Source of the DNA: Nocardiopsis sp. N85
Lineage (GTDB): Bacteria; Actinomycetota; Actinomycetes; Streptosporangiales; Streptosporangiaceae
Assembly (NCBI RefSeq): GCF_028882275.1
Contig: NZ_JARBUT010000001.1
Location: forward strand, 620,001 to 684,000
Reading direction: 5' to 3'
Length of the DNA stretch: 64,000 bases
The notes under the pieces are model-generated. The model saw nothing but the letters and a program-made list of their open reading frames with translations, did no database searches and had not been told where the DNA came from. The position numbers were made by a program, and so were the translations under genes. This document shows positions 1 to 64,000 of this stretch, piece after piece. Positions within the stretch are counted from its first letter, which is position 1. Each line of letters starts with the position of its first letter.

Positions 1-827
1 ACGGCGGCCTGGAACCCTACGCCCGAGCCAAGGGCGCGGTGTTCGCCCCCGGCACCCTCCGCGTGGTCAACACCGCCGACCCCTGGTCGGTGCGCCTGGC
101 CGAGGAGGAGGGCGACCCGCACACCCCGCTGGTCGGCTTCGGCCTCGGCACCCCCCGATCGGGGGAACTGGGCGTCGTCGAGGACCTGCTGGTGGACCGG
201 GCGTTCGTCGACGACCCCGTGGGCGGCGCCGAGGAACTGGCCACGCTCGCCGACGTGCGCCCCCCCGCGCCGCACAACGTCGCCAACGCCCTCGCCGCCG
301 CCGCGCTGGCCCGCTCCACCGGGGTCGCCCCGGCGTCGATCAAGGCCGGACTGGCGGCGTTCGCCCCCGAACCGCACCGGATCGCGTACGTGGCCTCGGT
401 GGCGGGCGTCGACTACGTCGACGACTCCAAGGCCACCAACCCGCACGCCGCCGCCGCGTCCCTGGGCGCCTACGCCTCCGTGGTGTGGGTCGCCGGAGGC
501 CTGCTCAAGGGCGCCGAGGTCACCGACCTGGTCGCGGCCTCCGCCGGCCGGTTGCGCGGAGCGGTGCTCATCGGCGCCGACCGCGCCCGGTTGCGCGAGG
601 CGCTCACCGAGCACGCCCCCGACGTCCCGGTCGTGGAGATCGACGGGCCCGCCCCGGACGCACCCGAGGGACACACCGTCATGGACGCGGTGGTCGCCGC
701 CGCGACCGCCATGGCACAGGAGGGCGACACCGTCCTGCTGGCCCCGGCGGCCGCGTCCATGGACATGTTCACCAACTACCCGGAGCGCGGACGCCTCTTC
801 GCCGAGGCCGTCCGCCGATTGCTCTGA
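1..827 (+). CDS. murD: UDP-N-acetylmuramoyl-L-alanine--D-glutamate ligase MurD (5' partial)
   Basis: This is the C-terminal part (about 275 residues) of MurD, the cytoplasmic ATP-dependent ligase that adds D-glutamate to UDP-MurNAc-L-Ala. The frame is already open at base 3 and closes with TGA at 825-827, so the N-terminal and most of the ATPase domain lie left of the window. The family motif DSKATNPHA is encoded near 424-450 and the C-terminal NYPERGRLF segment matches the usual MurD end. It is the first visible gene of the dcw cluster and is followed 10 bp later by a strong hairpin. Confidence 0.95.
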   Translation, partial: GGLEPYARAKGAVFAPGTLRVVNTADPWSVRLAEEEGDPHTPLVGFGLGTPRSGELGVVEDLLVDRAFVDDPVGGAEELATLADVRPPAPHNVANALAAAALARSTGVAPASIKAGLAAFAPEPHRIAYVASVAGVDYVDDSKATNPHAAAASLGAYASVVWVAGGLLKGAEVTDLVAASAGRLRGAVLIGADRARLREALTEHAPDVPVVEIDGPAPDAPEGHTVMDAVVAAATAMAQEGDTVLLAPAAASMDMFTNYPERGRLFAEAVRRLL

Positions 828-837
828 GTGATCGATC

Positions 838-871
838 GCCGCCCGCGCGTGAGAAAACGCGCGCGGGCGGC
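838..871 (+). terminator. Terminator-like hairpin between murD and ftsW
   Basis: A perfect 12-bp stem (838-849 with 860-871) surrounds the A-rich loop TGAGAAAACG. No T-run follows, so it may be a weak or Rho-assisted terminator, an mRNA processing site or a stability element. Its place inside a cluster that is usually co-transcribed is unusual. Confidence 0.5.
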
Positions 872-993
872 CTTCGCTGTGCTCCGAACCACTCCTTTCC
901 AGGCCGAAGATGGCCAACACGCGGGAAATGTCCACGGTTCCCGACCCGCCGTTCGCCACTATTGAGGCGCGCAGGTGCGGAGGGTGGTGCGGA

Positions 994-2418
994 TTGGCGA
1001 CGACGACGGTCCCCGGAGTGGCCCGAACCCGGGCGACGGTGATCAAGGGGCGCGAGCGTCCCCTGTGGAGGGAATGGGCCGGTGCCCTGGACCGACCACT
1101 GACCTCCTACTACCTGATCCTGGGCACGGCGGTACTGCTCATCGCCCTGGGTCTGGTCATGGTGCTCTCCTCCACCATGGTCAAGTCGATCAGCGAGACC
1201 GGCTCCTCCTTCTCCCTCTTCCAGAAGCAGTTGGGGGCGGCCGTCATCGGCCTGCCCCTGATGATCCTGGCCTCCCACATGCCCCAGCAGGTCTTCCGGC
1301 TCGTCGGCTACCCCGCCATGATCGTCTCCGCGGCCCTGCTGCTGCTCACCGTCTTCCAAGGGGTCGAGGTCAACGGCGCCACCCGTTGGCTGGACATCGG
1401 CGGGCTGATCGTCCAGCCCTCCGAACCCGCCAAACTCGCCTTCGTCCTGTGGGGCGCCGGCATCCTCGCCCGCAAGGACGAACTCTCCGAACTCACCGAG
1501 TGGCGCCACCTGCTCTTCCCGCTCCTGCCCGGCTGCGGTCTGCTCGTCCTGCTCGTCCTGCTCGGCTCCAACCTGTCCACCGCACTGGTGTTCCTCGTCA
1601 CCTTTCTCGGCCTGCTGTGGGTGGTCGGCGCACCCGGCAAGCTCTTCGTGGCCATGTTCGGCCTCGTCCTGGGCCTGGCCCTCATCGCCATCGCCATCGA
1701 GCCCTACCGGATGGCCCGCGTCACCACCCTCTTCGACCCCATGGCCGACCCCCAAGGCGCCGGCATGCAGTCCCTCCACGGCCGCTACGCCCTGGGCACC
1801 GGCGGGATCTTCGGCGTCGGCATCGGCGCCAGCCGCGAGAAGTGGGGCTTCCTGCCCTTCGCCGAGTCCGACTTCGTCTTCGCCATCATCGGAGAGGAAT
1901 TCGGCCTCATCGGCACCCTGCTCCTCCTGGCGCTCTTCGGCGTCCTGGGCTACGCCGGGCTGCGGGTGGCCTTCCGCGTCAAGGAACCCTTCCCCCGCCT
2001 GGCGGCCTTCGCCATCGTCACCTGGATCATGGGCCAGACCATGATCAACGTCGGCGCCGTCATCGGCCTGCTCCCCGTCACCGGCGTCCCACTGCCCCTG
2101 GTCTCCTACGGCGGTTCGTCGTTGATCACGACCATGGTCGCCCTCGGCGTCCTCCTGTCCCTGGCCAAGACCGAACCCCAGGCACAGCGGGCCCTGGCGG
2201 CCCGGGGTCCCGGATGGGCGCAAAGGGCTCTAAGCTGGCTGGGCCTGGAGAACATCGCCAACCCGGTCACCGGCCGCGGCGGCGCCCCGTCCTCCGGGCG
2301 CGCCGCCACGGCGCGCGGCCCGCGCACACCGGGTCCCCGCGGCGGCGGGACAACGGCCAAGTACGACAGCGGACCGGTCCCGGCTGGGAGCCGGTCGAGG
2401 AGGAATCGGCGACGATGA
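994..2418 (+). CDS. ftsW: Septal peptidoglycan glycosyltransferase FtsW (SEDS family)
   Basis: FtsW polymerises lipid II at the division septum together with its class B PBP partner. About ten hydrophobic segments are visible from the LTSYYLILGTAVLL helix onward, and the SEDS signature PLVSYGGSS lies near the C-terminal end of the membrane core. A Pro/Arg/Gly-rich cytoplasmic tail of about 75 residues follows. I chose TTG at 994 because GGAGGG (979-984) sits 9 nt upstream; an ATG at 910 and GTGs at 1018 or 1039 are in frame but lack a good ribosome site, and the sequence upstream of 994 does not look conserved. The stop overlaps the murG start (ATGA), implying translational coupling. The start is the uncertain part. 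Confidence 0.93.
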   Translation: MATTTVPGVARTRATVIKGRERPLWREWAGALDRPLTSYYLILGTAVLLIALGLVMVLSSTMVKSISETGSSFSLFQKQLGAAVIGLPLMILASHMPQQVFRLVGYPAMIVSAALLLLTVFQGVEVNGATRWLDIGGLIVQPSEPAKLAFVLWGAGILARKDELSELTEWRHLLFPLLPGCGLLVLLVLLGSNLSTALVFLVTFLGLLWVVGAPGKLFVAMFGLVLGLALIAIAIEPYRMARVTTLFDPMADPQGAGMQSLHGRYALGTGGIFGVGIGASREKWGFLPFAESDFVFAIIGEEFGLIGTLLLLALFGVLGYAGLRVAFRVKEPFPRLAAFAIVTWIMGQTMINVGAVIGLLPVTGVPLPLVSYGGSSLITTMVALGVLLSLAKTEPQAQRALAARGPGWAQRALSWLGLENIANPVTGRGGAPSSGRAATARGPRTPGPRGGGTTAKYDSGPVPAGSRSRRNRRR

Positions 2419-3581
2419 GGGTAGCCCTCGCCGGAGGCGGCACGGCCGGGCACATCGAGCCCGCGCTCTCCCTTGCGGACGCGCTGCGGCGCATCGACCC
2501 CACCACGGAGATCCTCTGCCTGGGCACCGAACGCGGTCTGGAGACCCGCCTCGTGCCCATGCGCGGATACGAGTTGGGTCTGATCCCCGCGGTCCCCCTG
2601 CCCCGCAAACTCACCCCGCAACTGCTCAGTGTCCCCGGCAAGCTCGCCGGAGCCCTCAGCGCCGCCGGCGACCACCTGGACCGCCTCCAGGCCGACGTCA
2701 TCGTCGGCTTCGGCGGCTACGTGGCCACCCCCGGATACCTGGCGGCCCGACGGCGGCGCATCCCCATCGTCGTCCACGAGGCCAACCCCCTGCCCGGGCT
2801 GGCCAACCGACTGGGCGCCCGCATGACCGAGCACGTCTACACCGGTCACCCCCACACCCAGATCCGCCACGGCCGGTTCATCGGCATCCCCCTGCGCCAA
2901 CAGATCACCACCCTGGACCGGCTGGCCATGGGCGACAAGGCCCGCGCCTACTTCGGACTCCGCTCCGACCTGCCCACCCTGCTGATCTTCGGCGGCTCCC
3001 AGGGCGCCCAGCGCATCAACGAGACCGCCTTCGCCGCCCGTGACGCCTTCCGCGACCACGGCGTCCAGGTCCTGCACGTGGTCGGCCCCAAGAACGCCGA
3101 CGAACCCCAGGACCTCACCCAGGACGGCATCCCCTACGTCGCCGTGCCCTACGTCGACCGAATGGACATGGCCTACGCCGCCGCCGACATCGCCATGTGC
3201 CGATCCGGCGCGATGACCTGCGCCGAACTCACCGCCGTCGGCCTGCCCGGCGCGTTCGTGCCCCTGGCCATCGGCAACGGCGAACAGGCCCTCAACGCCG
3301 AACCCATCGTCCAGGCGGGTGGCGGCCTCATGGTGAACAACGCCGAGATCTCCGTCGAATGGATCACCGGTCGGCTCATCCCGCTGCTCACCGACACCGA
3401 CCGGGTCGTGGCCATGTCCGAGGCCGCCGCCCGCATGGGCCGCCGCGACGCCGACATGGAACTGGCCCGCGAGGTCGCCGCCATCGCCCGCGGCGACCGG
3501 CCCAGCCCCGAAATCCCCGTCCCCGAAGACGACAACGGCGACGACACCTACTACGACGACGACGGGAAGGACGCCCGATGA
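2415..3581 (+). CDS. murG: UDP-GlcNAc:lipid I N-acetylglucosaminyltransferase MurG
   Basis: MurG is the peripheral membrane GT-B enzyme that converts lipid I to lipid II on the inner leaflet. The 388-residue product has the usual length. The N-terminal GGGTAGH loop is at residues 7-13, FGGSQGA opens the second Rossmann domain, and a CRSGAMT segment with a GNGEQ loop marks the UDP-GlcNAc pocket. The C-terminus carries a short acidic Asp/Glu/Tyr-rich tail. The ATG at 2415 overlaps the ftsW stop and the gene overlaps murC by 4 bp, so ftsW-murG-murC is one translationally coupled unit. Confidence 0.97.
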   Translation: MRVALAGGGTAGHIEPALSLADALRRIDPTTEILCLGTERGLETRLVPMRGYELGLIPAVPLPRKLTPQLLSVPGKLAGALSAAGDHLDRLQADVIVGFGGYVATPGYLAARRRRIPIVVHEANPLPGLANRLGARMTEHVYTGHPHTQIRHGRFIGIPLRQQITTLDRLAMGDKARAYFGLRSDLPTLLIFGGSQGAQRINETAFAARDAFRDHGVQVLHVVGPKNADEPQDLTQDGIPYVAVPYVDRMDMAYAAADIAMCRSGAMTCAELTAVGLPGAFVPLAIGNGEQALNAEPIVQAGGGLMVNNAEISVEWITGRLIPLLTDTDRVVAMSEAAARMGRRDADMELAREVAAIARGDRPSPEIPVPEDDNGDDTYYDDDGKDAR

Positions 3582-5074
3582 CCCTGGTGCGACCGACCGA
3601 CCCGATCCCCGTCGACGAACTGGGCCGCACCCACTTCATCGGCCTGGGCGGCGCCGGCATGTCCGGCATCGCCCGCGTGCTCCTGCAATCGGGCGTCGAG
3701 GTGTCCGGCAGCGACGCCCGCGACAGCGACACCCTGCGCGAACTCGAAGAGATGGGCGCCCGCGCCCACGTCGGCCACGCCGCCGAGAACCTCGGCGCCG
3801 CCGAGACCGTCGTCGTCTCCTCCGCCGTCCGGGAGAACAACCCCGAACTCGCCGAGGCCCGCCGGCGGGGCCTGCGCGTCCTGCCGCGCGCCGCCGCGCT
3901 GGGCGCCCTGCTGCTGGGCCGCGAGGGCATCGCCATCGCCGGCACCCACGGCAAGACCACCACCACCTCGATGGTCACCGTCGTCCTCCAGCACCTGGGC
4001 GTCGACCCCGGCTACGTCATCGGTGGAAAACTCGTCACCACCGGCCTCGGGGCCGACGCCGGCATCGGCGGCCCCATCGCGGTGGAGGCCGACGAGAGCG
4101 ACGGCTCCTTCCTCATGCTCTCCCCGAAGATCGCCGTCGTCACCAACGTCGAAGCCGACCACCTCGACAACTACAGCGGCATCGAGGAGATCCACGCCAA
4201 CTTCGCGTCGTTCGTCGACCGCGTCGAACGCACCCTCATCGTCGGCATCGACGACGAGGGAGCGCGCCGCGTCGCCCGGACCGCCCGCGAACGCGGCAAG
4301 AAGGTCCTCACCTACGGCGAGACCGCCGACGCCGACTACCGGATCACCCGCATCCGCCCCCGCGGCTTCACCACCGAGTTCACCCTCGCCACCGCCGACG
4401 GCGGTGAGATCGAGGGCAGCGTCGCCGTCCCCGGACGCCACAACGTGCTCAACGCCGCGGCCGCCGTCGCCGTCGCGGACGAACTCGGCCACGACCTGGA
4501 GGTCGCGGTCGAGGGCATCGCCGACTTCGGCGGGGCCGCCCGCCGCTTCGAGGCCAAGGGCGCGGCGGGCGGTGTGGGCGTCTACGACAGCTACGCCCAC
4601 CACCCCACCGAACTGGAGGCCGACCTGCGCGCCACCCGGGGCGCCCTGGAATCGTTCGCCGAGCAGGCGCGCGAAGCCGGGGAAGAACAGCCCGAGGGCC
4701 GCATCATCGCCGTCTTCCAGCCCCACCTGTACAGCCGCACCCGCATCTTCGCCGACGAGTTCGGGGCCGCCCTCACCCTGGCCGACGAGGTCGTGGTGTT
4801 GGGGATCTACGCCGCCCGTGAGGACCCCGAACCCGGGGTCACCGCCGAACTCATCACCTCCAGGGTCGGACACGACCGGGTGCACCACACACCCGACCGC
4901 GCCGACGCCGTCCGGCTGGCCGCCGACCTGGCGCGCCCCGGCGACATCGTCCTGACGATGGGCGCCGGCGACATCACCGAACTGGGTCCGCTCATCGTGG
5001 ACCGGTTGGCCGAGGTCGCCGACGTGGAGGAGATGGCCGAATCCCTCGGCCGCGGCGGACGGGGCCGGGACTGA
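3578..5074 (+). CDS. murC: UDP-N-acetylmuramate--L-alanine ligase MurC
   Basis: MurC adds the first amino acid, L-alanine, to UDP-MurNAc in the cytoplasm. The 498-residue protein shows the N-terminal Rossmann motif GLGGAGMSG (about residues 22-30), the ATP P-loop GTHGKTTT (122-129), the central domain motif EADESDGSF, and YAHHPTE in the C-terminal domain. The ATG at 3578 overlaps the murG stop. An acidic insertion (FAEQAREAGEEQPEG) lies in the C-terminal domain. murB and ddl, found between murC and ftsQ in some bacteria, are absent here. Confidence 0.97.
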   Translation: MTLVRPTDPIPVDELGRTHFIGLGGAGMSGIARVLLQSGVEVSGSDARDSDTLRELEEMGARAHVGHAAENLGAAETVVVSSAVRENNPELAEARRRGLRVLPRAAALGALLLGREGIAIAGTHGKTTTTSMVTVVLQHLGVDPGYVIGGKLVTTGLGADAGIGGPIAVEADESDGSFLMLSPKIAVVTNVEADHLDNYSGIEEIHANFASFVDRVERTLIVGIDDEGARRVARTARERGKKVLTYGETADADYRITRIRPRGFTTEFTLATADGGEIEGSVAVPGRHNVLNAAAAVAVADELGHDLEVAVEGIADFGGAARRFEAKGAAGGVGVYDSYAHHPTELEADLRATRGALESFAEQAREAGEEQPEGRIIAVFQPHLYSRTRIFADEFGAALTLADEVVVLGIYAAREDPEPGVTAELITSRVGHDRVHHTPDRADAVRLAADLARPGDIVLTMGAGDITELGPLIVDRLAEVADVEEMAESLGRGGRGRD

Positions 5075-5089
5075 CGTCGGAGGACACGG

Positions 5090-5866
5090 GTGAGGGCAGA
5101 CCACGACGGAGCGCCACGCGGCGGGGACCCCGACACCGGGACCCGGCCGCGCGCCGACACCCCGACCGCGAGGACGGTGCGCGAACGGTCCGACCCCTGG
5201 AAGGTCGCCTTCGTGGCGCTCCTGGTCGTCGCCCTCGTCTGCGTCGTCACCTGGATCCTCCTCGGCTCCCGCCTGCTGGTGGTGCGCGAGGTCTCCGTGA
5301 CCGGCCTGGACCGGGTCGACCACGATGAGGTCGTCGCCGCCGTGGACGTCCCCACCGGCACCCCCCTGATCCGGGTGGACCTGGCGGACGGCGCCGAACG
5401 CGCCGCCTCGCTGCCACTGGTGGAATCGGCCACGGTCACCCGCGGCTGGCCCGCCACCCTACGGGTCGAGGTCGTCGAACGCCGACCCCTGCTCGCCGTG
5501 CGGGTGGGGGAGGAGTACCGACTCGTCGACCGGGACGGGATCCGCATCGAGGACTCCCCGACCCGGCCCGGCACCCACCCCCTGGTGCGGGTGACCGGAG
5601 AGGTGGAGGGGAACGAGGCCGTCCGGGCCGCCGCCGACATCGTCGAAAGCGCCCCCGACTCCTTCCTCGCCCGGATCCGGCTCATCGACGCCACCGACAC
5701 GGAGAACATCCGGATCGAGGTCACCGAGGGCTCCGTGATCGAGTGGGGGACCGCCCAGGGCGCCGAGGACAAGAGCGACGTCCTGCGCGTGCTCATGCGC
5801 GAACACCCGCCGGGGGAGGAGACCGTCTACGACGTCTCCACCCCCGACCTGGCCATCGTCCGGTGA
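5090..5866 (+). CDS. ftsQ: Cell division protein FtsQ
   Basis: FtsQ is a bitopic divisome protein that recruits and regulates FtsL/FtsB and the septal synthase. The product has a basic cytoplasmic N-terminus, one transmembrane helix (about residues 38-59), a POTRA domain starting at VREVSVTGLDRV (about 65-132), and a beta-rich extracellular domain with the usual VVERRPLLAVR segment. The GTG start at 5090 is supported by GGAGGA 5-10 nt upstream. It lies 15 bp after murC and is separated from ftsZ by about 490 bp, so ftsZ can be expressed separately. Confidence 0.93.
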   Translation: MRADHDGAPRGGDPDTGTRPRADTPTARTVRERSDPWKVAFVALLVVALVCVVTWILLGSRLLVVREVSVTGLDRVDHDEVVAAVDVPTGTPLIRVDLADGAERAASLPLVESATVTRGWPATLRVEVVERRPLLAVRVGEEYRLVDRDGIRIEDSPTRPGTHPLVRVTGEVEGNEAVRAAADIVESAPDSFLARIRLIDATDTENIRIEVTEGSVIEWGTAQGAEDKSDVLRVLMREHPPGEETVYDVSTPDLAIVR

Positions 5867-6053
5867 AGCGGCGACCAGAAGTGGGGAAAAGACGGCAAAG
5901 TCCCCGGAAGTCGGATCCGGACCCTCCCGATCGGGGGCCGAAGGGCGCACAGAGGGGGCCACGGACACGACGCGGGGACATTCCAGACGCGACGCGCCGG
6001 GTCGGCACATCGCTTCCTCGTGTTATACGACGTTAGGCTGAAGTCGTCATCGG

Positions 6054-6082
6054 TTGCCGGTGGTGGACGGTCGGCTTAGTGT
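6054..6082 (+). promoter_or_regulatory. Candidate ftsZ promoter in the 491-bp ftsQ-ftsZ gap
   Basis: Within the non-coding stretch 5867-6357, TTGCCG (6054-6059) and TAGTGT (6077-6082) are separated by exactly 17 bp, a good match to a housekeeping actinobacterial promoter. It would give an ftsZ leader of about 270 nt. In Streptomyces ftsZ has several promoters in the equivalent gap, including a developmental one; other AT-richer patches here (near 6020-6040 and 6110-6150) could hold more, but I cannot assign them. Confidence 0.5.
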
Positions 6083-6357
6083 CGAGAGTCACGATCATCG
6101 TCAACAAAGTACAGAACACGCTTTTCGGGGTACGCGGGAATCGTATTTCCTCCCGCCGAGCCGAGGGAGGCGTCGGCCCACCCCGGGTCGGCACCCCGCG
6201 GTCCACACGGCCCCGGGTCCCCCGTCCCGGCGTCCGCGGACGCCTTGTCGGGGTACCCGAAACGCACACTGTAGAACCGGATGCCGGACCCTCCGGCCCG
6301 ACGGCCCCGCCGTCGAGCGGACGGGAACGGCGTATGCGAGCGGAAAGGCCCCTCGTC

Positions 6358-7851
6358 GTGGCAGCACCGCAGAACTACCTCGCGGTCATCAAAGTCGTCG
6401 GTATCGGCGGCGGCGGTGTCAACGCCGTCAACCGAATGATCGAAGAGGGGCTCAAGGGCGTCGAGTTCATCGCGATCAATACCGACGCCCAAGCGCTGCT
6501 GATGAGTGACGCGGACGTCAAACTGGACGTCGGTCGTGAACTCACGCGCGGACTGGGAGCCGGAGCCAACCCCGATGTCGGCCGCAAGGCCGCCGAAGAT
6601 CACCGCGAGGAGATCGAAGAGGTCCTCAAGGGGGCCGACATGGTCTTCGTCACCGCCGGTGAGGGTGGCGGGACCGGTACGGGCGGCGCGCCCGTGGTCG
6701 CCAACATCGCCCGATCCCTGGGAGCACTCACCATCGGTGTGGTCACCCGCCCCTTCGGTTTCGAGGGCAAGCGCCGGGCGACCCAGGCCGAGTCGGGGAT
6801 CGCGATGCTCCGCGAGGAGGTGGACACGCTCATCGTGATCCCCAACGACCGGCTGCTCTCCATCTCCGACCGGCAGGTCAGCGTCCTGGACGCCTTCAAG
6901 GCCGCCGACCAGGTCCTGCTCTCCGGTGTCCAGGGCATCACCGACCTGATCACCACACCGGGCCTGATCAACCTCGACTTCGCCGACGTCAAGTCGGTCA
7001 TGTCCGGGGCCGGATCCGCGCTCATGGGCATCGGCTCCGCACGCGGGGACGACCGGGCCGTCGCGGCGGCGGAGATGGCGATCTCCTCCCCGCTCCTGGA
7101 GGCCAGCATCGACGGCGCCCACGGCGTCCTGCTGTCCATCCAGGGCGGCTCCGACCTGGGCCTGTTCGAGATCAACGAGGCGGCCCAGCTCGTCTCCAAC
7201 TCGGCGGCGCCCGACGCCAACATCATCTTCGGCGCGGTCATCGACGACGCCCTGGGCGACGAGGTCCGTGTGACCGTCATCGCCGCGGGCTTCGACGAAC
7301 CCGAGGTCACCGGTCCGTCCCTGCACAGGCACGAGCCGGCGGACCCTCCTAAGGCCGTCGCCCCCACGGCGGGCAGCGCGTCCGGTGGGGAGGGGGCGCC
7401 GTCCGCGCCCGCCACCACGGGCGCGAACGGGGCGTCGGCCGAGAACCTGCCGTGGTCGGGCGGTCGTCAGACCACGCCCGAACCGGCCCGTCCGCAGACC
7501 CCGCCGCTCTCCCAGCGCCCCGTACGGCAGGACCCGCCCCCGGCGGCGCCCGAACCGTTCGAACAGCCGGCGGTCGACCCCGAACCCCAGGGCCAGGACC
7601 CGGTGGAGCAGCCCGAGCCGCAGGCTCCGTCCTACGGCACCTCCTACGCCGATTCCTCCTACGCCGACCACACCGGTCAGGAGGAGACCCGGGACCGTGA
7701 GGAGCCGGCCGCCCGGGAGGACGAGCAGTCCCGCTCTATCCACGTGGTCTCGGAGTCGGTCGCCGAACGGCGCGCCGACGTCCCCACGCCCCGCCGCCGG
7801 GTCGTCTTCGAAGAGCCCGACGACCTGGACGTCCCCGACTTCCTGAAGTAG
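6358..7851 (+). CDS. ftsZ: Cell division GTPase FtsZ
   Basis: FtsZ is the tubulin-like GTPase that forms the Z-ring. Starting at GTG 6358 the protein begins [10 protein letters not shown], the conserved actinobacterial N-terminus, with GGAAAGG about 10 nt upstream. The tubulin signature GGGTGTG is at residues 103-109, the T7-loop NLDFAD at about 205-210 carries both catalytic aspartates, and [10 protein letters not shown] precedes the nucleotide loop. A Pro/Glu-rich linker of about 160 residues leads to the conserved C-terminal peptide [10 protein letters not shown], which binds SepF-type anchors. In-frame codons continue upstream to 6079 but look non-coding. At 497 residues it is longer than most FtsZ because of the linker. 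Confidence 0.97.
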
Positions 7852-7977
7852 CGGATCGACACCCCGGTACCATCGACGTGTCAGCGGCCCCGACCCGAGC
7901 GGACGGGGCCGTCGCCGCCCCGGGCGTCCGACGCCGACCGTGCCGCCCGGGCAGAGGGAAGGACAGCGGGCAGCCGG

Positions 7978-8697
7978 ATGGTCACCATCGCCGACCTCGG
8001 GCACGGGGTCCGTGCCGCCGTCACCGAACGCCACGGCGGGACCGGCGTCCCGCCCTACGACTCGCTCAACCTCGGCCTGGGCACGGGCGACGATCGGGAG
8101 ACGGTCCTGGCCAACCGGCGCCTCGCCGCCGAGGACCTGGGCTTTCCGGTCGACCGGATCGTCTGGATGAACCAGGTGCACAGCGCGGACGTCCTCGTCG
8201 CGAAGGTCCCCGGCGGCGTCGGTACCTGTGACGGGGTCGTCACCACCCGATCCGATCTGGTCCTGGCCTCCCTGGCCGCCGACTGCCTGCCCGTCCTGGC
8301 GGCGGACGGGGAGAGGGGTGTCCTGGGCGCCGCCCACTCGGGCCGCTCGGGCACCGCCCACGGGATCGCCGGCAACCTCGTCGCGACGATGGTCGACCAC
8401 GGCGCCCGCCCCGAGCACATCACCGTCTTCCTGGGACCCGCCATCTGCGGCTCCTGCTACGAGGTGCCGCCGGAACTCCAGGCCGAGACCGCCCGCCACA
8501 CACCCGAGGCCGCCTCCACCACCCGGCGGGGCACCACCGGGGTGGACATGGTCGCCGCCGTCACCGCCCAGCTGCGTCGGGCCGGCGTCACCGACATCCG
8601 CGCCGACGGCCGCTGCACCCTGGAGAGCCCCGAGCTGTTCTCCCACCGGGGCGGTGCGCCCACCGGCCGATTCGCCTCGTTCATCTGGCGCGTCTGA
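7978..8697 (+). CDS. pgeF: Peptidoglycan editing factor PgeF (YfiH/laccase-domain family)
   Basis: This 239-residue protein belongs to the YfiH/PgeF family, whose members edit L-Ser-containing peptidoglycan precursors and in other lineages act on purine nucleosides. The predicted metal triad is visible: His68 in NQVHSADV, Cys103 in ADCLPVL and His120 in AAHSGRSGT. The HSG segment replaces the common HAGWRG, a modest departure. A GPAICGSCYEV segment follows as in the family. It sits between ftsZ and yggS, its standard actinobacterial position. The ATG at 7978 has GAGGGAAGGA further upstream. Confidence 0.9.
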   Translation: MVTIADLGHGVRAAVTERHGGTGVPPYDSLNLGLGTGDDRETVLANRRLAAEDLGFPVDRIVWMNQVHSADVLVAKVPGGVGTCDGVVTTRSDLVLASLAADCLPVLAADGERGVLGAAHSGRSGTAHGIAGNLVATMVDHGARPEHITVFLGPAICGSCYEVPPELQAETARHTPEAASTTRRGTTGVDMVAAVTAQLRRAGVTDIRADGRCTLESPELFSHRGGAPTGRFASFIWRV

Positions 8698-8748
8698 GGG
8701 ACCACCGACGACCCCGGACGGACCCGCGCCCACAGGAGTAAGGACAAC

Positions 8749-9474
8749 GTGTCACACGACCCGGCCCGCGTAGAGCGGATCAAGGCCAACCTCGCGGCCG
8801 CCCGCACCCGCATCGAAGAGGCCTGCCACAAGGCCGACCGAAACCCCTCCGAGGTGTCCCTGATCGCCGTCACCAAGACCCGCCCGGCCGAGGACGTGCG
8901 CATCCTGGCCTCCCTCGGCGTCACCGACGTCGGCGAGAACCGCGACCAGGAGGCGGCGCCCAAGGCCGCCGCCACCGCCGACCTCGACCTCACCTGGCAC
9001 TTCGTCGGCCAGTTGCAGACCAACAAGGCCAAGTCGGTGGCCTCCTACGCCGACGTCGTCCACTCGGTCGACCGGGACAGGCTCGCCCGGGCCCTGGGGG
9101 ACCGGGCCGCGTCCGCCGGCCGACGCCTCACCTGCCTGGTGCAGGTCGACCTCGACGACGGGTCCCAGGCGGGAGTGCTCGGGCCCCGGGGCGGGGTCGA
9201 CCCCGCCGACGCCCTCGACCTGGCGGCCCGGATCGATGAGCACGACGCCCTCACCCTGGGCGGGGTGATGGCGGTCGCGCCGCGTGAGGGTGATCCCCAC
9301 GAGGCGTTCGGTCGCCTTTATGAGGTCGCGTGTCGGATCCGTGATCGTTATCCTCTGGCGACGGTGATCTCCGCGGGCATGAGCGGGGACCTCGAAGCCG
9401 CGATCGAGCGAGGCGCGACACACCTGCGCCTCGGTACGGCGTTGCTCGGCGACCGGGGACCGATCGTGGGGTAA
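8749..9474 (+). CDS. YggS/PLPBP-family pyridoxal phosphate homeostasis protein
   Basis: This is a single-domain alanine-racemase-fold protein that binds PLP without known catalysis and keeps PLP and amino-acid pools balanced. The PLP lysine is Lys43 in SLIAVTKTRP, followed by VGENRDQEA and WHFVGQLQTNK, all family hallmarks; GMSGDLEAAI lies near the C-terminus. The GTG start has AGGAG about 10 nt upstream. Length (241 residues) and position between pgeF and sepF are typical. Codon use near 9290-9360 is less GC-biased than in its neighbours. Confidence 0.93.
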   Translation: MSHDPARVERIKANLAAARTRIEEACHKADRNPSEVSLIAVTKTRPAEDVRILASLGVTDVGENRDQEAAPKAAATADLDLTWHFVGQLQTNKAKSVASYADVVHSVDRDRLARALGDRAASAGRRLTCLVQVDLDDGSQAGVLGPRGGVDPADALDLAARIDEHDALTLGGVMAVAPREGDPHEAFGRLYEVACRIRDRYPLATVISAGMSGDLEAAIERGATHLRLGTALLGDRGPIVG

Positions 9475-9496
9475 TGTCCCCACATAGACCTTGGAA

Positions 9497-9553
9497 CCCG
9501 TCTGTGGAGTTCGCCCGAAAGGGCGTCCCACCCCGTTGAGAAGGGGAGACGGG
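9497..9553 (+). other. Predicted branched RNA fold in the sepF 5' region
   Basis: CCCGTCT (9497-9503) pairs with AGACGGG (9547-9553) to enclose two hairpins: GTGG/CCAC stacked on GCCC-GAAA-GGGC (tetraloop 9517-9520), and CCC/GGG with a 9-nt loop. Together they form a plausible three-way junction about 55 nt before the sepF start. GC-rich DNA folds easily, so this may be chance. Confidence 0.3.
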
Positions 9554-9608
9554 ACCGTACGGAGGAGTCGGCTGCGGTGAAGGCCGCGGGGACGACGGAG
9601 GACATGAG

Positions 9609-10136
9609 ATGGCCGGCGCGATGCGCAAGATGGCGGTCTACCTCGGCCTCGTGGAGGACGACCGTTACGATCACCGCTATGCGGACGAATATGATGAGTT
9701 CGACGATTTCGACGAGGGCGTGGAGGAACACCGCGAGCGCGGTGTGGACACTCCGCGCGGCGAGGGAACACGGGGCGACGAAGTGAGCGACACCGGCGAC
9801 CACTCGGGTACGGGTGAGCGACGCGGTGGCACCACGACGACCTCTTCCACCGCCGACCTCGCGAGGATCACCACGCTCCATCCGCGTACCTACAACGAGG
9901 CGCGTACGATCGGAGAGCACTTCCGGGAGGGCACGCCGGTGATCATGAACCTGACCGAGATGGTCGACAGCGACGCCAAGCGGCTGGTCGACTTCGCGGC
10001 TGGTCTGATCTTCGGTCTGCATGGCAGTATCGAGCGCGTGACCAACAAGGTGTTCCTACTGTCCCCGGCCAACGTCGAGGTGACCGCGGAAGACAAGGCG
10101 CGGATCGCCGAGCGAGGGTTCTTCAATCAGAGCTAG
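9609..10136 (+). CDS. sepF: Cell division protein SepF
   Basis: SepF anchors FtsZ to the membrane in bacteria without FtsA. The N-terminus [14 protein letters not shown] is the conserved amphipathic membrane-targeting helix. An acidic, variable linker (about residues 16-80) follows, then the SepF core (about 82-172) with [23 protein letters not shown] and a FAAGLIFG dimer segment. The ATG at 9609 follows GGAGGAC (9598-9604); an out-of-frame ATG sits 5 nt earlier. 175 residues. Confidence 0.95.
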
Positions 10137-10173
10137 ACCATCACATCCGTCCAGAGATTGGGTCGATTAGACC

Positions 10174-10473
10174 GTGTATCCCGTCCTATTCGTGCTGATC
10201 ATCGCGCTCCAGCTGTACGTGTTCGTGCTGCTCGCGCGTGTCGTTCTGGAGATGGTGCAGTCCTTCTCCCGGACGTGGCGCCCCACGGGGTTCCTGCTCG
10301 TGATCGCCGAGATCGTGTACACGCTCACCGACCCGCCGTTGAGGTTCCTGCGGAAGTTCATCAAGCCGATCCGGCTGGGCAGTATCGCGCTCGACCTGAG
10401 CGTCCTGGTGCTGTTCATCGGTCTGACCATCGTGATGCGCCTCCTTCAAGGATTGGCGGTCTCGGTCGCATAG
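10174..10473 (+). CDS. YggT-family integral membrane protein
   Basis: This is a 99-residue protein with two hydrophobic spans (about residues 3-30 and 72-97) flanking a loop containing the family motif TDPPLRFLRKFI. YggT proteins lie between sepF and divIVA across actinobacteria and are thought to act in envelope or division processes; the exact role is unknown. The GTG at 10174 has no strong ribosome site, and translation may depend on coupling to the transcript starting upstream of sepF. Confidence 0.88.
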   Translation: MYPVLFVLIIALQLYVFVLLARVVLEMVQSFSRTWRPTGFLLVIAEIVYTLTDPPLRFLRKFIKPIRLGSIALDLSVLVLFIGLTIVMRLLQGLAVSVA

Positions 10474-10521
10474 CACCAGGAGCAGGGCGAAAAAAATCGA
10501 CCCCGATTCCGTTATGTGGTC

Positions 10522-10549
10522 TTGGTCATGATCCGGATTGCCGTAAGGT
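10522..10549 (+). promoter_or_regulatory. Candidate divIVA promoter
   Basis: TTGGTC (10522-10527) and TAAGGT (10544-10549) are spaced by 16 bp in the AT-richer yggT-divIVA gap, about 55 nt before the divIVA start. An A7 run (about 10492-10498) lies just upstream. This fits independent expression of divIVA. Confidence 0.5.
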
Positions 10550-10603
10550 CACGATCAGGTAGCGTCCCTACGGATGGACTCCAAGCGCGCCAAGGAGACG
10601 AAG

Positions 10604-11449
10604 ATGCCGCTGACACCCGCTGATGTGCGGAACAAGCAGTTCAGCACGACCCGGCTCCGACCGGGGTACGACGAAGAAGAGGTCGACGCCTTTCTCGACG
10701 AGGTCGAGTCCGAGCTGGACCGACTGATCCAGGAGAACGAGGAACTGCGCGGCAAGCTCGCCGAGTGCCTGCGCGGCAAGGTGCCCAACGCCGGGATGCA
10801 GGACTTCCAGCAGCCCCAGGAGCAGCCCGAGCCGCCTCGCCCCGAGCCCGTCCAGGTCCCGCAGGCCGTCGTCGAGCCGCAGCCCCAGGCGCCCGCTCCC
10901 ATGCACATGAGCATGGGCGGCGAGGAGAACATGGACACGGCCGCCCGCGTCCTGGCCCTCGCCCAGCAGACCGCCGACCAGGCGATCTCCGACGCCCGCC
11001 GTGAGGCCGACGAGACCCTCGGCCGCGCCCGCCACGAGTCCGAGGACATCCTCGGCAAGGCCCGCCGCCAGGCCGAGCAGATCATCGGTGAGGCCCGCGT
11101 CCGCTCCGAGAACCTGGACCGGGACGCCCAGGAGCGTCACCGTCAGGTCATGGGCAGCCTCGTCCAGCAGCGCGAGGAGCTGGAGCACAAGGTCAACGTG
11201 CTCAAGGACTTCGAGCGCGAGTACCGCAGCCGTCTGAAGGACTACTTCGAGCGTCAGCTGCGCGAGCTGGAGGAGGGCGCCGGCATCGAGCAGAACCCGA
11301 ACACCACCGGCGGCTTCCAGACGATGGCCCCGCCGACCGGCCCGACCCCGGCGCTCCAGCACGGTCCCGCGGGCAACCCGTTCGGTCAGCCCGAGCCCGT
11401 CCAGCACGGTGGTTTCCACCCGGGCGAGGCCCCGCACGACCGCCGCTGA
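10604..11449 (+). CDS. divIVA: Polar growth / septum-site coiled-coil protein DivIVA (Wag31)
   Basis: DivIVA marks cell poles and directs tip growth in actinomycetes. The N-terminal membrane-binding domain is clear (MPLTPADVRNKQF, then FLDEVESELDRL). A Gln/Pro-rich linker (about residues 68-105) leads to a long heptad-patterned coiled coil (about 115-225) and a disordered Pro/Gly/His tail. The ATG at 10604 has AAGGAG 6 nt upstream; an upstream in-frame ATG (10574) lacks a site and is not conserved. It is the last classical dcw gene here. Confidence 0.96.
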   Translation: MPLTPADVRNKQFSTTRLRPGYDEEEVDAFLDEVESELDRLIQENEELRGKLAECLRGKVPNAGMQDFQQPQEQPEPPRPEPVQVPQAVVEPQPQAPAPMHMSMGGEENMDTAARVLALAQQTADQAISDARREADETLGRARHESEDILGKARRQAEQIIGEARVRSENLDRDAQERHRQVMGSLVQQREELEHKVNVLKDFEREYRSRLKDYFERQLRELEEGAGIEQNPNTTGGFQTMAPPTGPTPALQHGPAGNPFGQPEPVQHGGFHPGEAPHDRR

Positions 11450-11513
11450 CCCCGGTCGGCGGTAGGCTCCACAACTGAAGATTCCGGCAACGTGTAAAGG
11501 TCCTGGTCGACCC

Positions 11514-12839
11514 GTGATCCTCAGCGTCCTCGCATCCGTCGCGGTGCTGGCGGCCATCGTCGTCATCGTGGCAGCCCTGGTGTTCGCCGAGACCACCCTG
11601 GTGTACATCGCCCTGGGGTTGGCTGGCGTGAGCGCCCTCCTGCTGGTGGGGGCGATTCTCGCCCAGGGGAGGAAGAGAACGGATCGAACGGACGGTTTGG
11701 GGAAGTCGTCCGTTCCCACGGCCTCGCACGTCACGCCGGAACACTCCGAGCGTGTGCCCGCACCGGCTCCCGAGCCGGTGCGGGAGGCCCCGGCCTGGAG
11801 CACGACGGCGGAGGACTCCGGCCCGGGGGAACCGGAGTACGACCTTCCCCGTTGGCAGACGCCCACGGCCCGCGAATGGCCGGAACCGGACACGACGGCC
11901 CCCGCCCCCGCCCCCGCTTCGTTCCCCTCCGCGGTCGAGCCCGACTCCCGCGTCGAGACCCCTGCGGAAACCGCATCGCCCTCCTGGTTCTCCGGCCCCA
12001 CCACGGCCCCCGAACCGGTCGAGGTACCGCGAACCGCCGCGCACGACGATCGCGCGGCCGCCCCCCTCACCGACGAGCCCAGCGCGGACCGGTCGCCCGA
12101 GCCACAGGAACCGCGGGAGCCCGAGGACGACCCCGCGCCCTCCGCCGCCGACCGCGACATGCCGGCCTGGCTCGCCGAGGCCTACGACGACGATCCCGCC
12201 GAGTCCCCCCACACCCCCGCCCCCGCGAGTGACGACGACCGGGAGGACGCCGTCGCGGCCGCCGACCTCCACGAGAGGGACGAGCCCGCCGCGACCGTCA
12301 CCGATGACGACCCTCCCGCGACCGTCGTCTCCTCCACCGACACGGACGAGGTCCGTCCGACCCGGGACGAGGACGCCCCCGAGACGACCGGGCCCGCCAT
12401 GACCGACGACACCGCCCCCGAGGCGGCCCCCGAGACGGACGAGGAGCCCGACGGGGACCCCATGGCGCCGCAGCCGGAGGAGGCGGACGAGCCGGACCCG
12501 GACGAGCCGAACCCGGACCAGGGCCGGCGGGGCGAGAACGGGGCCAACGCGGACGAGCCCACCGTGAGGATGGGCGAGGACCCTCCGAGCACGGGCGAGG
12601 CCCTCACGGACCCGGACCAGGAGCGGGCCGAGGTCACCCGGACCGACGAAGAGGAAACGACCGACGACGGCGCCTCCGCGACGGACGACGAGGAACCGCC
12701 GAAGGGGAAACGCTTCTCCTACAACATCCCGCAGCGGAAGGAGGACACCGAGGAGACCTCCGTGTTCTCCTATCGCACGCCCGCCGAGGACGACGAGGAC
12801 CCCGACGCCACCGCCGCCTTCACCCGCGAACGCCCCTGA
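11514..12839 (+). CDS. Unknown acidic membrane protein with low-complexity tail
   Basis: I do not recognise this 441-residue protein. It has two N-terminal hydrophobic helices (about residues 2-22 and 27-49), a short basic stretch (GRKRTDRTD) and then about 370 residues very rich in Asp, Glu, Pro, Thr and Ala. The only ordered-looking part is near the C-terminus, where KRFSYNIPQ and SVFSYRTP form two related F-S-Y motifs that could be binding or phosphorylation sites. The GTG at 11514 follows AAAGG at a long spacing. Its place behind divIVA hints at a role in polar or envelope biology, which is inference only. Confidence 0.75.
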   Translation: MILSVLASVAVLAAIVVIVAALVFAETTLVYIALGLAGVSALLLVGAILAQGRKRTDRTDGLGKSSVPTASHVTPEHSERVPAPAPEPVREAPAWSTTAEDSGPGEPEYDLPRWQTPTAREWPEPDTTAPAPAPASFPSAVEPDSRVETPAETASPSWFSGPTTAPEPVEVPRTAAHDDRAAAPLTDEPSADRSPEPQEPREPEDDPAPSAADRDMPAWLAEAYDDDPAESPHTPAPASDDDREDAVAAADLHERDEPAATVTDDDPPATVVSSTDTDEVRPTRDEDAPETTGPAMTDDTAPEAAPETDEEPDGDPMAPQPEEADEPDPDEPNPDQGRRGENGANADEPTVRMGEDPPSTGEALTDPDQERAEVTRTDEEETTDDGASATDDEEPPKGKRFSYNIPQRKEDTEETSVFSYRTPAEDDEDPDATAAFTRERP

Positions 12840-12861
12840 CACCCCCGGTACGGGGAACACG

Positions 12862-12896
12862 GACGGGCGCCGCCCCCCGAGGGGGCGGCGCCCGTC
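12862..12896. terminator. Bidirectional terminator between the acidic protein gene and ileS
   Basis: A perfect 16-bp stem (12862-12877 with 12881-12896) closes a 3-nt loop, midway between two convergent genes. It has no T-tract on either strand, as is common for actinomycete terminators. Confidence 0.75.
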
Positions 12897-12904
12897 GCCG
12901 TCGA

Positions 12905-15900
12905 TCAGGCCTTGCGGAAGCCGAAGGCCACGCCGAACTCCTCCGATGAGGTGCGGTGCAGATCCGCACCGACCTCACCCGCCTTGAAGGCGTCCGCCAG
13001 CACCTCGCCGGCGATGGTCCCACCGTGCTCTGCGAGCGCCCGCGACGTGACCTCGTCGGTGGCCGTCCACCACACGTGGATGCGGTCCGACACGTCCAGG
13101 CCGCTCTGCTTGCGGGCCTCCTGGAGCATCCGGACCATCTCCCGGGCCAGACCCGCCCGACGCAGCTCCGACGTCAGCTCCAGGTCCAGCGCCACCGTCT
13201 CACCCGACTCCGAGGCGACCGCCCAGCCCTCACGCGGCTGCTCGGTGACCAGCACCTCGTCGGCGTTGACCTCCACCGGCTCGTCCTCGACCCGGACCCG
13301 CGCCCAGCCGGTCTCGCGCACCTGGCGCACCAGCTCCGCCGGGTCGGCCACCTGGATCGCCTTCGCGACCAGCGGCGTCCGCTTCGCGAACCGCTTGCCC
13401 AGCGCCCGGAAGTTCGGCTTGACCAGGTAGTCCACCAGGTCACCTCCGACCGACGACAGCGAGTCCAGCGACGCCACGTTCAGCTCGTCGGCGACCTGGT
13501 CGCGCAACTGCTCCGGCAGGTCCCCGAAACCCGAGGCGCCCACCAGGGCGCGCGCCAGCGGCTGACGGGTGCGCACCGCCGAGTCCACCCGCGCCGAACG
13601 GCCCAGCTCCACCAGCCGACGGGTCAACCCCATGTGCTCCGACAGGGCCGGGTCGATCAGGTCCTCGCGCACCTGCGGCCACGACGCCAGGTGCACCGAC
13701 TCCGGAGCCCCCGGCCGCCGCAGCGCCGACCACACGTGGTCGGTCAGGAACGGCACGACCGGCGCCATCAACAGCGTCACCGTCTCCAACGCCTCGAACA
13801 GCGTCGCGAACGCCGCCGCGCCCTCCGGAGTGTCCGCCCCGCCCCAGAAACGGCGCCGCGACCGGCGCACGTACCAGTTGGAGACGTCGTCCACGAACGC
13901 GGTCAGGCGACGGCCCGCCGCGGTGGTGTCGAAGGCGTCCATCGCCGCCGTGACGTCGCGGACGACCTCGTTCAGCTCCGACAACAGCCACCGGTCCAAC
14001 AGCGGCCGGTCCTGCGGCGCCGGCGCGTCCGCCAGCCGGGTGTGGTCCCAGCCCTCGCCGGCGTTCGCGTACAGGGTGAAGAACGACACGGTGCTGTAGT
14101 AGGTCAGCAGCACCTTGCGGACGATCTCCTCCAAGGCGGCGTGCCCCACCCGGCGGGCGGTCCACGGCGAACCACTGGCCAGCATGAACCACCGCAGCGC
14201 GTCGGCGCCGTGCCGGTCCATCACCGGGATGGGCTCCATGACGTTGCCCAGGTGCTTGCTCATCTTGCGGCCGTCCTCGGCGAGGATGTGACCGAGCACC
14301 ACGACGTTCTCGAACGCGTTGCGGTCGTGCACCATCGTGTTGACCGCCAGCAGCGAGTAGAACCAGCCGCGGGTCTGGTCGATCGCCTCGGAGATGTACT
14401 GCGCCGGGAAGTTCTCCCGGAACACCTCCTCGTCGACGTGCGGCGCGCCCCACTGCGCGAACGGCATCGACCCCGAGTCGAACCAGGCGTCGATGACCTC
14501 GGGTACGCGCCGCGCCACCCGCTCCTCTTCGGGGAGGGACGGGTCGGCGTCCGGGTCGGGGATGACGATGTCGTCCACGTAGGGGCGATGCGGGTCCAGG
14601 TTCGACAGGTCCTGCCCGCTCAGCTCGCTCAGCTCCGCGAGCGAACCCACGCAGATCCGCCGCCCGTCGGGGAACTCCCAGATCGGCAGCGGGGTGCCCC
14701 AGTAGCGGTTGCGCGACAACGCCCAGTCGACGTTGCCCCGCAGCCACTCCCCGAAGCGGCCCTCCTTGACGTTCTCGGGCACCCAGTTCGTCGCCTGGTT
14801 CTGCGCGATCAGCTCGTCCTTGACGGCGGTGGTGCGGATGTACCAGGACGGCACCGCGTAGTACAGCAGCGCCGTGTGGCAGCGCCAGCAGTGCGGGTAG
14901 GAGTGCTCGTAGCTCAGGTGCCGGAACAGCAGACCCCGGTCCTTCAGGTCCCGCGTCAGCGTCCTGTCGGCCTCCTTGAAGAACACCCCGCCGACCAGGT
15001 CCAGGTCCTCCTCGAAGGCGCCGTCGGGGCGCACCGGGTTGACCATCGGCAGCCCGTAGGCGCGGGCCACCGCCATGTCGTCGGCACCGAACGCGGGCGC
15101 CTGGTGGACCAGACCGGTGCCGTCCTCGACGGTCACGTAGTCGGCGAGCACCACGTAGTGCGCGGGCTCGTCGAAGGGCACCAGGTCGAACGGGCGCCGG
15201 TAGGTCCAGCGCTCCATCTCATCGCCCTCGAAGGACTCCCCGGTGAGTTCCCAGCCCTCCCCGAGGACCTTCTCGAACAGCGGACGGGCCACGACCAGAC
15301 GCTCGTTCCCGTCGGTGGCCACCACGTACTCCACGTCGGGGTGGACCGCCACGGCGGTGTTGGACACCAACGTCCACGGGGTGGTCGTCCACACCAACAG
15401 CGCGGTCGGGTGCTCGGGGGCGGCCAGCGGCCCCGACGTCACCGGGAAACGCACGTACACCGACGGGTCGGTGACGGTCTCGTACCCCTGGGCCAGCTCG
15501 TGGTCGGACAGGGTGGTGCCGCAACGCGGGCAGTAGGGGCTGATCCGGAAGTCGCGGACCAGCAGGTCCTTCTCCCAGATCCGCTTCAGCGCCCACCACA
15601 CCGACTCCACGTACTGCGGGTCCATGGTGCGGTAGGCGTCGTCCATGTTCACCCAGTAGCCCATGCGCTCGGTCATCGCGGTGAACGCGTCGACGTTGCG
15701 CAGCACGGACTCGCGGCAGCGGGCGTTGAACTCGGCGATGCCGAAGGACTCGATGTCCTTCTTGCCGGACAGGCCGAGTTCCTTCTCCACGGCCACCTCG
15801 ACGGGCAGGCCGTGGCAGTCCCAGCCGGCCTTGCGGTCCACGTGGTAGCCGCGCATGGTGCGAAAACGCGGGAAGACGTCCTTGAACGCGCGAGCCTCGA

Positions 15901-16108
15901 CGTGGTGCACGCCGGGCTGCCCGTTGGCGGTGGGCGGGCCCTCGTAGAACACCCAGTTCGGGCCGCCGCGGGTCTGGTCGAGGGAGCGCTGGAAGACGTT
16001 CTCCTTCGACCAACGGTCGAGGATCTCGCGCTCCATCGCGGGCAGGTCGATCTGCGCGGGCAGCTGGGGTAGTGCGCGGGATGCGTCCGGCCGGGAGTCG
16101 TTGGCCAC
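12905..16108 (-). CDS. ileS: Isoleucine--tRNA ligase, eukaryote-like IleRS2 type
   Basis: This 1067-residue class I synthetase charges tRNA-Ile. The class I signature region reads PPTANGQPGVHH, so the usual HxGH is replaced by GVHH at residues 66-69. Further landmarks are WDCHGLPVE, a CPRCG zinc-type pair, the editing domain with WTTTPWTL, CWRCHT, and the KMSKHLGN catalytic loop. Length and motifs match the IleRS2 branch, known for mupirocin resistance. The GTG start at 16108 has GGAAAGG (16122-16116) 7 nt upstream. The gene is transcribed against the dcw cluster and is preceded by a T-box leader. Confidence 0.97.
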   Translation of the reverse strand: MANDSRPDASRALPQLPAQIDLPAMEREILDRWSKENVFQRSLDQTRGGPNWVFYEGPPTANGQPGVHHVEARAFKDVFPRFRTMRGYHVDRKAGWDCHGLPVEVAVEKELGLSGKKDIESFGIAEFNARCRESVLRNVDAFTAMTERMGYWVNMDDAYRTMDPQYVESVWWALKRIWEKDLLVRDFRISPYCPRCGTTLSDHELAQGYETVTDPSVYVRFPVTSGPLAAPEHPTALLVWTTTPWTLVSNTAVAVHPDVEYVVATDGNERLVVARPLFEKVLGEGWELTGESFEGDEMERWTYRRPFDLVPFDEPAHYVVLADYVTVEDGTGLVHQAPAFGADDMAVARAYGLPMVNPVRPDGAFEEDLDLVGGVFFKEADRTLTRDLKDRGLLFRHLSYEHSYPHCWRCHTALLYYAVPSWYIRTTAVKDELIAQNQATNWVPENVKEGRFGEWLRGNVDWALSRNRYWGTPLPIWEFPDGRRICVGSLAELSELSGQDLSNLDPHRPYVDDIVIPDPDADPSLPEEERVARRVPEVIDAWFDSGSMPFAQWGAPHVDEEVFRENFPAQYISEAIDQTRGWFYSLLAVNTMVHDRNAFENVVVLGHILAEDGRKMSKHLGNVMEPIPVMDRHGADALRWFMLASGSPWTARRVGHAALEEIVRKVLLTYYSTVSFFTLYANAGEGWDHTRLADAPAPQDRPLLDRWLLSELNEVVRDVTAAMDAFDTTAAGRRLTAFVDDVSNWYVRRSRRRFWGGADTPEGAAAFATLFEALETVTLLMAPVVPFLTDHVWSALRRPGAPESVHLASWPQVREDLIDPALSEHMGLTRRLVELGRSARVDSAVRTRQPLARALVGASGFGDLPEQLRDQVADELNVASLDSLSSVGGDLVDYLVKPNFRALGKRFAKRTPLVAKAIQVADPAELVRQVRETGWARVRVEDEPVEVNADEVLVTEQPREGWAVASESGETVALDLELTSELRRAGLAREMVRMLQEARKQSGLDVSDRIHVWWTATDEVTSRALAEHGGTIAGEVLADAFKAGEVGADLHRTSSEEFGVAFGFRKA

Positions 16109-16410
16109 CGTCGTACCTTTCCATCAGGGGAGTTCCTGACGGAGGGACGAGGCCAGGGGCCCCGCGGTACCACCCTCCTTGGAGACCGTGTTCCGTCCGC
16201 GCGACGGCGGCCGGGGCGGTTCCCTCTTCGTTGTGCTTGTCGGGTCTACCGGGGACGCGCGGCGTCCCGTTCTTCCGACGGCTCCGGGGTGATCTTCGTG
16301 CCGGTCGTGCCCCCGGGCTCCCACCGCCCCCGGGTCGCTTGGACGGGACCGCGCTTCTAAGCTGTGTCCGTCCGGTCGGGGCCGGCACTACTCGTCCCCA
16401 TCGACACCCG
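16109..16410 (-). promoter_or_regulatory. T-box riboswitch leader of ileS
   Basis: On the - strand the T-box core AGGGTGGTACCGCGG reads from 16176 to 16162, a complete match to the consensus that pairs with the tRNA acceptor end. A likely isoleucine specifier codon ATC lies at 16293-16291 inside GAAGATCACC. A possible -10 box TATCCT (16421-16416) would start the RNA near 16410. No T-run lies between the T-box and the gene. The ribosome site GGAAAGG (16122-16116) follows C/T-rich tracts that could sequester it, so control of translation rather than termination is likely, as known for actinobacterial ileS T-boxes. Uncharged tRNA-Ile would turn synthesis on. Confidence 0.9.
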
Positions 16411-16468
16411 GGCCCAGGATAACGCAGTGCGGGGCGGAACCTCGCGCTTTTCTCGAAGGAGCGACGCC

Positions 16469-16729
16469 ATGGCCGAGAACGTGCGCGGCACCGTCCTGGT
16501 GACGCTGTCGGATCGGGACGACGCCGAGGAACTGGCCGAACAGTTGGTCGAGCAGGGCTACGAACCGTGCCTGGTCCACCGGGACATGCTGGCCGGGGAG
16601 GACGACGCCGAGGACGCCGACTGGGTCATCGAGGTGCACACGGGCCCGCACGGCGGCCCGGCGGTGTTCGACGAACCGCACCTGGCCGCCCTCGCCGAGG
16701 ACTACGGCGGCTTCGCCGCCGCCGAATAG
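16469..16729 (+). CDS. Small conserved-looking acidic protein of unknown function
   Basis: This is an 86-residue protein, divergent from ileS. The pattern TVLVTLSDRDDAEELAEQL followed by a short strand, a DWVIEV strand and a C-terminal helix suggests a small alpha/beta (ferredoxin-like) fold, loosely like RraB- or DUF2007-type domains; I cannot assign it. The ATG at 16469 has GAAGGA about 8 nt upstream; an in-frame GTG at 16364 lies inside the ileS leader and is unlikely. No transmembrane or signal segment is seen. Confidence 0.75.
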   Translation: MAENVRGTVLVTLSDRDDAEELAEQLVEQGYEPCLVHRDMLAGEDDAEDADWVIEVHTGPHGGPAVFDEPHLAALAEDYGGFAAAE

Positions 16730-16787
16730 CCCCCACCGGGTCGGAACCCGGCCCGGGAGGGCGTGCGCCCACGCGAGGCCGCCCGCG

Positions 16788-16884
16788 CCGCCCCCCGGGT
16801 GGTGCGCGCCGACGCCCGCGCCCGCCGCTTACCCGCCCCCCGGGTGGTGCGCGCCGACGCCCGCGCCCGCCGCTTACCCGCCCC
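16788..16884. repeat. 45-bp tandem repeat, about 2.2 copies
   Basis: Two identical 45-bp units begin at 16788 and 16833, with a partial third ending at 16884. They lie in the 347-bp gap 16730-17076, in which I see no convincing gene on either strand. The unit contains CGGGTGGTGCGCGCCGACG. A multiple-of-three period keeps frames open but no gene uses it. Confidence 0.9.
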
Positions 16885-17076
16885 ACCGGGTGGGAGGACA
16901 CCGGCGCGGTCACCGACATCCCGGACCCGCGCGGGGCCCGTCACCGGGCCCGGTCGTTGCCAAGGGGCCGGTGCTCGCCTAGGCTTCCCCGCACCACTCG
17001 CGGCTCCGCCCACGGGGGTGATCCCGCAGGTCGGCGGGGTTCGGGCGGGTGCCGCACGGTCGGGGGAGGCAACGCG

Positions 17077-17487
17077 ATGAAAGCCACCGAGGCGGCGGAT
17101 ATGCCGGTGCTGCCGGGGGAGGACCCCTGGACGTCGGAGGAACTGGTCCGGGTCCGGGACCGACTGGAGAACGACATCGCCACGGCGCGCGAGGAGATAC
17201 GCCAGGTCGAGCGACAGGTCGCCGAACGGCTCACCGACCCCGTCGAGGGGGCGGGGGACGATCCCGCCGACACCGGGGCCAAGGCCTTCGAACGCGAACA
17301 CGAGCTGGCGTTGGCCTACAATACTCGTGACCTGCTCGCCGCGAGCGAGCGGGCGATCGAACGGATGCACGCGGGGACCTACGGGATCTGTGAGTCATGC
17401 GGTCGGCCCACCGGCAAGGCGCGCCTTCAGGCGTTCCCCCGGGCCACCCTGTGCGTCACCTGCAAACAGCGCGAGGAGCGCCGCTGA
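17077..17487 (+). CDS. DksA/TraR-family C4 zinc-finger protein
   Basis: This 136-residue protein has an N-terminal coiled-coil region (EELVRVRDRLENDIATARE) and a C-terminal four-cysteine zinc finger, CESCG and later CVTCK, separated by a KARLQAFP stretch. DksA/TraR proteins insert a coiled coil into the RNA polymerase secondary channel and modulate stringent control; actinobacterial members are poorly studied. The ATG at 17077 is preceded by GGGGGAGG. It lies 29 bp before lspA and probably begins the lspA-rluA operon. Confidence 0.9.
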   Translation: MKATEAADMPVLPGEDPWTSEELVRVRDRLENDIATAREEIRQVERQVAERLTDPVEGAGDDPADTGAKAFEREHELALAYNTRDLLAASERAIERMHAGTYGICESCGRPTGKARLQAFPRATLCVTCKQREERR

Positions 17488-17516
17488 CTGAGGTAGAGCC
17501 CTCCGGGGACAGCAAC

Positions 17517-18113
17517 ATGACCACGAACCGCAAGACGGGGATCCCCCCGCGCCGCTATCCGATGCTGGTGCTCATCGCGCTCACCGCCATCGGTGTCGAC
17601 CTCCTCACCAAGGAATGGGTCCTGGCGACCTTCCACGAGGGTGAACGACTCGACGTCATCGGCAGCGTCGTGCAGTTCACCCTGGTGTACAACACCGGTG
17701 CCGCCTTCTCCATGGGCACCGACCACACCTGGGTGTTCTCCACCATCGCCACCGTCGTGGTGATCGCGATCGCCTGCTACGGCCTGCGCGTGCGCAGCGC
17801 CTGGTGGGCGGCCTCCCTCGGCCTGATGATGGGCGGGGCCGCCGGCAACCTGCTGGACCGGATCTTCCGCGAGCCCGAACCGTTCCACGGCGCCGTCGTC
17901 GACTTCGTCAAGGTGATGAGCTTCCCGGTCTTCAACGTCGCCGACTCCTGCGTGGTGGTCGGGGCGATCCTGGTCGTCGCGCTGACCTTCAAGGGACTCG
18001 ACCCCGACGGCACCTGGGCGTCCGACAAGACCGAGGCGACCGTCGCCACCACCGACGACGCCGAGGGCGACACCGCCCCCGGTGACGACACGACCGAAGG
18101 GAAGGGCCAGTGA
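17517..18113 (+). CDS. lspA: Lipoprotein signal peptidase LspA
   Basis: LspA is the membrane aspartyl protease (signal peptidase II) that cuts the signal peptide from diacylated prolipoproteins. Four transmembrane helices are visible in the 198-residue product. The catalytic pair is Asp129 in GAVVDF and Asp143 in FNVADS, and GNLLDRI precedes them as usual. The C-terminus carries a hydrophilic Thr/Asp/Glu-rich tail. The ATG at 17517 has a weak upstream site. The stop overlaps the next gene (GTGA). It acts after Lgt, encoded at 61.8 kb. Confidence 0.95.
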
Positions 18114-19036
18114 GCGACACCCGCAGCCTGCCCGTGCCCGACGGCCTGGAGGGCGACCGACTCGACGCGGCGATCGCCCGGCTGTTCGGGCTGTCCCGTA
18201 CCCGCGCCGCCGAACTCATCGTCGACGGCAGCGTCCTGGTGGACGGCGCCGAGGCGGCCAAGTCCGACCGGGTCCACGCCGGCGCCTGGCTGGAGATCAC
18301 CCTCCCGCCGCCGCCCACCGCGCCCGTGCCCCGCCCCGAGGCCGTGCCGGGCATGCGGATCGTGCACGAGGACGCCGACATCCTCGTGGTCGACAAACCC
18401 GTCGGGGTGGTCGCCCACCCCACGGTCGGATGGACCGGCCCCAGCGTCCTCGAGGGCCTGCTGGCCGCCGGCGTGCAGGTGGCCACCAGCGGTGCCGCCG
18501 AACGCCAGGGCATCGTGCACCGACTGGACGCCAACACCACCGGGCTGATGGTGGTGGCCAAGAGCGAGATCGCCTACAGCGTCCTCAAGCGCGCCTTCAA
18601 GGAGCGCAGGGTCGACAAGCGCTACCACACCCTGGTCCAAGGGCACCCGGACCCGCTGCGCGGCACCGTCGACGCCCCCATCGACCGGCACCCCGCCGGT
18701 GACGGCCGCTGGGCCGTGGTGGCGGGCGGACGCCCCTCGGTCACCCACTACGACACCCAGGAGGCGTTCCGGGCCGCCAGCCTCCTGGAGATCAGGCTGG
18801 AGACCGGACGCACCCACCAGATCCGGGTGCACATGTCGGCGCTGCGCCACCCGTGCGTGGGCGACGCGCTCTACGGGGCCGACCCCACCATCGCCGAACG
18901 CCTGGGCGTGCGACGCCAGTGGCTGCACGCGGTACGGCTCGGGTTCGATCACCCCACCGAGCACCGTCCCGTCGAGTACTCCAGCCCCTACCCGCAGGAC
19001 CTGGAGCGCGCCATGGAGATCCTGCGCGAGGACTGA
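18110..19036 (+). CDS. RluA-family 23S rRNA pseudouridine synthase (RluD-like)
   Basis: This 308-residue protein isomerises uridine in large-subunit rRNA. An N-terminal S4 RNA-binding domain (about residues 8-65, with [10 protein letters not shown]) precedes the catalytic domain. The catalytic aspartate is Asp140 in HRLDANTTG, and RTHQIRVH and CVGDALYG are family motifs. The GTG at 18110 overlaps the lspA stop; lspA-rluD pairing is common. The precise target uridines cannot be read from sequence. Confidence 0.93.
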
Positions 19037-19069
19037 ACCTCCCGCACGCACCGGACCTCCCGCACACAC

Positions 19070-19125
19070 CGGGGCCCCGACCCGCACCGCGACCGCGAAC
19101 GGTCCGGCGGCGGATCGGGGCCCCG
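19070..19125. terminator. Inverted repeat between convergent rluA-type gene and EamA gene
   Basis: CGGGGCCCCGA (19070-19080) pairs with TCGGGGCCCCG (19115-19125) over a structured 34-nt loop. Its position between two convergent stops suggests a shared terminator; there is no T-tract. Confidence 0.5.
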
Positions 19126-19148
19126 CGTCGTTCCCGGCCCGGCCCCGG

Positions 19149-20117
19149 TCAGGCCGAGGGCGGCCGGACGGGCCGGGTACGGATCATCCCCTGGCACAGG
19201 GCCGCGCCGACGATGATGACCACCGCGCCCAAGGGCTGGTTCCAGGACAGGGACTCGCCCATCAGCGTGATCCCGGCGGCGATCGAGATGACCGGCACCA
19301 CGTAGGTCACCGTGGTGGCCACCGTCGCACCCGCCTCCCGCACCACCGAGTACTGGAGGATGTAGGCCACCCCCGTGCCCAACACCCCCAGCACCACCAC
19401 CGACGCCACGACCTGCCAGGTCACACCGGTGGGAACGTCGGTGGTCAAGGGCACCAGCACCGCCAGGGGGACGGCGGCCAGCAGCAGTTGCAGGGTGCTC
19501 AGCTCCAGCGCGCTGTGGGAACTGCCCGCCACGAACCGGCGCAGGTACGGGGTGCCGATCCCGTAGCAGGCGGTCGCGGCCACCACGAAGGCCATCCCGA
19601 TCATGGCGTCGCGGTCGCTCACACTCACCTCTCCCAGGGAGTTCCACACCCCGAACACCACCAGCACACCCAGGAACCCGACCGCCAGACCCAGCACCCG
19701 GTCCCGGTCCGGGCGCCGCTCGTCGGCCAGCAGCACCATCGAGAAGGCCACCCCGAACAGCGGCGTCGCGGCGTTGACGATGCCCATCACCGCCGAGGGG
19801 ATGAGCTGCCCCGCGTACCCGAACAGGGTGAAGGGGATCGTGTTGAGCAGGAGCGCGGCGACGGCCATGTGCGCCCACAGACGGGGCGAGGCGGGCCACC
19901 GGCCGCCGCGCAGCAGCATGACCACCAGGAGCGGCAGGGCGCCGGCGACGATACGGCCCAGGGACACCTGCATCGGCGCCAACGACTCGGCGGCCACCTT
20001 GATGAACACGAAGCTCATGCCCCAGATCAGGGCCAGGAGCGCGAACTTCGACCGCCAGTCGGCCAACGGGCGGCGGGTGTCGACGGGTGAGGCCTCGGAC
20101 GGGGAGAGTACGGACAT
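19149..20117 (-). CDS. EamA/DMT-superfamily exporter (RhaT/YdcZ-like)
   Basis: The 322-residue protein has about ten hydrophobic helices in two repeated EamA halves (LIWGMSFVFIKVAAESL in the first, GTGVAYILQYSVVREAG in the second). Members of this drug/metabolite superfamily export amino acids, metabolites or drugs; the substrate cannot be told. It is transcribed divergently from a LysR regulator 73 bp away, which likely controls it. The ATG is at 20117. Confidence 0.9.
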   Translation of the reverse strand: MSVLSPSEASPVDTRRPLADWRSKFALLALIWGMSFVFIKVAAESLAPMQVSLGRIVAGALPLLVVMLLRGGRWPASPRLWAHMAVAALLLNTIPFTLFGYAGQLIPSAVMGIVNAATPLFGVAFSMVLLADERRPDRDRVLGLAVGFLGVLVVFGVWNSLGEVSVSDRDAMIGMAFVVAATACYGIGTPYLRRFVAGSSHSALELSTLQLLLAAVPLAVLVPLTTDVPTGVTWQVVASVVVLGVLGTGVAYILQYSVVREAGATVATTVTYVVPVISIAAGITLMGESLSWNQPLGAVVIIVGAALCQGMIRTRPVRPPSA

Positions 20118-20190
20118 GGAACGGTTGTACCGTGATCCGATGTGTTAGGTCTACTTCGCATTTCTTAACGCGTGAGTTAGTGTCGCTTAC
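20118..20190. promoter_or_regulatory. Divergent promoter region, eamA / lysR
   Basis: This AT-rich 73-bp gap holds TTCGCA (20155-20160), a 17-bp spacer and TAGTGT (20178-20183) ending 7 nt before the lysR ATG, consistent with a leaderless lysR mRNA. The LysR operator probably lies in the TTAGGTCTACTTCGC region, where a T-N11-A half-site is expected, but I cannot define it. Confidence 0.5.
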
Positions 20191-21114
20191 ATGCTCAGTG
20201 TCGACCGCCTCCGTGTCCTCCACGCCATCGCGGCACACGGTTCGCTCAGCGCAGCGGCCGAGGCCCTCCACGTCACCAACTCGGCCGTCTCCCAGCAACT
20301 CGCCAAACTCGAACGCGAGGTCGGCCAGTCCCTCGTCGAGCGCAACGGCCGGGGGGTGCGCCTCACCGACGCCGCCGAACTCCTCGTCGAACACGCCGCC
20401 CGCATCCTGTCCATGGTCCAACGCGCCGAAGCCGAACTGGAAGCGCACCGCGACGACGTCACCGGACACCTGCGCCTGTCCGCCACTCCCACCGCCGTGC
20501 GCGGCATCCTCCCCCAGGCCCTCAACTCCCTGCGCGAGGCCCACCCCCGGTTGCGGGTCGAACTCTTCGAAGAGGAACCCCGCGAAAGCCAGCAGTCCAT
20601 CGCCCGCGGCGAGGTCGACCTCTGCATGGTCATCGACTGGAGGGGCTCCCCCCTCACCCTGCCCGACGGCATGAGCCGCGCCCCGCTCATGGAGGACGTC
20701 GGCGACATCGCCCTGCCCGCCGACCACCCCCTCGCCCACCGGGAGATCCTGGAGATCGACGAGATCCTCGACCTGCCCTGGATCAGCTGGTCGCGAGGGT
20801 CGATCTGCAACGACTGGCTCTACGACATGATCCGCTCACGCGGCGGCGAACCCCGCGTCATCCACAACGTCGAAGAACACCAGACCAAACTCGCCCTCAT
20901 CGCCGCCGGAATCGGAGCCGCCGTCATGCCCCGCCTCGGCCGCGGACCCCTACCGGACGGGGTGCGCCTCGTCCCGGTCCAGCCCGCCCTCGTCCGCCAG
21001 GTGTACGCGTTCTGGCGCACCGACGCCTCCCGCCGCCCCGCCATCCGCGCGGCCGTCCGCGCCCTGCGCGACGCGGCCTCCGCCTACGACACCCGCCCCG
21101 TCCCCGTCTGCTGA
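20191..21114 (+). CDS. LysR-family transcriptional regulator
   Basis: The 307-residue protein has an N-terminal winged helix-turn-helix (about residues 1-62, with GSLSAAAEALHVTNSAVSQQ) and a periplasmic-binding-like effector domain (about 90-295) with GIGAAVMPRL near the end. LysR proteins usually control the divergent neighbour, here the EamA exporter, in response to a small-molecule ligand. The ATG at 20191 has no ribosome site but sits 7 nt after TAGTGT, so the mRNA is probably leaderless. Confidence 0.92.
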   Translation: MLSVDRLRVLHAIAAHGSLSAAAEALHVTNSAVSQQLAKLEREVGQSLVERNGRGVRLTDAAELLVEHAARILSMVQRAEAELEAHRDDVTGHLRLSATPTAVRGILPQALNSLREAHPRLRVELFEEEPRESQQSIARGEVDLCMVIDWRGSPLTLPDGMSRAPLMEDVGDIALPADHPLAHREILEIDEILDLPWISWSRGSICNDWLYDMIRSRGGEPRVIHNVEEHQTKLALIAAGIGAAVMPRLGRGPLPDGVRLVPVQPALVRQVYAFWRTDASRRPAIRAAVRALRDAASAYDTRPVPVC

Positions 21115-21136
21115 CCACGCACACCGGAACGGACCA

Positions 21137-21166
21137 CCCGGACGCGGCGGGGACACCGCGCCCGGG
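21137..21166. terminator. Hairpin between convergent lysR and TPP-enzyme genes
   Basis: CCCGG and CGCGG (21137-21147, one mismatch between) pair with CCGCG and CCGGG (21156-21166) around an 8-nt loop. It sits between two converging stops and probably terminates both. Confidence 0.5.
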
Positions 21167-21172
21167 CGCCGG

Positions 21173-22855
21173 TCAACGAGGGGCCTCCAACAGCTCGGAC
21201 AGGGTGGCCACCGGGCTGATCACCTCCGGGTCCGTGCGCACGTCCACGAGGGTCGGCAGATCGGCTCCCACCGCCTCCCCCAAGGCCTTCACCAGCTCCT
21301 CCCTGGTGCGCACGGTCGCCCCCCGGGCCCCCAGGGCACGGGCCCACCCCGCCAGGTCCAACGGCCCACCGATCCGGGTGCCCGCCAACCGCCCCATCTC
21401 ACGCGCCTGGTGCATGGCGATCGTGCCGTACAGACCGTTCTGGAACACCACGATCGTGATCGCCGCGCCCTCGCGCACCGCCGTCTCCACCTCCTGGCCG
21501 GTCATGAGCGCGCCGCCGTCACCGGCCACCGCCACCACGGTGCGCTCCGGCGCCGCGACCTTCGCGGCCACCGCCGCCGGCACCGCGTACCCCATCGCCC
21601 CGCTGGTGGGCGCCAACTGGGTGCCCGGATGGCGGAACCACCAACCCCGGTGGAGGAACGACGCGAAGTTCCCGGCGTCGTTGGTCACGATCGCGTTCTC
21701 CGGCAACGCCTCCCGCATCCCCGCGACGACCTGCCACGGGTGCATCCCCGGACCCCCGTGCGCCTCCGTCTCCTCCGGGACGGTCGCCGACTCCACCCAC
21801 GTCCGCCGGGCCGTGCTCCAGTCCCGGTAAGGGGCCTGGAACGGGGCCTCGGCCAGCTCTCCCAGCGCCGCCCCGGCATCGGCGACCACCGACGACCACA
21901 GGTCGACGTGCGACCCCGGGCGGCCCGGATCGATGTCGATCCGGGCCACCCGGGCCCGCGTCGTATCGGGCAGCCGATACCCCTGGGTGGTCGTCTCGCT
22001 CAACCGGCACCCCACGACCAGGACCGCGTCGGCCTCCTCCAACGCCGCCAACGTCGCCGGCGGCGTCCCCAACCCCAGATGCCCCAGATAGAGCGGGTGA
22101 TCGTTGGGGAACACGTCCTGCCGCCGCCACGCGGCGTACACCCCCGCCCCGAACCGTTCGGCCACCCGCACCAGATCCCCGCGCGCCGACCGGGCGCCCC
22201 CGCCCGCGATGATCACCGGGCGCACCGCGCGGGTCAGCCACGTCGCCAACCGGTCGCGTTCCGCCTCGCCCAACGGCGGACGCGACGGAGCCGGCGGCCG
22301 GGGCGTCCGACCGGCCGCGACCGGCGCCCCGAAAAGGTCCCCGGGCACCGCGATGGCGACCGGCCCCGGACGCCCGGACCGGGCCACCCGGATCGCCTCG
22401 GCGGTGACCTCGGCCAACCGGTCGGCCCGGTGCACGGTGGTGGACCACTTGGTGATCGGCGCGTAGAACGCGGTGAGGTCCACCTCCTGGAACGCCTCCC
22501 GGCCCAGCCGCTCGGTCTCGGCCTGGCCCAGGAACACGATCATCGGGGTGGAGTCCTGCATCGCGGTGTGCACCCCCACCGCCAGGTTGGCCGCCCCCGG
22601 GCCGCGGGTGGCCGCCGCCACCGCCGGGACACCGGTGAGCTTGGCGTCGGCCTCGGCCATGAACCCGGCGCCGTTCTCGTGCCGGGTGGAGATCAGGCGC
22701 ATGGCGGGATGGCGGTCGATGGCGTCGGCGAGTTCCAGGAAACTCTCGCCCGGAACGGTGTAGCAGCGGCGGACGCCGGCCGCGGCCAGGACGTCGACCA
22801 CCGCCTGCGCGGCCGTGCGGTCGGGGGGTGCGGTGCGGTGATCGGCTCTGGCCAT
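21173..22855 (-). CDS. Thiamine-diphosphate-dependent enzyme, acetolactate-synthase-like
   Basis: The 560-residue protein has the three-domain layout of the ALS/benzoylformate decarboxylase superfamily. Glu37 in YTVPGESFLE activates the cofactor, the central domain carries GGGARSAR, and the ThDP/Mg motif runs from GDG (445-447) to Asn473. The substrate is unknown; no small ALS subunit or ilvC is nearby, so it is probably not the biosynthetic ALS. I chose ATG 22855, with GGAAGGGA about 10 nt upstream, over GTG 23341, whose extension looks non-coding. It is convergent with lysR. Confidence 0.9.
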   Translation of the reverse strand: MARADHRTAPPDRTAAQAVVDVLAAAGVRRCYTVPGESFLELADAIDRHPAMRLISTRHENGAGFMAEADAKLTGVPAVAAATRGPGAANLAVGVHTAMQDSTPMIVFLGQAETERLGREAFQEVDLTAFYAPITKWSTTVHRADRLAEVTAEAIRVARSGRPGPVAIAVPGDLFGAPVAAGRTPRPPAPSRPPLGEAERDRLATWLTRAVRPVIIAGGGARSARGDLVRVAERFGAGVYAAWRRQDVFPNDHPLYLGHLGLGTPPATLAALEEADAVLVVGCRLSETTTQGYRLPDTTRARVARIDIDPGRPGSHVDLWSSVVADAGAALGELAEAPFQAPYRDWSTARRTWVESATVPEETEAHGGPGMHPWQVVAGMREALPENAIVTNDAGNFASFLHRGWWFRHPGTQLAPTSGAMGYAVPAAVAAKVAAPERTVVAVAGDGGALMTGQEVETAVREGAAITIVVFQNGLYGTIAMHQAREMGRLAGTRIGGPLDLAGWARALGARGATVRTREELVKALGEAVGADLPTLVDVRTDPEVISPVATLSELLEAPR

Positions 22856-23195
22856 GGGGGTGGGGTCCCTTCCATCGTCGCAAGGTCCACTCGGTGCGTC
22901 CGGGATCGGCCGGGCGTCTGTCGCCGACTCTGACAGGCGCGCCGAAGCCCGGTCAAGGAACGCCTTCCGCACCCGGGGACGACCGTCCGTCCGCACGATC
23001 CGGTCCACCGCGATCACACCACGGAACGATCGGGGAGGGGGTGGATTCCCCACGATCGCCCCGCCCGGCCCCACGGTCCGCGGACCCGTGCCGCGAGGGC
23101 CGCCACCGGGCGGCGCACGGGCCCGGCCCGAACGGCACGCACCCGCAATCGCCGTCGGTGCCACCGGGGGAGCGGTACGGACACCCCCGGCCGCC
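22856..23195 (-). promoter_or_regulatory. 340-bp gap upstream of the TPP-enzyme gene
   Basis: No gene is supported here. On the - strand TTGACC (22956-22951) and TCAGAG (22933-22928) are spaced by 17 bp and could be the promoter of the TPP-enzyme gene, giving a leader of about 70 nt. The -35 is good and the -10 weak. Confidence 0.35.
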
Positions 23196-23510
23196 TCACA
23201 ACCCCAGGGCCCGCAACCCGGCGGTGACACCGGCCGCGACCAGGACGACCACCAGGAACGGGGCGCGCAGCGCCAACGCCGCCACGGCCGCGCCCACCCC
23301 GCCCATCCGGGCCGTGTCCCACGCCAGGGTCTGCCCCTCACCGCGCAGCGCCTCCACGGCGATCAACGCCGCCAACAACGCCAACGGCACGGCGGTCGCG
23401 AACCGGCGCAGCCACACGTTGTCGAGCAACCGGCGGGGCGCGGCCAGCCCCGCGTACTTCAGCAGGTAACACCCGACCGCGGTGGCGATCAACGCGATCC
23501 ACAGGGTCAC
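23196..23510 (-). CDS. azlD: AzlD-family branched-chain amino acid exporter subunit
   Basis: This 104-residue protein has three or four hydrophobic helices and the AzlD features GCYLLKYAGL and RRFATAVPLALLAAL. AzlD is the small partner of AzlC in LIV-E-type exporters of branched-chain amino acids and analogues. The GTG at 23510 overlaps the azlC stop (GTGA), as expected for a two-subunit transporter. Confidence 0.9.
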   Translation of the reverse strand: MTLWIALIATAVGCYLLKYAGLAAPRRLLDNVWLRRFATAVPLALLAALIAVEALRGEGQTLAWDTARMGGVGAAVAALALRAPFLVVVLVAAGVTAGLRALGL

Positions 23511-24229
23511 GACCGCACCTCCTCGGTGTCGTCGGCGGTCTCGGCGGCCGGGGATTCCGGACCGATCAGGGCGATGAGCGCGGCCGAGGCGGCCAGCAGC
23601 ACCGGCACCCCCGGCGGCAGCACCGGAGTGGCCGCGAGCGCCAGTCCCGCGCCCAGCCCGGCGATCAGCCGGGCGCGGGCACCGCCCTCGCGCAACCGGG
23701 GCCACAGCAGGGCCAGGAAGATCGCCGGGCCGACCGCGTCCAGCCCCCACGCGTCGATGTCGCTCACCCGCCGGGTGGCCAACGCGCCCACCAGCGTGGT
23801 GACCACCCACGACGCCCCCAGGACCACGAAGGTCGTCGTGAACGCCAGCCGGGCCGACGCCCGATCCGGTTGGGCCAGCGTCGCCGCGGTGGTCTCGTCG
23901 ATGACCCCGTGCGCGGCCAGCGCGCGCCGCACACCGCCCCGCCACCCCAGCACATCGGCCAGCCGAAGGCCGTACAGGGTGTTGCGGGCGCCCAACAGCA
24001 GGGCCCCGAGCATCCCTGCGACGAGGTCGCCGCCGCCGGCGACCACACCGATCAACGCGAACTGGGACGCTCCGGTGAACATGAACGCACTGGTGAACAC
24101 GGCCTGGGCGGGCGACAGCCCGGCGGCCACGGCGGCGGTGCCGAAGGCCAGACCGGCGGCGCCCACGGCGACACCGATCCCGAGGCCGTCGCGCACCGCG
24201 GGAGAACGCAGAAGGGAGATGGCTTTCAC
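23507..24229 (-). CDS. azlC: AzlC-family branched-chain amino acid exporter subunit
   Basis: The 240-residue integral membrane protein has the AzlC motif FMFTGASQFALIGV near the N-terminus and LLLGARNTLYGLRL shortly after, with six or more helices in all. It pairs with AzlD in export of branched-chain amino acids or related compounds. It lies 56 bp downstream of an AraC-type regulator on the same strand, which may control it. The ATG is at 24229. Confidence 0.92.
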   Translation of the reverse strand: MKAISLLRSPAVRDGLGIGVAVGAAGLAFGTAAVAAGLSPAQAVFTSAFMFTGASQFALIGVVAGGGDLVAGMLGALLLGARNTLYGLRLADVLGWRGGVRRALAAHGVIDETTAATLAQPDRASARLAFTTTFVVLGASWVVTTLVGALATRRVSDIDAWGLDAVGPAIFLALLWPRLREGGARARLIAGLGAGLALAATPVLPPGVPVLLAASAALIALIGPESPAAETADDTEEVRS

Positions 24230-24285
24230 GTTCGCCCACGTTAGGAGAGGGGCGGGGAGCCGTCTTGTACGTTCTTGCGCCCGGC

Positions 24286-25143
24286 TCAGAGGACGGACAG
24301 CGCCCGCCGGTAGGCGCCCGGCGGCACCCCGAGGTGCCGGCGGAAGTGCCGGTTGAGGTGCGCCTGGTCGGTGAACCCCACCTCCACGGCCACCTCGCTC
24401 GGCCGGCGGCCGGCCACCAGCAGGGCGCGGGCGCGGTCCACCCGCACCTGGTTGAGGTAGGCGTGCGGGGGAAGCCCGTACGCGGCCGAGAACGCCCGGG
24501 ACAGCGCGAAGGGGCTCAGACCCACCTCGGCCGCCAACTCCTCCAGGGTGGGCGGGCCGGTCAGCCGGGCCGCCAGGATCTCCCGGGCCCGGACCGCCTC
24601 GGGGCGGGCCGAACGCTCGCGGACCTCCGGGGGGCGTTCGCGTCCGTGGGAGCGCAGCAGCGTCGCGATCCCGCGCCGTACCAGGGAGGAGGAGCCCAGC
24701 CGGTCGCCGCGTTCGGCCGCCAGGTGCGCCGCGTGCAGGAGCCGGGACGCGTCGGGCGCGTCGATGCCCGACTCGGTGAACGCCGGGGTGCCCCGCAACC
24801 CCAGCTCCCGCGCGATGTCCACCACCACCTCCGGCTCGGGATAGAACACCCGGTAGGCCCAGCCCTCGGGGACGCCCGCGTGCCCGGTGTGCACCTCGTC
24901 GGGGGCGACCACGGCCAGCCCGCCCGGGCCCACCCGGGAGGTACCGCCCGGGTGGGTGTACTCCTCGATGCCGCCGGTGATGATCCCGAAGGTGTAGGTG
25001 GGGTGCGTGTGCCGGGTGAAGGTGGTGGTGACGAACCGGGCGGTGAGCATCTCGGTGCCCGGCAGCCCGGAGAAGCGCCAGTAACGCGCGTGCTCGGCGC
25101 GCGGATCCTCGGGGGCGGGGTGAACGACACTGGGCATGCCCAT
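24286..25143 (-). CDS. AraC-family transcriptional regulator with cupin sensor
   Basis: The 285-residue protein has an N-terminal AraC-type cupin domain (about residues 20-110, with HTHPTYTFGII) and a C-terminal double helix-turn-helix (about 190-285, with LEELAAEVGLSPFALSRAF and VAVEVGFTDQAHLNRHFRR). This type commonly lies upstream of azlCD, so it probably activates the exporter in response to an amino acid or toxic analogue. The start is ATG 25143; an internal ATG at 25137 is also possible. Confidence 0.92.
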   Translation of the reverse strand: MGMPSVVHPAPEDPRAEHARYWRFSGLPGTEMLTARFVTTTFTRHTHPTYTFGIITGGIEEYTHPGGTSRVGPGGLAVVAPDEVHTGHAGVPEGWAYRVFYPEPEVVVDIARELGLRGTPAFTESGIDAPDASRLLHAAHLAAERGDRLGSSSLVRRGIATLLRSHGRERPPEVRERSARPEAVRAREILAARLTGPPTLEELAAEVGLSPFALSRAFSAAYGLPPHAYLNQVRVDRARALLVAGRRPSEVAVEVGFTDQAHLNRHFRRHLGVPPGAYRRALSVL

Positions 25144-25200
25144 GCGCCCAGGTTAGTCGCCGGGGCCCGGACCCGGCCGGAGCGGTACTACGCTGCGGGC

Positions 25201-25638
25201 ATGACCACTACCGAGATCCGCCCGGCGCGCGAGGAGCACGATCGCGCCGCCGTGTTCGTCATCCGGGGCGCCGTCTTCGTCGCCGAGCAGAAGGTGCCCA
25301 TCGAGGAGGAGTGGGACGAGCGCGACCCGGCCGCCGAGCACCTCCTGGCCCTCGTCGACGGTGCGCCCGCCGGTACCGTTCGACTCGTCGACCAGGGCGA
25401 CGGGACCGGCCTGCTCGGACGCATGGCCGTCCTGCCGGAGCGGCGCGGCGACGGCCTGGGGGCCGCCCTGGTGCGGGCCGCGGAGGACCGGGCCCGCGCA
25501 CGCGGACTGCGCGCGGTGGAGCTGCACGCCCAGACCCACGCGCTGGGCTTCTACGAGCGGCTCGGCTACGCCGCGCACGGTGAGGAGTTCCTCGACGCCG
25601 GGATCCCGCACCGTCACATGGTCCGCGACCTCGCCTGA
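25201..25638 (+). CDS. GNAT-family N-acetyltransferase (ElaA-like)
   Basis: The 145-residue acetyltransferase has the acetyl-CoA loop in RMAVLPERRGDGLGAAL and the C-terminal GFYERLGY strand-helix. The N-terminal VFVIRGAVFVAEQKVP segment resembles ElaA-type members, whose substrates are unknown. ATG 25201 is preceded by TACGCT (25189-25194) 6 nt upstream and no ribosome site, suggesting a leaderless mRNA. It is divergent from the AraC gene. Confidence 0.9.
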   Translation: MTTTEIRPAREEHDRAAVFVIRGAVFVAEQKVPIEEEWDERDPAAEHLLALVDGAPAGTVRLVDQGDGTGLLGRMAVLPERRGDGLGAALVRAAEDRARARGLRAVELHAQTHALGFYERLGYAAHGEEFLDAGIPHRHMVRDLA

Positions 25639-25652
25639 CCCCGCGGACGCGT

Positions 25653-25684
25653 GCTCCCCGTCCTCCGACGGTGTGACGGGGAGC
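25653..25684 (+). terminator. Terminator-like hairpin after the GNAT gene
   Basis: GCTCCCCGTC (25653-25662) pairs perfectly with GACGGGGAGC (25675-25684) around a 12-nt loop, 15 bp after the GNAT stop. No T-tract. Confidence 0.6.
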
Positions 25685-25785
25685 GCACGTGCGGGCGATG
25701 CCCGACCGGAATACAACCGAGTAGGATTCGGTTTGACGTTGGTGCCCCCCACCACCAGCCCACCCGCCGATCCGACGAGGAACAC

Positions 25786-26445
25786 ATGACGGTCAACACG
25801 CAGCCGGCCCCCCAACGCCCCGACCCCCGGGCCTTCGGACTCCCCGTCGTCGAACAGGCCGACATCCCCGCCGAGCTGCGCGACCTGGTGGCCCGCGTCC
25901 ACACCCTCATCGACGTGGTCGCCAACACCGGAGCCGACACCGACACCCTCGCCGAGGCCGCCGCCACCATCGAGGACGTCACCGGCCGCCTCGACGTCGC
26001 CCGCCGCCAGATCGGCACCATGGTCCGCCGCGAACTCGACGACGGCACCGCCGAGCACGGCACCATCACGAACATCGTCGCCGGCGACACCAACCCGGCC
26101 GCCCCACCGCTCTTCCTCCAGCCCACCGCCGAGGGCGTGCGCGGCGAGGTCACCCTCGGCACCCTCTACCAGGGCCCGCCCGGACTCGTCCACGGCGGCT
26201 GGATCGCCGCCCTCCTCGACCAGGCCGTCGGCACCGCCTCCTCCCTGGCCACCTCACCCGGCCTCACCGCCAAACTCGAAGTGGACTACCGCAGGCCCAC
26301 CCCCCTGTTCAACCCGCTGGAGATCACCGCCGAAGTGCGGCGCACCGAACGGCGCAAGGTCTTCGTCACCGGCCGCATCCGCGTCAACGGCGAGGTCACC
26401 GCCGAGGCGAACGCCATCATGGTGCGCGTCGAGATCCCCGAATAG
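25786..26445 (+). CDS. PaaI-type hotdog-fold thioesterase
   Basis: The 219-residue protein has a hotdog domain in its second half with the catalytic-loop motif GLVHGGWIAALLDQAVG (about residues 131-147) and the following KLEVDYRRPTPL strand. Such enzymes hydrolyse acyl-CoA thioesters. The N-terminal 90 residues form a helical region (DLVARVHTLIDVVANTGAD) not found in minimal PaaI proteins, possibly an oligomerisation element. The ATG at 25786 has GACGAGG upstream. Confidence 0.88.
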   Translation: MTVNTQPAPQRPDPRAFGLPVVEQADIPAELRDLVARVHTLIDVVANTGADTDTLAEAAATIEDVTGRLDVARRQIGTMVRRELDDGTAEHGTITNIVAGDTNPAAPPLFLQPTAEGVRGEVTLGTLYQGPPGLVHGGWIAALLDQAVGTASSLATSPGLTAKLEVDYRRPTPLFNPLEITAEVRRTERRKVFVTGRIRVNGEVTAEANAIMVRVEIPE

Positions 26446-26491
26446 GCGGGTCCCCGTGCACACACCCCACGGACGCGCTACCATCACGGAC

Positions 26492-26551
26492 ATGACCCAC
26501 CGCTATCGCGTGTTTAACGAGCCGACGCTCCCGTCGGCCGTCGACACGTAG
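26492..26551 (+). CDS. 19-residue leader ORF upstream of chorismate mutase
   Basis: The ORF reads MTHRYRVFNEPTLPSAVDT and uses TAT for Tyr and TTT for Phe, codons rare in this GC-rich DNA. ATG 26492 has no ribosome site but lies 7 nt after TACCAT (26479-26484), so it would be translated from a leaderless mRNA. A terminator-like hairpin starts 24 bp after its stop, and the chorismate mutase gene begins 126 bp after it. Chorismate mutase makes the Phe/Tyr precursor, so a Tyr/Phe-sensing attenuator is a reasonable hypothesis. The reading frame is seen; the function is inferred. Confidence 0.55.
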   Translation: MTHRYRVFNEPTLPSAVDT

Positions 26552-26574
26552 GCGGAAACGGGAACGTCGGCAAC

Positions 26575-26610
26575 AGAGCACTCGGGCATCGCGCCCCGGT
26601 GCTCTTTCGC
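26575..26610 (+). terminator. Intrinsic terminator/attenuator before chorismate mutase
   Basis: AGAGCAC (26575-26581) pairs with GTGCTCT (26599-26605), and after one bulged T, CGGG (26583-26586) pairs with CCCG (26595-26598); the loop is 8 nt. A pyrimidine stretch TTCGCTTTCC follows. The 11-bp stem with partial T-run lies between the leader ORF and the structural gene, the expected layout for attenuation. Confidence 0.65.
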
Positions 26611-26677
26611 TTTCCAGGCGGCCGACACCCCCGCGCGGGACACCGTACGGCCGCACCCAACGCGACCGGAGGCCACC

Positions 26678-26989
26678 GTGCACGACCAGACCACCACCCC
26701 GTCCACCACCCACGAGATCGCCCGGCTGCGCGAACACATCGACGACGTCGACGCCCGACTCGCCGAACTCCTCGAACAGCGCGCCCTCATCGCCGCCCGG
26801 GTCCAACGGCTCAAGCCCGTCGGCTACTTCGCCGGCCGCGACATGGACCGCGAGCGCCGCCTCGTCGAACGCATGGCCCGACACGCTCCCCGCCTGGGCG
26901 CCGACCGGCTCGCCGCCATCATGGACAGCGTCATCAGCGCGGGACTGGCCGCCGCCGAGGAGGAGGCCGCCCGCCAACACCGACCGTGA
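26678..26989 (+). CDS. AroQ-type chorismate mutase
   Basis: This 103-residue all-helical enzyme converts chorismate to prephenate, the first step toward Phe and Tyr. The conserved LREHIDDVDARLAELLEQR helix, an Arg/Lys in VQRLK and the RDMDRERRLVERM segment match monofunctional AroQ proteins. No prephenate dehydratase or dehydrogenase domain is fused. The GTG at 26678 has GGAGG about 6 nt upstream. No signal peptide is seen, so it acts in the cytoplasm. It may be controlled by the leader ORF and hairpin upstream. Confidence 0.9.
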   Translation: MHDQTTTPSTTHEIARLREHIDDVDARLAELLEQRALIAARVQRLKPVGYFAGRDMDRERRLVERMARHAPRLGADRLAAIMDSVISAGLAAAEEEAARQHRP

Positions 26990-27136
26990 CCGGACGGCCC
27001 GGGCGGCCACCGTCCCGACGCGGCGAGGACGCGCGGCCCGGGCCCCATCCGAACCCCGGCCCCCGAAAGCCGCCCCGACCCGACCGTTCCGCGCACCCAC
27101 GGGCCACCCGCCCTCCCCATGGGGCCGGGCACCCGG

Positions 27137-28369
27137 TCACGGCGCCACATCCACCCAGACGAGCCGGTGATCCGACCCCGGGAACGGACGCCCGACACCC
27201 GTGAGCCGCACCAACGGGTCGTCCAGAGCGGGCCAGAACACACCCCGAGCACCCACCGACGAACCCCGCGACGGCAACACGTAGTCCACCCTCAGGTGCC
27301 CCCGCCGCGTGTCCTCCGCGCACACCTCCCCATGCCCCACGGCGCACACCGCGCTCCCCACCCGGCCCCGGCCACCCTGGGAGCAGGGCAGCGGATCCAC
27401 CACCCGGGGGTGCTCCAACAACCGGGTGATCGCCTTGGGCGGCGACGCGCCCTCCCGGGGATCGGCGTTGAGATCCCCGGCCACCACGAACGGCGCCCCC
27501 GGCTCCAGACCGCCGCGCACACCCGCGTCGTCCCGTATGTAGCCGTCCGCGCCGGGCGTCAGATAATCCACCCAGAACCGGACCTCGTCGTGATTGCGCA
27601 GCACGTTCCGCCGCTCCGGACCGTCGAACGCCGGCGGCGCCGGATGCGACGCCAACAGGTGCACCGGACGGCCCCACCCCGGATCCACCGGCAGGTCCCA
27701 GTGGCTCTTGGACGACAACCGGGCCACCGCCCGCGCCTCCGGCGAGAAGAACGGCCCCCCGGTCACCGGGTCCACCGGCAGCAGCGCACCGGGCATCTCC
27801 GCCCACCGCAACGACCGGAACGTGCGCGCCCGCGCCACGTCCAACGGGTACCGCGAGAACACCGCCATCCCGTACTGGCCGGGAAACCGCCCGAACCCCA
27901 ACGCGTCCTCGGCGTAGGCGACGCTCCCCGGCTCCGTCACGACCCGACCGTCGCCGTTGAGATCCACACCCGACGCCACACCCGTGTTCACCGGAGCCGT
28001 GTAGGCGTACGGGTAATCGACACCCTCCGCACCGTTCCACCCCCGCGCCAGATACCCCCGCGCGAACGACCGCAGGGCCCGCCCCGTGGGATCGTGGTCG
28101 AACTCGTTCACCAGCAGCACGTCGGGGCGCACCCGCTGCACGGTCTCGGCGATCACCCGCGCCCGCCCCCACCCCGCGGACGCCAACGCCCGCGCCATCC
28201 TTCCGGGCCGCCCTCGGGACAGGGCCGTGTTGAACGTCGCGAACCGCACCGACCCCTCGGGCACGGGCGGCGGCACCGACGGCGACACCGCCACGGCGGG
28301 CGGAGCGATCGGCGCGTCCTCGGTGACGAGGACCAGGGTGGCGGTCGAGGCCGGACGGAGAGAGGTCAC
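27137..28369 (-). CDS. Endonuclease/exonuclease/phosphatase (EEP) superfamily protein
   Basis: The 410-residue protein has the EEP core: RFATFNTALSRG at the start, a metal-binding Glu in LLVNEFDHD, AGDLNADP and the C-terminal GSDHRLVWVD. A FGRFPGQYGMAVFSRYPLD segment is typical of secreted or surface EEP phosphatases and nucleases. The first 40 residues are Pro/Ala-rich with a weak hydrophobic patch, so secretion is possible but not clear. The start is GTG 28369. The substrate (DNA, phosphoinositide-like or other phosphoester) cannot be assigned. Confidence 0.88.
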   Translation of the reverse strand: MTSLRPASTATLVLVTEDAPIAPPAVAVSPSVPPPVPEGSVRFATFNTALSRGRPGRMARALASAGWGRARVIAETVQRVRPDVLLVNEFDHDPTGRALRSFARGYLARGWNGAEGVDYPYAYTAPVNTGVASGVDLNGDGRVVTEPGSVAYAEDALGFGRFPGQYGMAVFSRYPLDVARARTFRSLRWAEMPGALLPVDPVTGGPFFSPEARAVARLSSKSHWDLPVDPGWGRPVHLLASHPAPPAFDGPERRNVLRNHDEVRFWVDYLTPGADGYIRDDAGVRGGLEPGAPFVVAGDLNADPREGASPPKAITRLLEHPRVVDPLPCSQGGRGRVGSAVCAVGHGEVCAEDTRRGHLRVDYVLPSRGSSVGARGVFWPALDDPLVRLTGVGRPFPGSDHRLVWVDVAP

Positions 28370-28437
28370 CGACCCATCCTCGCGCCCACCGGGAAAAGCC
28401 CTTGCGCGAGGCGCCCGACTCCGCTTCCCTGACGGGC

Positions 28438-29283
28438 ATGCCCGAACCCGACCTCCCCTTCCGCTGGGACGTGGAACGCGATCACACGGGGTCCCTCACC
28501 GAACCCGTGCGGCCGGACGGGACCTACGTGGACGCCCTCGTCGATTGCACGGCCAAGGTCCTGGCCCGCAGTGCGGACCGGGACCTGTACTTCGTCGGTC
28601 GTTCCCCGGACAGCCTGTACGACCTGCTCCACGGTGTCCTCGCCGACACCCCGCACCGCGACCGCGTCCACCGGCTGCCGCTGTCCCTGTACGGATGCGA
28701 CGGCGGGAGCCTCACCCCGACCGAGCGCGCACAACTCCGGGTCAACCTGACCGCCCAGGGCATCACCCCGGCCCGGCTCGTCGGGGGTGGCCGGGCCATC
28801 GTGTTCTGCGACCTGGTCAACGAGGGGAGCACGTTCGAGAACCTGCACCGGGAGCTGACGGCCTGGGCCGACGACGAACGCGCGGACCGGAACCGGATCC
28901 GCGGCCGGATCGGCTACCTGGGGATCGTCGCCCGGGAGAAGACCAGCCCCAACACGTGGCGCTGGCGGCAGCACGCCCCCTGGGTGGAGGAGCTGCCGCC
29001 CCGCGCGGTGCGCAACGTGTCGATTCCCGGATGGCTGTGGGGCTTCCTGGGGAACGTCCAGCCCAAGACGGAACCGTCGTTCCGCCGCACCCGCTGGGCC
29101 GATCCCGAGGTCGCCCGCCCACGCCACGACGAGAGGACCCGCGCCGCCCTGTCGGCCGCGGTCGCCCTCCACGAGCGGGGGCGCGACCCGGAGGTCCGCG
29201 ACGCGTTCCGGCGGGTGCTCACCGCCGAACCCGCCTTCCGCGAACCCTGGCTGCGCACCCTCGCCCACACCCTCCGTTCCTGA
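28438..29283 (+). CDS. Orphan protein with phosphoribosyltransferase-like motif
   Basis: This 281-residue protein has LYFVGRSPDSLYDLL near residues 49-63 and, later, GRAIVFCDLVNEGSTFENL, which resembles the PRPP-binding loop of phosphoribosyltransferases (acidic residue followed by G-S-T). Trp-rich segments (NTWRWRQHAPW, IPGWLWGFL) follow. I do not recognise a named family. It is monocistronic and divergent from the EEP gene. ATG 28438 was chosen because it precedes the ordered part; an in-frame start at 28402 exists. Confidence 0.7.
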   Translation: MPEPDLPFRWDVERDHTGSLTEPVRPDGTYVDALVDCTAKVLARSADRDLYFVGRSPDSLYDLLHGVLADTPHRDRVHRLPLSLYGCDGGSLTPTERAQLRVNLTAQGITPARLVGGGRAIVFCDLVNEGSTFENLHRELTAWADDERADRNRIRGRIGYLGIVAREKTSPNTWRWRQHAPWVEELPPRAVRNVSIPGWLWGFLGNVQPKTEPSFRRTRWADPEVARPRHDERTRAALSAAVALHERGRDPEVRDAFRRVLTAEPAFREPWLRTLAHTLRS

Positions 29284-29948
29284 CCCCCGCCACAGAGAGC
29301 CACCCCTCCGGCGCCGGGGCCACCCGGCAGACATGGACAGAGGTGTCTCCGCGGCGGCATGCCCGTCCCGCTCGACGCCACCCATTCCTGTTCACCGCGT
29401 GATCTGCGGATTCATGTCCGAAACGCCGGGCCGACCTGTGGGTGTCCGTGGGCAGGCGGCATTCGCTGTGGGCACGACCGGAGAGATCGTGACCGGGTGA
29501 CCGGACCCGGTCTGCGGAAACCCCCACCAAGGGTGACCGCGAAACCACGTCGGCAAGGCCGGTCCGTTGAGACCGGCTCCGCGGCCACCCCCCACCCCCT
29601 GGCGGAGCGCCTGCCATGCCCGAACTGCGTATCGTCCCGGAAGAGGAGCCCGAGCCGCGTGCGGCGTCGCCGGCGCTGAGGTACCACGCCACCGAACTCG
29701 AACGCCATAGCGAGGCCGCCGGGCCGACTCGGGCCCGGCTCGCGGATCCCATCCCGTACCCGAAGTCCATGATCTCGATGGTGGAGACCGCCCAACGGTC
29801 GCCCCTGGAGGCCCGAGAGGGCGACAAGGTCGCCTCCGGGTTCACCGAACTCTGTGATGAGGTGCCGAGAACCGGGGGAGCCCTCGGCCGGATAAGGCCA
29901 CTTGTGGAAAACCGGGGGAGGGGTGGTCGCGGATCGTATGGTGTGGTC
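29284..29948 (+). other. 665-bp intergenic region upstream of the DUF222/HNH gene
   Basis: I find no convincing gene. Open frames exist on both strands but lack ribosome sites and good codon bias. A 7-bp inverted repeat GCCGGTC-CGTTGA-GACCGGC lies near 29558-29577. TATGGT (29937-29942) ends 6 nt before the HNH-gene ATG and could be its -10 box. Confidence 0.4.
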
Positions 29949-31355
29949 ATGGTGGAGAACAGGGAGCACGTGGACGAACCGGCCGGGTACACCTCGGTCG
30001 ATGTCGCGCTGCGCGCCGCCGTCGAAGCCGTCGACCGGGCACTCGGCGGACCGGTGCCCCCCGGGGGCGAGGCCCGGGTATTGGACCTGATCACCGCCGT
30101 CCACCGCCACATGGACGCCATCGAGCACCGCGCCCTGGTCGCGCTGGCCGGTGTACAGGCACGAGGATGCCTCCTGGAGGTGGGAGGACAGCGCACCATG
30201 GCCGCCTGGATGACCCACGCCTACGGCATCTCCTCCCGTCGGGCCGCGGAAATGGAACTCCTGGCCCAACAGCTCCACCACGGACGGTTGCCCGACACCG
30301 AACAGGCCCTGGAACGAGGCGAGGTGTCCCTCGGCGAGGCCATCGCGATCGCCAAAGAGGCGGACAAGGCCGCCGCCCACGCCGACCACCTCAAAGAGAC
30401 CCTCGCCGACGGCCACACCGAACGGATCTCCCCCGAGGAGGCGCGCAGGACGATCGAGGCCTCCGTCCTCGCCGCCCGGGAGAACAGCGAGACGCTGTCG
30501 GTGGCGCGGATCCACCGTCTCGGCAACCGGCTACGGGCCTCCCTGGCACCGGACCGCCTGGAGGAGGACCACGCCTGGGCGCACGCCGGACGCGGAGCCC
30601 GGTTGACCACCACCCACGACGGAGCCTTCCGATTCGAGGTATGGGGAGCGGCCGCCGACGCCACCCTGGTACGGGCCTGTCTGGACTCCTACACACCGCC
30701 CCCGCCCACCGGCCCCGACGCCCTCGTGACCCCGAGGACCGAGCGCACCTACGAGGCGTTCACCACCGCGATGGGCGTGGCCCACGCCCACCACGACTGC
30801 GCCGGCGTCGAAACACCCGTGGTGCGCTTGGACGTACTGGTGCCCGACACCGTGCTGGCCGGCGATACCACCGCCGGGGCGGCCGTGACCGACACCGGAC
30901 GGGTGCTCCCCGTATCGGTGCTCCGTGAATGGTTGACACGCTCCACGATCCGCCCGTTGTTCGTCGACGGTGAGGGAGTGGTCAGGTACGTGGGAGAACG
31001 ACGTCGACTGGCCTCCTCCGCGCTACGGGCGGCGGTCTTCAAGAACCACAGCGGATGCGCGTGGGAACAGGGATGCGACCTGCCGTTGCGGTGGTGTCAG
31101 ACCGACCACATCGTGGAGTTCTTCCAAGGAGGACCCACCCGGGCCGACAACCTGCAACCACTGTGCTCCATGCACAACCGGCTCAAACACCGCCGGGCGC
31201 TGGCACGGGACCGGCACGGATACTGGGCCGGACGCCCCCACCGCGGCCACCGGGCCGACACCGACCGGGAGAGAAGACGGAGGAGATCGTCCGACACGGC
31301 GGGACGGTTCCCGGCGCCACCACCCGAGCCACCCCCGACCGCTCCGGTGCCCTGA
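29949..31355 (+). CDS. DUF222 / HNH endonuclease-domain protein (13E12 repeat family type)
   Basis: The 468-residue protein has an N-terminal helical DUF222 region (about residues 25-330) with RHMDAIEHRALVALAG and AAWMTHAYGISSRRAAEM, and a C-terminal HNH nuclease motif: CQTDHIVEF, then DNLQPLCSMHNRLKH. This architecture occurs in many near-identical copies in actinobacterial genomes (the 13E12 family of mycobacteria), and its role is unresolved. A Pro/Arg-rich tail ends it. The start at ATG 29949 was chosen for the TATGGT box 6 nt upstream; the frame is open to 29616. Confidence 0.88.
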   Translation: MVENREHVDEPAGYTSVDVALRAAVEAVDRALGGPVPPGGEARVLDLITAVHRHMDAIEHRALVALAGVQARGCLLEVGGQRTMAAWMTHAYGISSRRAAEMELLAQQLHHGRLPDTEQALERGEVSLGEAIAIAKEADKAAAHADHLKETLADGHTERISPEEARRTIEASVLAARENSETLSVARIHRLGNRLRASLAPDRLEEDHAWAHAGRGARLTTTHDGAFRFEVWGAAADATLVRACLDSYTPPPPTGPDALVTPRTERTYEAFTTAMGVAHAHHDCAGVETPVVRLDVLVPDTVLAGDTTAGAAVTDTGRVLPVSVLREWLTRSTIRPLFVDGEGVVRYVGERRRLASSALRAAVFKNHSGCAWEQGCDLPLRWCQTDHIVEFFQGGPTRADNLQPLCSMHNRLKHRRALARDRHGYWAGRPHRGHRADTDRERRRRRSSDTAGRFPAPPPEPPPTAPVP

Positions 31356-31544
31356 CCCGCGCCCTCGACCAGGTCACCCGACCCCGCCCGCACCCCGGTG
31401 CGCTCACCCGGCCGCCTCACCGCCCCCGGCATCGTCGACGCGGTCCGTCCCCGGGCCGTGGCGGATGCGCTTCGAGCGTCGTGGGAAAAGCGTAGGCTCA
31501 AGAGACACCACCCGTCCGCCCACCCTTCCGGGAGCACTCCACCC

Positions 31545-34500
31545 ATGGCAGACTCCTTCGTCCACCTGCATGTCCACACCGAGTACTCCATGCTCGACGG
31601 TGCGGCCAAGCTCAAGCCTCTGTTCAAGGAGGCGGGGAGACTGAACATGCCCGCCGTGGCGATGACCGACCACGGCAACATGTTCGGGGCGTACGAGTTC
31701 TACCAACAGTCCAAAGGCACCGGGGTCAAGCCGATCATCGGCATCGAGGCCTACGTGGCGCCCGAGTCGCGCTTCCACAAGAAACGCGTGTTCTGGGGGC
31801 GGGCCAGCGGCTCCGACGACACCGCGGCCGAGGGCGGCAAGGACATCTCCGGCGGCGGACGCTACCTCCACATGACGATGCTCGCCCGCAACGCGACCGG
31901 GCTGCGCAACCTCTTCAAGATGTCGTCCCTGGCCTCCACCGAGGGCTACTACATGAAGCCCCGCATGGACCTGGACCTGATGTCCGAGAACAGCGAGGGC
32001 ATCATCGTCTCCACCGGGTGCCCCTCCGGCGGCGTGCAGACACGCCTGCGACTGGGACAGGAGAAGGAGGCGATCGAGTACGCCGCCGGTCTCCAGGACA
32101 TCTTCGGCAAGGAGAACGTCTTCCTGGAGCTGATGGACCACGGCGTGCCCATCGAGAAGGAGGTCCGCGACGGCCTCCTCAAGGTCGGCCGGGAACTCAA
32201 GATCCCGCCCCTGGTCACCAACGACTCCCACTACGTCTACGAGTCGCAGGCCGACGCCCACGACGCCCTCCTGGCGGTCGGCGTGGGCAAGAACCTCGAC
32301 GACCCCACCCGGTTCCGGTTCAACGGTTCCGGCTACTACCTCAAGAGCGTCGACGAGATGCGCGGCCTGCTCACCTTCGACGAGTGGCAGGAGGGGTGCA
32401 GGAATACCCTCCTCATCGCCGAGCGCATCGACCCCAACGCCTACGACGAGGTGTTCGCGCACCGCCAGCTCATGCCCGAGTTCCCGGTGCCGGAAGGGGA
32501 GGACCAGGCCTCCTGGTTGGCCAAGGAGGTCGAGCGGCTGCTCAGGAGCCGCTACCCGGACGGGGCGAGCGACGAAGTGCGCCGCCGGGTCGACTTCGAA
32601 CTCGGCATCATCAACGAGATGGGCTTCCCCGCCTACTTCCTGGTCGTCTCCGACATCTGCCAGTACGCCCGCAAGGAGGGCATCGCCCTGGGCCCGGGTC
32701 GTGGTTCGGCGGCCGGCTCGATGATCGCCTACGTCCTGGGCATCACCGACCTGGACCCCCTCGAACACGGCCTGCTGTTCGAGCGGTTCCTCAACCCCGA
32801 GCGCGTGTCCATGCCCGATATCGACCTCGACTTCGACGAGCGTCGGCGCGGCGAGATGATCGAGTACGTCACCCGACTGTACGGCGCCGAGCGCGTCGCG
32901 CAGATCCTCACCTTCGGCACCATCAAGGCCAAGGCGGCGGTCAAGGACTCCACCCGCATCCTCGGCATGCCCTATTCGGTGGGCGACCAGATCACCAAGG
33001 CGTTCCCCGCGGCCGTGGGCGGCAAGGAGATCCCGCTCGACGCCGTGTTCAACGCCGAGCACGAGCGGTACCCCGAGACCACCGAGCTGCGCAACCTCGT
33101 CGACAACGACCCCCAGGTCGCCAAGGTCATGGAGACCGCGCGCGGTATCGAGGGCCTGACCCGCGGCACCGGTGTGCACGCGGCCGGCGTCATCCTGTCC
33201 AAGGAACCCCTGATCGACGTCATCCCGCTGCACATGCGCGATGCCGACGGGGCCATCATCACCGGCTTCCCCTACCCTCAGTGCGAGGACATGGGGCTGC
33301 TCAAGATGGACTTCCTGGGCCTGCGCAACCTCACGATCATGGACGACGCGGTCAAGTCCATCAAGGAGGCCGAGGGCCTCGACATCGACCTCGCCCAGCT
33401 CTCCTTGGACGACAAGAAGACCTACCAGCTGCTCTCGCGTGGTGACACCCTGGGCGTCTTCCAGCTCGACGGCGGCGCCATGCGCAACCTCCTCAAGCGG
33501 ATGGAGCCGAAGAAGTTCGGTGACATCGCGGCCGTCCTGTCCCTGTACCGGCCCGGCCCGATGGCGGCCAACGCCCACAACGACTACGCCGACCGGTCGA
33601 ACGGGCGCCAAGAGGTCACCCCCATCCACCCCGACCTCAAGGACGCCCTGGAGCCGATCCTCGGGGAGACCTTCCACCTGCTCGTGTACCAAGAGCAGAT
33701 CATGGCCATCGCCCAGCAGCTGGCCGGGTACACGCTGGGCGGCGCCGACCTGATGCGTCGCGCCATGGGCAAGAAGAAGAAGGAGGCCCTGGAGGCGGAG
33801 GAGGCCAAGTTCTTCCCCGGGGCCATGGAACGCGGCTTCTCCAAGGAGGCCGTGCAGGCGCTGTGGGACGTCATGCTGCCGTTCGCCGGCTACGCGTTCA
33901 ACAAGTCGCACGCCGCCGGGTACGCCCTGGTCTCCTACTGGACCGCCTACCTCAAGGCCAATCACCCCGCCGCGTACATGGCCGCGTTGCTGACCTCGGT
34001 CAGTGACGACAAGGACAAGATGGCGGTCTACCTGGCCGAGTGCCGGGCTCAGGGCATCAAGGTGCTGCCGCCCGACGTCAACGAGTCGGGTCTGCGCTTC
34101 ACTCCGGTGGGCAAGGACATCCGCTTCGGCATGGGCGCCGTGCGCAACGTGGGCGCCAACGTCGTCAACTCGATCATCAAGACCCGTACCGAGAAGGGCA
34201 ACTACACGTCCTTCACGGACTTCCTGTCCAAGATCGAACTCGCGGCCTGCAACAAGCGGGTCATCGAGTCCCTCGTCAAGTCGGGCGCGTTCGACTCCCT
34301 CGGTCAGCCCCGTCGCGAGCTGTACCGTCACCACGAGGCCGCGGTGGACGGCATGATCAGCTCCAAGAAGCAGGAGGCGCACGGCCAGTTCGACCTGTTC
34401 GGCGGCGGGGACACGGACGGTGACGCCACCCCGATCGGATTGAACATCCAGTGGGGCGATGAGGAGTGGGACCGCAAGACCAAGCTGGCCTTCGAGCGGG

Positions 34501-35108
34501 AGATGCTGGGCCTGTACGTGTCCAGTCACCCGCTGGCCGGCGCCGAGCGGGTGCTGGCCCGTTCCCGGGACACCTCCATCGCCCAGATCGTCGCCGGTGA
34601 GATGAGCCGGGAGCGCAACGAGGTGCGCATCGCCGGGCTGATCTCCAAGGTGGAGAAGCGGGTGAACAAGGCGGGCAACCAATGGGCGATCGCCACCGTG
34701 GAGGACCTGGACGCCTCGATGGAGGTGCTGTTCTTCCCCAAGACGTTCCCGTTGTACGTGGACGCCCTCATCGAGGACACCGCGGTGACGGTCAAGGGCC
34801 GTCTCAACGACAGGGACGGTACGTGGTCGATGTTCGCCTCGGAGATGTCGATGCTGGACATCTCGCACATCACCGAGGGCGAACCCCCGGTGCTGCTGAC
34901 GGTGGACGAGAAGCGGTTGACCCCGAACCTGGTCGATGAGCTGCGCCAGGTGTTGAGCACCCACAAGGGGGAGACCCCGGTGCGGATCCGGGTGGACAAC
35001 CCGGTCCGTTCCAAGATCTTCGCGGTGGACCGCTACTCGGTGCGGATCTCCCCGGAGTTCAACGGTGAGATGAAGAGCCTGTTGGGGGCTTACGCGGTCG
35101 ACTACTAG
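31545..35108 (+). CDS. dnaE: DNA polymerase III alpha subunit DnaE1
   Basis: This is the replicative polymerase catalytic subunit, 1187 residues as usual. The PHP domain begins at HLHVHTEYSMLDG (about residue 7), PGRGSAAGS marks the palm, and the catalytic aspartates are Asp425 and Asp427 in MPDIDLDFD. GTGVHAAGVI and FNKSHAAGYALVSYW lie in the fingers, and an OB-fold (about 985-1075, MSRERNEVRIAGLI) precedes the tau-binding C-terminus. ATG 31545 is used; a candidate -10 TAGGCT lies near 31493. A strong terminator follows the stop. Confidence 0.97.
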   Translation: MADSFVHLHVHTEYSMLDGAAKLKPLFKEAGRLNMPAVAMTDHGNMFGAYEFYQQSKGTGVKPIIGIEAYVAPESRFHKKRVFWGRASGSDDTAAEGGKDISGGGRYLHMTMLARNATGLRNLFKMSSLASTEGYYMKPRMDLDLMSENSEGIIVSTGCPSGGVQTRLRLGQEKEAIEYAAGLQDIFGKENVFLELMDHGVPIEKEVRDGLLKVGRELKIPPLVTNDSHYVYESQADAHDALLAVGVGKNLDDPTRFRFNGSGYYLKSVDEMRGLLTFDEWQEGCRNTLLIAERIDPNAYDEVFAHRQLMPEFPVPEGEDQASWLAKEVERLLRSRYPDGASDEVRRRVDFELGIINEMGFPAYFLVVSDICQYARKEGIALGPGRGSAAGSMIAYVLGITDLDPLEHGLLFERFLNPERVSMPDIDLDFDERRRGEMIEYVTRLYGAERVAQILTFGTIKAKAAVKDSTRILGMPYSVGDQITKAFPAAVGGKEIPLDAVFNAEHERYPETTELRNLVDNDPQVAKVMETARGIEGLTRGTGVHAAGVILSKEPLIDVIPLHMRDADGAIITGFPYPQCEDMGLLKMDFLGLRNLTIMDDAVKSIKEAEGLDIDLAQLSLDDKKTYQLLSRGDTLGVFQLDGGAMRNLLKRMEPKKFGDIAAVLSLYRPGPMAANAHNDYADRSNGRQEVTPIHPDLKDALEPILGETFHLLVYQEQIMAIAQQLAGYTLGGADLMRRAMGKKKKEALEAEEAKFFPGAMERGFSKEAVQALWDVMLPFAGYAFNKSHAAGYALVSYWTAYLKANHPAAYMAALLTSVSDDKDKMAVYLAECRAQGIKVLPPDVNESGLRFTPVGKDIRFGMGAVRNVGANVVNSIIKTRTEKGNYTSFTDFLSKIELAACNKRVIESLVKSGAFDSLGQPRRELYRHHEAAVDGMISSKKQEAHGQFDLFGGGDTDGDATPIGLNIQWGDEEWDRKTKLAFEREMLGLYVSSHPLAGAERVLARSRDTSIAQIVAGEMSRERNEVRIAGLISKVEKRVNKAGNQWAIATVEDLDASMEVLFFPKTFPLYVDALIEDTAVTVKGRLNDRDGTWSMFASEMSMLDISHITEGEPPVLLTVDEKRLTPNLVDELRQVLSTHKGETPVRIRVDNPVRSKIFAVDRYSVRISPEFNGEMKSLLGAYAVDY

Positions 35109-35124
35109 ACCGGATGTGGCCCGG

Positions 35125-35162
35125 ATCCCCGTGCGTCGTGAGTCGGCGCACGGGGATTTTTT
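35125..35162 (+). terminator. Rho-independent terminator of dnaE
   Basis: ATCCCCGTGCG (35125-35135) pairs with CGCACGGGGAT (35147-35157), an 11-bp stem with 11-nt loop, followed at once by six T residues. It is the most classical terminator in the window. Confidence 0.92.
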
Positions 35163-35185
35163 CGTGCCCGGATCTTGTCGCGCGT

Positions 35186-35215
35186 AATTTAGCGATATAT
35201 CTTTGAGCTATCAGA
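35186..35215. promoter_or_regulatory. AT-rich operator/promoter candidate of the padR gene
   Basis: The segment contains TAGC (35190-35193) and GCTA (35207-35210) flanking GATATATCTTTGA, and a GATATATC/GCTATC imperfect dyad. PadR-family operators are commonly AT-rich dyads with ATAT cores, so autoregulation is likely. It lies 45-70 bp before the padR ATG. Confidence 0.45.
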
Positions 35216-35259
35216 ACAGAGTATGACAGTCGCTCTGTATCGACTTGAAGGAGAACGCG

Positions 35260-36051
35260 ATGAGCGCCATGGCTCTTCCCGGCCCCTGGGCCTGGAACAA
35301 CGACGGCGAACACGTCGGCCGTCCCTGCGGCCCCCGGTCGCGCCGCTTCGCCGGCGGACGACGAGGCGGACCCGGCCACGGACACCCGCACGGCGGCGGT
35401 CACCGAGCCGAATTCGGCCCGATTCCGCCCGAGCCCCCCGTCCCGCCCCTACCGCCCGGGGGCCCCGGAGGCTGGGGACCCGGACCGTTCGGCCCCGGCG
35501 GTCCCTTCGGCGGATTCGGCCCGCACGGCGGCGGCCGCGGAGGGGGCCGCCGCGGCGGCCCACGGGCCCGGCGCGGCGACGTGCGCACCGCTATCCTGCT
35601 GCTCCTCGCGGAGGAACCCCGCAGCGGCTACGAGATCATCCGTGAGGGCCGCGAACGCAGCGGCGGCGCCTGGCGCCCCAGCCCCGGTTCCGTCTACCCG
35701 ATGCTCCAACAGCTTGAGGACGAGGGCCTGGTCGAACAGGAGACGGGCGAGGGCCGCCGCCGCCCCTACCGGCTCACCGAAGAGGGCATCGATCACCTCG
35801 AAGAGCGCGGCGCCGACCTGACCCCGCCGTGGGAGGCCGCCGCCGATGCCTACGCGGACGACCGTTCCCGCTACGAGGAGATCGGCACCCTGGCCTACCA
35901 GCTCGGCGCCGCGGCGGTCCAGGTGGCCCAGGCCGGAACCGAGGAGCAGATGGAGCGGGCCAAGCGCCTGCTGTCCGACACCAAGCGCGGCCTCTACCGC
36001 ATCCTCGCCGACGACGACACCGTCCCTCGGGGGGACGACGACCTCGACTGA
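35260..36051 (+). CDS. PadR-family transcriptional regulator with Gly/Pro/His-rich N-terminus
   Basis: The PadR winged helix-turn-helix spans about residues 107-185, with RTAILLLLAEEPRSGYEII and SVYPMLQQLEDEGLVEQE, followed by a dimerisation helix region typical of PadR subfamily 1 (about 200-255). About 100 residues before it are unusually rich in Gly, Pro and His and would be disordered. ATG 35260 has GAAGGAG 6 nt upstream. No obvious target transporter adjoins it, so it may mainly regulate itself or a distant efflux system. Confidence 0.92.
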   Translation: MSAMALPGPWAWNNDGEHVGRPCGPRSRRFAGGRRGGPGHGHPHGGGHRAEFGPIPPEPPVPPLPPGGPGGWGPGPFGPGGPFGGFGPHGGGRGGGRRGGPRARRGDVRTAILLLLAEEPRSGYEIIREGRERSGGAWRPSPGSVYPMLQQLEDEGLVEQETGEGRRRPYRLTEEGIDHLEERGADLTPPWEAAADAYADDRSRYEEIGTLAYQLGAAAVQVAQAGTEEQMERAKRLLSDTKRGLYRILADDDTVPRGDDDLD

Positions 36052-36067
36052 CACCGTCGGACACGGA

Positions 36068-36105
36068 GAACGGGTGTCGGCCGCGATCGCGGCCGACACC
36101 CGTTC
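36068..36105. terminator. 38-bp perfect palindrome between padR and the DinB-type gene
   Basis: GAACGGGTGTCGGCCGCGA (36068-36086) is followed immediately by its exact reverse complement (36087-36105). It lies between convergent stops and probably serves as terminator for both strands; the RNA hairpin would have an approximately 17-bp stem. Flanking GGAGAAC/GTTCTCC allow an alternative extended pairing. Confidence 0.7.
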
Positions 36106-36122
36106 GGTGTTCTCCGAGCGCC

Positions 36123-36653
36123 CTACTCTCCCGTGGTGCCGTCGGCGAGTTCGCGCAGGAGGTCCAGGTGTCCGTTGTGGCGGGCGGTCTCCTCGATCAT
36201 GTGGACCAGGACCCAGCGCAGCGTCGCGGCGGCCTCGCCCCCGCGCTCGCGCACCGCCGACGTGTCCAGCTCCAGTTCGGCGGTGATCTCCCGGGACCGC
36301 TCGCACTGCTGCTCGTACTCCTCCAACAACGATCCGAGCGGCACCTCGTTGCCGCGCCGCCACTCGGCGTCCGGGTCCTCGGGGGTCGCGTACCCGTTGT
36401 CGGGCCACCCCAGCAGGATCCACTCGAACCAGGCGTGCTCCACCCACCGCAGGTGGGAGACGATCGCGCCCACGCTCATCAACGGGGAGGTCGGCACAGG
36501 GGTGGCCACCGCGTGCGCGGCCGAGATACCCGCGCATTTGGCGTGGACCGTGGCGCGGTGCCAGTCCAGCCACGAGGTGAGCATGGTGCGTTCGTCGGCG
36601 GCCATCGGAGGGTCGATGCGCGCGGGCACGGCCGGGAGGGTGGGTTCCGTCAT
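36123..36653 (-). CDS. DinB/DUF664-type protein, copy A
   Basis: The 176-residue protein has the four-helix DinB_2/DUF664 pattern: an N-terminal RTMLTSWLDWHRATVHAKCAG helix, HLRWVEHAWFEW with metal-binding His, and a C-terminal HMIEETARHNGHLDLLREL with two more His. Family members are metal-dependent S-transferase-like proteins (mycothiol or bacillithiol linked) of mostly unknown substrates. It is a tandem duplicate of the next gene, with identical DNA at both ends. The ATG at 36653 follows a weak GAGAAG. Confidence 0.88.
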   Translation of the reverse strand: MTEPTLPAVPARIDPPMAADERTMLTSWLDWHRATVHAKCAGISAAHAVATPVPTSPLMSVGAIVSHLRWVEHAWFEWILLGWPDNGYATPEDPDAEWRRGNEVPLGSLLEEYEQQCERSREITAELELDTSAVRERGGEAAATLRWVLVHMIEETARHNGHLDLLRELADGTTGE

Positions 36654-37191
36654 CTTCTCATCATGGCGTTCTGCACGGACATCCTTCCCCCCGTCCTTCA
36701 CTCTCCCGTGGTGCCGTCGGCGAGTTCGCGCAGGAGGTCCAGGTGTCCGTTGTGGCGGGCGGTCTCCTCGATCATGTGGACCAGGACCCAGCGCAGCGTC
36801 GTACGCCCCCGGGACCCCAGCACCTTGCGCGAGGAGGACCCGAGTTCCAGTTTCGCGGTGATCTCCCGGGACCTGGCGCACTGCGCCTCGTACTCCTCCA
36901 GCAGTGTCCCCAGGGGCATCTCGGACCCCAGCCGCCATTCGGCGTCGGGGTCCTCCTCGCCATAGGGGGCCGGGTCGGGCTGGCCGAGCATGGCCGACTC
37001 GAACCAGAACGCCTCCACCCATCGCAGATGACAGACGATCCCGCCCACCGTCATCAACGGCGACGTCGGCAGCGGCGCCGCCGCCGACAACGACGGCTCC
37101 AGCCCGGCGCATTTGGCGTGGACCGTGGCGCGGTGCCAGTCCAGCCACGAGGTGAGCATGGTGCGTTCGTCGGCGGCCATCGGAGGGTCGA
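36125..37191. repeat. Direct repeat blocks of a tandem gene duplication (offset 575 bp)
   Basis: Two blocks are identical between the paralogues: 36125-36226 matches 36700-36801 (102 bp) and 36532-36616 matches 37107-37191 (85 bp), both at an offset of exactly 575 bp. Sequence between the blocks is similar but clearly diverged. This pattern suggests duplication followed by gene conversion at the ends, or selection on these parts. Confidence 0.95.
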
Positions 37192-37237
37192 CACGGGCGG
37201 TGAGGGGAAGGCGCAGCGTGCTGTTGTTGTCGCTCAT
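36698..37237 (-). CDS. DinB/DUF664-type protein, copy B
   Basis: This 179-residue paralogue of the adjacent gene has the same DinB/DUF664 layout and metal-binding His pattern (HLRWVEAFWFES, HMIEETARHNGH). Its middle third is diverged from copy A while both ends are identical at DNA level. The ATG at 37237 has GGAG 9 nt upstream. The two genes are 44 bp apart on the same strand and divergent from a membrane-protein gene. Confidence 0.88.
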   Translation of the reverse strand: MSDNNSTLRLPLTARVDPPMAADERTMLTSWLDWHRATVHAKCAGLEPSLSAAAPLPTSPLMTVGGIVCHLRWVEAFWFESAMLGQPDPAPYGEEDPDAEWRLGSEMPLGTLLEEYEAQCARSREITAKLELGSSSRKVLGSRGRTTLRWVLVHMIEETARHNGHLDLLRELADGTTGE

Positions 37238-37318
37238 GCCGGTATTCTCCGTTCCGGTCATGTCGTCGGGCCACCGGTTTTCCATGGTGACGACACGATG
37301 GCGAGGAGAAGGCCGCAG

Positions 37319-37972
37319 ATGAACGACCAGAACAGGGCGAACGCACCGCGCGCGCCGCGCCCGGTGATCGTGGGCGCGTGCGTGTTCGGGGCACCGGCCT
37401 TGGCCGGGGTGTTCCTGGGCCTGCTCTGGTGGGTCGTGGCCCCCGACCGCGCCGAGGGCACCGTCCTGGGAGACGGCGGGGTCTTCACCGGCACCAGCGA
37501 GGCCCTGTTCGCGGGGGAGGGGACCTTCGTCATCATCACCGCGCTGGCCGGGCTCGTCTCCGGTTACGCCGCCTACATGGCACAGTTCCCCCTGGCCCGA
37601 CGCCGCCCTCGGGACCTGCGCCTGCTGTGCCTCGTCGCCGGTTTCCTCGGTTCGGTCGCCGGCACCCTGCTGACCTGGCGCGTCGGTGTGCTGCTGGACG
37701 CCCCCCTGCACGCCGCCCTGGAACGGGCTCAGCCCGGCGATCGGGTCACCATCGGTCTGGACCTGGCCGCGACCGCGTTCCTGGTCGCGTGGCCCTTCGT
37801 CTTCGTCCTCCAATACGCCCTGCTCGACGTGATCAGCATGCTCCGGCGGGACCTGCCGGGCGTGCCCGGGGCGCGGTCGACCGCCGCGCGCGACGACGAA
37901 CCCCTCGCACCCGCCCCGACGCCGACCGGCCCCTCGCCGCTGGGCGAGGGGCCGGATCCGTTGCCGCGCTGA
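37319..37972 (+). CDS. Integral membrane protein, DUF2567-like
   Basis: The 217-residue protein has four hydrophobic helices (about residues 14-40, 69-90, 101-123 and 146-170) and an acidic/Pro-rich C-terminal tail. The segment GGVFTGTSEALFAGEGTFVIITAL resembles the DUF2567 extracellular loop of actinobacterial membrane proteins; the function is unknown. ATG 37319 has GAGGAGAAGG upstream; an in-frame ATG at 37298 does not. It converges with the acyl-CoA synthetase gene 4 bp away. Confidence 0.8.
   Translation: MNDQNRANAPRAPRPVIVGACVFGAPALAGVFLGLLWWVVAPDRAEGTVLGDGGVFTGTSEALFAGEGTFVIITALAGLVSGYAAYMAQFPLARRRPRDLRLLCLVAGFLGSVAGTLLTWRVGVLLDAPLHAALERAQPGDRVTIGLDLAATAFLVAWPFVFVLQYALLDVISMLRRDLPGVPGARSTAARDDEPLAPAPTPTGPSPLGEGPDPLPR
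37926..37955. terminator. Perfect hairpin inside the 3' end of the DUF2567-like gene
   Basis: CCGGCCCCTCGCC (37926-37938) pairs with GGCGAGGGGCCGG (37943-37955) over a 4-nt loop, within the last codons of the gene. Because the convergent acyl-CoA synthetase gene ends 22 bp away, this coding hairpin probably acts as the shared terminator. Confidence 0.55.
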
Positions 37973-37976
37973 CGGG

Positions 37977-39842
37977 TCAGAGGGTCCGCACGCTGTCCTC
38001 GTACATGCCGTCGAGGATCTCCTGGTACTTGGCCTCCACCGCCCGACGCCGCATCTTCAGGCTCGGCGTGATCTCGCCGCCCTCCACGGTCAGGTCGTTG
38101 GGCAGGATCGCGAACTTCTTGATGGTCTCGTGCCGGGGCAGGGTCAGGTTGAGCTCGTCGATGGCCTCCTGGACCATCGCGCGCGCCTTCGGGTCCCCGG
38201 TCAACCCGGCGTAGTCGAGTTCGCCCAGTCCGTTCTCCTCGGCCCAGGTCGCGATGGCCTCGGGGTCCAGGGCGACCAGTGCCACGCAGTAGGCGCGGCG
38301 GTCGCCGTGCACCACCAGGTTGCTGACGTAGGGGCACAGCGCCTTGAACCGGCTCTCGATGCCCTGCGGCGCCACGTACTTACCGCCGGAGGTCTTGATG
38401 AGCTCCTTCTTGCGGTCGGTGATGCGCAGCTTGCCGTCCTCCAGGACGCCGATGTCGCCGGTGGCGAACCAGCCGTCCTCGTTCAGGACCTCCTCGGTGG
38501 CGCCCGACATGTTGTGGTAGCCGCGCATGACGCCGCCGCCGCGCAGCAGGATCTCCCCGTCCTCGGCGATCTTCACCTCGGTGCCGGGCATCGGCAGGCC
38601 CACGGTGCCGAACCGGATGTCACCGGGACGGTTGAGGAACGAGCCGGCGCTGGTCTCGGTGAGCCCGTAACCCTCCAGGATGATGATCCCGGCTCCGTGG
38701 AAGAACCGGCCGATCTCGGGGGCCAGCGGGGCGCTGCCGGAGATGAAGAACTTCAGCCGGTCGCCGAAGCGGGCGCGCAGCTTGGAGAAGACCAGCCGGT
38801 CGGCCACCTTGTGCTGGAGGGCCAGCGCCCCGGTGGGCTCCTTGCCCTCCTCCTTGAGCCGGGCCACCTTGTCGCCGACGCCCACGGCCCACGTGAAGAT
38901 GCGGTACTTGGCGCCACCGGCTTCCTTGGCCTGCATGACGACGCGGTTGTAGACCTTCTCGAAGATGCGTGGCGCGGCCGCCATGAAGGTGGGACGCACG
39001 ATGGCGAGGTTGTCGACGATCTTGTCGACCCGCCCGTCCACGGCGGTGAGGAAGCCCACCCGCAGCTGGCTGACCTGCATGAGTTTGCCGAACACGTGGG
39101 ACAGGGGCAACCACAGGTACTGGACGTCCTGGGGGGTGAGCAGTTCCCAGCCCTGACCGCGCAGTTCCTCGTCCAGGTCCGACAGGGCCTGGGCCTCGTA
39201 GAGCCAGTTGGCGTGGTCCAGCCGTACGCCCTTGGGGCGTCCGGTGCTACCGGAGGTGTAGATGAGGGTGGCGAGGTGTCCGGATTCCACCGCTCCGACG
39301 AGTTCGCCGAACAGGTCGGGCCTCTCCTCGTGCGCCTTCGCGCCCAGCGCGCTCAGCTCGTCGAGGGTGATGACCCAGCCGTCCTCACCGCCTTCGCCGT
39401 CGAAGACCACGACCTTGGACACGCCGGGGATCTGCGCCCGCTGGTCGACGAGCTTGGTCACCTGTTCGGCGTTCTCGGCGAAGACCACCATGCTGCCGGA
39501 GTCGGCGATGATGTAGGCCGCGTCGGGGGCGGTGGACGAGGGGTAGATGGTCGTGGACGCACCGCCGGCGCACAGGATCGCCAGGTCGGCCAGGATCCAT
39601 TCGATCCTGGTGCCGGCGGCGATCGCGCAGCGGGCCTGCGAGGTGACCCCCAGGGAGTGCAGGCCCAGTGCGAGGTCGCGCACCCGGTCGCGGGTCTGGG
39701 ACCAGGTCAGGGTCTCCCAGGTCTCGGGAGCGCCGGTCGTGTCGGGGACGGGGTAGGTGAACGCCGTCGCGTCGCCGCTCTCGGCGACACGGGAGACGAA
39801 CATGTCCGGAACAGACGAGAAGGGGGATGCAGTGTTACCCAT
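37977..39842 (-). CDS. Long-chain acyl-CoA synthetase (AMP-binding, FadD15-like)
   Basis: The 621-residue adenylate-forming enzyme activates fatty acids to acyl-CoA. The P-loop YTSGSTGRPKG (about residues 195-205), the GYGLTET motif, ATGDIG and the C-terminal KKELIKTSGGKYVAP hinge region are all present. A central lid segment PLSHVFGKLMQ is typical of the long-chain bacterial group also annotated as FadD15. ATG 39842 is used. It is downstream of the YbaK gene on the same strand, 98 bp apart. Confidence 0.95.
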   Translation of the reverse strand: MGNTASPFSSVPDMFVSRVAESGDATAFTYPVPDTTGAPETWETLTWSQTRDRVRDLALGLHSLGVTSQARCAIAAGTRIEWILADLAILCAGGASTTIYPSSTAPDAAYIIADSGSMVVFAENAEQVTKLVDQRAQIPGVSKVVVFDGEGGEDGWVITLDELSALGAKAHEERPDLFGELVGAVESGHLATLIYTSGSTGRPKGVRLDHANWLYEAQALSDLDEELRGQGWELLTPQDVQYLWLPLSHVFGKLMQVSQLRVGFLTAVDGRVDKIVDNLAIVRPTFMAAAPRIFEKVYNRVVMQAKEAGGAKYRIFTWAVGVGDKVARLKEEGKEPTGALALQHKVADRLVFSKLRARFGDRLKFFISGSAPLAPEIGRFFHGAGIIILEGYGLTETSAGSFLNRPGDIRFGTVGLPMPGTEVKIAEDGEILLRGGGVMRGYHNMSGATEEVLNEDGWFATGDIGVLEDGKLRITDRKKELIKTSGGKYVAPQGIESRFKALCPYVSNLVVHGDRRAYCVALVALDPEAIATWAEENGLGELDYAGLTGDPKARAMVQEAIDELNLTLPRHETIKKFAILPNDLTVEGGEITPSLKMRRRAVEAKYQEILDGMYEDSVRTL

Positions 39843-39940
39843 GTCACAAAGCTACCTTCGGGTAGTGGGGGCGGCAACAGCCGATGTCCGCTTGTGGCCG
39901 GGTACCCCCGCATCCTTCCCGCGATCCAGGCGGGAAAAGC

Positions 39941-40423
39941 TCAGTCCGCGCCGATGGGAGCGGTGACCGCCTCGGTGAGCGAGATGAGGTCGCCGGGGGT
40001 CAGTTCCATCTGCAACCCGCGCCGTCCGGCCGACACGTACACCGTCGGCAGGTCCCTCACCGACGCGTCGATGACCGTCCGCAGTCGTTTGCGCTGACCG
40101 AGCGGGCTGATACCGCCCCGCACATACCCGGTCGCCTTCTCCGCCCTGGCCGGATCGGCCATCACGGCCTTCTTTCCGCCCACGGCGGCGGCCAGCGCCT
40201 TGAGGTCCAGTGTGGTGCTCACCGGTACCACCCCGACGATGAGGGTTCCGTCCACCTCGGCCACCAGTGTCTTGAACACCCGTTCGTGGGGCACCCCCAG
40301 CGCGTCGGCGGCGTCGGTCCCGTAGGAACGGCCTTCCCCGCCCTCCACCTCGTACGGGTGCAGGGTATAGGTGGTCTTCGTCCTTCCGGCCGCCACGGTC
40401 GCGGGCGTGGCCTTTCCGCTCAT
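39941..40423 (-). CDS. Cys-tRNA(Pro)/Cys-tRNA(Cys) deacylase, YbaK/EbsC family
   Basis: The 160-residue YbaK-type protein removes cysteine or other wrong amino acids from tRNA-Pro. The family features FKTLV, GVVPVSTTLDLK, KAVMADP and GYVRGGISPLG are present. ATG 40423 has GGGGGA 5 nt upstream. The genomic link to a LON-domain protein and ferritin upstream on the same strand looks incidental. Confidence 0.92.
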   Translation of the reverse strand: MSGKATPATVAAGRTKTTYTLHPYEVEGGEGRSYGTDAADALGVPHERVFKTLVAEVDGTLIVGVVPVSTTLDLKALAAAVGGKKAVMADPARAEKATGYVRGGISPLGQRKRLRTVIDASVRDLPTVYVSAGRRGLQMELTPGDLISLTEAVTAPIGAD

Positions 40424-40541
40424 GGGCTCCCCCGGTCCCTCTTCGCAGGCGTACGTCCGGTCGGCCCCGGACACCTGCTCTGTAGGGCAGGCTAACGAAC
40501 TTCGTGCGGTTCGCGGCCCGACGGACCAGGGTCGAAGGTCC

Positions 40542-41315
40542 TCAGTTGAAGGAGACCCCGTTGTTGAGGAAGGGGCCGGCGGGCAGGGTGTTGAGGGTCG
40601 GCGTGTGCACGATGCGGTTCTCACGGCGCAGGAACCGGGCCAGCACCGCCAACCGGGTCGCCGCGTCCTCGGCCTCCAACAGGCGCTGCTTCTCGGACTG
40701 GTCGAGCACGACCGTCTCGGACAGGGCGTAGGACAGCGGGATCGGCTCCTTGGGCATCTCCGAGAACGCCCCCGTGCTCAACCCCGCCGCGGACAACCGT
40801 TCCCGGTAGATCTCGAACAGCGTTCGCGCCCGTTCGGCGTGCTCCTCGGCGTCCGGACCCGCAGCCTCGGGCAGGAACGCCACCGAGGCGGTGGGATAGA
40901 CGTCGGGGGAGGAGGCGTCGACCTCCGTCAGGTCCTCGATGGAGAACCGGGTGCCGCCCTCGATCACCAGGTCGTAGCGGCCGTCGTCGTAGGTGCGCAC
41001 GTTGCGGACCAGCGCGGTGCAGCCGACGCCGCTCACCCGCGGCAACCGGACGTCGCCCCCCAGCGTGGGCGCCCCCACCGTGCTCTCGGCGCTCTGCGCC
41101 GACGAGGTGCCCGCCACCTCGTGTCCCAGCTCGATCCACACCACCCCGAAACGCCGGGGCGAGCGATCGCGCACGGCGGGCTCGCCCCGGGTGAGGGTGG
41201 GGCCGAGCAGTTCGGCCACCAACCGGCGGTAACGCGGTTCGAAGACGTGCAGGGGGACGTTCACACCGGGGAACAGAACGGTGTTCAACGGAAAGATCGG
41301 CAGAGCCTGGACCAT
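40542..41315 (-). CDS. LON substrate-binding-domain protein
   Basis: The 257-residue protein consists of the LON N-terminal (PUA-like) domain: LPIFPLNTVLFPGVNVPLHVFEPRYR at the start and a GGTRFSIEDL strand in the middle, followed by a helical C-terminal part. No AAA+ ATPase or protease domain is attached, so it cannot act as a Lon protease; stand-alone members are of unknown function. ATG 41315 is used. Confidence 0.9.
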   Translation of the reverse strand: MVQALPIFPLNTVLFPGVNVPLHVFEPRYRRLVAELLGPTLTRGEPAVRDRSPRRFGVVWIELGHEVAGTSSAQSAESTVGAPTLGGDVRLPRVSGVGCTALVRNVRTYDDGRYDLVIEGGTRFSIEDLTEVDASSPDVYPTASVAFLPEAAGPDAEEHAERARTLFEIYRERLSAAGLSTGAFSEMPKEPIPLSYALSETVVLDQSEKQRLLEAEDAATRLAVLARFLRRENRIVHTPTLNTLPAGPFLNNGVSFN

Positions 41316-41409
41316 GGCCCCAGTATGCCTTTCGTCACGGCGGCCGAGGCCCGGACACCCGGAGGGGCGCCCGGCTCCCACCGGGCGCCCCTGGAGCGTC
41401 GAACCAGAC

Positions 41410-41970
41410 TCAGGAAACGGAGGGACCCGCCGTGGTCGGCGCGTCCTGGCTGCCCTTGTCCTCGCTGGGCATGTCACGCGCCACGAAGTTCTCCACGTCG
41501 AACAGGTTCCCGTAGGAACGGTCCATCACGTTCAACAGGGTGGACATCTTGGCGATCTCCTCCACCTGCTCCTGAATGAACCACTGGAGGAACTGCTCGC
41601 CGGTGTAGTCGTCCTCGTCGCGGGAGACCTTGGCCAGCCGCTGGAACTGGTCGGACACCTCGCGCTCCTGACGCAGGGCCAGGGCGACCAGGTCGCGCGG
41701 AGCGGCGAACTCGGTCTCGATCTCGTCCACGCCCGGGAACGCGAAATCGATGTCCCGGTCGATGAGGTAGCGCACCAGCATCATGGCGTGGTCGCGCTCC
41801 TCCAGCGACTGTTCGTAGAACACCCGCGCCAACTGGGGAAGGTCCTGGGTGTCGAACCAGGCGGCGATGGCCACGTACTGGTGGGAGGCCGTCAGCTCAT
41901 GCCGCACCTGGTCGACGAGGAGTCGGTGGAACTTGGAAAGGCCGCTATCGCTGCTCTTGTTCGAAGTCAT
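41410..41970 (-). CDS. Ferritin (BfrB-type iron storage protein)
   Basis: The 186-residue protein is a four-helix ferritin with ferroxidase ligands in VRHELTASHQYVAIAAWF, EQSLEERDHAMMLV and QWFIQEQVEEIAKM, and lacks the haem-binding Met typical of bacterioferritin. It stores iron in 24-mer shells. ATG 41970 sits 6 nt after TATTAT (41982-41977, - strand), so the mRNA is probably leaderless. Two iron-box-like sites lie 60-103 bp upstream. In mycobacteria, IdeR activates bfrB through tandem boxes, and the same logic may hold here. Confidence 0.94.
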   Translation of the reverse strand: MTSNKSSDSGLSKFHRLLVDQVRHELTASHQYVAIAAWFDTQDLPQLARVFYEQSLEERDHAMMLVRYLIDRDIDFAFPGVDEIETEFAAPRDLVALALRQEREVSDQFQRLAKVSRDEDDYTGEQFLQWFIQEQVEEIAKMSTLLNVMDRSYGNLFDVENFVARDMPSEDKGSQDAPTTAGPSVS

Positions 41971-41976
41971 GCATCC

Positions 41977-42073
41977 ATAATAACGCATGAAAAGACATTG
42001 AAGGAAATCAAGAAACGCCTTGAAATTTGTTAGGCAAGCCTTTCTGAATCTTTTTTAGGTTAGGTATGCCAAA
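41977..42073 (-). promoter_or_regulatory. Ferritin promoter with two IdeR/DtxR-like iron boxes
   Basis: Two 19-bp sites resemble the DtxR/IdeR consensus: 42030-42048 (begins TTAGGCAAGCCT, about 13 of 19 matches) and 42055-42073 (begins TTAGGTTAGG, about 14 of 19). The -10 TATTAT is at 41982-41977. The whole gap 41971-42100 is AT-rich against a GC-rich background. The boxes lie far enough upstream of the start to fit activation rather than blocking of RNA polymerase. Confidence 0.65.
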
Positions 42074-42217
42074 GTAAGGAGGAACTTATTTCGAGTGTTC
42101 GTGCGCACTGGTGGCGAATGCCGGAAAGGCGGCCTCTCGCACCTTCGGTTCCGATGTGGCGTCCATCATTCGGACGCCCGAGCCCACCCGTCGGGCGTCG
42201 CCCCCTAGACTGGGGTC

Positions 42218-43519
42218 GTGATCAGTCGAATCGACCTCCGAGGCAGCCAGGACGACCCCCGCGACGCACTCCCGCGCGCGGCGATGGACGTGGCGGACGC
42301 CGCCGAGCGCGTGCGCCCCCTCTGCGAGGACGTTCGCCATCGCGGTGTCGAGGCGCTGATCGAGATCACCGAGCGCTTCGACGGGGTCCGCCTCACCGAC
42401 ATCCGTGTCCCCAAGGACACCATCGACGCCGCCCTGACCGACCTCGACCCGGCCGTGCGCGCCGCGCTGGAGGAGTCCATCCGCCGCGCCCGCAAGGTCC
42501 ACCGGGACCAGCGCCGCACCGACCACACCACCGACGTCGTGCCCGGCGGCACCGTCACCGAACGCTGGATCCCCGTCGACCGCGTCGGCCTCTACGTGCC
42601 CGGCGGCCGCGCCGTCTACCCCTCCAGCGTCGTCATGAACGTCGTCCCCGCCCAAGAGGCCGGGGTCCGCTCCCTGGCGGTCACCTCACCGCCCCAGAAG
42701 GAGTTCGGCGGACTGCCGCACCCGACGATCCTCGCCGCCTGCGCCCTGCTCGGCGTCGACGAGGTCTACGCCGTCGGCGGAGCCCAGGCCGTCGCCATGT
42801 TCGCCTACGGCGCCGGCGACTGCGCCCGCGTCGACATGGTCACCGGGCCGGGCAACATCTGGGTCGCCGCCGCCAAACGCCTCCTCAAGGGCGTCATCGG
42901 CATCGACGCCGAGGCCGGTCCCACCGAGATCGCGGTCCTCGCCGACGCCACCGCCGACCCCGACCACGTCGCCGCCGACCTCATCAGCCAGGCCGAGCAC
43001 GACGTGGTGGCGGCCTCCGTCCTGGTCACCCCGGACGAGGCCCTGGCCGACGCCGTCATCGAACGCCTGCGCGTCCGCGCCGCCGCCACCCGGCACGCCG
43101 ACCGCGTTCGCGAGGCCCTGTCCGGACCCCAGTCCGGCGTCGTCCTGGTCGACGACCTCGACCACGGCCTCGACGTCGTCAACGCCTACGCCGCCGAACA
43201 CCTGGAGGTCATGACCGCCGACGCCGCCGCCGTCGCCGCTCGCGTGCGCAACGCCGGGGCGATCTTCGTCGGCGCCTTCTCCCCGGTCTCCCTCGGCGAC
43301 TACGCCGCGGGATCCAACCACGTGCTGCCCACCGGCGGCTGCGCCTGCCACAGCGGCGGCCTCAGCGTGCAGACCTTCCTGCGCGGGGTGCACGTCGTCA
43401 CCTACGACCGCGACGCGCTGGCCGATGTCGCCCATCACGTCATCACCCTGGCCGAGGCCGAGGACCTGCCCGCCCACGGCGAGGCCGTCGCCGCGCGGTT
43501 CACCCCGCCCACGGCCTGA
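42218..43519 (+). CDS. hisD: Histidinol dehydrogenase HisD
   Basis: HisD carries out the last two oxidations of histidine synthesis with zinc and NAD. The 433-residue protein has [33 protein letters not shown] and NHVLPTGG(C), including the zinc-binding Gln/His and the C-terminal His region. The GTG at 42218 follows TAGACT (42206-42211) by 6 nt with no ribosome site, so it is probably a leaderless start and the first gene of the his operon. Confidence 0.96.
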
Positions 43520-43613
43520 ACCGCGACGAAACCGGACGGTGGCCGGCGCCCCGGGCCCGCGCGCCCGTGCGGCCCCACCGGGGTCCCGTGCGCCCCACCG
43601 ACCACGACCGACC

Positions 43614-44711
43614 ATGAGCGTGACACCCGTGAGCTTCACTCTGAACGACCTGCCACTCCGCGACGACCTGCGCGGCCGCTCGCCCTACGGGGCACCGCAG
43701 CTCGACGTCCCGGTGGTCCTCAACACCAACGAGAACCCGCACCCGCCGTCGAAGCGCCTGGCCCGCGCCCTGGCCGACGCCGTCGCCGAGACCGCGCTGG
43801 GCCTCAACCGCTACCCGGACCGCGACGCCGTCCGCCTGCGGCGGGGACTCGCCGACTACCTCGGCCACGACCTCGGCACCGCCAACGTGTGGGCGGCCAA
43901 CGGCTCCAACGAGATCCTCCAGCAGATCCTCCAGGCCTTCGGCGGGCCCGGCCGGGTCGCCATGGGTTTCGAGCCGTCCTACTCGATGCACCCCATCATC
44001 TCCCGCGGCACCGGCACCGGCTGGGTGTCGGTGCCCCGTGACGCGGACTTCCGCGTCGACGTCGACGCCGCCCTGGCCGCCATCGCCGAGCACGCGCCCA
44101 GCGTCGTCTTCCTGACCTCGCCCAACAACCCCACCGGCACCGCGCTGGACATCGCCGACATCGAGCGCGTCACCGCCGCCGCGCCCGGCGTCGTCGTCGT
44201 CGACGAGGCCTACGCCGAGTTCCGCCGCGAGGGCACCCCCAGCGCCCTGGCCCTGCTCGCGGACCACCCGCGCCTCATCGTCTCGCGCACCATGTCCAAG
44301 GCGTTCGCGCTGGCCGGGGCCCGCCTGGGCTACCTGGCCGCGCACTCGGCCGTCGTCGACGCCCTCCAGCTCGTCCGCCTGCCCTACCACCTGTCGGCCG
44401 TCACCCAGACCGTCGCCCTGGTCGCCCTGGACCACGCCGACGAGCTCCTCGGCGCCGTCGACGACCTGCGCGCCGAACGCGACGCCCTGGTGGAGTGGCT
44501 GCGCGCCCGCGGTTTCGCCGTCGCCGACTCCGACGCCAACTTCGTCCTGTTCGGCGCGTTCGAGGACCGCACCGAGGTCTGGAAGGCCATGCTCGACCGG
44601 CAGGTCCTCATCCGCGAGGTCGGCCCGCCCGGCTGGCTGCGCGTCACCGTCGGCACCCCGTCGGAGATGGCCGCGTTCCGCGACGCGCTGCTCGCCGTCA
44701 CCGGCCGCTGA
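43614..44711 (+). CDS. hisC: Histidinol-phosphate aminotransferase HisC
   Basis: The 365-residue PLP enzyme converts imidazole-acetol phosphate and Glu to histidinol phosphate. The PLP lysine is Lys229 in [10 protein letters not shown], with [24 protein letters not shown] and VVDEAY as family markers. ATG 43614 is used; a GTG at 43620 is possible. The hisD-hisC gap of 94 bp is the longest inside the operon. Confidence 0.95.
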
Positions 44712-44750
44712 ACCGGCCCGGACCCCGTTTTCCCACAGGAGGAACCCACC

Positions 44751-45344
44751 ATGAGCCGTATCGGACGCGTCGAGCGCGCCACCAAGGAGACCAAGGTCCT
44801 GGTCGAGATCGACCTCGACGGCACCGGCGTCGCCGACGTCTCCACGGGCGTCGGCTTCTTCGACCACATGCTCGACCAGCTCGCCAAGCACGGTCTGTTC
44901 GATCTGACCGTGCGCACCGAGGGCGACCTGCACATCGACTCCCACCACACCATGGAGGACACCGCCCTGGCCCTGGGCGCCGCCTTCCGCGAGGCCCTGG
45001 GCGACAAGACCGGCATCCGCCGCTTCGCCGACGCCAAGGTGCCCCTGGACGAGGCGCTCGCCGAGGTGACCGTCGACGTCTCCGGCCGCCCCTACCTGGT
45101 GCACGGCGAACCCGAGGGCATGGCCCCGATGATCGGCGGCGACTACGACACCACCATGACCCGCCACATCCTGGAGTCGTTCGTCGCCCAGGCCCGGGTC
45201 GCCCTGCACGTCCACGTCCCCTACGGCCGCAACGCCCACCACATCGTCGAGTGCCAGTTCAAGGCGCTGGCGCGGGCGCTGCGCTTCGCCACGGAGAAGG
45301 ACCCCCGCGTCACCGGGGTCCCCTCCACCAAGGGCGCCCTGTAG
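44751..45344 (+). CDS. hisB: Imidazoleglycerol-phosphate dehydratase HisB
   Basis: The 197-residue manganese enzyme dehydrates IGP to imidazole-acetol phosphate. The metal-binding repeats GFFDHMLDQLAKHG and DSHHTMEDTALALG, and the later RHILESF and NAHHIVECQFKALAR, are complete. It lacks the phosphatase domain of enteric HisB, as usual in actinobacteria. ATG 44751 has AGGAGG about 6 nt upstream. Confidence 0.97.
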   Translation: MSRIGRVERATKETKVLVEIDLDGTGVADVSTGVGFFDHMLDQLAKHGLFDLTVRTEGDLHIDSHHTMEDTALALGAAFREALGDKTGIRRFADAKVPLDEALAEVTVDVSGRPYLVHGEPEGMAPMIGGDYDTTMTRHILESFVAQARVALHVHVPYGRNAHHIVECQFKALARALRFATEKDPRVTGVPSTKGAL

Positions 45345-45503
45345 ATGGACGATCTGTGGGGACTGGCCCTGATCGTGCTGGGCGGCTTCCTCGGCGGAGG
45401 CGCCTACGCGCTGTGGAAGGTCAACAAGCCCATCGCCGTCGCCCTGGCCGGGTGCACGGTGCTCGCCGTGGTCTCGGGCGCGCTGCGCCTGGGCTACTTC
45501 TAA
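45345..45503 (+). CDS. Small membrane protein within the his operon
   Basis: A 52-residue ORF starts directly after the hisB stop (no gap) and ends 13 bp before hisH. It has two hydrophobic stretches, [20 protein letters not shown] and [17 protein letters not shown], split by a KVNKP turn. The tight fit and coding-like codon use make it real; I recall small ORFs at this site in other actinomycete his operons, but the function is unknown. Translation probably depends on coupling with hisB. Confidence 0.75.
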
Positions 45504-45516
45504 GGGGAGGAACCCC

Positions 45517-46179
45517 ATGCCGTCACGCGTGGTCGTCTTCGACTACGGGTCGGGCAACCTGCGCTCGGCCCAGCGCGCCATGGAGCGCACCGGCGCCGAC
45601 GTCACCGTCACCTCCGACCCGCACGCCGCCTTGGACGCCGACGGCCTGGTCGTCCCCGGCGTGGGCGCCTTCAGCGCCTGCATGGCGGGTCTGAAGGCGG
45701 CGCACGGCGACCGCATCATCGGCCGTCGTCTCGCCGGCGGACGCCCCGTCCTGGGCATCTGCGTCGGCATGCAGGTGCTCTTCGACAAGGGCGTGGAACG
45801 CGCCGACCCGCAGGCCGAGGACCAGGTCACCGACGGCTGTGGCGAATGGCCCGGAGCCGTCGAACGCCTGCACGCGCCGATCCTGCCCCACATGGGCTGG
45901 AACACCGTCCGTCCCCCGGAGGACTCGCGACTGTTCGCCGGGATCGGGCCGCAGGACCGCTTCTACTTCGTGCACTCCTACGCGGTGCGCGCCTGGGAGC
46001 TCGTTCCGCACGACCCGCGCATCGCCCCGCCCAAGGTCACCTGGGCCGAACACGGCGAGCCGTTCGTGGCCGCCGTCGAGAACGGCCCCCTGTGGGCCAC
46101 CCAGTTCCACCCGGAGAAGTCCGGCGACGCCGGGGCCCGCATCCTGGCCAACTGGGTCGCCACCCTCCCGCAGACATAG
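45517..46179 (+). CDS. hisH: Imidazole glycerol phosphate synthase glutaminase subunit HisH
   Basis: HisH hydrolyses glutamine to feed ammonia to HisF. The class I glutaminase triad is visible: Cys82 in LGICVGMQ, and His and Glu in TQFHPEKSG near residue 199. MGWNTV and [10 protein letters not shown] are HisH-specific. The 220-residue protein starts at ATG 45517 with GGGGAGG 6 nt upstream. Confidence 0.96.
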
Positions 46180-46209
46180 TTTTCGGACCAACGAGCACGA
46201 GAAGGCCCC

Positions 46210-46962
46210 ATGACCGGCGAGACCAACACGCCCGCACTCGAACTCCTGCCCGCCGTGGACGTCGCCGGCGGCCAGGCCGTCCAACTCGTCCAGGGCAAGG
46301 CCGGGTCGGGCGGACAGTACGGCGATCCCTTCGAGGCCGCGACGGCCTGGCAGGAGGCCGGCGCCGAGTGGATCCACCTGGTGGACCTGGACGCCGCCTT
46401 CGGCCGCGGCCACAACCGCGACCTGCTGCGCGACATCGTCGCCCGCCTCGACGTCAAGGTCGAGATGTCCGGCGGCATCCGCGACGACGAGTCGCTGGCC
46501 GCCGCCCTGGCCACGGGCTGTACCCGGGTCAACATCGGGACCGCCGCCCTGGAGAACCCCGAGTGGTGCGCGAAGATCATCGCCGAGCACGGCGACAAGA
46601 TCGCCATCGGCCTGGACGTGCGCGGCACCACCCTGGCCGCGCGCGGCTGGACCCGTGACGGCGGCGACCTCTTCGAGACCCTGGCGCGTCTGGAGTCGGA
46701 GGGCTGCGCCCGCTACGTCGTCACCGACGTCAACAAGGACGGCACCCTCAAGGGTCCCAACCTCGACCTGCTGCGCACCGTGTGCGAGCGCACCGACAAG
46801 CCCGTCGTGGCCAGCGGCGGCGTCTCCAGCCTGGCCGACCTGCGCGCCATCGCCGCGCTGGTCCCGCTGGGCGTGGAGGGCGCCATCATGGGCACCGCCC
46901 TGTACGAGGGCGCGTTCACCCTGGAGGACGCCCTGGCGACCGTCGCGGAGGCCGCCCGGTGA
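46210..46962 (+). CDS. priA: Dual-function isomerase PriA (HisA/TrpF activities)
   Basis: PriA is the actinobacterial (beta/alpha)8 isomerase that acts on ProFAR in histidine synthesis and on PRA in tryptophan synthesis. The 250-residue protein carries the first catalytic Asp in [10 protein letters not shown] (Asp17) and the second in [10 protein letters not shown], plus the VEMSGGIRD and GTAALENP phosphate loops. No separate trpF is seen beside trpC/B/A in this window, which supports the dual role. Its stop overlaps the hisF start. Confidence 0.95.
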
Positions 46963-47732
46963 GTCTCGCGGTCCGTGTCATCCCCTGCCTGGACGTCGAC
47001 GCCGGCCGGGTGGTCAAGGGGATCAACTTCGAGAACCTGCGCGACGCGGGGGACCCCGTCGAGCTCGCCGGCACCTATGACGCCGGCGGTGCCGACGAAC
47101 TCACCTTCCTGGACGTCACCGCTTCCAGCGGCGACCGGGAGACCACCTACGACGTGGTGCGCCGCACCGCCGACCAGGTGTTCATCCCGCTCACCGTCGG
47201 CGGCGGCGTGCGCACCACCGAGGACGTCGACCGGTTGCTGCGCGCCGGGGCCGACAAGGTGGGCGTCAACACCGCGGCGATCGCCCGCCCCGAACTCATC
47301 CGTGAGATCGCCGAGCGGTTCGGCCGACAGGTCCTGGTGCTCTCGGCGGACGTCCGCCGAGTCCGCGAGGGCGACGCCCCCACCCCCAGCGGGTTCGAGG
47401 TGACCACGCACGGCGGTCGTCGGGGCACCGGCGTCGACGCCCTGGACTGGTGCGAACGCGCCGCCGAGCTGGGCGCGGGGGAGATCCTCCTCAACTCGAT
47501 GGACGCCGACGGCACCAAGCGCGGCTTCGACCTGGAACTGATCCGCGCGGTGCGGGCCCGGGTGGGGGTTCCGCTCATCGCCTCCGGCGGCGCGGGCGCG
47601 GTCGAGCACTTCGCCCCGGCCGTCGACGCGGGTGCCGACGCGGTCCTGGCCGCCACGGTGTTCCACTTCGGCGAGTTCACCATCGCCGACGTGAAGGAGA
47701 GCCTGCGCGGGGCGGGTCACACCGTCCGCTGA
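46959..47732 (+). CDS. hisF: Imidazole glycerol phosphate synthase cyclase subunit HisF
   Basis: HisF makes IGP and AICAR from PRFAR using ammonia from HisH. Catalytic Asp residues appear in [15 protein letters not shown] and in the LSADVRR segment. The phosphate loops GGGVRT and SGGAGAVEH are present. GTG 46959 overlaps the priA stop (GTGA). The stop codon lies inside an 18-bp direct repeat. Confidence 0.96.
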
Positions 47733-47765
47733 CCACGACCCGTCCGCTGACCACGACCCGTCCGC
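47723..47765. repeat. 18-bp tandem duplication across the hisF stop codon
   Basis: CGTCCGCTGACCACGACC occurs at 47723-47740 and again at 47741-47758, with a further partial copy to 47765. The first copy includes the hisF TGA, so the stop-codon context is duplicated. It leads straight into the downstream hairpin. Confidence 0.9.
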
Positions 47766-47796
47766 GGCCCGTTCCCGCTCCGGGAACGGGCCGCGG
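47762..47796 (+). terminator. Terminator-like hairpin after hisF
   Basis: CCGCGGCCCGTTCCC (47762-47776) pairs perfectly with the 15 bases 47782-47796 over a 5-nt loop. No T-tract. It separates the his operon from the ABC exporter genes. The rest of the 450-bp gap to 48182 shows no gene; the exporter promoter is probably in 47900-48150 but I cannot place it. Confidence 0.65.
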
Positions 47797-48182
47797 ATAC
47801 GGATCCCCCGTGTCGTGGTCGGGCCGACGGGTGGCAGACACGAGTGGAAGCGGTGACACCGGCGTCGTCGACCGCGCCTTCCGTGCCCCGGCCGGTCATC
47901 GAGGCCACCGCGGATCCCGTCTCCGCGGGCGCCCGCCCCTCTTCCCGGGCCCGCGCACCGTCCCGTTCCATCGTCCCCTGGACGGAATAGCACCGATCCG
48001 CCCGACGCTGAAACAATCCGGTGGAACCTGTCGGTGCCGCTGGATAGGTTGGCACGACACGCGCCCCGTGCCCTTCGGCATGCCCGAAAGGACGCGGGGC
48101 GCCATCGTCGATCCGCGCCGGGAACCCTCCCACGAGGAGCACGCGCCCGGCCGCGCACAGGACCCAGGAGAACGGGACGCGT

Positions 48183-50162
48183 ATGGCGCAGGGCACGGCA
48201 ACAGCGGGAACGCACACGGAGGAGGAAGCCGACGCCTCACCCGACACCGCGCACAGAGGGGTGTTCGGCCGGGGCATGAGGGTGCTGTGGGTCGCCGCCC
48301 GCACCGAACCGTGGATCTTCACCGTCGCCGTCCTCGGCGCCATGTTGCACGCGGCCGTCACCGTCGGTTCGGCCTCCGTCCTCGGACACCTCACCGACGC
48401 CACCATCATCCCGGCCTTCGCCCAGGGGGCCACCACCACCGGGGCCCTCGTCGCGGCCGCCGCCCTGCTCATGGCCGTCGGCCTGGGCAAGGCCATCGGC
48501 ATCGCCATGCGCCGCATGCTCGCGGCCCTCATGCAGTTCCGCCTCCAGGCCCGCTACCGCCGCTCCGTCGCCCGCAAGTACCTCGAACTGCCCCTGGCCT
48601 GGCACCACCGCCACCCCACCGGGCGGCTCCTCTCCAACGCCAACGCCGACGTCGAGGCGGCCTGGCAGCCCCTGGCACCCCTGCCCATGGCCGTGGGCAG
48701 CGTCTTCATGCTCGTCATCGCCGCCGTCGCGATGCTCGTCACCGACCCCGTCCTGGCCCTGGTCGCCTTCGTCGTCTTCCCCGTCCTGGTCCTGGCCAAC
48801 GTCATCTTCCAGCGCCGCGTCTCACCCATGGCCTCCCGCGCCCAGGCACTGCGCGCCGAGGTCAGCGGTGTCGCCCACGAGTCCTTCGACGGCGCCCTCG
48901 TCGTCAAGACCCTCGGCCGCGAGGACACCGAGACCGAACGCTTCACCGAATCCGCCCACCGCCTGCGCGACGCCCTCATCCAGGTCGGTCGGCTGCGCTC
49001 CATGTTCGACCCCGTCATGGAGGCCCTGCCCAACTTCGGCGTCCTGGCCGTCCTCCTCCTGGGCATGTGGCGGCTGTCCACCGGCGACATCGAACCCGGC
49101 GACCTCGTCCAGATCGCCTTCCTGTTCACCCTGCTGTCCCTGCCCATCCGCTCCTTCGGCTGGATCCTGGGCGATCTGCCCCGCAGTGTCGTGGGCTGGG
49201 ACCGCGTCCAGTCCGTCCTGCGCTCGGAGGGCTCCATGGAGCACGGCGACCGCGTCCTCGCCGACAGCCCCACGGGCATCGCGCTGAGCGTCCGCGACGT
49301 CGTCTTCTCCTACGCCGACTCCTACGACACCGACGGCCGCGACCTCATGGACGACCACGAGGGCGGGCCCCGCGCCGTCGTCCTCGGCGGCGTCGACCTG
49401 GACATCGCCCCCGGCCGCACCGTCGCCCTCGTCGGCCCTACCGGTTCGGGCAAGTCCACGCTCACCACCGTCCTCATGCGCCTGGTCGACCCCGACGCCG
49501 GGACGGTCTCCTACGACGGTGTCGACGTGCGCGACCTGGCCCGCGACCAGATCCCCCGCCACGCCGCACTCGTCCCCCAGAGCACCTTCGTGTTCGAGGA
49601 CAGCGTCCGCGGCAACGTCACCCTGGGCGAGGACATCGACGACGAGCGGGTGTGGGCCGCCCTGCGGCTGGCCCGCGCCGACGGGTTCGTCGCCGAACTC
49701 GACGGCGGCCTCGACGCGCCCCTGGGGGAGAAGGGCACCACCCTGTCCGGCGGCCAACGTCAGCGTCTCGCCCTGGCCCGTGCCGTGGTCCGGCGCCCCC
49801 GGCTGCTCATCATGGACGACGCCACCTCCGCCGTGGACCCGCAGATCGAAGCCCAGATCCTCGCCGGCCTGCGCGAACGCGACGCCGCCGCCACCGTGGT
49901 CGTCGTCGCCTACCGGCGCGCCACCATCGAACTCGCCGACGAGGTCGTCTACCTCGAACAGGGCCGTGTCCTGGCCCGCGGCGCCCACGCCGAACTCCTG
50001 GAGACCTCACCCGGCTACAACAGGCTCGTGACCGCCTACGAGCGCGCCTCCGCCGAGAACGACGCCGAGCACGCCCCCCTCCCGGAGGGCCCCGCCCCCG
50101 TCGACCCCACCCGCCGAGCCGCGGTCCGCGGCGACGACCTCACCGAGGAGACGAGCCGATGA
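48183..50162 (+). CDS. ABC exporter half-transporter, degenerate-site subunit
   Basis: The 659-residue protein fuses a six-helix type IV (B-type exporter) membrane domain (about residues 30-340) to a nucleotide-binding domain. Walker A GPTGSGKST and signature LSGGQRQR are intact, but the catalytic Glu after Walker B is Asp (Asp546 in LLIMDDATS) and the H-loop His is Tyr (Tyr577 in VAYRR). That marks the degenerate partner of a heterodimeric exporter. An acidic insertion (DSYDTDGRDLMDDHEGG) precedes Walker A. It overlaps the next gene by 4 bp. The substrate is unknown (lipid, peptide or drug). Confidence 0.93.
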   Translation: MAQGTATAGTHTEEEADASPDTAHRGVFGRGMRVLWVAARTEPWIFTVAVLGAMLHAAVTVGSASVLGHLTDATIIPAFAQGATTTGALVAAAALLMAVGLGKAIGIAMRRMLAALMQFRLQARYRRSVARKYLELPLAWHHRHPTGRLLSNANADVEAAWQPLAPLPMAVGSVFMLVIAAVAMLVTDPVLALVAFVVFPVLVLANVIFQRRVSPMASRAQALRAEVSGVAHESFDGALVVKTLGREDTETERFTESAHRLRDALIQVGRLRSMFDPVMEALPNFGVLAVLLLGMWRLSTGDIEPGDLVQIAFLFTLLSLPIRSFGWILGDLPRSVVGWDRVQSVLRSEGSMEHGDRVLADSPTGIALSVRDVVFSYADSYDTDGRDLMDDHEGGPRAVVLGGVDLDIAPGRTVALVGPTGSGKSTLTTVLMRLVDPDAGTVSYDGVDVRDLARDQIPRHAALVPQSTFVFEDSVRGNVTLGEDIDDERVWAALRLARADGFVAELDGGLDAPLGEKGTTLSGGQRQRLALARAVVRRPRLLIMDDATSAVDPQIEAQILAGLRERDAAATVVVVAYRRATIELADEVVYLEQGRVLARGAHAELLETSPGYNRLVTAYERASAENDAEHAPLPEGPAPVDPTRRAAVRGDDLTEETSR

Positions 50163-52009
50163 GCGCGCCCACCCGCACCCGGGACCGTGGTGAACCCACC
50201 GTCGACGGGAGCGACGCGCCGACGCGCGCCGATTCCTCGGTGTCCCTGCACCGGTCCACCGGCTCGGCCATGGACACCCTCCGCCGCGGCCTGCGCCTGT
50301 CCCCGGAGTTCGCCAAGGGGCTGTGGCTGACCCTGGTGTTCGCGGTCGTCGCGACCGTCGGCAAGGTCGTCGTGCCCGTCGCCGTCCAACAGATCATCGA
50401 CAACGGCCTCGTCACCGAGGGCGGCCCCGACCTCGGGTTCGTCGCCCGGATGGTCGGCGTCTGCGCCGCCCTGCTCGCCGGCACCATGGTCTGCTCGTAC
50501 CTGATGAACGTGCGCCTGTACAAGGCCACCGAGTCGGGGCTGGCGACCCTGCGGCGCAAGGCCTTCCGTCACGTCCACGACCTGTCCGTCCTCACCCAGA
50601 ACAGCGAGCGCAAGGGCGCCCTGGTCTCCCGCGTCACCAGCGACGTCGACCAGATCAGCATGTTCATGCAGTGGGGAGGCATCCTCCTCATCGTCAGCAC
50701 CGGGCAGCTCCTCGTCGCCACCACCCTCATGGCGGTGTACTCCTGGCAGCTCACCATCGTCGTGTGGGTCTGCTTCCTGCCGCTGCTGTTCGGTGTGCGC
50801 TGGCTCCAAAGGCTCCTGTCGAAGGCCTACCTGAAGGTCCGCGAGCGCACCGGCGACATGCTCGGCGTCATCGGCGAGACGGTCATGGGCGCCGCCGTCA
50901 TCCGCGCCCACGGCACCGAGGAGCGCACCGCCGACCGCATCGACACGTCCGTCCTGGCCACCCGGCGCGCCCAGGTGCGCGCACAGCGCCTGTCCGTGGC
51001 GGTCTCCCCGTTCGCCGAGATCGTCTCCGCGGTCGGCAACACCGCGGTCGTCCTCATCGGCGTGTGGTTGGGTCTGGACGGCGACCTCACCGCCGGCCGC
51101 CTCATCGCGTTCCTGTTCCTGATGACCCTGTTCATCCAGCCGATGATGATGGCCACCGAGATCTTCAACGAGGCCCAGAACGCCATCGCCGGTTGGCGCC
51201 GGGTCCTGGGCGTCCTGGACACCGTCCCCGACATCGCCGACCCCGGCGAGGCCGGCCGGGTCCTGCCGCGCGGACCCGTCCGGGTCGACTTCGACCACGT
51301 GACCTACTCCTACCCCGACGGCCCCGTCGTCCTGGACGACGTGTCCGTGGAGATCGCCCCCGGCACCCGGCTCGCCGTGGTGGGGGAGACGGGTTCGGGC
51401 AAGACCACCTTCGTCAAGCTCCTCACCCGTCTGATGGACCCCGAGCACGGCACCGTCCTGTTGGACGGGGTCGACCTGCGCGACGTCGCGTTCTCCTCAC
51501 TGCGCGGACGCGTCGTCATGGTCCCGCAGGAGGGCTTCCTCTTCGACAGTTCCCTGGGCGACAACATCCGCTTCGCCCGCCCCGAGAGCACCGACGCCGA
51601 ACTGGAGACCGCCATCACCGACCTGGGTCTCGCGGAGTGGCTCGACAGTCTCGCCCACGGTCTGGACACCCCGGTGGGCCAGCGCGGTGAGTCCCTGTCG
51701 GCGGGCGAGCGCCAGCTCGTCGCGCTCATCCGCGCCTATGTCGCCGACCCCGACCTGCTGGTCCTGGACGAGGCGACCTCCGCCGTCGACCCGCACACCG
51801 AGATGCGCATCCAGCGCGCTCTGGACCGGCTCACCCGGGGGCGCACCTCCGTGGCCATCGCGCACCGCCTGTCCACCGCCGAGGCCGCCGACCGCGTCCT
51901 GGTGTTCGACGACGGGCGCATCGTCCAGAGCGGTTCCCACACCGAACTGGTCGCCCGGCCGGGCGTCTACGCCGACCTGTACGCCTCCTGGGTGCGCTCC
52001 TCGGCGTGA
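50159..52009 (+). CDS. ABC exporter half-transporter, catalytic subunit
   Basis: The 616-residue partner of the preceding protein has the same membrane-plus-NBD layout. Its NBD is canonical: Walker A GETGSGKTT, signature LSAGERQL, Walker B LLVLDEATS with Glu538, and H-loop His569 in AIAHRLS. The subunit therefore supplies the catalytic Glu and His that its partner lacks. ATG 50159 overlaps the upstream stop, fixing equal expression of the two subunits. Confidence 0.94.
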   Translation: MSAPTRTRDRGEPTVDGSDAPTRADSSVSLHRSTGSAMDTLRRGLRLSPEFAKGLWLTLVFAVVATVGKVVVPVAVQQIIDNGLVTEGGPDLGFVARMVGVCAALLAGTMVCSYLMNVRLYKATESGLATLRRKAFRHVHDLSVLTQNSERKGALVSRVTSDVDQISMFMQWGGILLIVSTGQLLVATTLMAVYSWQLTIVVWVCFLPLLFGVRWLQRLLSKAYLKVRERTGDMLGVIGETVMGAAVIRAHGTEERTADRIDTSVLATRRAQVRAQRLSVAVSPFAEIVSAVGNTAVVLIGVWLGLDGDLTAGRLIAFLFLMTLFIQPMMMATEIFNEAQNAIAGWRRVLGVLDTVPDIADPGEAGRVLPRGPVRVDFDHVTYSYPDGPVVLDDVSVEIAPGTRLAVVGETGSGKTTFVKLLTRLMDPEHGTVLLDGVDLRDVAFSSLRGRVVMVPQEGFLFDSSLGDNIRFARPESTDAELETAITDLGLAEWLDSLAHGLDTPVGQRGESLSAGERQLVALIRAYVADPDLLVLDEATSAVDPHTEMRIQRALDRLTRGRTSVAIAHRLSTAEAADRVLVFDDGRIVQSGSHTELVARPGVYADLYASWVRSSA

Positions 52010-52019
52010 GGGGCCGCGC

Positions 52020-53036
52020 TCACCGACCCGGCGAACCCCACCAGTGGGCCGCCAGCAGGCCCGGGACCACGGTCTCGGCCATGAGGGAGACGTCCGGGTC
52101 GGTGTCGCCCGGGTAGCGCACCGTCAGCTCCGCCCCCGGCACGCGTTCGCGGCCGGGGGTGGGGCCCACCGCCACGAACCGGCCCCGCAGCTGCCCCAGG
52201 TGTTCGGAGAACCGTTCGTCGTAGGTGGAACCGGCGAACAGCAACGCCCGATAGTCCGTCCGGGCCGCCATGTACCGGTCGGTGTGCGACCACTCCCCGG
52301 TCTCGCACGTCCGCGCCACCATCACCGGGCCCTTGCGCAGCAACTGCGCGCCCTGCACGGCCGACACCGTCCGCTCGGCCGGCGCCACCAGGTGCACACC
52401 GTGCGACGAGGTCAACGCCTCGGCGGCCTCCGGAACCCACGTGGGCGCCGACGACGTCAACGCCTGCACCGCGTTGGCCGTCCGCCGCAACAGCCCCGGC
52501 AGGGTCCGGCTGCTCCCCAGTACCGGCGCCCCCAGCCGGTGCCCCAGCAGCAACGCCAGCGCCAACGCGTGCTGGTAGGCGCGGCATCCCAGCCCCGCCT
52601 CCTCCGCGCCGGCGTGCAACGGGACCAGCAGGTCCGCGTACCGCGCCACCACCGCGTCGGTGTCCGCCGCCAGCACCACCACCGGGGAACGGCCCACGTA
52701 CCGGTCCAGGGCCGTGCACAACTCGCGCTGGCCTCCGCCCAGGCTCACGCCCACCACCAGGGTCTCCGGCCCGGCGGGGGGCTCCTGCGCCGACGCCGAG
52801 GAGTCCGCGAACGCGCCGATCCCCGCCAGCCGCAGCCGGGCCGCCGCGACCTCGCACACGCCCCGGGCCGCCCCGATCCCCAGGAGGCGCACCGCCGCCG
52901 GCTCGTCGTCCAGCAACGCCGGCAACGCCGCGTAGGGGTCCCGGCGCGGAAAACGGTCGGCGAGCGCGGTCAAGGCGGCGGGCATTCCCGCCAGGTCGGC
53001 GGCCAGCGCCTCTGCGGTCACGGGAGACCCCCACAT
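52020..53036 (-). CDS. SIS-domain protein (sugar isomerase-type)
   Basis: The 338-residue protein has two SIS-like halves with glycine-rich sugar-phosphate loops ([43 protein letters not shown]) resembling GlmS or phosphoglucose isomerase-type proteins, but no catalytic assignment is possible. Actinobacterial relatives of this kind are often called bifunctional phosphoglucose/phosphomannose isomerase-like. ATG 53036 is chosen; GTG 53075, just after a TAGAGT box, would add 13 residues and could be a leaderless start. It is divergent from hisI. Confidence 0.82.
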
Positions 53037-53143
53037 CGTCCTGTTCGGGCCGCCCCGGGCGGCGGCCTCGCGCACGCACTCTAACCCCCCGGGGAGAGCG
53101 CCCCGGTGACGCGGGCCCGAGGGCCGCCCATAACCTGGAGGGC

Positions 53144-53488
53144 ATGAGTGTCACCAGCCTCGATCCGGCCATCGCCGCCCGACTCAAGCGCACCGAGGAC
53201 GGTCTCGTCCCCGCCGTCGTGCAGCAGCACGACACGGGCGAGGTCCTCATGCTCGCCTGGATGGACGACGAGGCGCTGCACCGCACCCTCACCACCGGGG
53301 CCGCCACCTACTGGTCGCGCAGTCGCGGCGAGTACTGGGTCAAGGGGGCCACCTCCGGCAACACCCAGCGTGTGGTGTCTGTCGCACTCGACTGTGACGG
53401 CGACACCCTGCTGCTCCGCGTCGAGCAGACCGGGGCCGCCTGTCACACCGGTGACCGCACCTGCTTCGACGCGGGACGGCTGCTGTGA
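53144..53488 (+). CDS. hisI: Phosphoribosyl-AMP cyclohydrolase HisI
   Basis: HisI opens the purine ring of PR-AMP, the third step of histidine synthesis. The 114-residue protein has [25 protein letters not shown], the Mg-binding LDCDGDTLL and the zinc-ligand CHTGDRTCF region. It is a stand-alone cyclohydrolase without the HisE pyrophosphohydrolase. TAACCT (53131-53136) lies 7 nt before the ATG and GGAGG is too close to the ATG to serve as a ribosome site, so the mRNA is likely leaderless. The stop overlaps the next gene. Confidence 0.95.
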
Positions 53489-54189
53489 CCTCTCCCACGC
53501 CCCGGGCCCGCCGCGAATACGGGATCGCCGTCGTCGGCCTGGTCGTCGGCGCCGCGCTCCTGCTCGCCTCGGCCGGGCGCGTGTGGGCCACCGGCGACCT
53601 CACCGCCACCGGGCCGGTCTCCGCCGCCCCGGTCGAGGTCACCGGCGCGGACCTCACCGGCGTCCTGAGCGGTATCGGCTGGGCCGGTCTGGCCGGGATC
53701 GCCGGGCTCCACGCCGCCCGCGGACGGCTCCGGCGCCTCATCGGCGCCCTCCTGGCCCTGGGCGGCGTCCACAGCCTCATCGCCGTCGCCGGCGCCGTGC
53801 GCCCGGAGGCGCTCACCGCCGCCGTCGACGACGCCGCCTCCGTCGGCGCGGCCCGGGCCGACGGGGTGCCCGACCTCATCGTCGTCGGCCCCGCCATGGC
53901 CGCGGCGGGCGCCGTCCTGCTCTTCCTGGTCGGCGTCCTCGCGCTGGTGCGCGCCCCCTCATGGCCCGGTATGGGGAACCGGTACGATCGGGACGCCGCA
54001 CCGCGCGCGGACCACACCTCGACACCCGCCGACCTGTGGAGATCTCTCGACGCCGGTGACGACCCCACACTCGACGCCCCCGGTGGCGACACGGCCCCCG
54101 CGCAGCCCGCGGGACGTGCCGCCACCGGGGACGGCACCGAACCCGCACAGCCGACCGCCCGGTCGGCCGACTCGAAGGAGAAGCCCTGA
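53485..54189 (+). CDS. Trp biosynthesis-associated membrane protein (TIGR02234 type)
   Basis: The 234-residue protein has four hydrophobic helices (about residues 13-32, 55-75, 84-103 and 131-152) and an acidic, Ala/Thr-rich cytoplasmic tail. Such proteins are found beside trp genes in actinobacteria and are called tryptophan-associated membrane proteins; the function is unknown. It usually follows trpE, which is missing here. GTG 53485 overlaps the hisI stop, so it is expressed with hisI. Confidence 0.85.
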
Positions 54190-54461
54190 TGTCCGCTGAT
54201 GAACACCACGACGACCACGGCAACACCGTCTCCGCCTGGTTCCTCACCGTTTCCTGGATCGTCGCCTGGTCCGTCGCGGCCGTGGCCATCATCTTCGGTG
54301 GCGACCTCATCACCTGGGTCGTCGTCGGCCTGGTCGCCAGCGTCGTGCTGGCGGTCGTCGCCGGTGTGATGAAGAAGGCGGGCCTGGGCCGCAAGGAGCC
54401 GCGCCCGGTGCCGCCGACCCGTGAGGAGTGGGAGGCGGCCAACAAGAAGGCCGTCGCGTAG
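54189..54461 (+). CDS. HGxxPAAW-family small membrane protein
   Basis: The 90-residue protein begins with a His/Asp-rich stretch and HGNTVSAW, the variant of the HGxxPAAW motif that names this actinobacterial family, followed by two transmembrane helices and a basic, Pro-rich end. Members lie between hisI/trpE and trpC. The role is unknown. The ATG overlaps the preceding stop by one base. Confidence 0.85.
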   Translation: MSADEHHDDHGNTVSAWFLTVSWIVAWSVAAVAIIFGGDLITWVVVGLVASVVLAVVAGVMKKAGLGRKEPRPVPPTREEWEAANKKAVA

Positions 54462-54772
54462 ACCTTTCCCGCTTCTCGGGGGACCCGCCCATGGGATCTT
54501 GCGGCCACATCCGGACAGAACCGGCAAATTCGCAGCTCACAACGACTGAGTAACGGAAAATGGACGAAGGTCCCATGGGGCGGGTAGATTCACCTCCACC
54601 GGCCGTGACCGTCGTGCATACCGACTGGTGGTCCGCCCCCGCGGTCTGGCAACATGCGTATTCGTCCGCGGCGTGAACGCACCGGTGAACCGACCCTGGC
54701 CCATGTCGGTCCGCGTGCCCTGCCACACGCCGCGTTCCGCAACCCTTGTCCACATTCTGGAAAGTTGTTCTC
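54462..54772 (+). other. 311-bp gap with a long-range inverted repeat
   Basis: ACCCGCCCATGGGA (54483-54496) is matched by TCCCATGGGGCGGGT (54571-54585), an inverted repeat with one bulged base and an approximately 74-nt AT-richer loop. No gene is convincing here. A transcript end for the hisI operon and the promoter of the CD225 gene probably lie in this gap. Confidence 0.5.
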
Positions 54773-55126
54773 ATGAGCTATGGTCCCCCGCCCCCCGCCG
54801 GTCCCCCCGGATACGGTCCGCCCGGTGGCGGTTACGGCCCGCCCCCCGGCTCCACCCCGCCGGACAACGGCCTCACCTGGGCCATCGTCGCCATCTTCTG
54901 CTGCTGGCCGTTCGCCATCCCGGCCCTCATCAACGCGACCAAGGTCAACGACCTGTGGAACCGCGGTGACCAGGCCGGCGCGCTGGAGGCCCAGGCCCAG
55001 GCGAAGAAGTGGACCAAGTGGGCCTTCATCTCCGCGGGCATCATGTGGGGCCTCATCATCGTCTTCTACATCCTGATCTTCGTGCTCTTCGGTGCCGCCA
55101 TGACGGCGTCCACCACCACCTACTGA
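54773..55126 (+). CDS. CD225/dispanin-family membrane protein 1
   Basis: The 117-residue protein has a Pro/Gly/Tyr-rich N-terminal tail (about residues 1-38), then the CD225 pattern: helix AIVAIFCCWPFAIPALINATKV, a GDQAGALEAQAQAKKW loop and a second helix. CD225 proteins include animal IFITM/dispanins; bacterial members have no established role. The cysteine pair at the helix end is typical. ATG 54773 has GGAAAG about 9 nt upstream. It is the first of three paralogues here. Confidence 0.88.
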   Translation: MSYGPPPPAGPPGYGPPGGGYGPPPGSTPPDNGLTWAIVAIFCCWPFAIPALINATKVNDLWNRGDQAGALEAQAQAKKWTKWAFISAGIMWGLIIVFYILIFVLFGAAMTASTTTY

Positions 55127-55144
55127 CGGACGCCGGTAGGGCCC

Positions 55145-55188
55145 TCTGCCCCCGTACGCCGGACGGCGTCCGGGGGCAGAACCCTTTT
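55145..55188 (+). terminator. Terminator after CD225 protein 1
   Basis: TCTGCCCCCG (55145-55154) pairs with CGGGGGCAGA (55171-55180); inside, ACGCC pairs with GGCGT. A short CCCTTTTCC follows. The long interrupted stem with a T4 run indicates a working terminator. Confidence 0.8.
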
Positions 55189-55217
55189 CCACCCCATCGA
55201 CCCTTAAGCTGGTTCAC

Positions 55218-55733
55218 GTGCAGCCCGAACAGAGCGACCACCGGTCCGGGACCCCCGGTCCGGCCGAGCACGCGCCCCTTCCCCTCGGACAGCGGATCCT
55301 GCGCAGGCTGCACCGGGTCCCCCCGCCCGTCTGGCCGTTGAGCGCCGGTGCGATCGCCCTGGCGGGCGCCACCCTCCTCCACTTCGTGGATCCCAACGAG
55401 CCGGGCAACTACCCCACCTGCCCCTGGCTGCTGATGACCGGCACCTTCTGCCCGGGCTGCGGGACCATGCGCGCCATCGCGCTCACCACCCAGGGGGACG
55501 TCCTCGGCGCGATCAGCATGAACCCCCTGCTGACCCTGCTCGTCCCCTACATCCTGTGGTCGTACGTCCAGTGGGTCGCCTCCACGATCCGCCCGCCCCG
55601 GAGACCGCCCCGGCCCACGCCCTCCTGGTTCCTGTGGACCCTCACCGTGACCGTCACGGGCTTCTGGGTGGCCCGCAACCTCCCCTGGTTCTCCTTCCTC
55701 GCCCCCGGGACACCGCTGTTCCCCGGCTGGTGA
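55218..55733 (+). CDS. DUF2752 membrane protein
   Basis: The 171-residue protein has three hydrophobic helices and the DUF2752 motif YPTCPWLLMTGTFCPGCGTM, with three conserved cysteines, then GDVLGAISMNPL. The family function is unknown; the cysteines suggest metal binding or redox activity. GTG 55218 lies 7 nt after TAAGCT (55205-55210) without a ribosome site, indicating a leaderless mRNA. It is flanked on both sides by CD225 proteins. Confidence 0.9.
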   Translation: MQPEQSDHRSGTPGPAEHAPLPLGQRILRRLHRVPPPVWPLSAGAIALAGATLLHFVDPNEPGNYPTCPWLLMTGTFCPGCGTMRAIALTTQGDVLGAISMNPLLTLLVPYILWSYVQWVASTIRPPRRPPRPTPSWFLWTLTVTVTGFWVARNLPWFSFLAPGTPLFPGW

Positions 55734-55776
55734 CCCGGGACGTCCACCGAGTCCACGTATCCGAAAGGCCCGCACC

Positions 55777-56166
55777 ATGAGTTACCCACCCTCCGGCGGC
55801 TATGGCCCACCCTCCGGCGGCTATGGCCCGCCCCCCGGGGGTTACGGCCCCCCTCCCGGTGGTTTCGGCGGCCCGCCGCCCCCCTCCGGTCCGCCGAAGA
55901 ACTACCTCGTCCACAACATCCTGGGCATCTTCGGCTGCACGGTCATCGGCATCATCGGCCTCATCTTCGCGCTCCAGGTCAACAGCAAATGGCAGGCCGG
56001 GGACTACACGGGCGCCGAGGAATCGGCCAAGGTCGCCAAGATCATGGGCATCATCGGCCTGGTCGGGTTCATCCTCGCGCTCCTGTTCGTGGTGTTCTAC
56101 GTCGTGCTCATGATCATCGGATTCGCCATGCTCGGCACGACCACCAGCGACCCCTACTACTACTGA
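55777..56166 (+). CDS. CD225/dispanin-family membrane protein 2
   Basis: The 129-residue protein starts with tandem GGYGPP repeats (four GGYGP/GGFGG-type units, 21-bp DNA period at about 55790-55875), then the CD225 core KNYLVHNILGIFGCTVIGIIG, VNSKWQAGDYTGAEESAKVAK and a second helix. It ends DPYYY. ATG 55777 has GAAAGG 11 nt upstream. It lies 43 bp after DUF2752 and is probably co-transcribed with it. Confidence 0.88.
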   Translation: MSYPPSGGYGPPSGGYGPPPGGYGPPPGGFGGPPPPSGPPKNYLVHNILGIFGCTVIGIIGLIFALQVNSKWQAGDYTGAEESAKVAKIMGIIGLVGFILALLFVVFYVVLMIIGFAMLGTTTSDPYYY

Positions 56167-56316
56167 CGGGCGAGCCCCCCGGCCACTCCACCGCGGCCGG
56201 CGGGGTGCCCCCGGATCACCACCGACTCGCTACCGTTTCGTCATCGGGGACCTCTAACCTCGCTTATCGGAGAGCCGACCGCCCCCGGTCGGACACCTAA
56301 CGAGAAACGGTCCCCC

Positions 56317-56580
56317 ATGAACATGCCCGCCGAACAGCCGAAGAACTACCTCGGCCTCAACATCCTCGGCCTCTTCGGCTGCACCATCGCCGGCATCATC
56401 GGCATCGTCTTCGCCCTCCAGTCGAAGAACAAGTGGGAGGCCGGGGACCACTCGGGCGCCGAGGACGCGGCGAAGATCGCCAAGATCACCGGCATCATCG
56501 GCCTGATCGGCTTCATCCTCCTGGCCCTCTACATCGTCCTCGTGGTCATCGTCGGCGGAGCGATGGTCGCCGGCATGTAG
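56317..56580 (+). CDS. CD225/dispanin-family membrane protein 3
   Basis: The 87-residue protein is nearly all CD225 core: KNYLGLNILGLFGCTIAGIIG, then NKWEAGDHSGAEDAAKIAK and a second helix. It lacks the Pro/Tyr tail of its paralogues and is closest to protein 2, with the same KNYL entry and GC(T) turn. ATG 56317 has CGAGAAAC upstream. A 150-bp gap separates it from protein 2 and may hold its own promoter. Confidence 0.88.
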   Translation: MNMPAEQPKNYLGLNILGLFGCTIAGIIGIVFALQSKNKWEAGDHSGAEDAAKIAKITGIIGLIGFILLALYIVLVVIVGGAMVAGM

Positions 56581-56595
56581 CCGCCCCCGCCATCG

Positions 56596-56625
56596 GCCCC
56601 CGCCACACGCCGTGTGCGCGGGGGC
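56596..56625 (+). terminator. Hairpin after CD225 protein 3
   Basis: GCCCCCGC (56596-56603) pairs with GCGGGGGC (56618-56625), and CACAC (56604-56608) with GTGTG (56612-56616). No T-tract. It probably ends the CD225 transcript before trpC. Confidence 0.6.
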
Positions 56626-56756
56626 GACGGCGTCCCCGCCCCCCGGTGTCGATACGATGAGCCCACACGGCGCGACGACGGTCTCCACCGGCGGCGCCCG
56701 CGGCCCGCGTCCCGGCGAGCGCCGCGACCGGCCACGACGATAGGGAGCGGTAACCA

Positions 56757-57563
56757 GTGAGCGTGCTCGACGAGATCCTCGACGGAGTACGCGCCGACCT
56801 GGCCGAACGCCAGGAGGCACTGCCCCTGGACCGGCTCAAGGAACAGGCCGCGTCGGCGCCCACCCCCAAGGACGCCGAAGCCGCACTGCGCCGCCCCGGC
56901 GTCCACGTCATCGCCGAGGTCAAGCGGGCCAGCCCCTCCAAGGGCCCCCTGGCGACCATCGCCGACCCCGCCGCACTGGCCCGCGACTACGAGGCCGGCG
57001 GCGCCGCCCTCATCAGCGTCCTCACCGAACAGCGCCGCTTCAACGGCAGCCTCGCCGACCTGCGCGCCGTCGCCCGCGCCGTCGAGACGCCGCTGCTGCG
57101 CAAGGACTTCGTGGTCAGCTCCTACCAGCTGTGGGAGGCCCGCGCCTTCGGCGCCTCCGCCATCCTGCTCATCGTCGCGGCCCTGCCCCAGGAGGCCCTG
57201 GTCTCCCTGGTGGAGCGGGCCCGCTCCCTGGGACTCATGCCGCTGGTGGAGGTCCACGACGAGGACGAGGTCGACCGCGCCCTCGACGCCGGCGCCACCG
57301 TCATCGGTGTCAACGCCCGCAACCTCAAGACCCTGGAGGTCGACCGGGACACCTTCGCCCGGCTCGCCCCCCGCATCCCCTCCGACATCGTCAAGATCGC
57401 CGAGTCCGGCATCCGCGGGCCGCACGACCTGCTGGCCTACGCCGGTGCCGGCGCCGGAGCCGTCCTGGTCGGCGAGAGCCTGGTGCGCGGCCGCAACCCG
57501 CGCGAGGCCGTCGCCGACCTGGTGACCGCCGGAGCGCACCCCGCTCTGCGGGACCGGAACTAG
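56757..57563 (+). CDS. trpC: Indole-3-glycerol phosphate synthase TrpC
   Basis: TrpC closes the indole ring. The 268-residue (beta/alpha)8 enzyme shows [13 protein letters not shown] with the catalytic Lys, [30 protein letters not shown] and [14 protein letters not shown] 56757 follows GGGAGCGG. It has no TrpF fusion. A possible -10, TACGAT (56653-56658), lies about 100 nt upstream. The gene is 259 bp before trpB, a gap that holds a short ORF and two hairpins. Confidence 0.97.
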
Positions 57564-57578
57564 GGGACGGGCGGCTCC

Positions 57579-57644
57579 ATGGGGGGAACGACGGCGCGCA
57601 CCGCCATCACGGCCCGTACCGGCCGTCGATGGCGATGGCTCTAG
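57579..57644 (+). CDS. 21-residue mini-ORF ending WRWL between trpC and trpB
   Basis: The ORF starts 15 bp after the trpC stop and reads [20 protein letters not shown] plus L, with two TGG Trp codons next to its stop. AGGGGACGGG lies upstream as a possible ribosome site. A short conserved gene (trpM/trpX) occupies this position in Streptomyces, but I cannot show homology. The Trp codons and following hairpins make a regulatory role plausible; as a coding region it is unproven. Confidence 0.35.
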
Positions 57645-57681
57645 GGAACCCGCCGCGCACCACGCGCGCCCGCGGGTTCCC
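57602..57681 (+). promoter_or_regulatory. Two consecutive hairpins in the trpC-trpB gap
   Basis: First hairpin: CGCCATC and ACGGCC (57602-57614) pair with GGCCGT and GATGGCG (57621-57634, one bulged C); it overlaps the first Trp codon. Second: GGGAACCCG (57644-57652) pairs with CGGGTTCCC (57673-57681). The second begins at the last base of the mini-ORF stop. No T-run follows. The rest of the gap to 57822 shows no gene. Confidence 0.5.
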
Positions 57682-57822
57682 GTCGCCGCGTTGACCCACG
57701 TCAGAAACGCGCCGCGGGCTCCGAGACCGTCACCCGCGGCGCAGGTCCGGCCGACGCGCGCACCCCCTCGCGGCGCACGCCCGGGGTGGGCCGTCGACCC
57801 AGCATCCCGAAGGACACGTCCC

Positions 57823-59040
57823 ATGAACCACGATCCGCACCTGCCCGACGCACGCGGGCATTACGGCCGCTTCGGCGGCCGCTTCGCCCCCGAGGCGCTC
57901 ATCGCCGCCCTCGACGAGGTCGAGACCGAATGGGAGAAGGCCCGCCAGGACCCCGACTTCCAGGCCGAACTCGCCGGACTCCTCAAGGACTACACGGGGC
58001 GCCCCAGCGCCCTCACCGAGGCCCGCAACTTCTCCGAGCACTGCGGCGGCGCCCGGGTCCTGCTCAAGCGCGAGGACCTCAACCACACCGGGTCGCACAA
58101 GATCAACAACGTGCTCGGCCAGGCCCTGCTCACCAGGCGCATGGGCAAGACCCGTGTGATCGCCGAGACCGGCGCGGGACAGCACGGCGTGGCGACCGCC
58201 ACCGCCTGCGCCCTCATGGGCCTGGAGTGCGTCATCTACATGGGGGAGGAGGACACCCGCCGCCAGGCGCTCAACGTCGCCCGTATGCGCATGCTCGGCG
58301 CCGAGGTCGTCCCCGTCACCATCGGCAGCCGCACCCTCAAGGACGCCATCAACGAGGCGTTCCGGGACTGGGTCGCCAACGTCGACCGCACCCACTACCT
58401 GTTCGGCACCGTCGCCGGCCCCCACCCCTTCCCGAAGCTGGTCCGCGACCTGCACTTCGTCGTCGGCGCGGAGGCCCGCGAGCAGGTCCTGGAGCGGATC
58501 GGCCGACTGCCCGACGCCGTCGCCGCGTGCGTGGGCGGCGGCTCCAACGCGATGGCGATCTTCGCCGCGTTCATCCCCGACGCGTCGGTCGCCCTGTACG
58601 GGTTCGAGGCCGGCGGCGACGGCGCCGACACCCCCCGCACCGCCGCCTCCATCAGCTCGGGCAGCCCCGGCGTGTTCCACGGGGCCCGCACCTTCGTCCT
58701 CCAGGACGAGTACGGGCAGACCCTGCCCAGCCACTCCATCTCCGCCGGCCTCGACTACCCGGCGGTGGGACCCGAGCACGCCCATCTCGCCGACACCGGC
58801 CGGGCGAACTACGAGGCGATCACCGACGCCGAGGCCATGGAGTCCTTCCGGCTGCTGTGCCGCACCGAGGGCATCATCCCGGCCATCGAGAGCGCCCACG
58901 CGCTGGCCGGCGCCCGCAAACTGGGGGAGCGGCTCGGACCCGACGCCGTCATCCTCGTCAACCTCTCCGGGCGCGGTGACAAGGACGTCGACACCGCGGC
59001 CGCCTACTTCGGCCTGATCGACGCGAAGGACGAGGCGTGA
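57823..59040 (+). CDS. trpB: Tryptophan synthase beta subunit TrpB
   Basis: TrpB condenses indole and serine using PLP. The 405-residue protein has the PLP lysine Lys93 in [23 protein letters not shown], the phosphate-binding GGGSNA and the C-terminal NLSGRGDKD. It is the standard TrpB1 form. ATG 57823 has GAAGGAC about 9 nt upstream; the frame is open to 57691 without a good start. Its stop overlaps the trpA start. Confidence 0.98.
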
Positions 59041-59852
59041 TGACCGTGACGACCCTTCAGAGCAAGCTCGCCGAGGCCCGCGACCAGGGCCGGGCCGCCC
59101 TCATCGGCTACCTTCCCGCCGGTTTCCCCGACGTGGAGTCCTCCATCAAGGTCATCGAGGCCATGGTCGCCGGCGGTTGCGACGTCATCGAGGTGGGCCT
59201 GCCCTACTCCGACCCGATGATGGACGGCCCCACCATTCAGCGCGCCGCCGATGTCGCCCTGGCGGCCGGGACCACCACCGACGACGTGTTCCGCGTGGTC
59301 GAGGCGACCGCCGCCACCGGTGCCGCAGCCGTGGTCATGTCCTACTGGAACCCCATCGAGCGCTACGGTCTGGAGCGGTTCGCGGGCAACCTCGCCAAGG
59401 CGGGCGGGGCCGGGGTCATCACCCCCGACCTCATTCCGGAGGAGGCGCGGGAGTGGACGGTGGCCACCGACGCCGCGGGCCTGGACCGGATCTTCCTGGT
59501 CGCGCCCTCCTCCACCGACCGGCGGTTGGAGCTGACCATCCGGGCCTGCGGCGGGTTCGTGTACGCGGCCTCGCTCATGGGCGTCACCGGTACCCGCACC
59601 CAGGTCGCCGACACCGCCGCCGGGCTGGTGCGGCGCACCCGGGAGGTGACCCGCGGTTCCGGTCTGCCGATCTGTGTGGGGCTGGGCATCTCCACGGGGG
59701 CGCAGGCCGCCGAGGTGGCCTCCTACGCCGACGGGGTCATCGTCGGTGCCGGTTTCTGCCAGCGGGTGTCGGACGCGCCGGACCTGGAGACGGGGCTGAT
59801 CGCGGTGACGTCCTTCGCCGAGGAGCTCGCGGCGGGCGTCAGGTCCCGCTGA
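59040..59852 (+). CDS. trpA: Tryptophan synthase alpha subunit TrpA
   Basis: TrpA cleaves indole-3-glycerol phosphate and channels indole to TrpB. The catalytic residues are Glu51 in VIEVGLPYSDP and Asp62 in MMDGPTIQRA, and the phosphate loop GVTGTRT is present. The start is ATG 59040 or the GTG directly before it (59037), both overlapping the trpB stop and served by AAGGACGAGG. A strong hairpin follows the gene. Confidence 0.97.
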   Translation: MTVTTLQSKLAEARDQGRAALIGYLPAGFPDVESSIKVIEAMVAGGCDVIEVGLPYSDPMMDGPTIQRAADVALAAGTTTDDVFRVVEATAATGAAAVVMSYWNPIERYGLERFAGNLAKAGGAGVITPDLIPEEAREWTVATDAAGLDRIFLVAPSSTDRRLELTIRACGGFVYAASLMGVTGTRTQVADTAAGLVRRTREVTRGSGLPICVGLGISTGAQAAEVASYADGVIVGAGFCQRVSDAPDLETGLIAVTSFAEELAAGVRSR

Positions 59853-59896
59853 GAGGGGACCTCGGGGGGTGATCTCGGGGACCTCGGACATCGTCG

Positions 59897-59934
59897 GCGG
59901 GCCGTCCCCTCACGGGGGCGGCCCGCTTTCTCTT
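59897..59934 (+). terminator. Terminator of the trp operon
   Basis: GCGGGCCG and CCCC (59897-59909) pair with GGGG and CGGCCCGC (59914-59926), followed by TTTCTCTT. A long GC stem plus T-rich run make this a strong terminator. Confidence 0.85.
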
Positions 59935-60193
59935 CCCGCTGGTCAAAGCCAGGGTTAAGTCGGTGAGAATCGGGTGAGAAGGGTCCTTCCGGGGGGCGGT
60001 GACACCGCCGGCGCGGGTCGCGCGGTGGTGTGATGGGGGAGTGACGGACGCCGGGGTCCGGTAGCGGTGCGCCCGGTTCCACCGCCCGGGGTCGTCGGGT
60101 GATCACAGACGGTAGGATCTGCATGGTCACTGAGAGCGACTCCACAGGTGCGGAGTGCGACAAATCAGCCCCCGATCCCCGAAGGCCCACTCC
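59935..60193 (+). other. Intergenic region upstream of the MauE/DoxX gene
   Basis: No gene is supported. TAGGAT (60113-60118) could be a -10 box for the redox operon, with a leader of about 70 nt; no matching -35 is clear. An AT-richer patch lies near 59945-59980. Confidence 0.35.
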
Positions 60194-60700
60194 ATGGACA
60201 CAACCGACGAAACCCCCGCCCTCGTCTCCGGGTCGCGCTGGGACACCGTCCAACCCTGGATCACTTTCGTCTGCCGCCTCGCCCTCGCCGGAATCCTCGG
60301 GTACTCGGCCTTCTCCAAGTACCCGCCCGCGCTCTCCGTCCAGGCGGTCGAGGCCTACGACCTCTTCCCCCACGAGCTCGCCCGCCTCATCGGCTACACC
60401 CTCCCCCTCTTCGAGCTCGCCCTGGCCGTTCTCCTCCTCGTGGGCCTGGCCACGCGCTTCACCGGTGCCGTCGCCACCCTGCTCATGCTCGTCTTCATCG
60501 CCGGGATCGTCTCGGCCATGGCCCGCGGCCTGAGCATCGACTGCGGCTGCTTCGGCGGCGGCGGCGCCGTCGACCCCGAGGAGACGACCTACGGCCTCTC
60601 CATCACCCGCGACATCGGCTTCGCGGCACTGGGGGCCTTCATCGCCCTGTGGCCCCGCTCGCCCCTCGCCCTGGACCGCGCCCTCGGACTCTTCCGCTGA
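60194..60700 (+). CDS. MauE/DoxX-family redox-associated membrane protein
   Basis: The 168-residue protein has four transmembrane helices and the MauE-type motif DCGCFGGGG (cysteine pair at the membrane face), preceded by YSAFSKYPPALSVQAVEAYDLFP. MauE-like proteins pass electrons or support disulfide formation with thioredoxin-like partners. It is directly followed by a DsbA-like protein, its likely partner. ATG 60194 has GAAGG about 8 nt upstream. Confidence 0.9.
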   Translation: MDTTDETPALVSGSRWDTVQPWITFVCRLALAGILGYSAFSKYPPALSVQAVEAYDLFPHELARLIGYTLPLFELALAVLLLVGLATRFTGAVATLLMLVFIAGIVSAMARGLSIDCGCFGGGGAVDPEETTYGLSITRDIGFAALGAFIALWPRSPLALDRALGLFR

Positions 60701-60745
60701 CCCGCGATCCACGACCACCCCGGAACACAGGAACAGAGGAACACC

Positions 60746-61723
60746 ATGGGGAGCGAAACGCGCAAACGCGCCCGCGAACACCTCAAGGAACAACGGGCCA
60801 AGGAGAAGAAGGCCGCGGCCCTGCGCAAGAACCTGATCGTCGTCGGCGCCGCCGCCGCGGTCGTCCTCCTCATCGTCGTGATCGGTTACGCCGTTCTCAA
60901 CTCCGACCGGGGCGAGGGCTACACCGGGCCCATCGCCGCCCAGACGGTCCAGGAGGACGGCAGCGTCGTCATGGCGGACGACGGCGTCCAGGCCCCCGTC
61001 GTCGAGGTCTACGCCGACTACCAGTGCCCCGCCTGCCGTCAGTTCGAGATCACCAACGGCGGCCTCCTCAAGGAACGCGCCGCCCGGGGCGAGGCCATCG
61101 TCCACTTCCGCCCGGTGAGCATCTTCGCCCAGCAGCAGGTCCCCATCAGCGGCAACTCCCTGCGCGGCGGCGCCGCCGCCCGCATCGCCGCCGACCACGG
61201 CGTCTTCGTCGAGTACAACGACGAGCTCTTCGAGAACCAGCCCACCGAGGGCCGCGAGGGCTTCTCCACCGACCAGCTCAAGGGATGGTTCGCCGAACTG
61301 GAGACCTCCCCCGGACAACAGGAGGAGTTCGGCGCCCGCCTCGACGAGGAGGCCGCCGTCGTCACCGAGTTCACCGAGGAATTCCTGCCCGCCCTCACCC
61401 AGGACGCCGTGGACCGGATCGGCCAGGAGACCCTCGGCACCATGGTCCTCACCGACCTCCTGGCCTGGGGCGCCGACAACGGTCACGACCCCGCCTTCCT
61501 GGAGGGCACCTACACCGGCGAGATCATCGAGGCCACCGGCAACGCCTACACTCGCTACAGCGGGGACGACGCCTTCGGCGGTACCCCCTCCATCTACATC
61601 AACGGCACCTTGCTCGACAACAACACCGCCATGACGGTCAGGGGCCTCTCGGAGGCGATCGCCTCCGCCGACCCCGGTAAGGTCGAGACCCAGCCGTTGG
61701 GCGACGGGGGTGACGAGGAGTAG
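60746..61723 (+). CDS. Membrane-anchored DsbA-like thioredoxin-fold oxidoreductase
   Basis: The 325-residue protein has a basic cytoplasmic N-terminus, one transmembrane helix (about residues 29-50) and an extracellular thioredoxin fold with active site CPAC (residues 94-97, in DYQCPACRQF) and the cis-Pro segment GGTPSIYING. It probably forms disulfides in exported proteins and is re-oxidised by the adjacent MauE-like protein. The C-terminus is acidic. ATG 60746 follows an AGGAACAGAGGAAC run. Confidence 0.93.
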   Translation: MGSETRKRAREHLKEQRAKEKKAAALRKNLIVVGAAAAVVLLIVVIGYAVLNSDRGEGYTGPIAAQTVQEDGSVVMADDGVQAPVVEVYADYQCPACRQFEITNGGLLKERAARGEAIVHFRPVSIFAQQQVPISGNSLRGGAAARIAADHGVFVEYNDELFENQPTEGREGFSTDQLKGWFAELETSPGQQEEFGARLDEEAAVVTEFTEEFLPALTQDAVDRIGQETLGTMVLTDLLAWGADNGHDPAFLEGTYTGEIIEATGNAYTRYSGDDAFGGTPSIYINGTLLDNNTAMTVRGLSEAIASADPGKVETQPLGDGGDEE

Positions 61724-61772
61724 CACCCCCGAAGACACCCCCCGCACGCGGGGCGAACCCGAGAGCAGAGCA

Positions 61773-62879
61773 GTGACATTGTCGTCGACAGCCATCGAGG
61801 GCGCGGCCGGAACCGGCCGCGCCCTCGCGGCCATCCCCAGCCCGCAGGTGAACTCGATCCCGATCGGGCCCCTGGAGATCCACTTCTACGCGCTGTGCAT
61901 CCTCGCCGGTGTGATCGTCGCCGTCCTGTGGAGCGAACGCCGTTGGAAGGCGATGGGCGGTGAAGCCGGCACCATCCTCGACATGGCCGTGTGGGCGGTC
62001 ATCCTCGGCCTCATCGGCGGCCGCCTCTACCACGTCATCAGCGACGCGCAACTGTACTTCGCCGAAGGCCGCGAACCCATCCGCGCCCTCTACGTGTGGG
62101 AGGGCGGACTCGGCATCTGGGGGGCCATCCCCATGGGCGCCCTCGGCGTGTGGCTCGTCGCCCGCAAACGCGGCCTGTCGATGTCCAAGCTGTCCTTCGC
62201 CATCGCCCCCACCCTCCCCCTCGCCCAGGCCATCGGCCGCTGGGGCAACTACTTCAACCAGGAACTGTTCGGCCGTCCCACCGACGTCCCCTGGGCCGTG
62301 GAGATCCACCCCTACCCGGAGGGCCACCTGCGCCCCGGCATGGAGTTCGGTGTCACCACCTACCACCCCACCTTCCTCTACGAATCCCTCTGGTGCCTGG
62401 GCCTGGCCGTCCTGCTCGCCTGGGCCGGCCGCCGCTACGAGTCCTCGCTCCAGGGCGGCCGCCTCTTCGCCCTCTACGTCATGGGCTACTGCGCGGGCCG
62501 CTTCTGGATCGAGTACCTGCGCGTCGACCCCGCCAACGACTTCTTCGGCCTGCGCCTGAACAACTGGACCTCCATCGTGGTCTTCGCCGGCGCCCTGGCC
62601 TACTTCATCTGGGCCGGTCGACGCCTCGACGCCTTCTCCGGCTCCGTCCTGCCCCACGGCGCCGACGCCGGAACCCAGGTGTTCGGGGTCACGGGGGACG
62701 GTGAGGTCGGTAACGACGGAACCGTCTACAGCACCGCCGACACGGGGGATTCGGACCTCGACACCCCAGGTGGGGACGCCGGCACGGAATACCACCCGAG
62801 CCCCGAGCGATCTAGTAGCGAGGGCTCGACCGAGAACGACGCCGATACGGGAACCGATTCCGGGGCGAAGCCCGAGTAG
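61773..62879 (+). CDS. lgt: Prolipoprotein diacylglyceryl transferase Lgt
   Basis: Lgt adds diacylglycerol to the lipobox cysteine of prolipoproteins, before LspA acts. The 368-residue protein has about seven transmembrane helices, HFYALCILAG in the first, and the signature GRWGNYFNQELFG from residue 155. The C-terminal 70 residues form an acidic Thr/Ser/Asp-rich tail common in actinobacterial Lgt. GTG 61773 gives the usual N-terminus; the frame is open to 61710. The position after trpA is standard in actinobacteria, here with the redox pair between. Confidence 0.96.
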   Translation: MTLSSTAIEGAAGTGRALAAIPSPQVNSIPIGPLEIHFYALCILAGVIVAVLWSERRWKAMGGEAGTILDMAVWAVILGLIGGRLYHVISDAQLYFAEGREPIRALYVWEGGLGIWGAIPMGALGVWLVARKRGLSMSKLSFAIAPTLPLAQAIGRWGNYFNQELFGRPTDVPWAVEIHPYPEGHLRPGMEFGVTTYHPTFLYESLWCLGLAVLLAWAGRRYESSLQGGRLFALYVMGYCAGRFWIEYLRVDPANDFFGLRLNNWTSIVVFAGALAYFIWAGRRLDAFSGSVLPHGADAGTQVFGVTGDGEVGNDGTVYSTADTGDSDLDTPGGDAGTEYHPSPERSSSEGSTENDADTGTDSGAKPE

Positions 62880-63018
62880 ACACGGGGAAGGTCGCACGCC
62901 CGCCGTAACGGGCGAGACGACCGCGCACGACATCCACCTCCACCCATGAGGGTGGCGACGTGCCCGCACGTGCCCCCGTACCTTTCGAGCAGACCACGGG
63001 TGACCATTGAGAAAGACC

Positions 63019-64000
63019 GTGAGCAGAGCCGAGTCCGGGTCCGGCCGTAGAGGTCGGCGCGGCGGTACCCGCCGCGCCGACACCGGCCGTATCCGCGACA
63101 ACGCCGACGACTACGGCCACGACGAGGAGTACGACTACGACCCGGAGGAGGACTACTCCGCCGAGTACGGTCACGCCTCTCCTCGTGACGACGACCACGA
63201 CCCCGTCGCCGACCAGGGGTCCGCGGACGAACCCGGGGAGCACCGGGACGACCGGGCCCCCCGTGGACGCCGCGGAGCCCGCCGGGCCGCCCCGGCCAAG
63301 GACACCGCGCAAGGCGGCACGGTGGACCGGGTGTCCGCCTTCTCCGCCTCCGCGCTCAAGAAGGTCTCGGTCCTGGGCGACCGGTCCAACCAGATCGTGT
63401 ACACCCTCGCCGAGCAGAGCAAGCGCAAGCGCGGCACCGTGATGCTGGGCGTCCTCACCGGCGCCTTCGCCGTCGCCCTGGTCGCCCTCCTGGGCCTGCT
63501 CTCGTACCAGCTCTTCAGCGGGGCCGGCGGGTCCACCTCCGGAGGCGACAGCAGCGTCGTCGCCCCGCCCGAGGGGCACAGCACCCTCACACCCCAGCTC
63601 TACCTGTCCGAACCCGACCGCGCCGACGTCTTCGGACCCATCGAGGAGCGGCCCGAGGGCCTCGAACCGATGACCGAGGAGACGGTGTTCGGGCCCGTCC
63701 GGGAACTCGAACTGGACGACATGAGGTTGGAGCTGCGCGACGGCATGGTCACCGACTCCTGCACCTCCCTGGTGTGGGGCGATGAACTCGGCCAGAGGCT
63801 CATCGACGCCGACTGCGTCAACGCCGCCTCGGGTCTGTACACCGACGCGGACCAGGACCACGTCGCCCAGGTCACCCTGTTCGACCTGGCCGACGCCGAC
63901 GCCGCGGCCGACGTCGAGGCCGCCTTGGACCCGACCAACGCCGAGACCGGCGCCGGGTTCCTGCTCAGCCGCACCAGCGACGAGATCCCCGGCCTCCAGG
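63019..64000 (+). CDS. Membrane-anchored protein of unknown function (3' partial)
   Basis: The frame is open from GTG 63019 to the window end (327 codons). A basic start and a long Asp/Glu/Tyr-rich disordered region (about residues 20-75) precede a short positively charged stretch, one transmembrane helix (about 141-164, VMLGVLTGAFAVALVALLGL) and an extracellular domain. That domain has a Cys pair (DSCTSLVWG and DADCVNAASG) that could form a disulfide. GAGAAAG lies upstream of the GTG. I do not recognise the family; a sigma-factor-independent sensor or envelope protein is possible. Confidence 0.8.
   Translation, partial: MSRAESGSGRRGRRGGTRRADTGRIRDNADDYGHDEEYDYDPEEDYSAEYGHASPRDDDHDPVADQGSADEPGEHRDDRAPRGRRGARRAAPAKDTAQGGTVDRVSAFSASALKKVSVLGDRSNQIVYTLAEQSKRKRGTVMLGVLTGAFAVALVALLGLLSYQLFSGAGGSTSGGDSSVVAPPEGHSTLTPQLYLSEPDRADVFGPIEERPEGLEPMTEETVFGPVRELELDDMRLELRDGMVTDSCTSLVWGDELGQRLIDADCVNAASGLYTDADQDHVAQVTLFDLADADAAADVEAALDPTNAETGAGFLLSRTSDEIPGLQ

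Follow-up and report, generated by a model that had tools for sequence, protein, structure and literature searches.

A candidate phenylalanine-responsive leader of the AroR type ahead of a chorismate mutase gene in Nocardiopsis

Described leaders and the layout of the locus

In Escherichia coli, the leaders pheL (before pheA) and that of pheST encode peptides with Phe codons, ahead of a chorismate mutase (CM)-containing gene and of Phe-tRNA synthetase, respectively. A review names both (PMC11802643); the sources cited here by PMC number were available in part, and what we say of them holds for those parts. In actinobacteria, the AroR leader precedes aroF of Corynebacterium glutamicum (Neshat et al. 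2014, cited through PMC11802643, PMC4046766 and PMC7356990). AroR encodes Phe-Tyr-Phe, and transcription of the aroF operon is reported to rise under limitation for Phe, not for Tyr (PMC11802643). A metabolic engineering paper describes AroR as translational control of aroF by Phe and Tyr (PMC7356990), and a survey of small RNAs also names the leader (PMC4046766).

Other actinobacterial leaders, those of trp, leu, ilv and cys genes, are short and often leaderless ORFs with codons for the product amino acid, located before biosynthesis genes (PMC1262725, PMC8079986). The table for S. lividans, in the part available, holds eight leader peptides, none of them before a CM or DAHP synthase gene (PMC8079986), and the accessible text of a 2005 survey of actinobacterial genomes reports no conservation of RNA structure upstream of the operons for Phe or Tyr (PMC1262725). 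The initial annotation of the present locus knew of no characterised example for an actinobacterial AroQ gene. Among the papers listed by our search of the open-access literature there was likewise none on a characterised leader of an actinobacterial chorismate mutase.

We analysed a candidate leader of this kind in a 64,000-nt stretch of Nocardiopsis sp. N85 DNA (the window). It has the following features:

26479..26484, + strand: -10-like hexamer TACCAT (TANNNT); TA...T invariant in the 34/34 same-genus copies aligned
26492..26551, + strand: leaderless leader-peptide ORF, 19 codons and TAG, MTHRYRVFNEPTLPSAVDT; frame intact in 34/34 same-genus copies
26513..26515, + strand: putative control codon UUU (Phe, codon 8), then A; TTT in 33/34 same-genus copies and in 79/82 leaders overall
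26521..26531, + strand: strand 1 (GCCGACGCTCC), beginning 8 nt past the first base of the UUU codon; from the fixed offset and covariation with strand 3
26532..26538, + strand: strand 2 (CGTCGGC), forming a local hairpin with strand 1; from the consensus fold
26562..26572, + strand: strand 3 (GGAACGTCGGC), 3' of the leader stop codon, with strand 1 or strand 4 as partner; from pairing, covariation and mask folding
26575..26605, + strand: hairpin T, terminator-like, 12 pairs with one 1x1 mismatch; from sequence and folding, predicted in all ribosome states
26606..26615, + strand: U-rich tail TTCGCTTTCC of hairpin T; from sequence
26617..26626, + strand: strand 4 (GGCGGCCGAC), located 3' of T, another partner for strand 3; from complementarity, with a weak folding control
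26644..26654, + strand: strand 5 (CGTACGGCCGC), which may pair with strand 4; of all strands the one with the weakest case, from by-eye comparison only
26668..26672, + strand: GGAGG, ribosome-binding site of the CM gene; from sequence
26678..26989, + strand: chorismate mutase gene (AroQ type, CM_2), 103 aa, GTG start at 26678; Pfam CM_2, E 1.5e-11

The hexamer fits TAnnnT, the -10 consensus of S. lividans (PMC8079986), and ends 7 nt before the ATG of the leader ORF, which is the spacing of a leaderless start; the transcript would begin at or near that ATG. The initial annotation had described a leaderless 19-codon ORF with TAT and TTT codons, both rare, followed by an 11-bp terminator-like hairpin and a chorismate mutase gene. 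The ORF and the next downstream gene were as described, the latter by its Pfam match (its NCBIfam matches were all under the curated cut-offs). Both codons are indeed rare: among 34 script-picked genes of the window, TTT makes up 9/384 Phe codons (2.3%) and TAT 11/252 Tyr codons. The hairpin and its U-rich tail are also present, and only the length differs, with 12 pairs and one mismatch in place of 11 bp. Folded alone, hairpin T reaches -20.0 kcal/mol. Its U tail is broken by CGC; by the sequence criterion only, hairpin and tail qualify as an intrinsic terminator ahead of the CM gene.

We compared this layout with the aroF leader L174, from the one genome among 401 of family f4 whose aroF start fitted the C. 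glutamicum primer, differing from it at 3 of 27 positions. Its leader (MFAARFYFMTGSGASPRKLAINCAS; start taken at the ATG, with an in-frame GTG also upstream) encodes Phe-Tyr-Phe, as does the known AroR attenuator. Codon 8 is TTT followed by A, strand 1 is CCGGCTCCGG, strand 3 is CCGGAGTCG and a hairpin with TTTTTTG follows. The window has the same arrangement of a short ORF with a Phe control codon ahead of an aromatic-pathway gene, with UUU as codon 8 and A as the next base, strand 1 right behind it, strand 3 past the stop codon and a U-run hairpin, the comparison being with L174 rather than with C. glutamicum itself. It differs from AroR in its target, chorismate mutase and not DAHP synthase, in a peptide with one Phe instead of Phe-Tyr-Phe and in the extra strands behind the hairpin. 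Since the two layouts agree, the window element is best classed with the AroR-type leaders, with chorismate mutase as a new target.

We consider the element quite likely to be a leaderless, Phe-responsive, ribosome-mediated attenuator of the chorismate mutase gene and a member of the AroR leader family. This reading is favoured by the conservation of the leader, the layout of L174, the bias towards UUU and the position of a ribosome at UUU, which would cover a strand 1 that covaries with strand 3. With enough charged tRNA-Phe, the ribosome would pass the UUU at codon 8 and reach the stop codon, strand 1 would be free to pair with strand 3 beyond the stop and expression would be low. When Phe is short, the ribosome would wait at UUU and cover strand 1, blocking the 1:3 helix; strand 3 would be released, with strand 4 on the far side of the hairpin as a possible partner, and CM would be expressed. 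The leader thus probably raises the amount of CM enzyme when phenylalanine runs short, a direction that we infer from the reported behaviour of AroR. The E. coli pheL and pheST leaders share with it a leader peptide with Phe codons before a CM-containing or Phe-tRNA synthetase gene. The window leader differs from them in its leaderless start, in its single invariant control codon and in that no antiterminator was found; we therefore say that it would work like a classical attenuator and claim no membership in the strict trp type. From the actinobacterial trp, leu, ilv and cys leaders it differs in amino acid and targets.

Conservation and distribution of the leader

A protein search found the CM gene in 34/40 same-genus genomes. 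We read the upstream regions of all 34 genus CM loci, and the leader ORF, its start spacing and the hairpin were present in 34/34. (A script had picked an upstream start codon in six of these copies, L011, L023, L025, L031, L033 and L034, which we reset by hand; in alignment A1 of the leaders, L001-L003 stop a few bases early.) The genus peptide resembles MTHRYFVFSQPTxPSAA, with a freely variable residue after Pro-Thr, and the control codon is codon 8 in 33/34 copies and codon 9 in one. Folding of the stretch 26493-26620 was stronger than that of 200 shuffles (z = -4.1), and together with the ORF, a TTT (33) or TTC (1) codon and a hairpin at 34/34 genus CM loci this places the leader above chance. 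Conservation of leader peptide and hairpin in related genomes is what the initial annotation had proposed as a check of its suggestion, and the suggestion withstood it. Searches against Rfam 15 assigned no family: three matches within 26300-26800 were all far under the gathering score, and eight related loci gave 0 matches at that score.

In five of the six same-genus genomes without a CM match (one of the five is 85% complete), nothing matched the leader below E 0.1. The sixth, G015, holds a relic at E 5.7e-9 (L097, G015:C7:259278-259436) that, read by eye, lacks the hexamer, carries TTC in place of TTT and still has the stem of T. Since the leader stands at 34/34 CM loci and goes unmatched in five of six genomes without a CM match, leader and CM gene are retained or lost together, the G015 relic apart.

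A covariance model built from the 34 genus copies found matches in 26/200 genomes of the family, in two groups. One comprises CM leaders of other genera and the other a second, lower-scoring kind of leader ahead of ORFs starting MVIVM; the one such ORF tested, that of L110 in the window's own genome, is a DAHP synthase. A second model, R2, was built from 27 diverse CM leaders. It matched 39/47 other-genus CM loci, drawn from 72 other-genus genomes with a CM match, below E 0.004, upstream of CM in the correct orientation; seeds accounted for 14 of the 47 places, partial matches for 9 of the 39, and sequences that had been fetched too short for several of the 8 misses. In a class-wide sample, 63/394 genomes matched at E 0.01 or better, a count that includes chance matches near the limit, and we read 34 of the match places. 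The class-wide matches near E 0.001-0.01, evident chance matches such as L162 and L165 among them, were not counted as leaders. In family f4, 40/121 genomes matched at E 0.01, some of them partly only, and 12/20 of the f4 loci L175-L194 were read.

Across several families, the leader precedes stand-alone CM genes, CM fusions and DAHP synthases. The downstream gene is a CM fused to a DAHP-synthase-like domain in L134 and L146 (Pfam DAHP_synth_1 + CM_2), a CM_2 protein in L156 (family f19), and an aroFGH-type DAHP synthase in L161 (f4), L157 (f19) and L147 (f37). The downstream genes tested in relatives (L110, L134, L146, L147, L156, L157, L161) were thus all CM or DAHP synthase; the remaining ones were assigned from ORFs by eye. 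In the literature searched, the AroR layout, found here in several families, was otherwise described only for C. glutamicum aroF, and chorismate mutase would join the genes probably under Phe-leader control in actinobacteria.

This distribution bears on the simplest alternative, an unregulated terminator behind the upstream thioesterase gene, with an ORF that arose by chance or encodes a small protein. The stem of T that survives in the CM-less G015 would suit it, whereas the occurrence of the element ahead of CM and DAHP synthase genes in several families and the five of six CM-less same-genus genomes without a match speak against it. We regard it as very improbable.

Three side observations were made at these loci. 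In L134:479-1453 (-), L146:387-1340 (+) and L156:393-1034 (+), from other genera and f19, CM is fused to a shortened DAHP-synthase-like domain (by Pfam in L134 and L146). In several f19 loci, a putative dnaE-like ORF, judged by a motif, follows. The second leader of the window's own genome (L110:1501-1651, G000:C13:26529-26679; also in L100-L103 and L105-L109) is another leaderless aromatic leader, MQRNFWRFYGYRP..., in which TTT is codon 8 and both TAT and Trp codons occur. It has a strong terminator and stands ahead of a TIGR01361-type DAHP synthase (only L110 was tested); its MQR start and Leu-Arg end also occur in the f4 DAHP-synthase leaders.

Control codon and pairing of strands 1 and 3

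We compared codons in 82 leaders with 73 distinct peptides: 34 from the genus, 18 others from the family, 13 more from the family (mostly before fused genes; L135 not), 9 from f19 and 8 DAHP-synthase copies, the 48 non-genus leaders having been found by motif or model and not forming an unbiased sample. Every copy read has a Phe codon. The control codon is TTT in 79/82 leaders, as against 1/31 for the other Phe codons upstream in the same leaders. Strand 1 starts 8 nt past the first base of the control codon in 79/82 and 5 nt past it in 3/82. If the ribosome is taken to cover 14 nt past the first base of the codon in its A site, one waiting at the control codon would hide most of the stretch of strand 1 that pairs. 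The analysis singles out one codon and one spacing for direct tests. The single invariant Phe codon, in place of the run of control codons typical of classical trp and phe attenuators, counts against a Phe attenuator, as does the report that codon changes in a look-alike ilvB leader of S. coelicolor were without effect (Seliverstov 2005, PMC1262725, as far as available).

The base after the control codon is A in 78/82 leaders (UUUA; window 26513-26516) even though the encoded amino acid varies. This would suit a reading in which a protein or small molecule binds the RNA, with UUUA as part of the binding site and the ORF secondary. A protein site has been proposed for the LEU element since changes of leucine codons did not influence regulation (Seliverstov 2005, PMC1262725, in the part available). 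Against such a binding site stand the intact frame and fixed start spacing in 34/34 copies and the Phe codon in every copy read, and no Rfam family matched at its gathering score; we think this explanation quite unlikely.

The initial annotation had proposed sensing of Tyr as well as Phe. The Phe part gained from the Phe codon invariant in the genus and from the aroF (AroR) layout, for which Phe control is reported; the Tyr part drew weaker support. Tyr codons occur in 28/34 genus leaders and 62/82 overall, and those before the control codon are mostly the rare TAT (55/65), but 6/34 and 20/82 leaders have no Tyr. With a ribosome placed at the Tyr codon, the 1:3 helix was kept on average in every group. 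The two accounts of AroR disagree on this point, aroF being under Phe and Tyr control in one (PMC7356990) and AroR unresponsive to Tyr in the other (PMC11802643), each as far as its text was available. Sensing of both amino acids is, in our estimate, unlikely.

Strands 1 and 3 are complementary in the genus (GCCGACG/CGTCGGC) and elsewhere with other sequences (GCCGGCTCCGG/CCGGAGCCGGC, GCCGGCTTCGG/CCGAAGCCGGC, GCCGGCTCCAG/CTGGAGTCGGC). In 36 distinct strand pairs, 88.9% of the 1:3 cells were pairing as against 72.1% in shuffles, the covariation score was 0.422 against 0.157 and cells altered on both sides numbered 65 against 22; none of 500 shuffles was as high in any of these measures. Registers slid against each other gave covariation scores of 0.02-0.22. 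Two of the five measures were not above shuffles, which weakens the case: pairs with a double change (6 vs 5.2; 147/500 shuffles as high) and pair types (20 vs 17.9; 81/500). Native strands formed 9.8 of 11 pairs compared with 7.9 when swapped in a fixed register, and 10.0 compared with 8.6 of 11 for foreign strands 1 with the register optimised. In these comparisons strand 3 was located by its pairing with strand 1 (and is possibly misplaced in L095, L045 and L160), and shared ancestry can inflate covariation scores.

We then folded the leaders with a mask for the ribosome. These folds are equilibrium folds and the mask hides strand 1 by construction, so that only what replaces the 1:3 helix is a result. 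The pattern looked for has two parts: 1:3 pairing while the ribosome sits at the stop codon, and a downstream partner for strand 3 while it sits at the Phe codon. It was found in 33/34 genus leaders and in 17/18, 10/13 and 7/9 of the other CM-type groups (67/74 CM-type leaders). The stop-codon mask was cut at the start of strand 3, which favours 1:3; an uncut mask gave similar genus means (1:3 8.4, downstream 2.2). Two results are less favourable to a Phe attenuator: the pattern appeared in only 2/8 DAHP-synthase leaders, and in the free genus RNA strand 3 was mostly paired downstream already, so that a switch was counted from the free state in 6/34 only. In L174, the free RNA had 8.6 pairs of 1:3. 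Ribosome masks at Phe6, Tyr7 and Phe8 gave 8.0, 4.9 and 0.1 pairs, respectively, as expected; the mask at the stop codon gave only 1.9, against the model.

Hairpin T and the output step

The initial annotation had supposed that ribosome stalling governs read-through at the hairpin (26575-26605), and folding did not bear this out. In 52 leaders, the mean pair probability of T was 0.95 in the free RNA, 0.97 with the ribosome at the Phe codon and 0.97 at the stop codon; with T predicted in every ribosome state, a classical antiterminator is missing. By folding, no antiterminator that excludes T on stalling was found in these 52 leaders, and among the duplexes listed those between the region of the Phe codon and the 5' arm of T were weak. 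This counts against a Phe attenuator. The aroF leader L174, of the leaders analysed the closest relative of an attenuator that reportedly works, also gave 0.99 for T in all states; the folding test therefore has no power here, and we dropped it as a disproof.

A different output would leave the Phe sensor unchanged: 3:4 pairing would release strand 5 along with the surroundings of the CM ribosome-binding site, leaving T an accessory role as a pause site or partial terminator. T is absent from two f4 DAHP-synthase leaders, L161 and L163 (other f4 leaders compared by eye); their strands 3 and 4 form a direct hairpin and, by eye, a stretch like strand 5 adjoins the ribosome-binding site. Seven of nine f19 leaders have a T without a following U-run (by eye; the automatic hairpin search, used for viewing only, chose other hairpins at several f19, f4 and other loci). 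Strand 4 fits its native strand 3 better than foreign ones in 34/34 genus and 9/9 f19 copies and in 11/13 and 13/18 of the others, and AroR has been called a translational regulator (PMC7356990, in the part available). Against this output stand the U-rich tail of the window's T and the leader L174, in which T comes with TTTTTTG while strands 4 and 5 are not evident. In the window, 13 nt separate strand 5 from GGAGG, and by eye we found no pairing between the two. Only 2/8 DAHP-synthase leaders passed the 3:4 test (in the f4 ones the direct hairpin was missed, as the search started too far downstream). The shuffle control for 3:4 was weak, which tells against the Phe attenuator in either form: 8.3 vs 6.7 pairs in the genus, with 63/272 shuffles as good, and 6.1 vs 4.5 in other copies. 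We regard an output behind T as possible but doubtful.

For the window, termination at hairpin T is our first choice of output, at about even chances; next comes a step past T, close to where CM starts. The output step seems to vary between lineages: L174 (aroF) has a U-run terminator, f4 a terminator-free hairpin close to the ribosome-binding site, and the window's genus the two in series. It is conceivable, if somewhat short of an even chance, that actinobacteria share one Phe-sensing module (UUU, strand 1 and strand 3), retained for DAHP synthase and chorismate mutase as the two branch-point enzymes, with the output part exchanged between lineages. If so, the attenuator would resemble riboswitches in having an expression platform that can be swapped. 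The lineages offer a natural series in which the sensor is constant and the output part seemingly changes.

A further observation concerns the f4 leaders (MQRAYFWFSRPAPGG... and similar), which lack hairpin T; about half of those read have a GGGTCGGCCTGAGAACAGGAA-like block right before the gene start.
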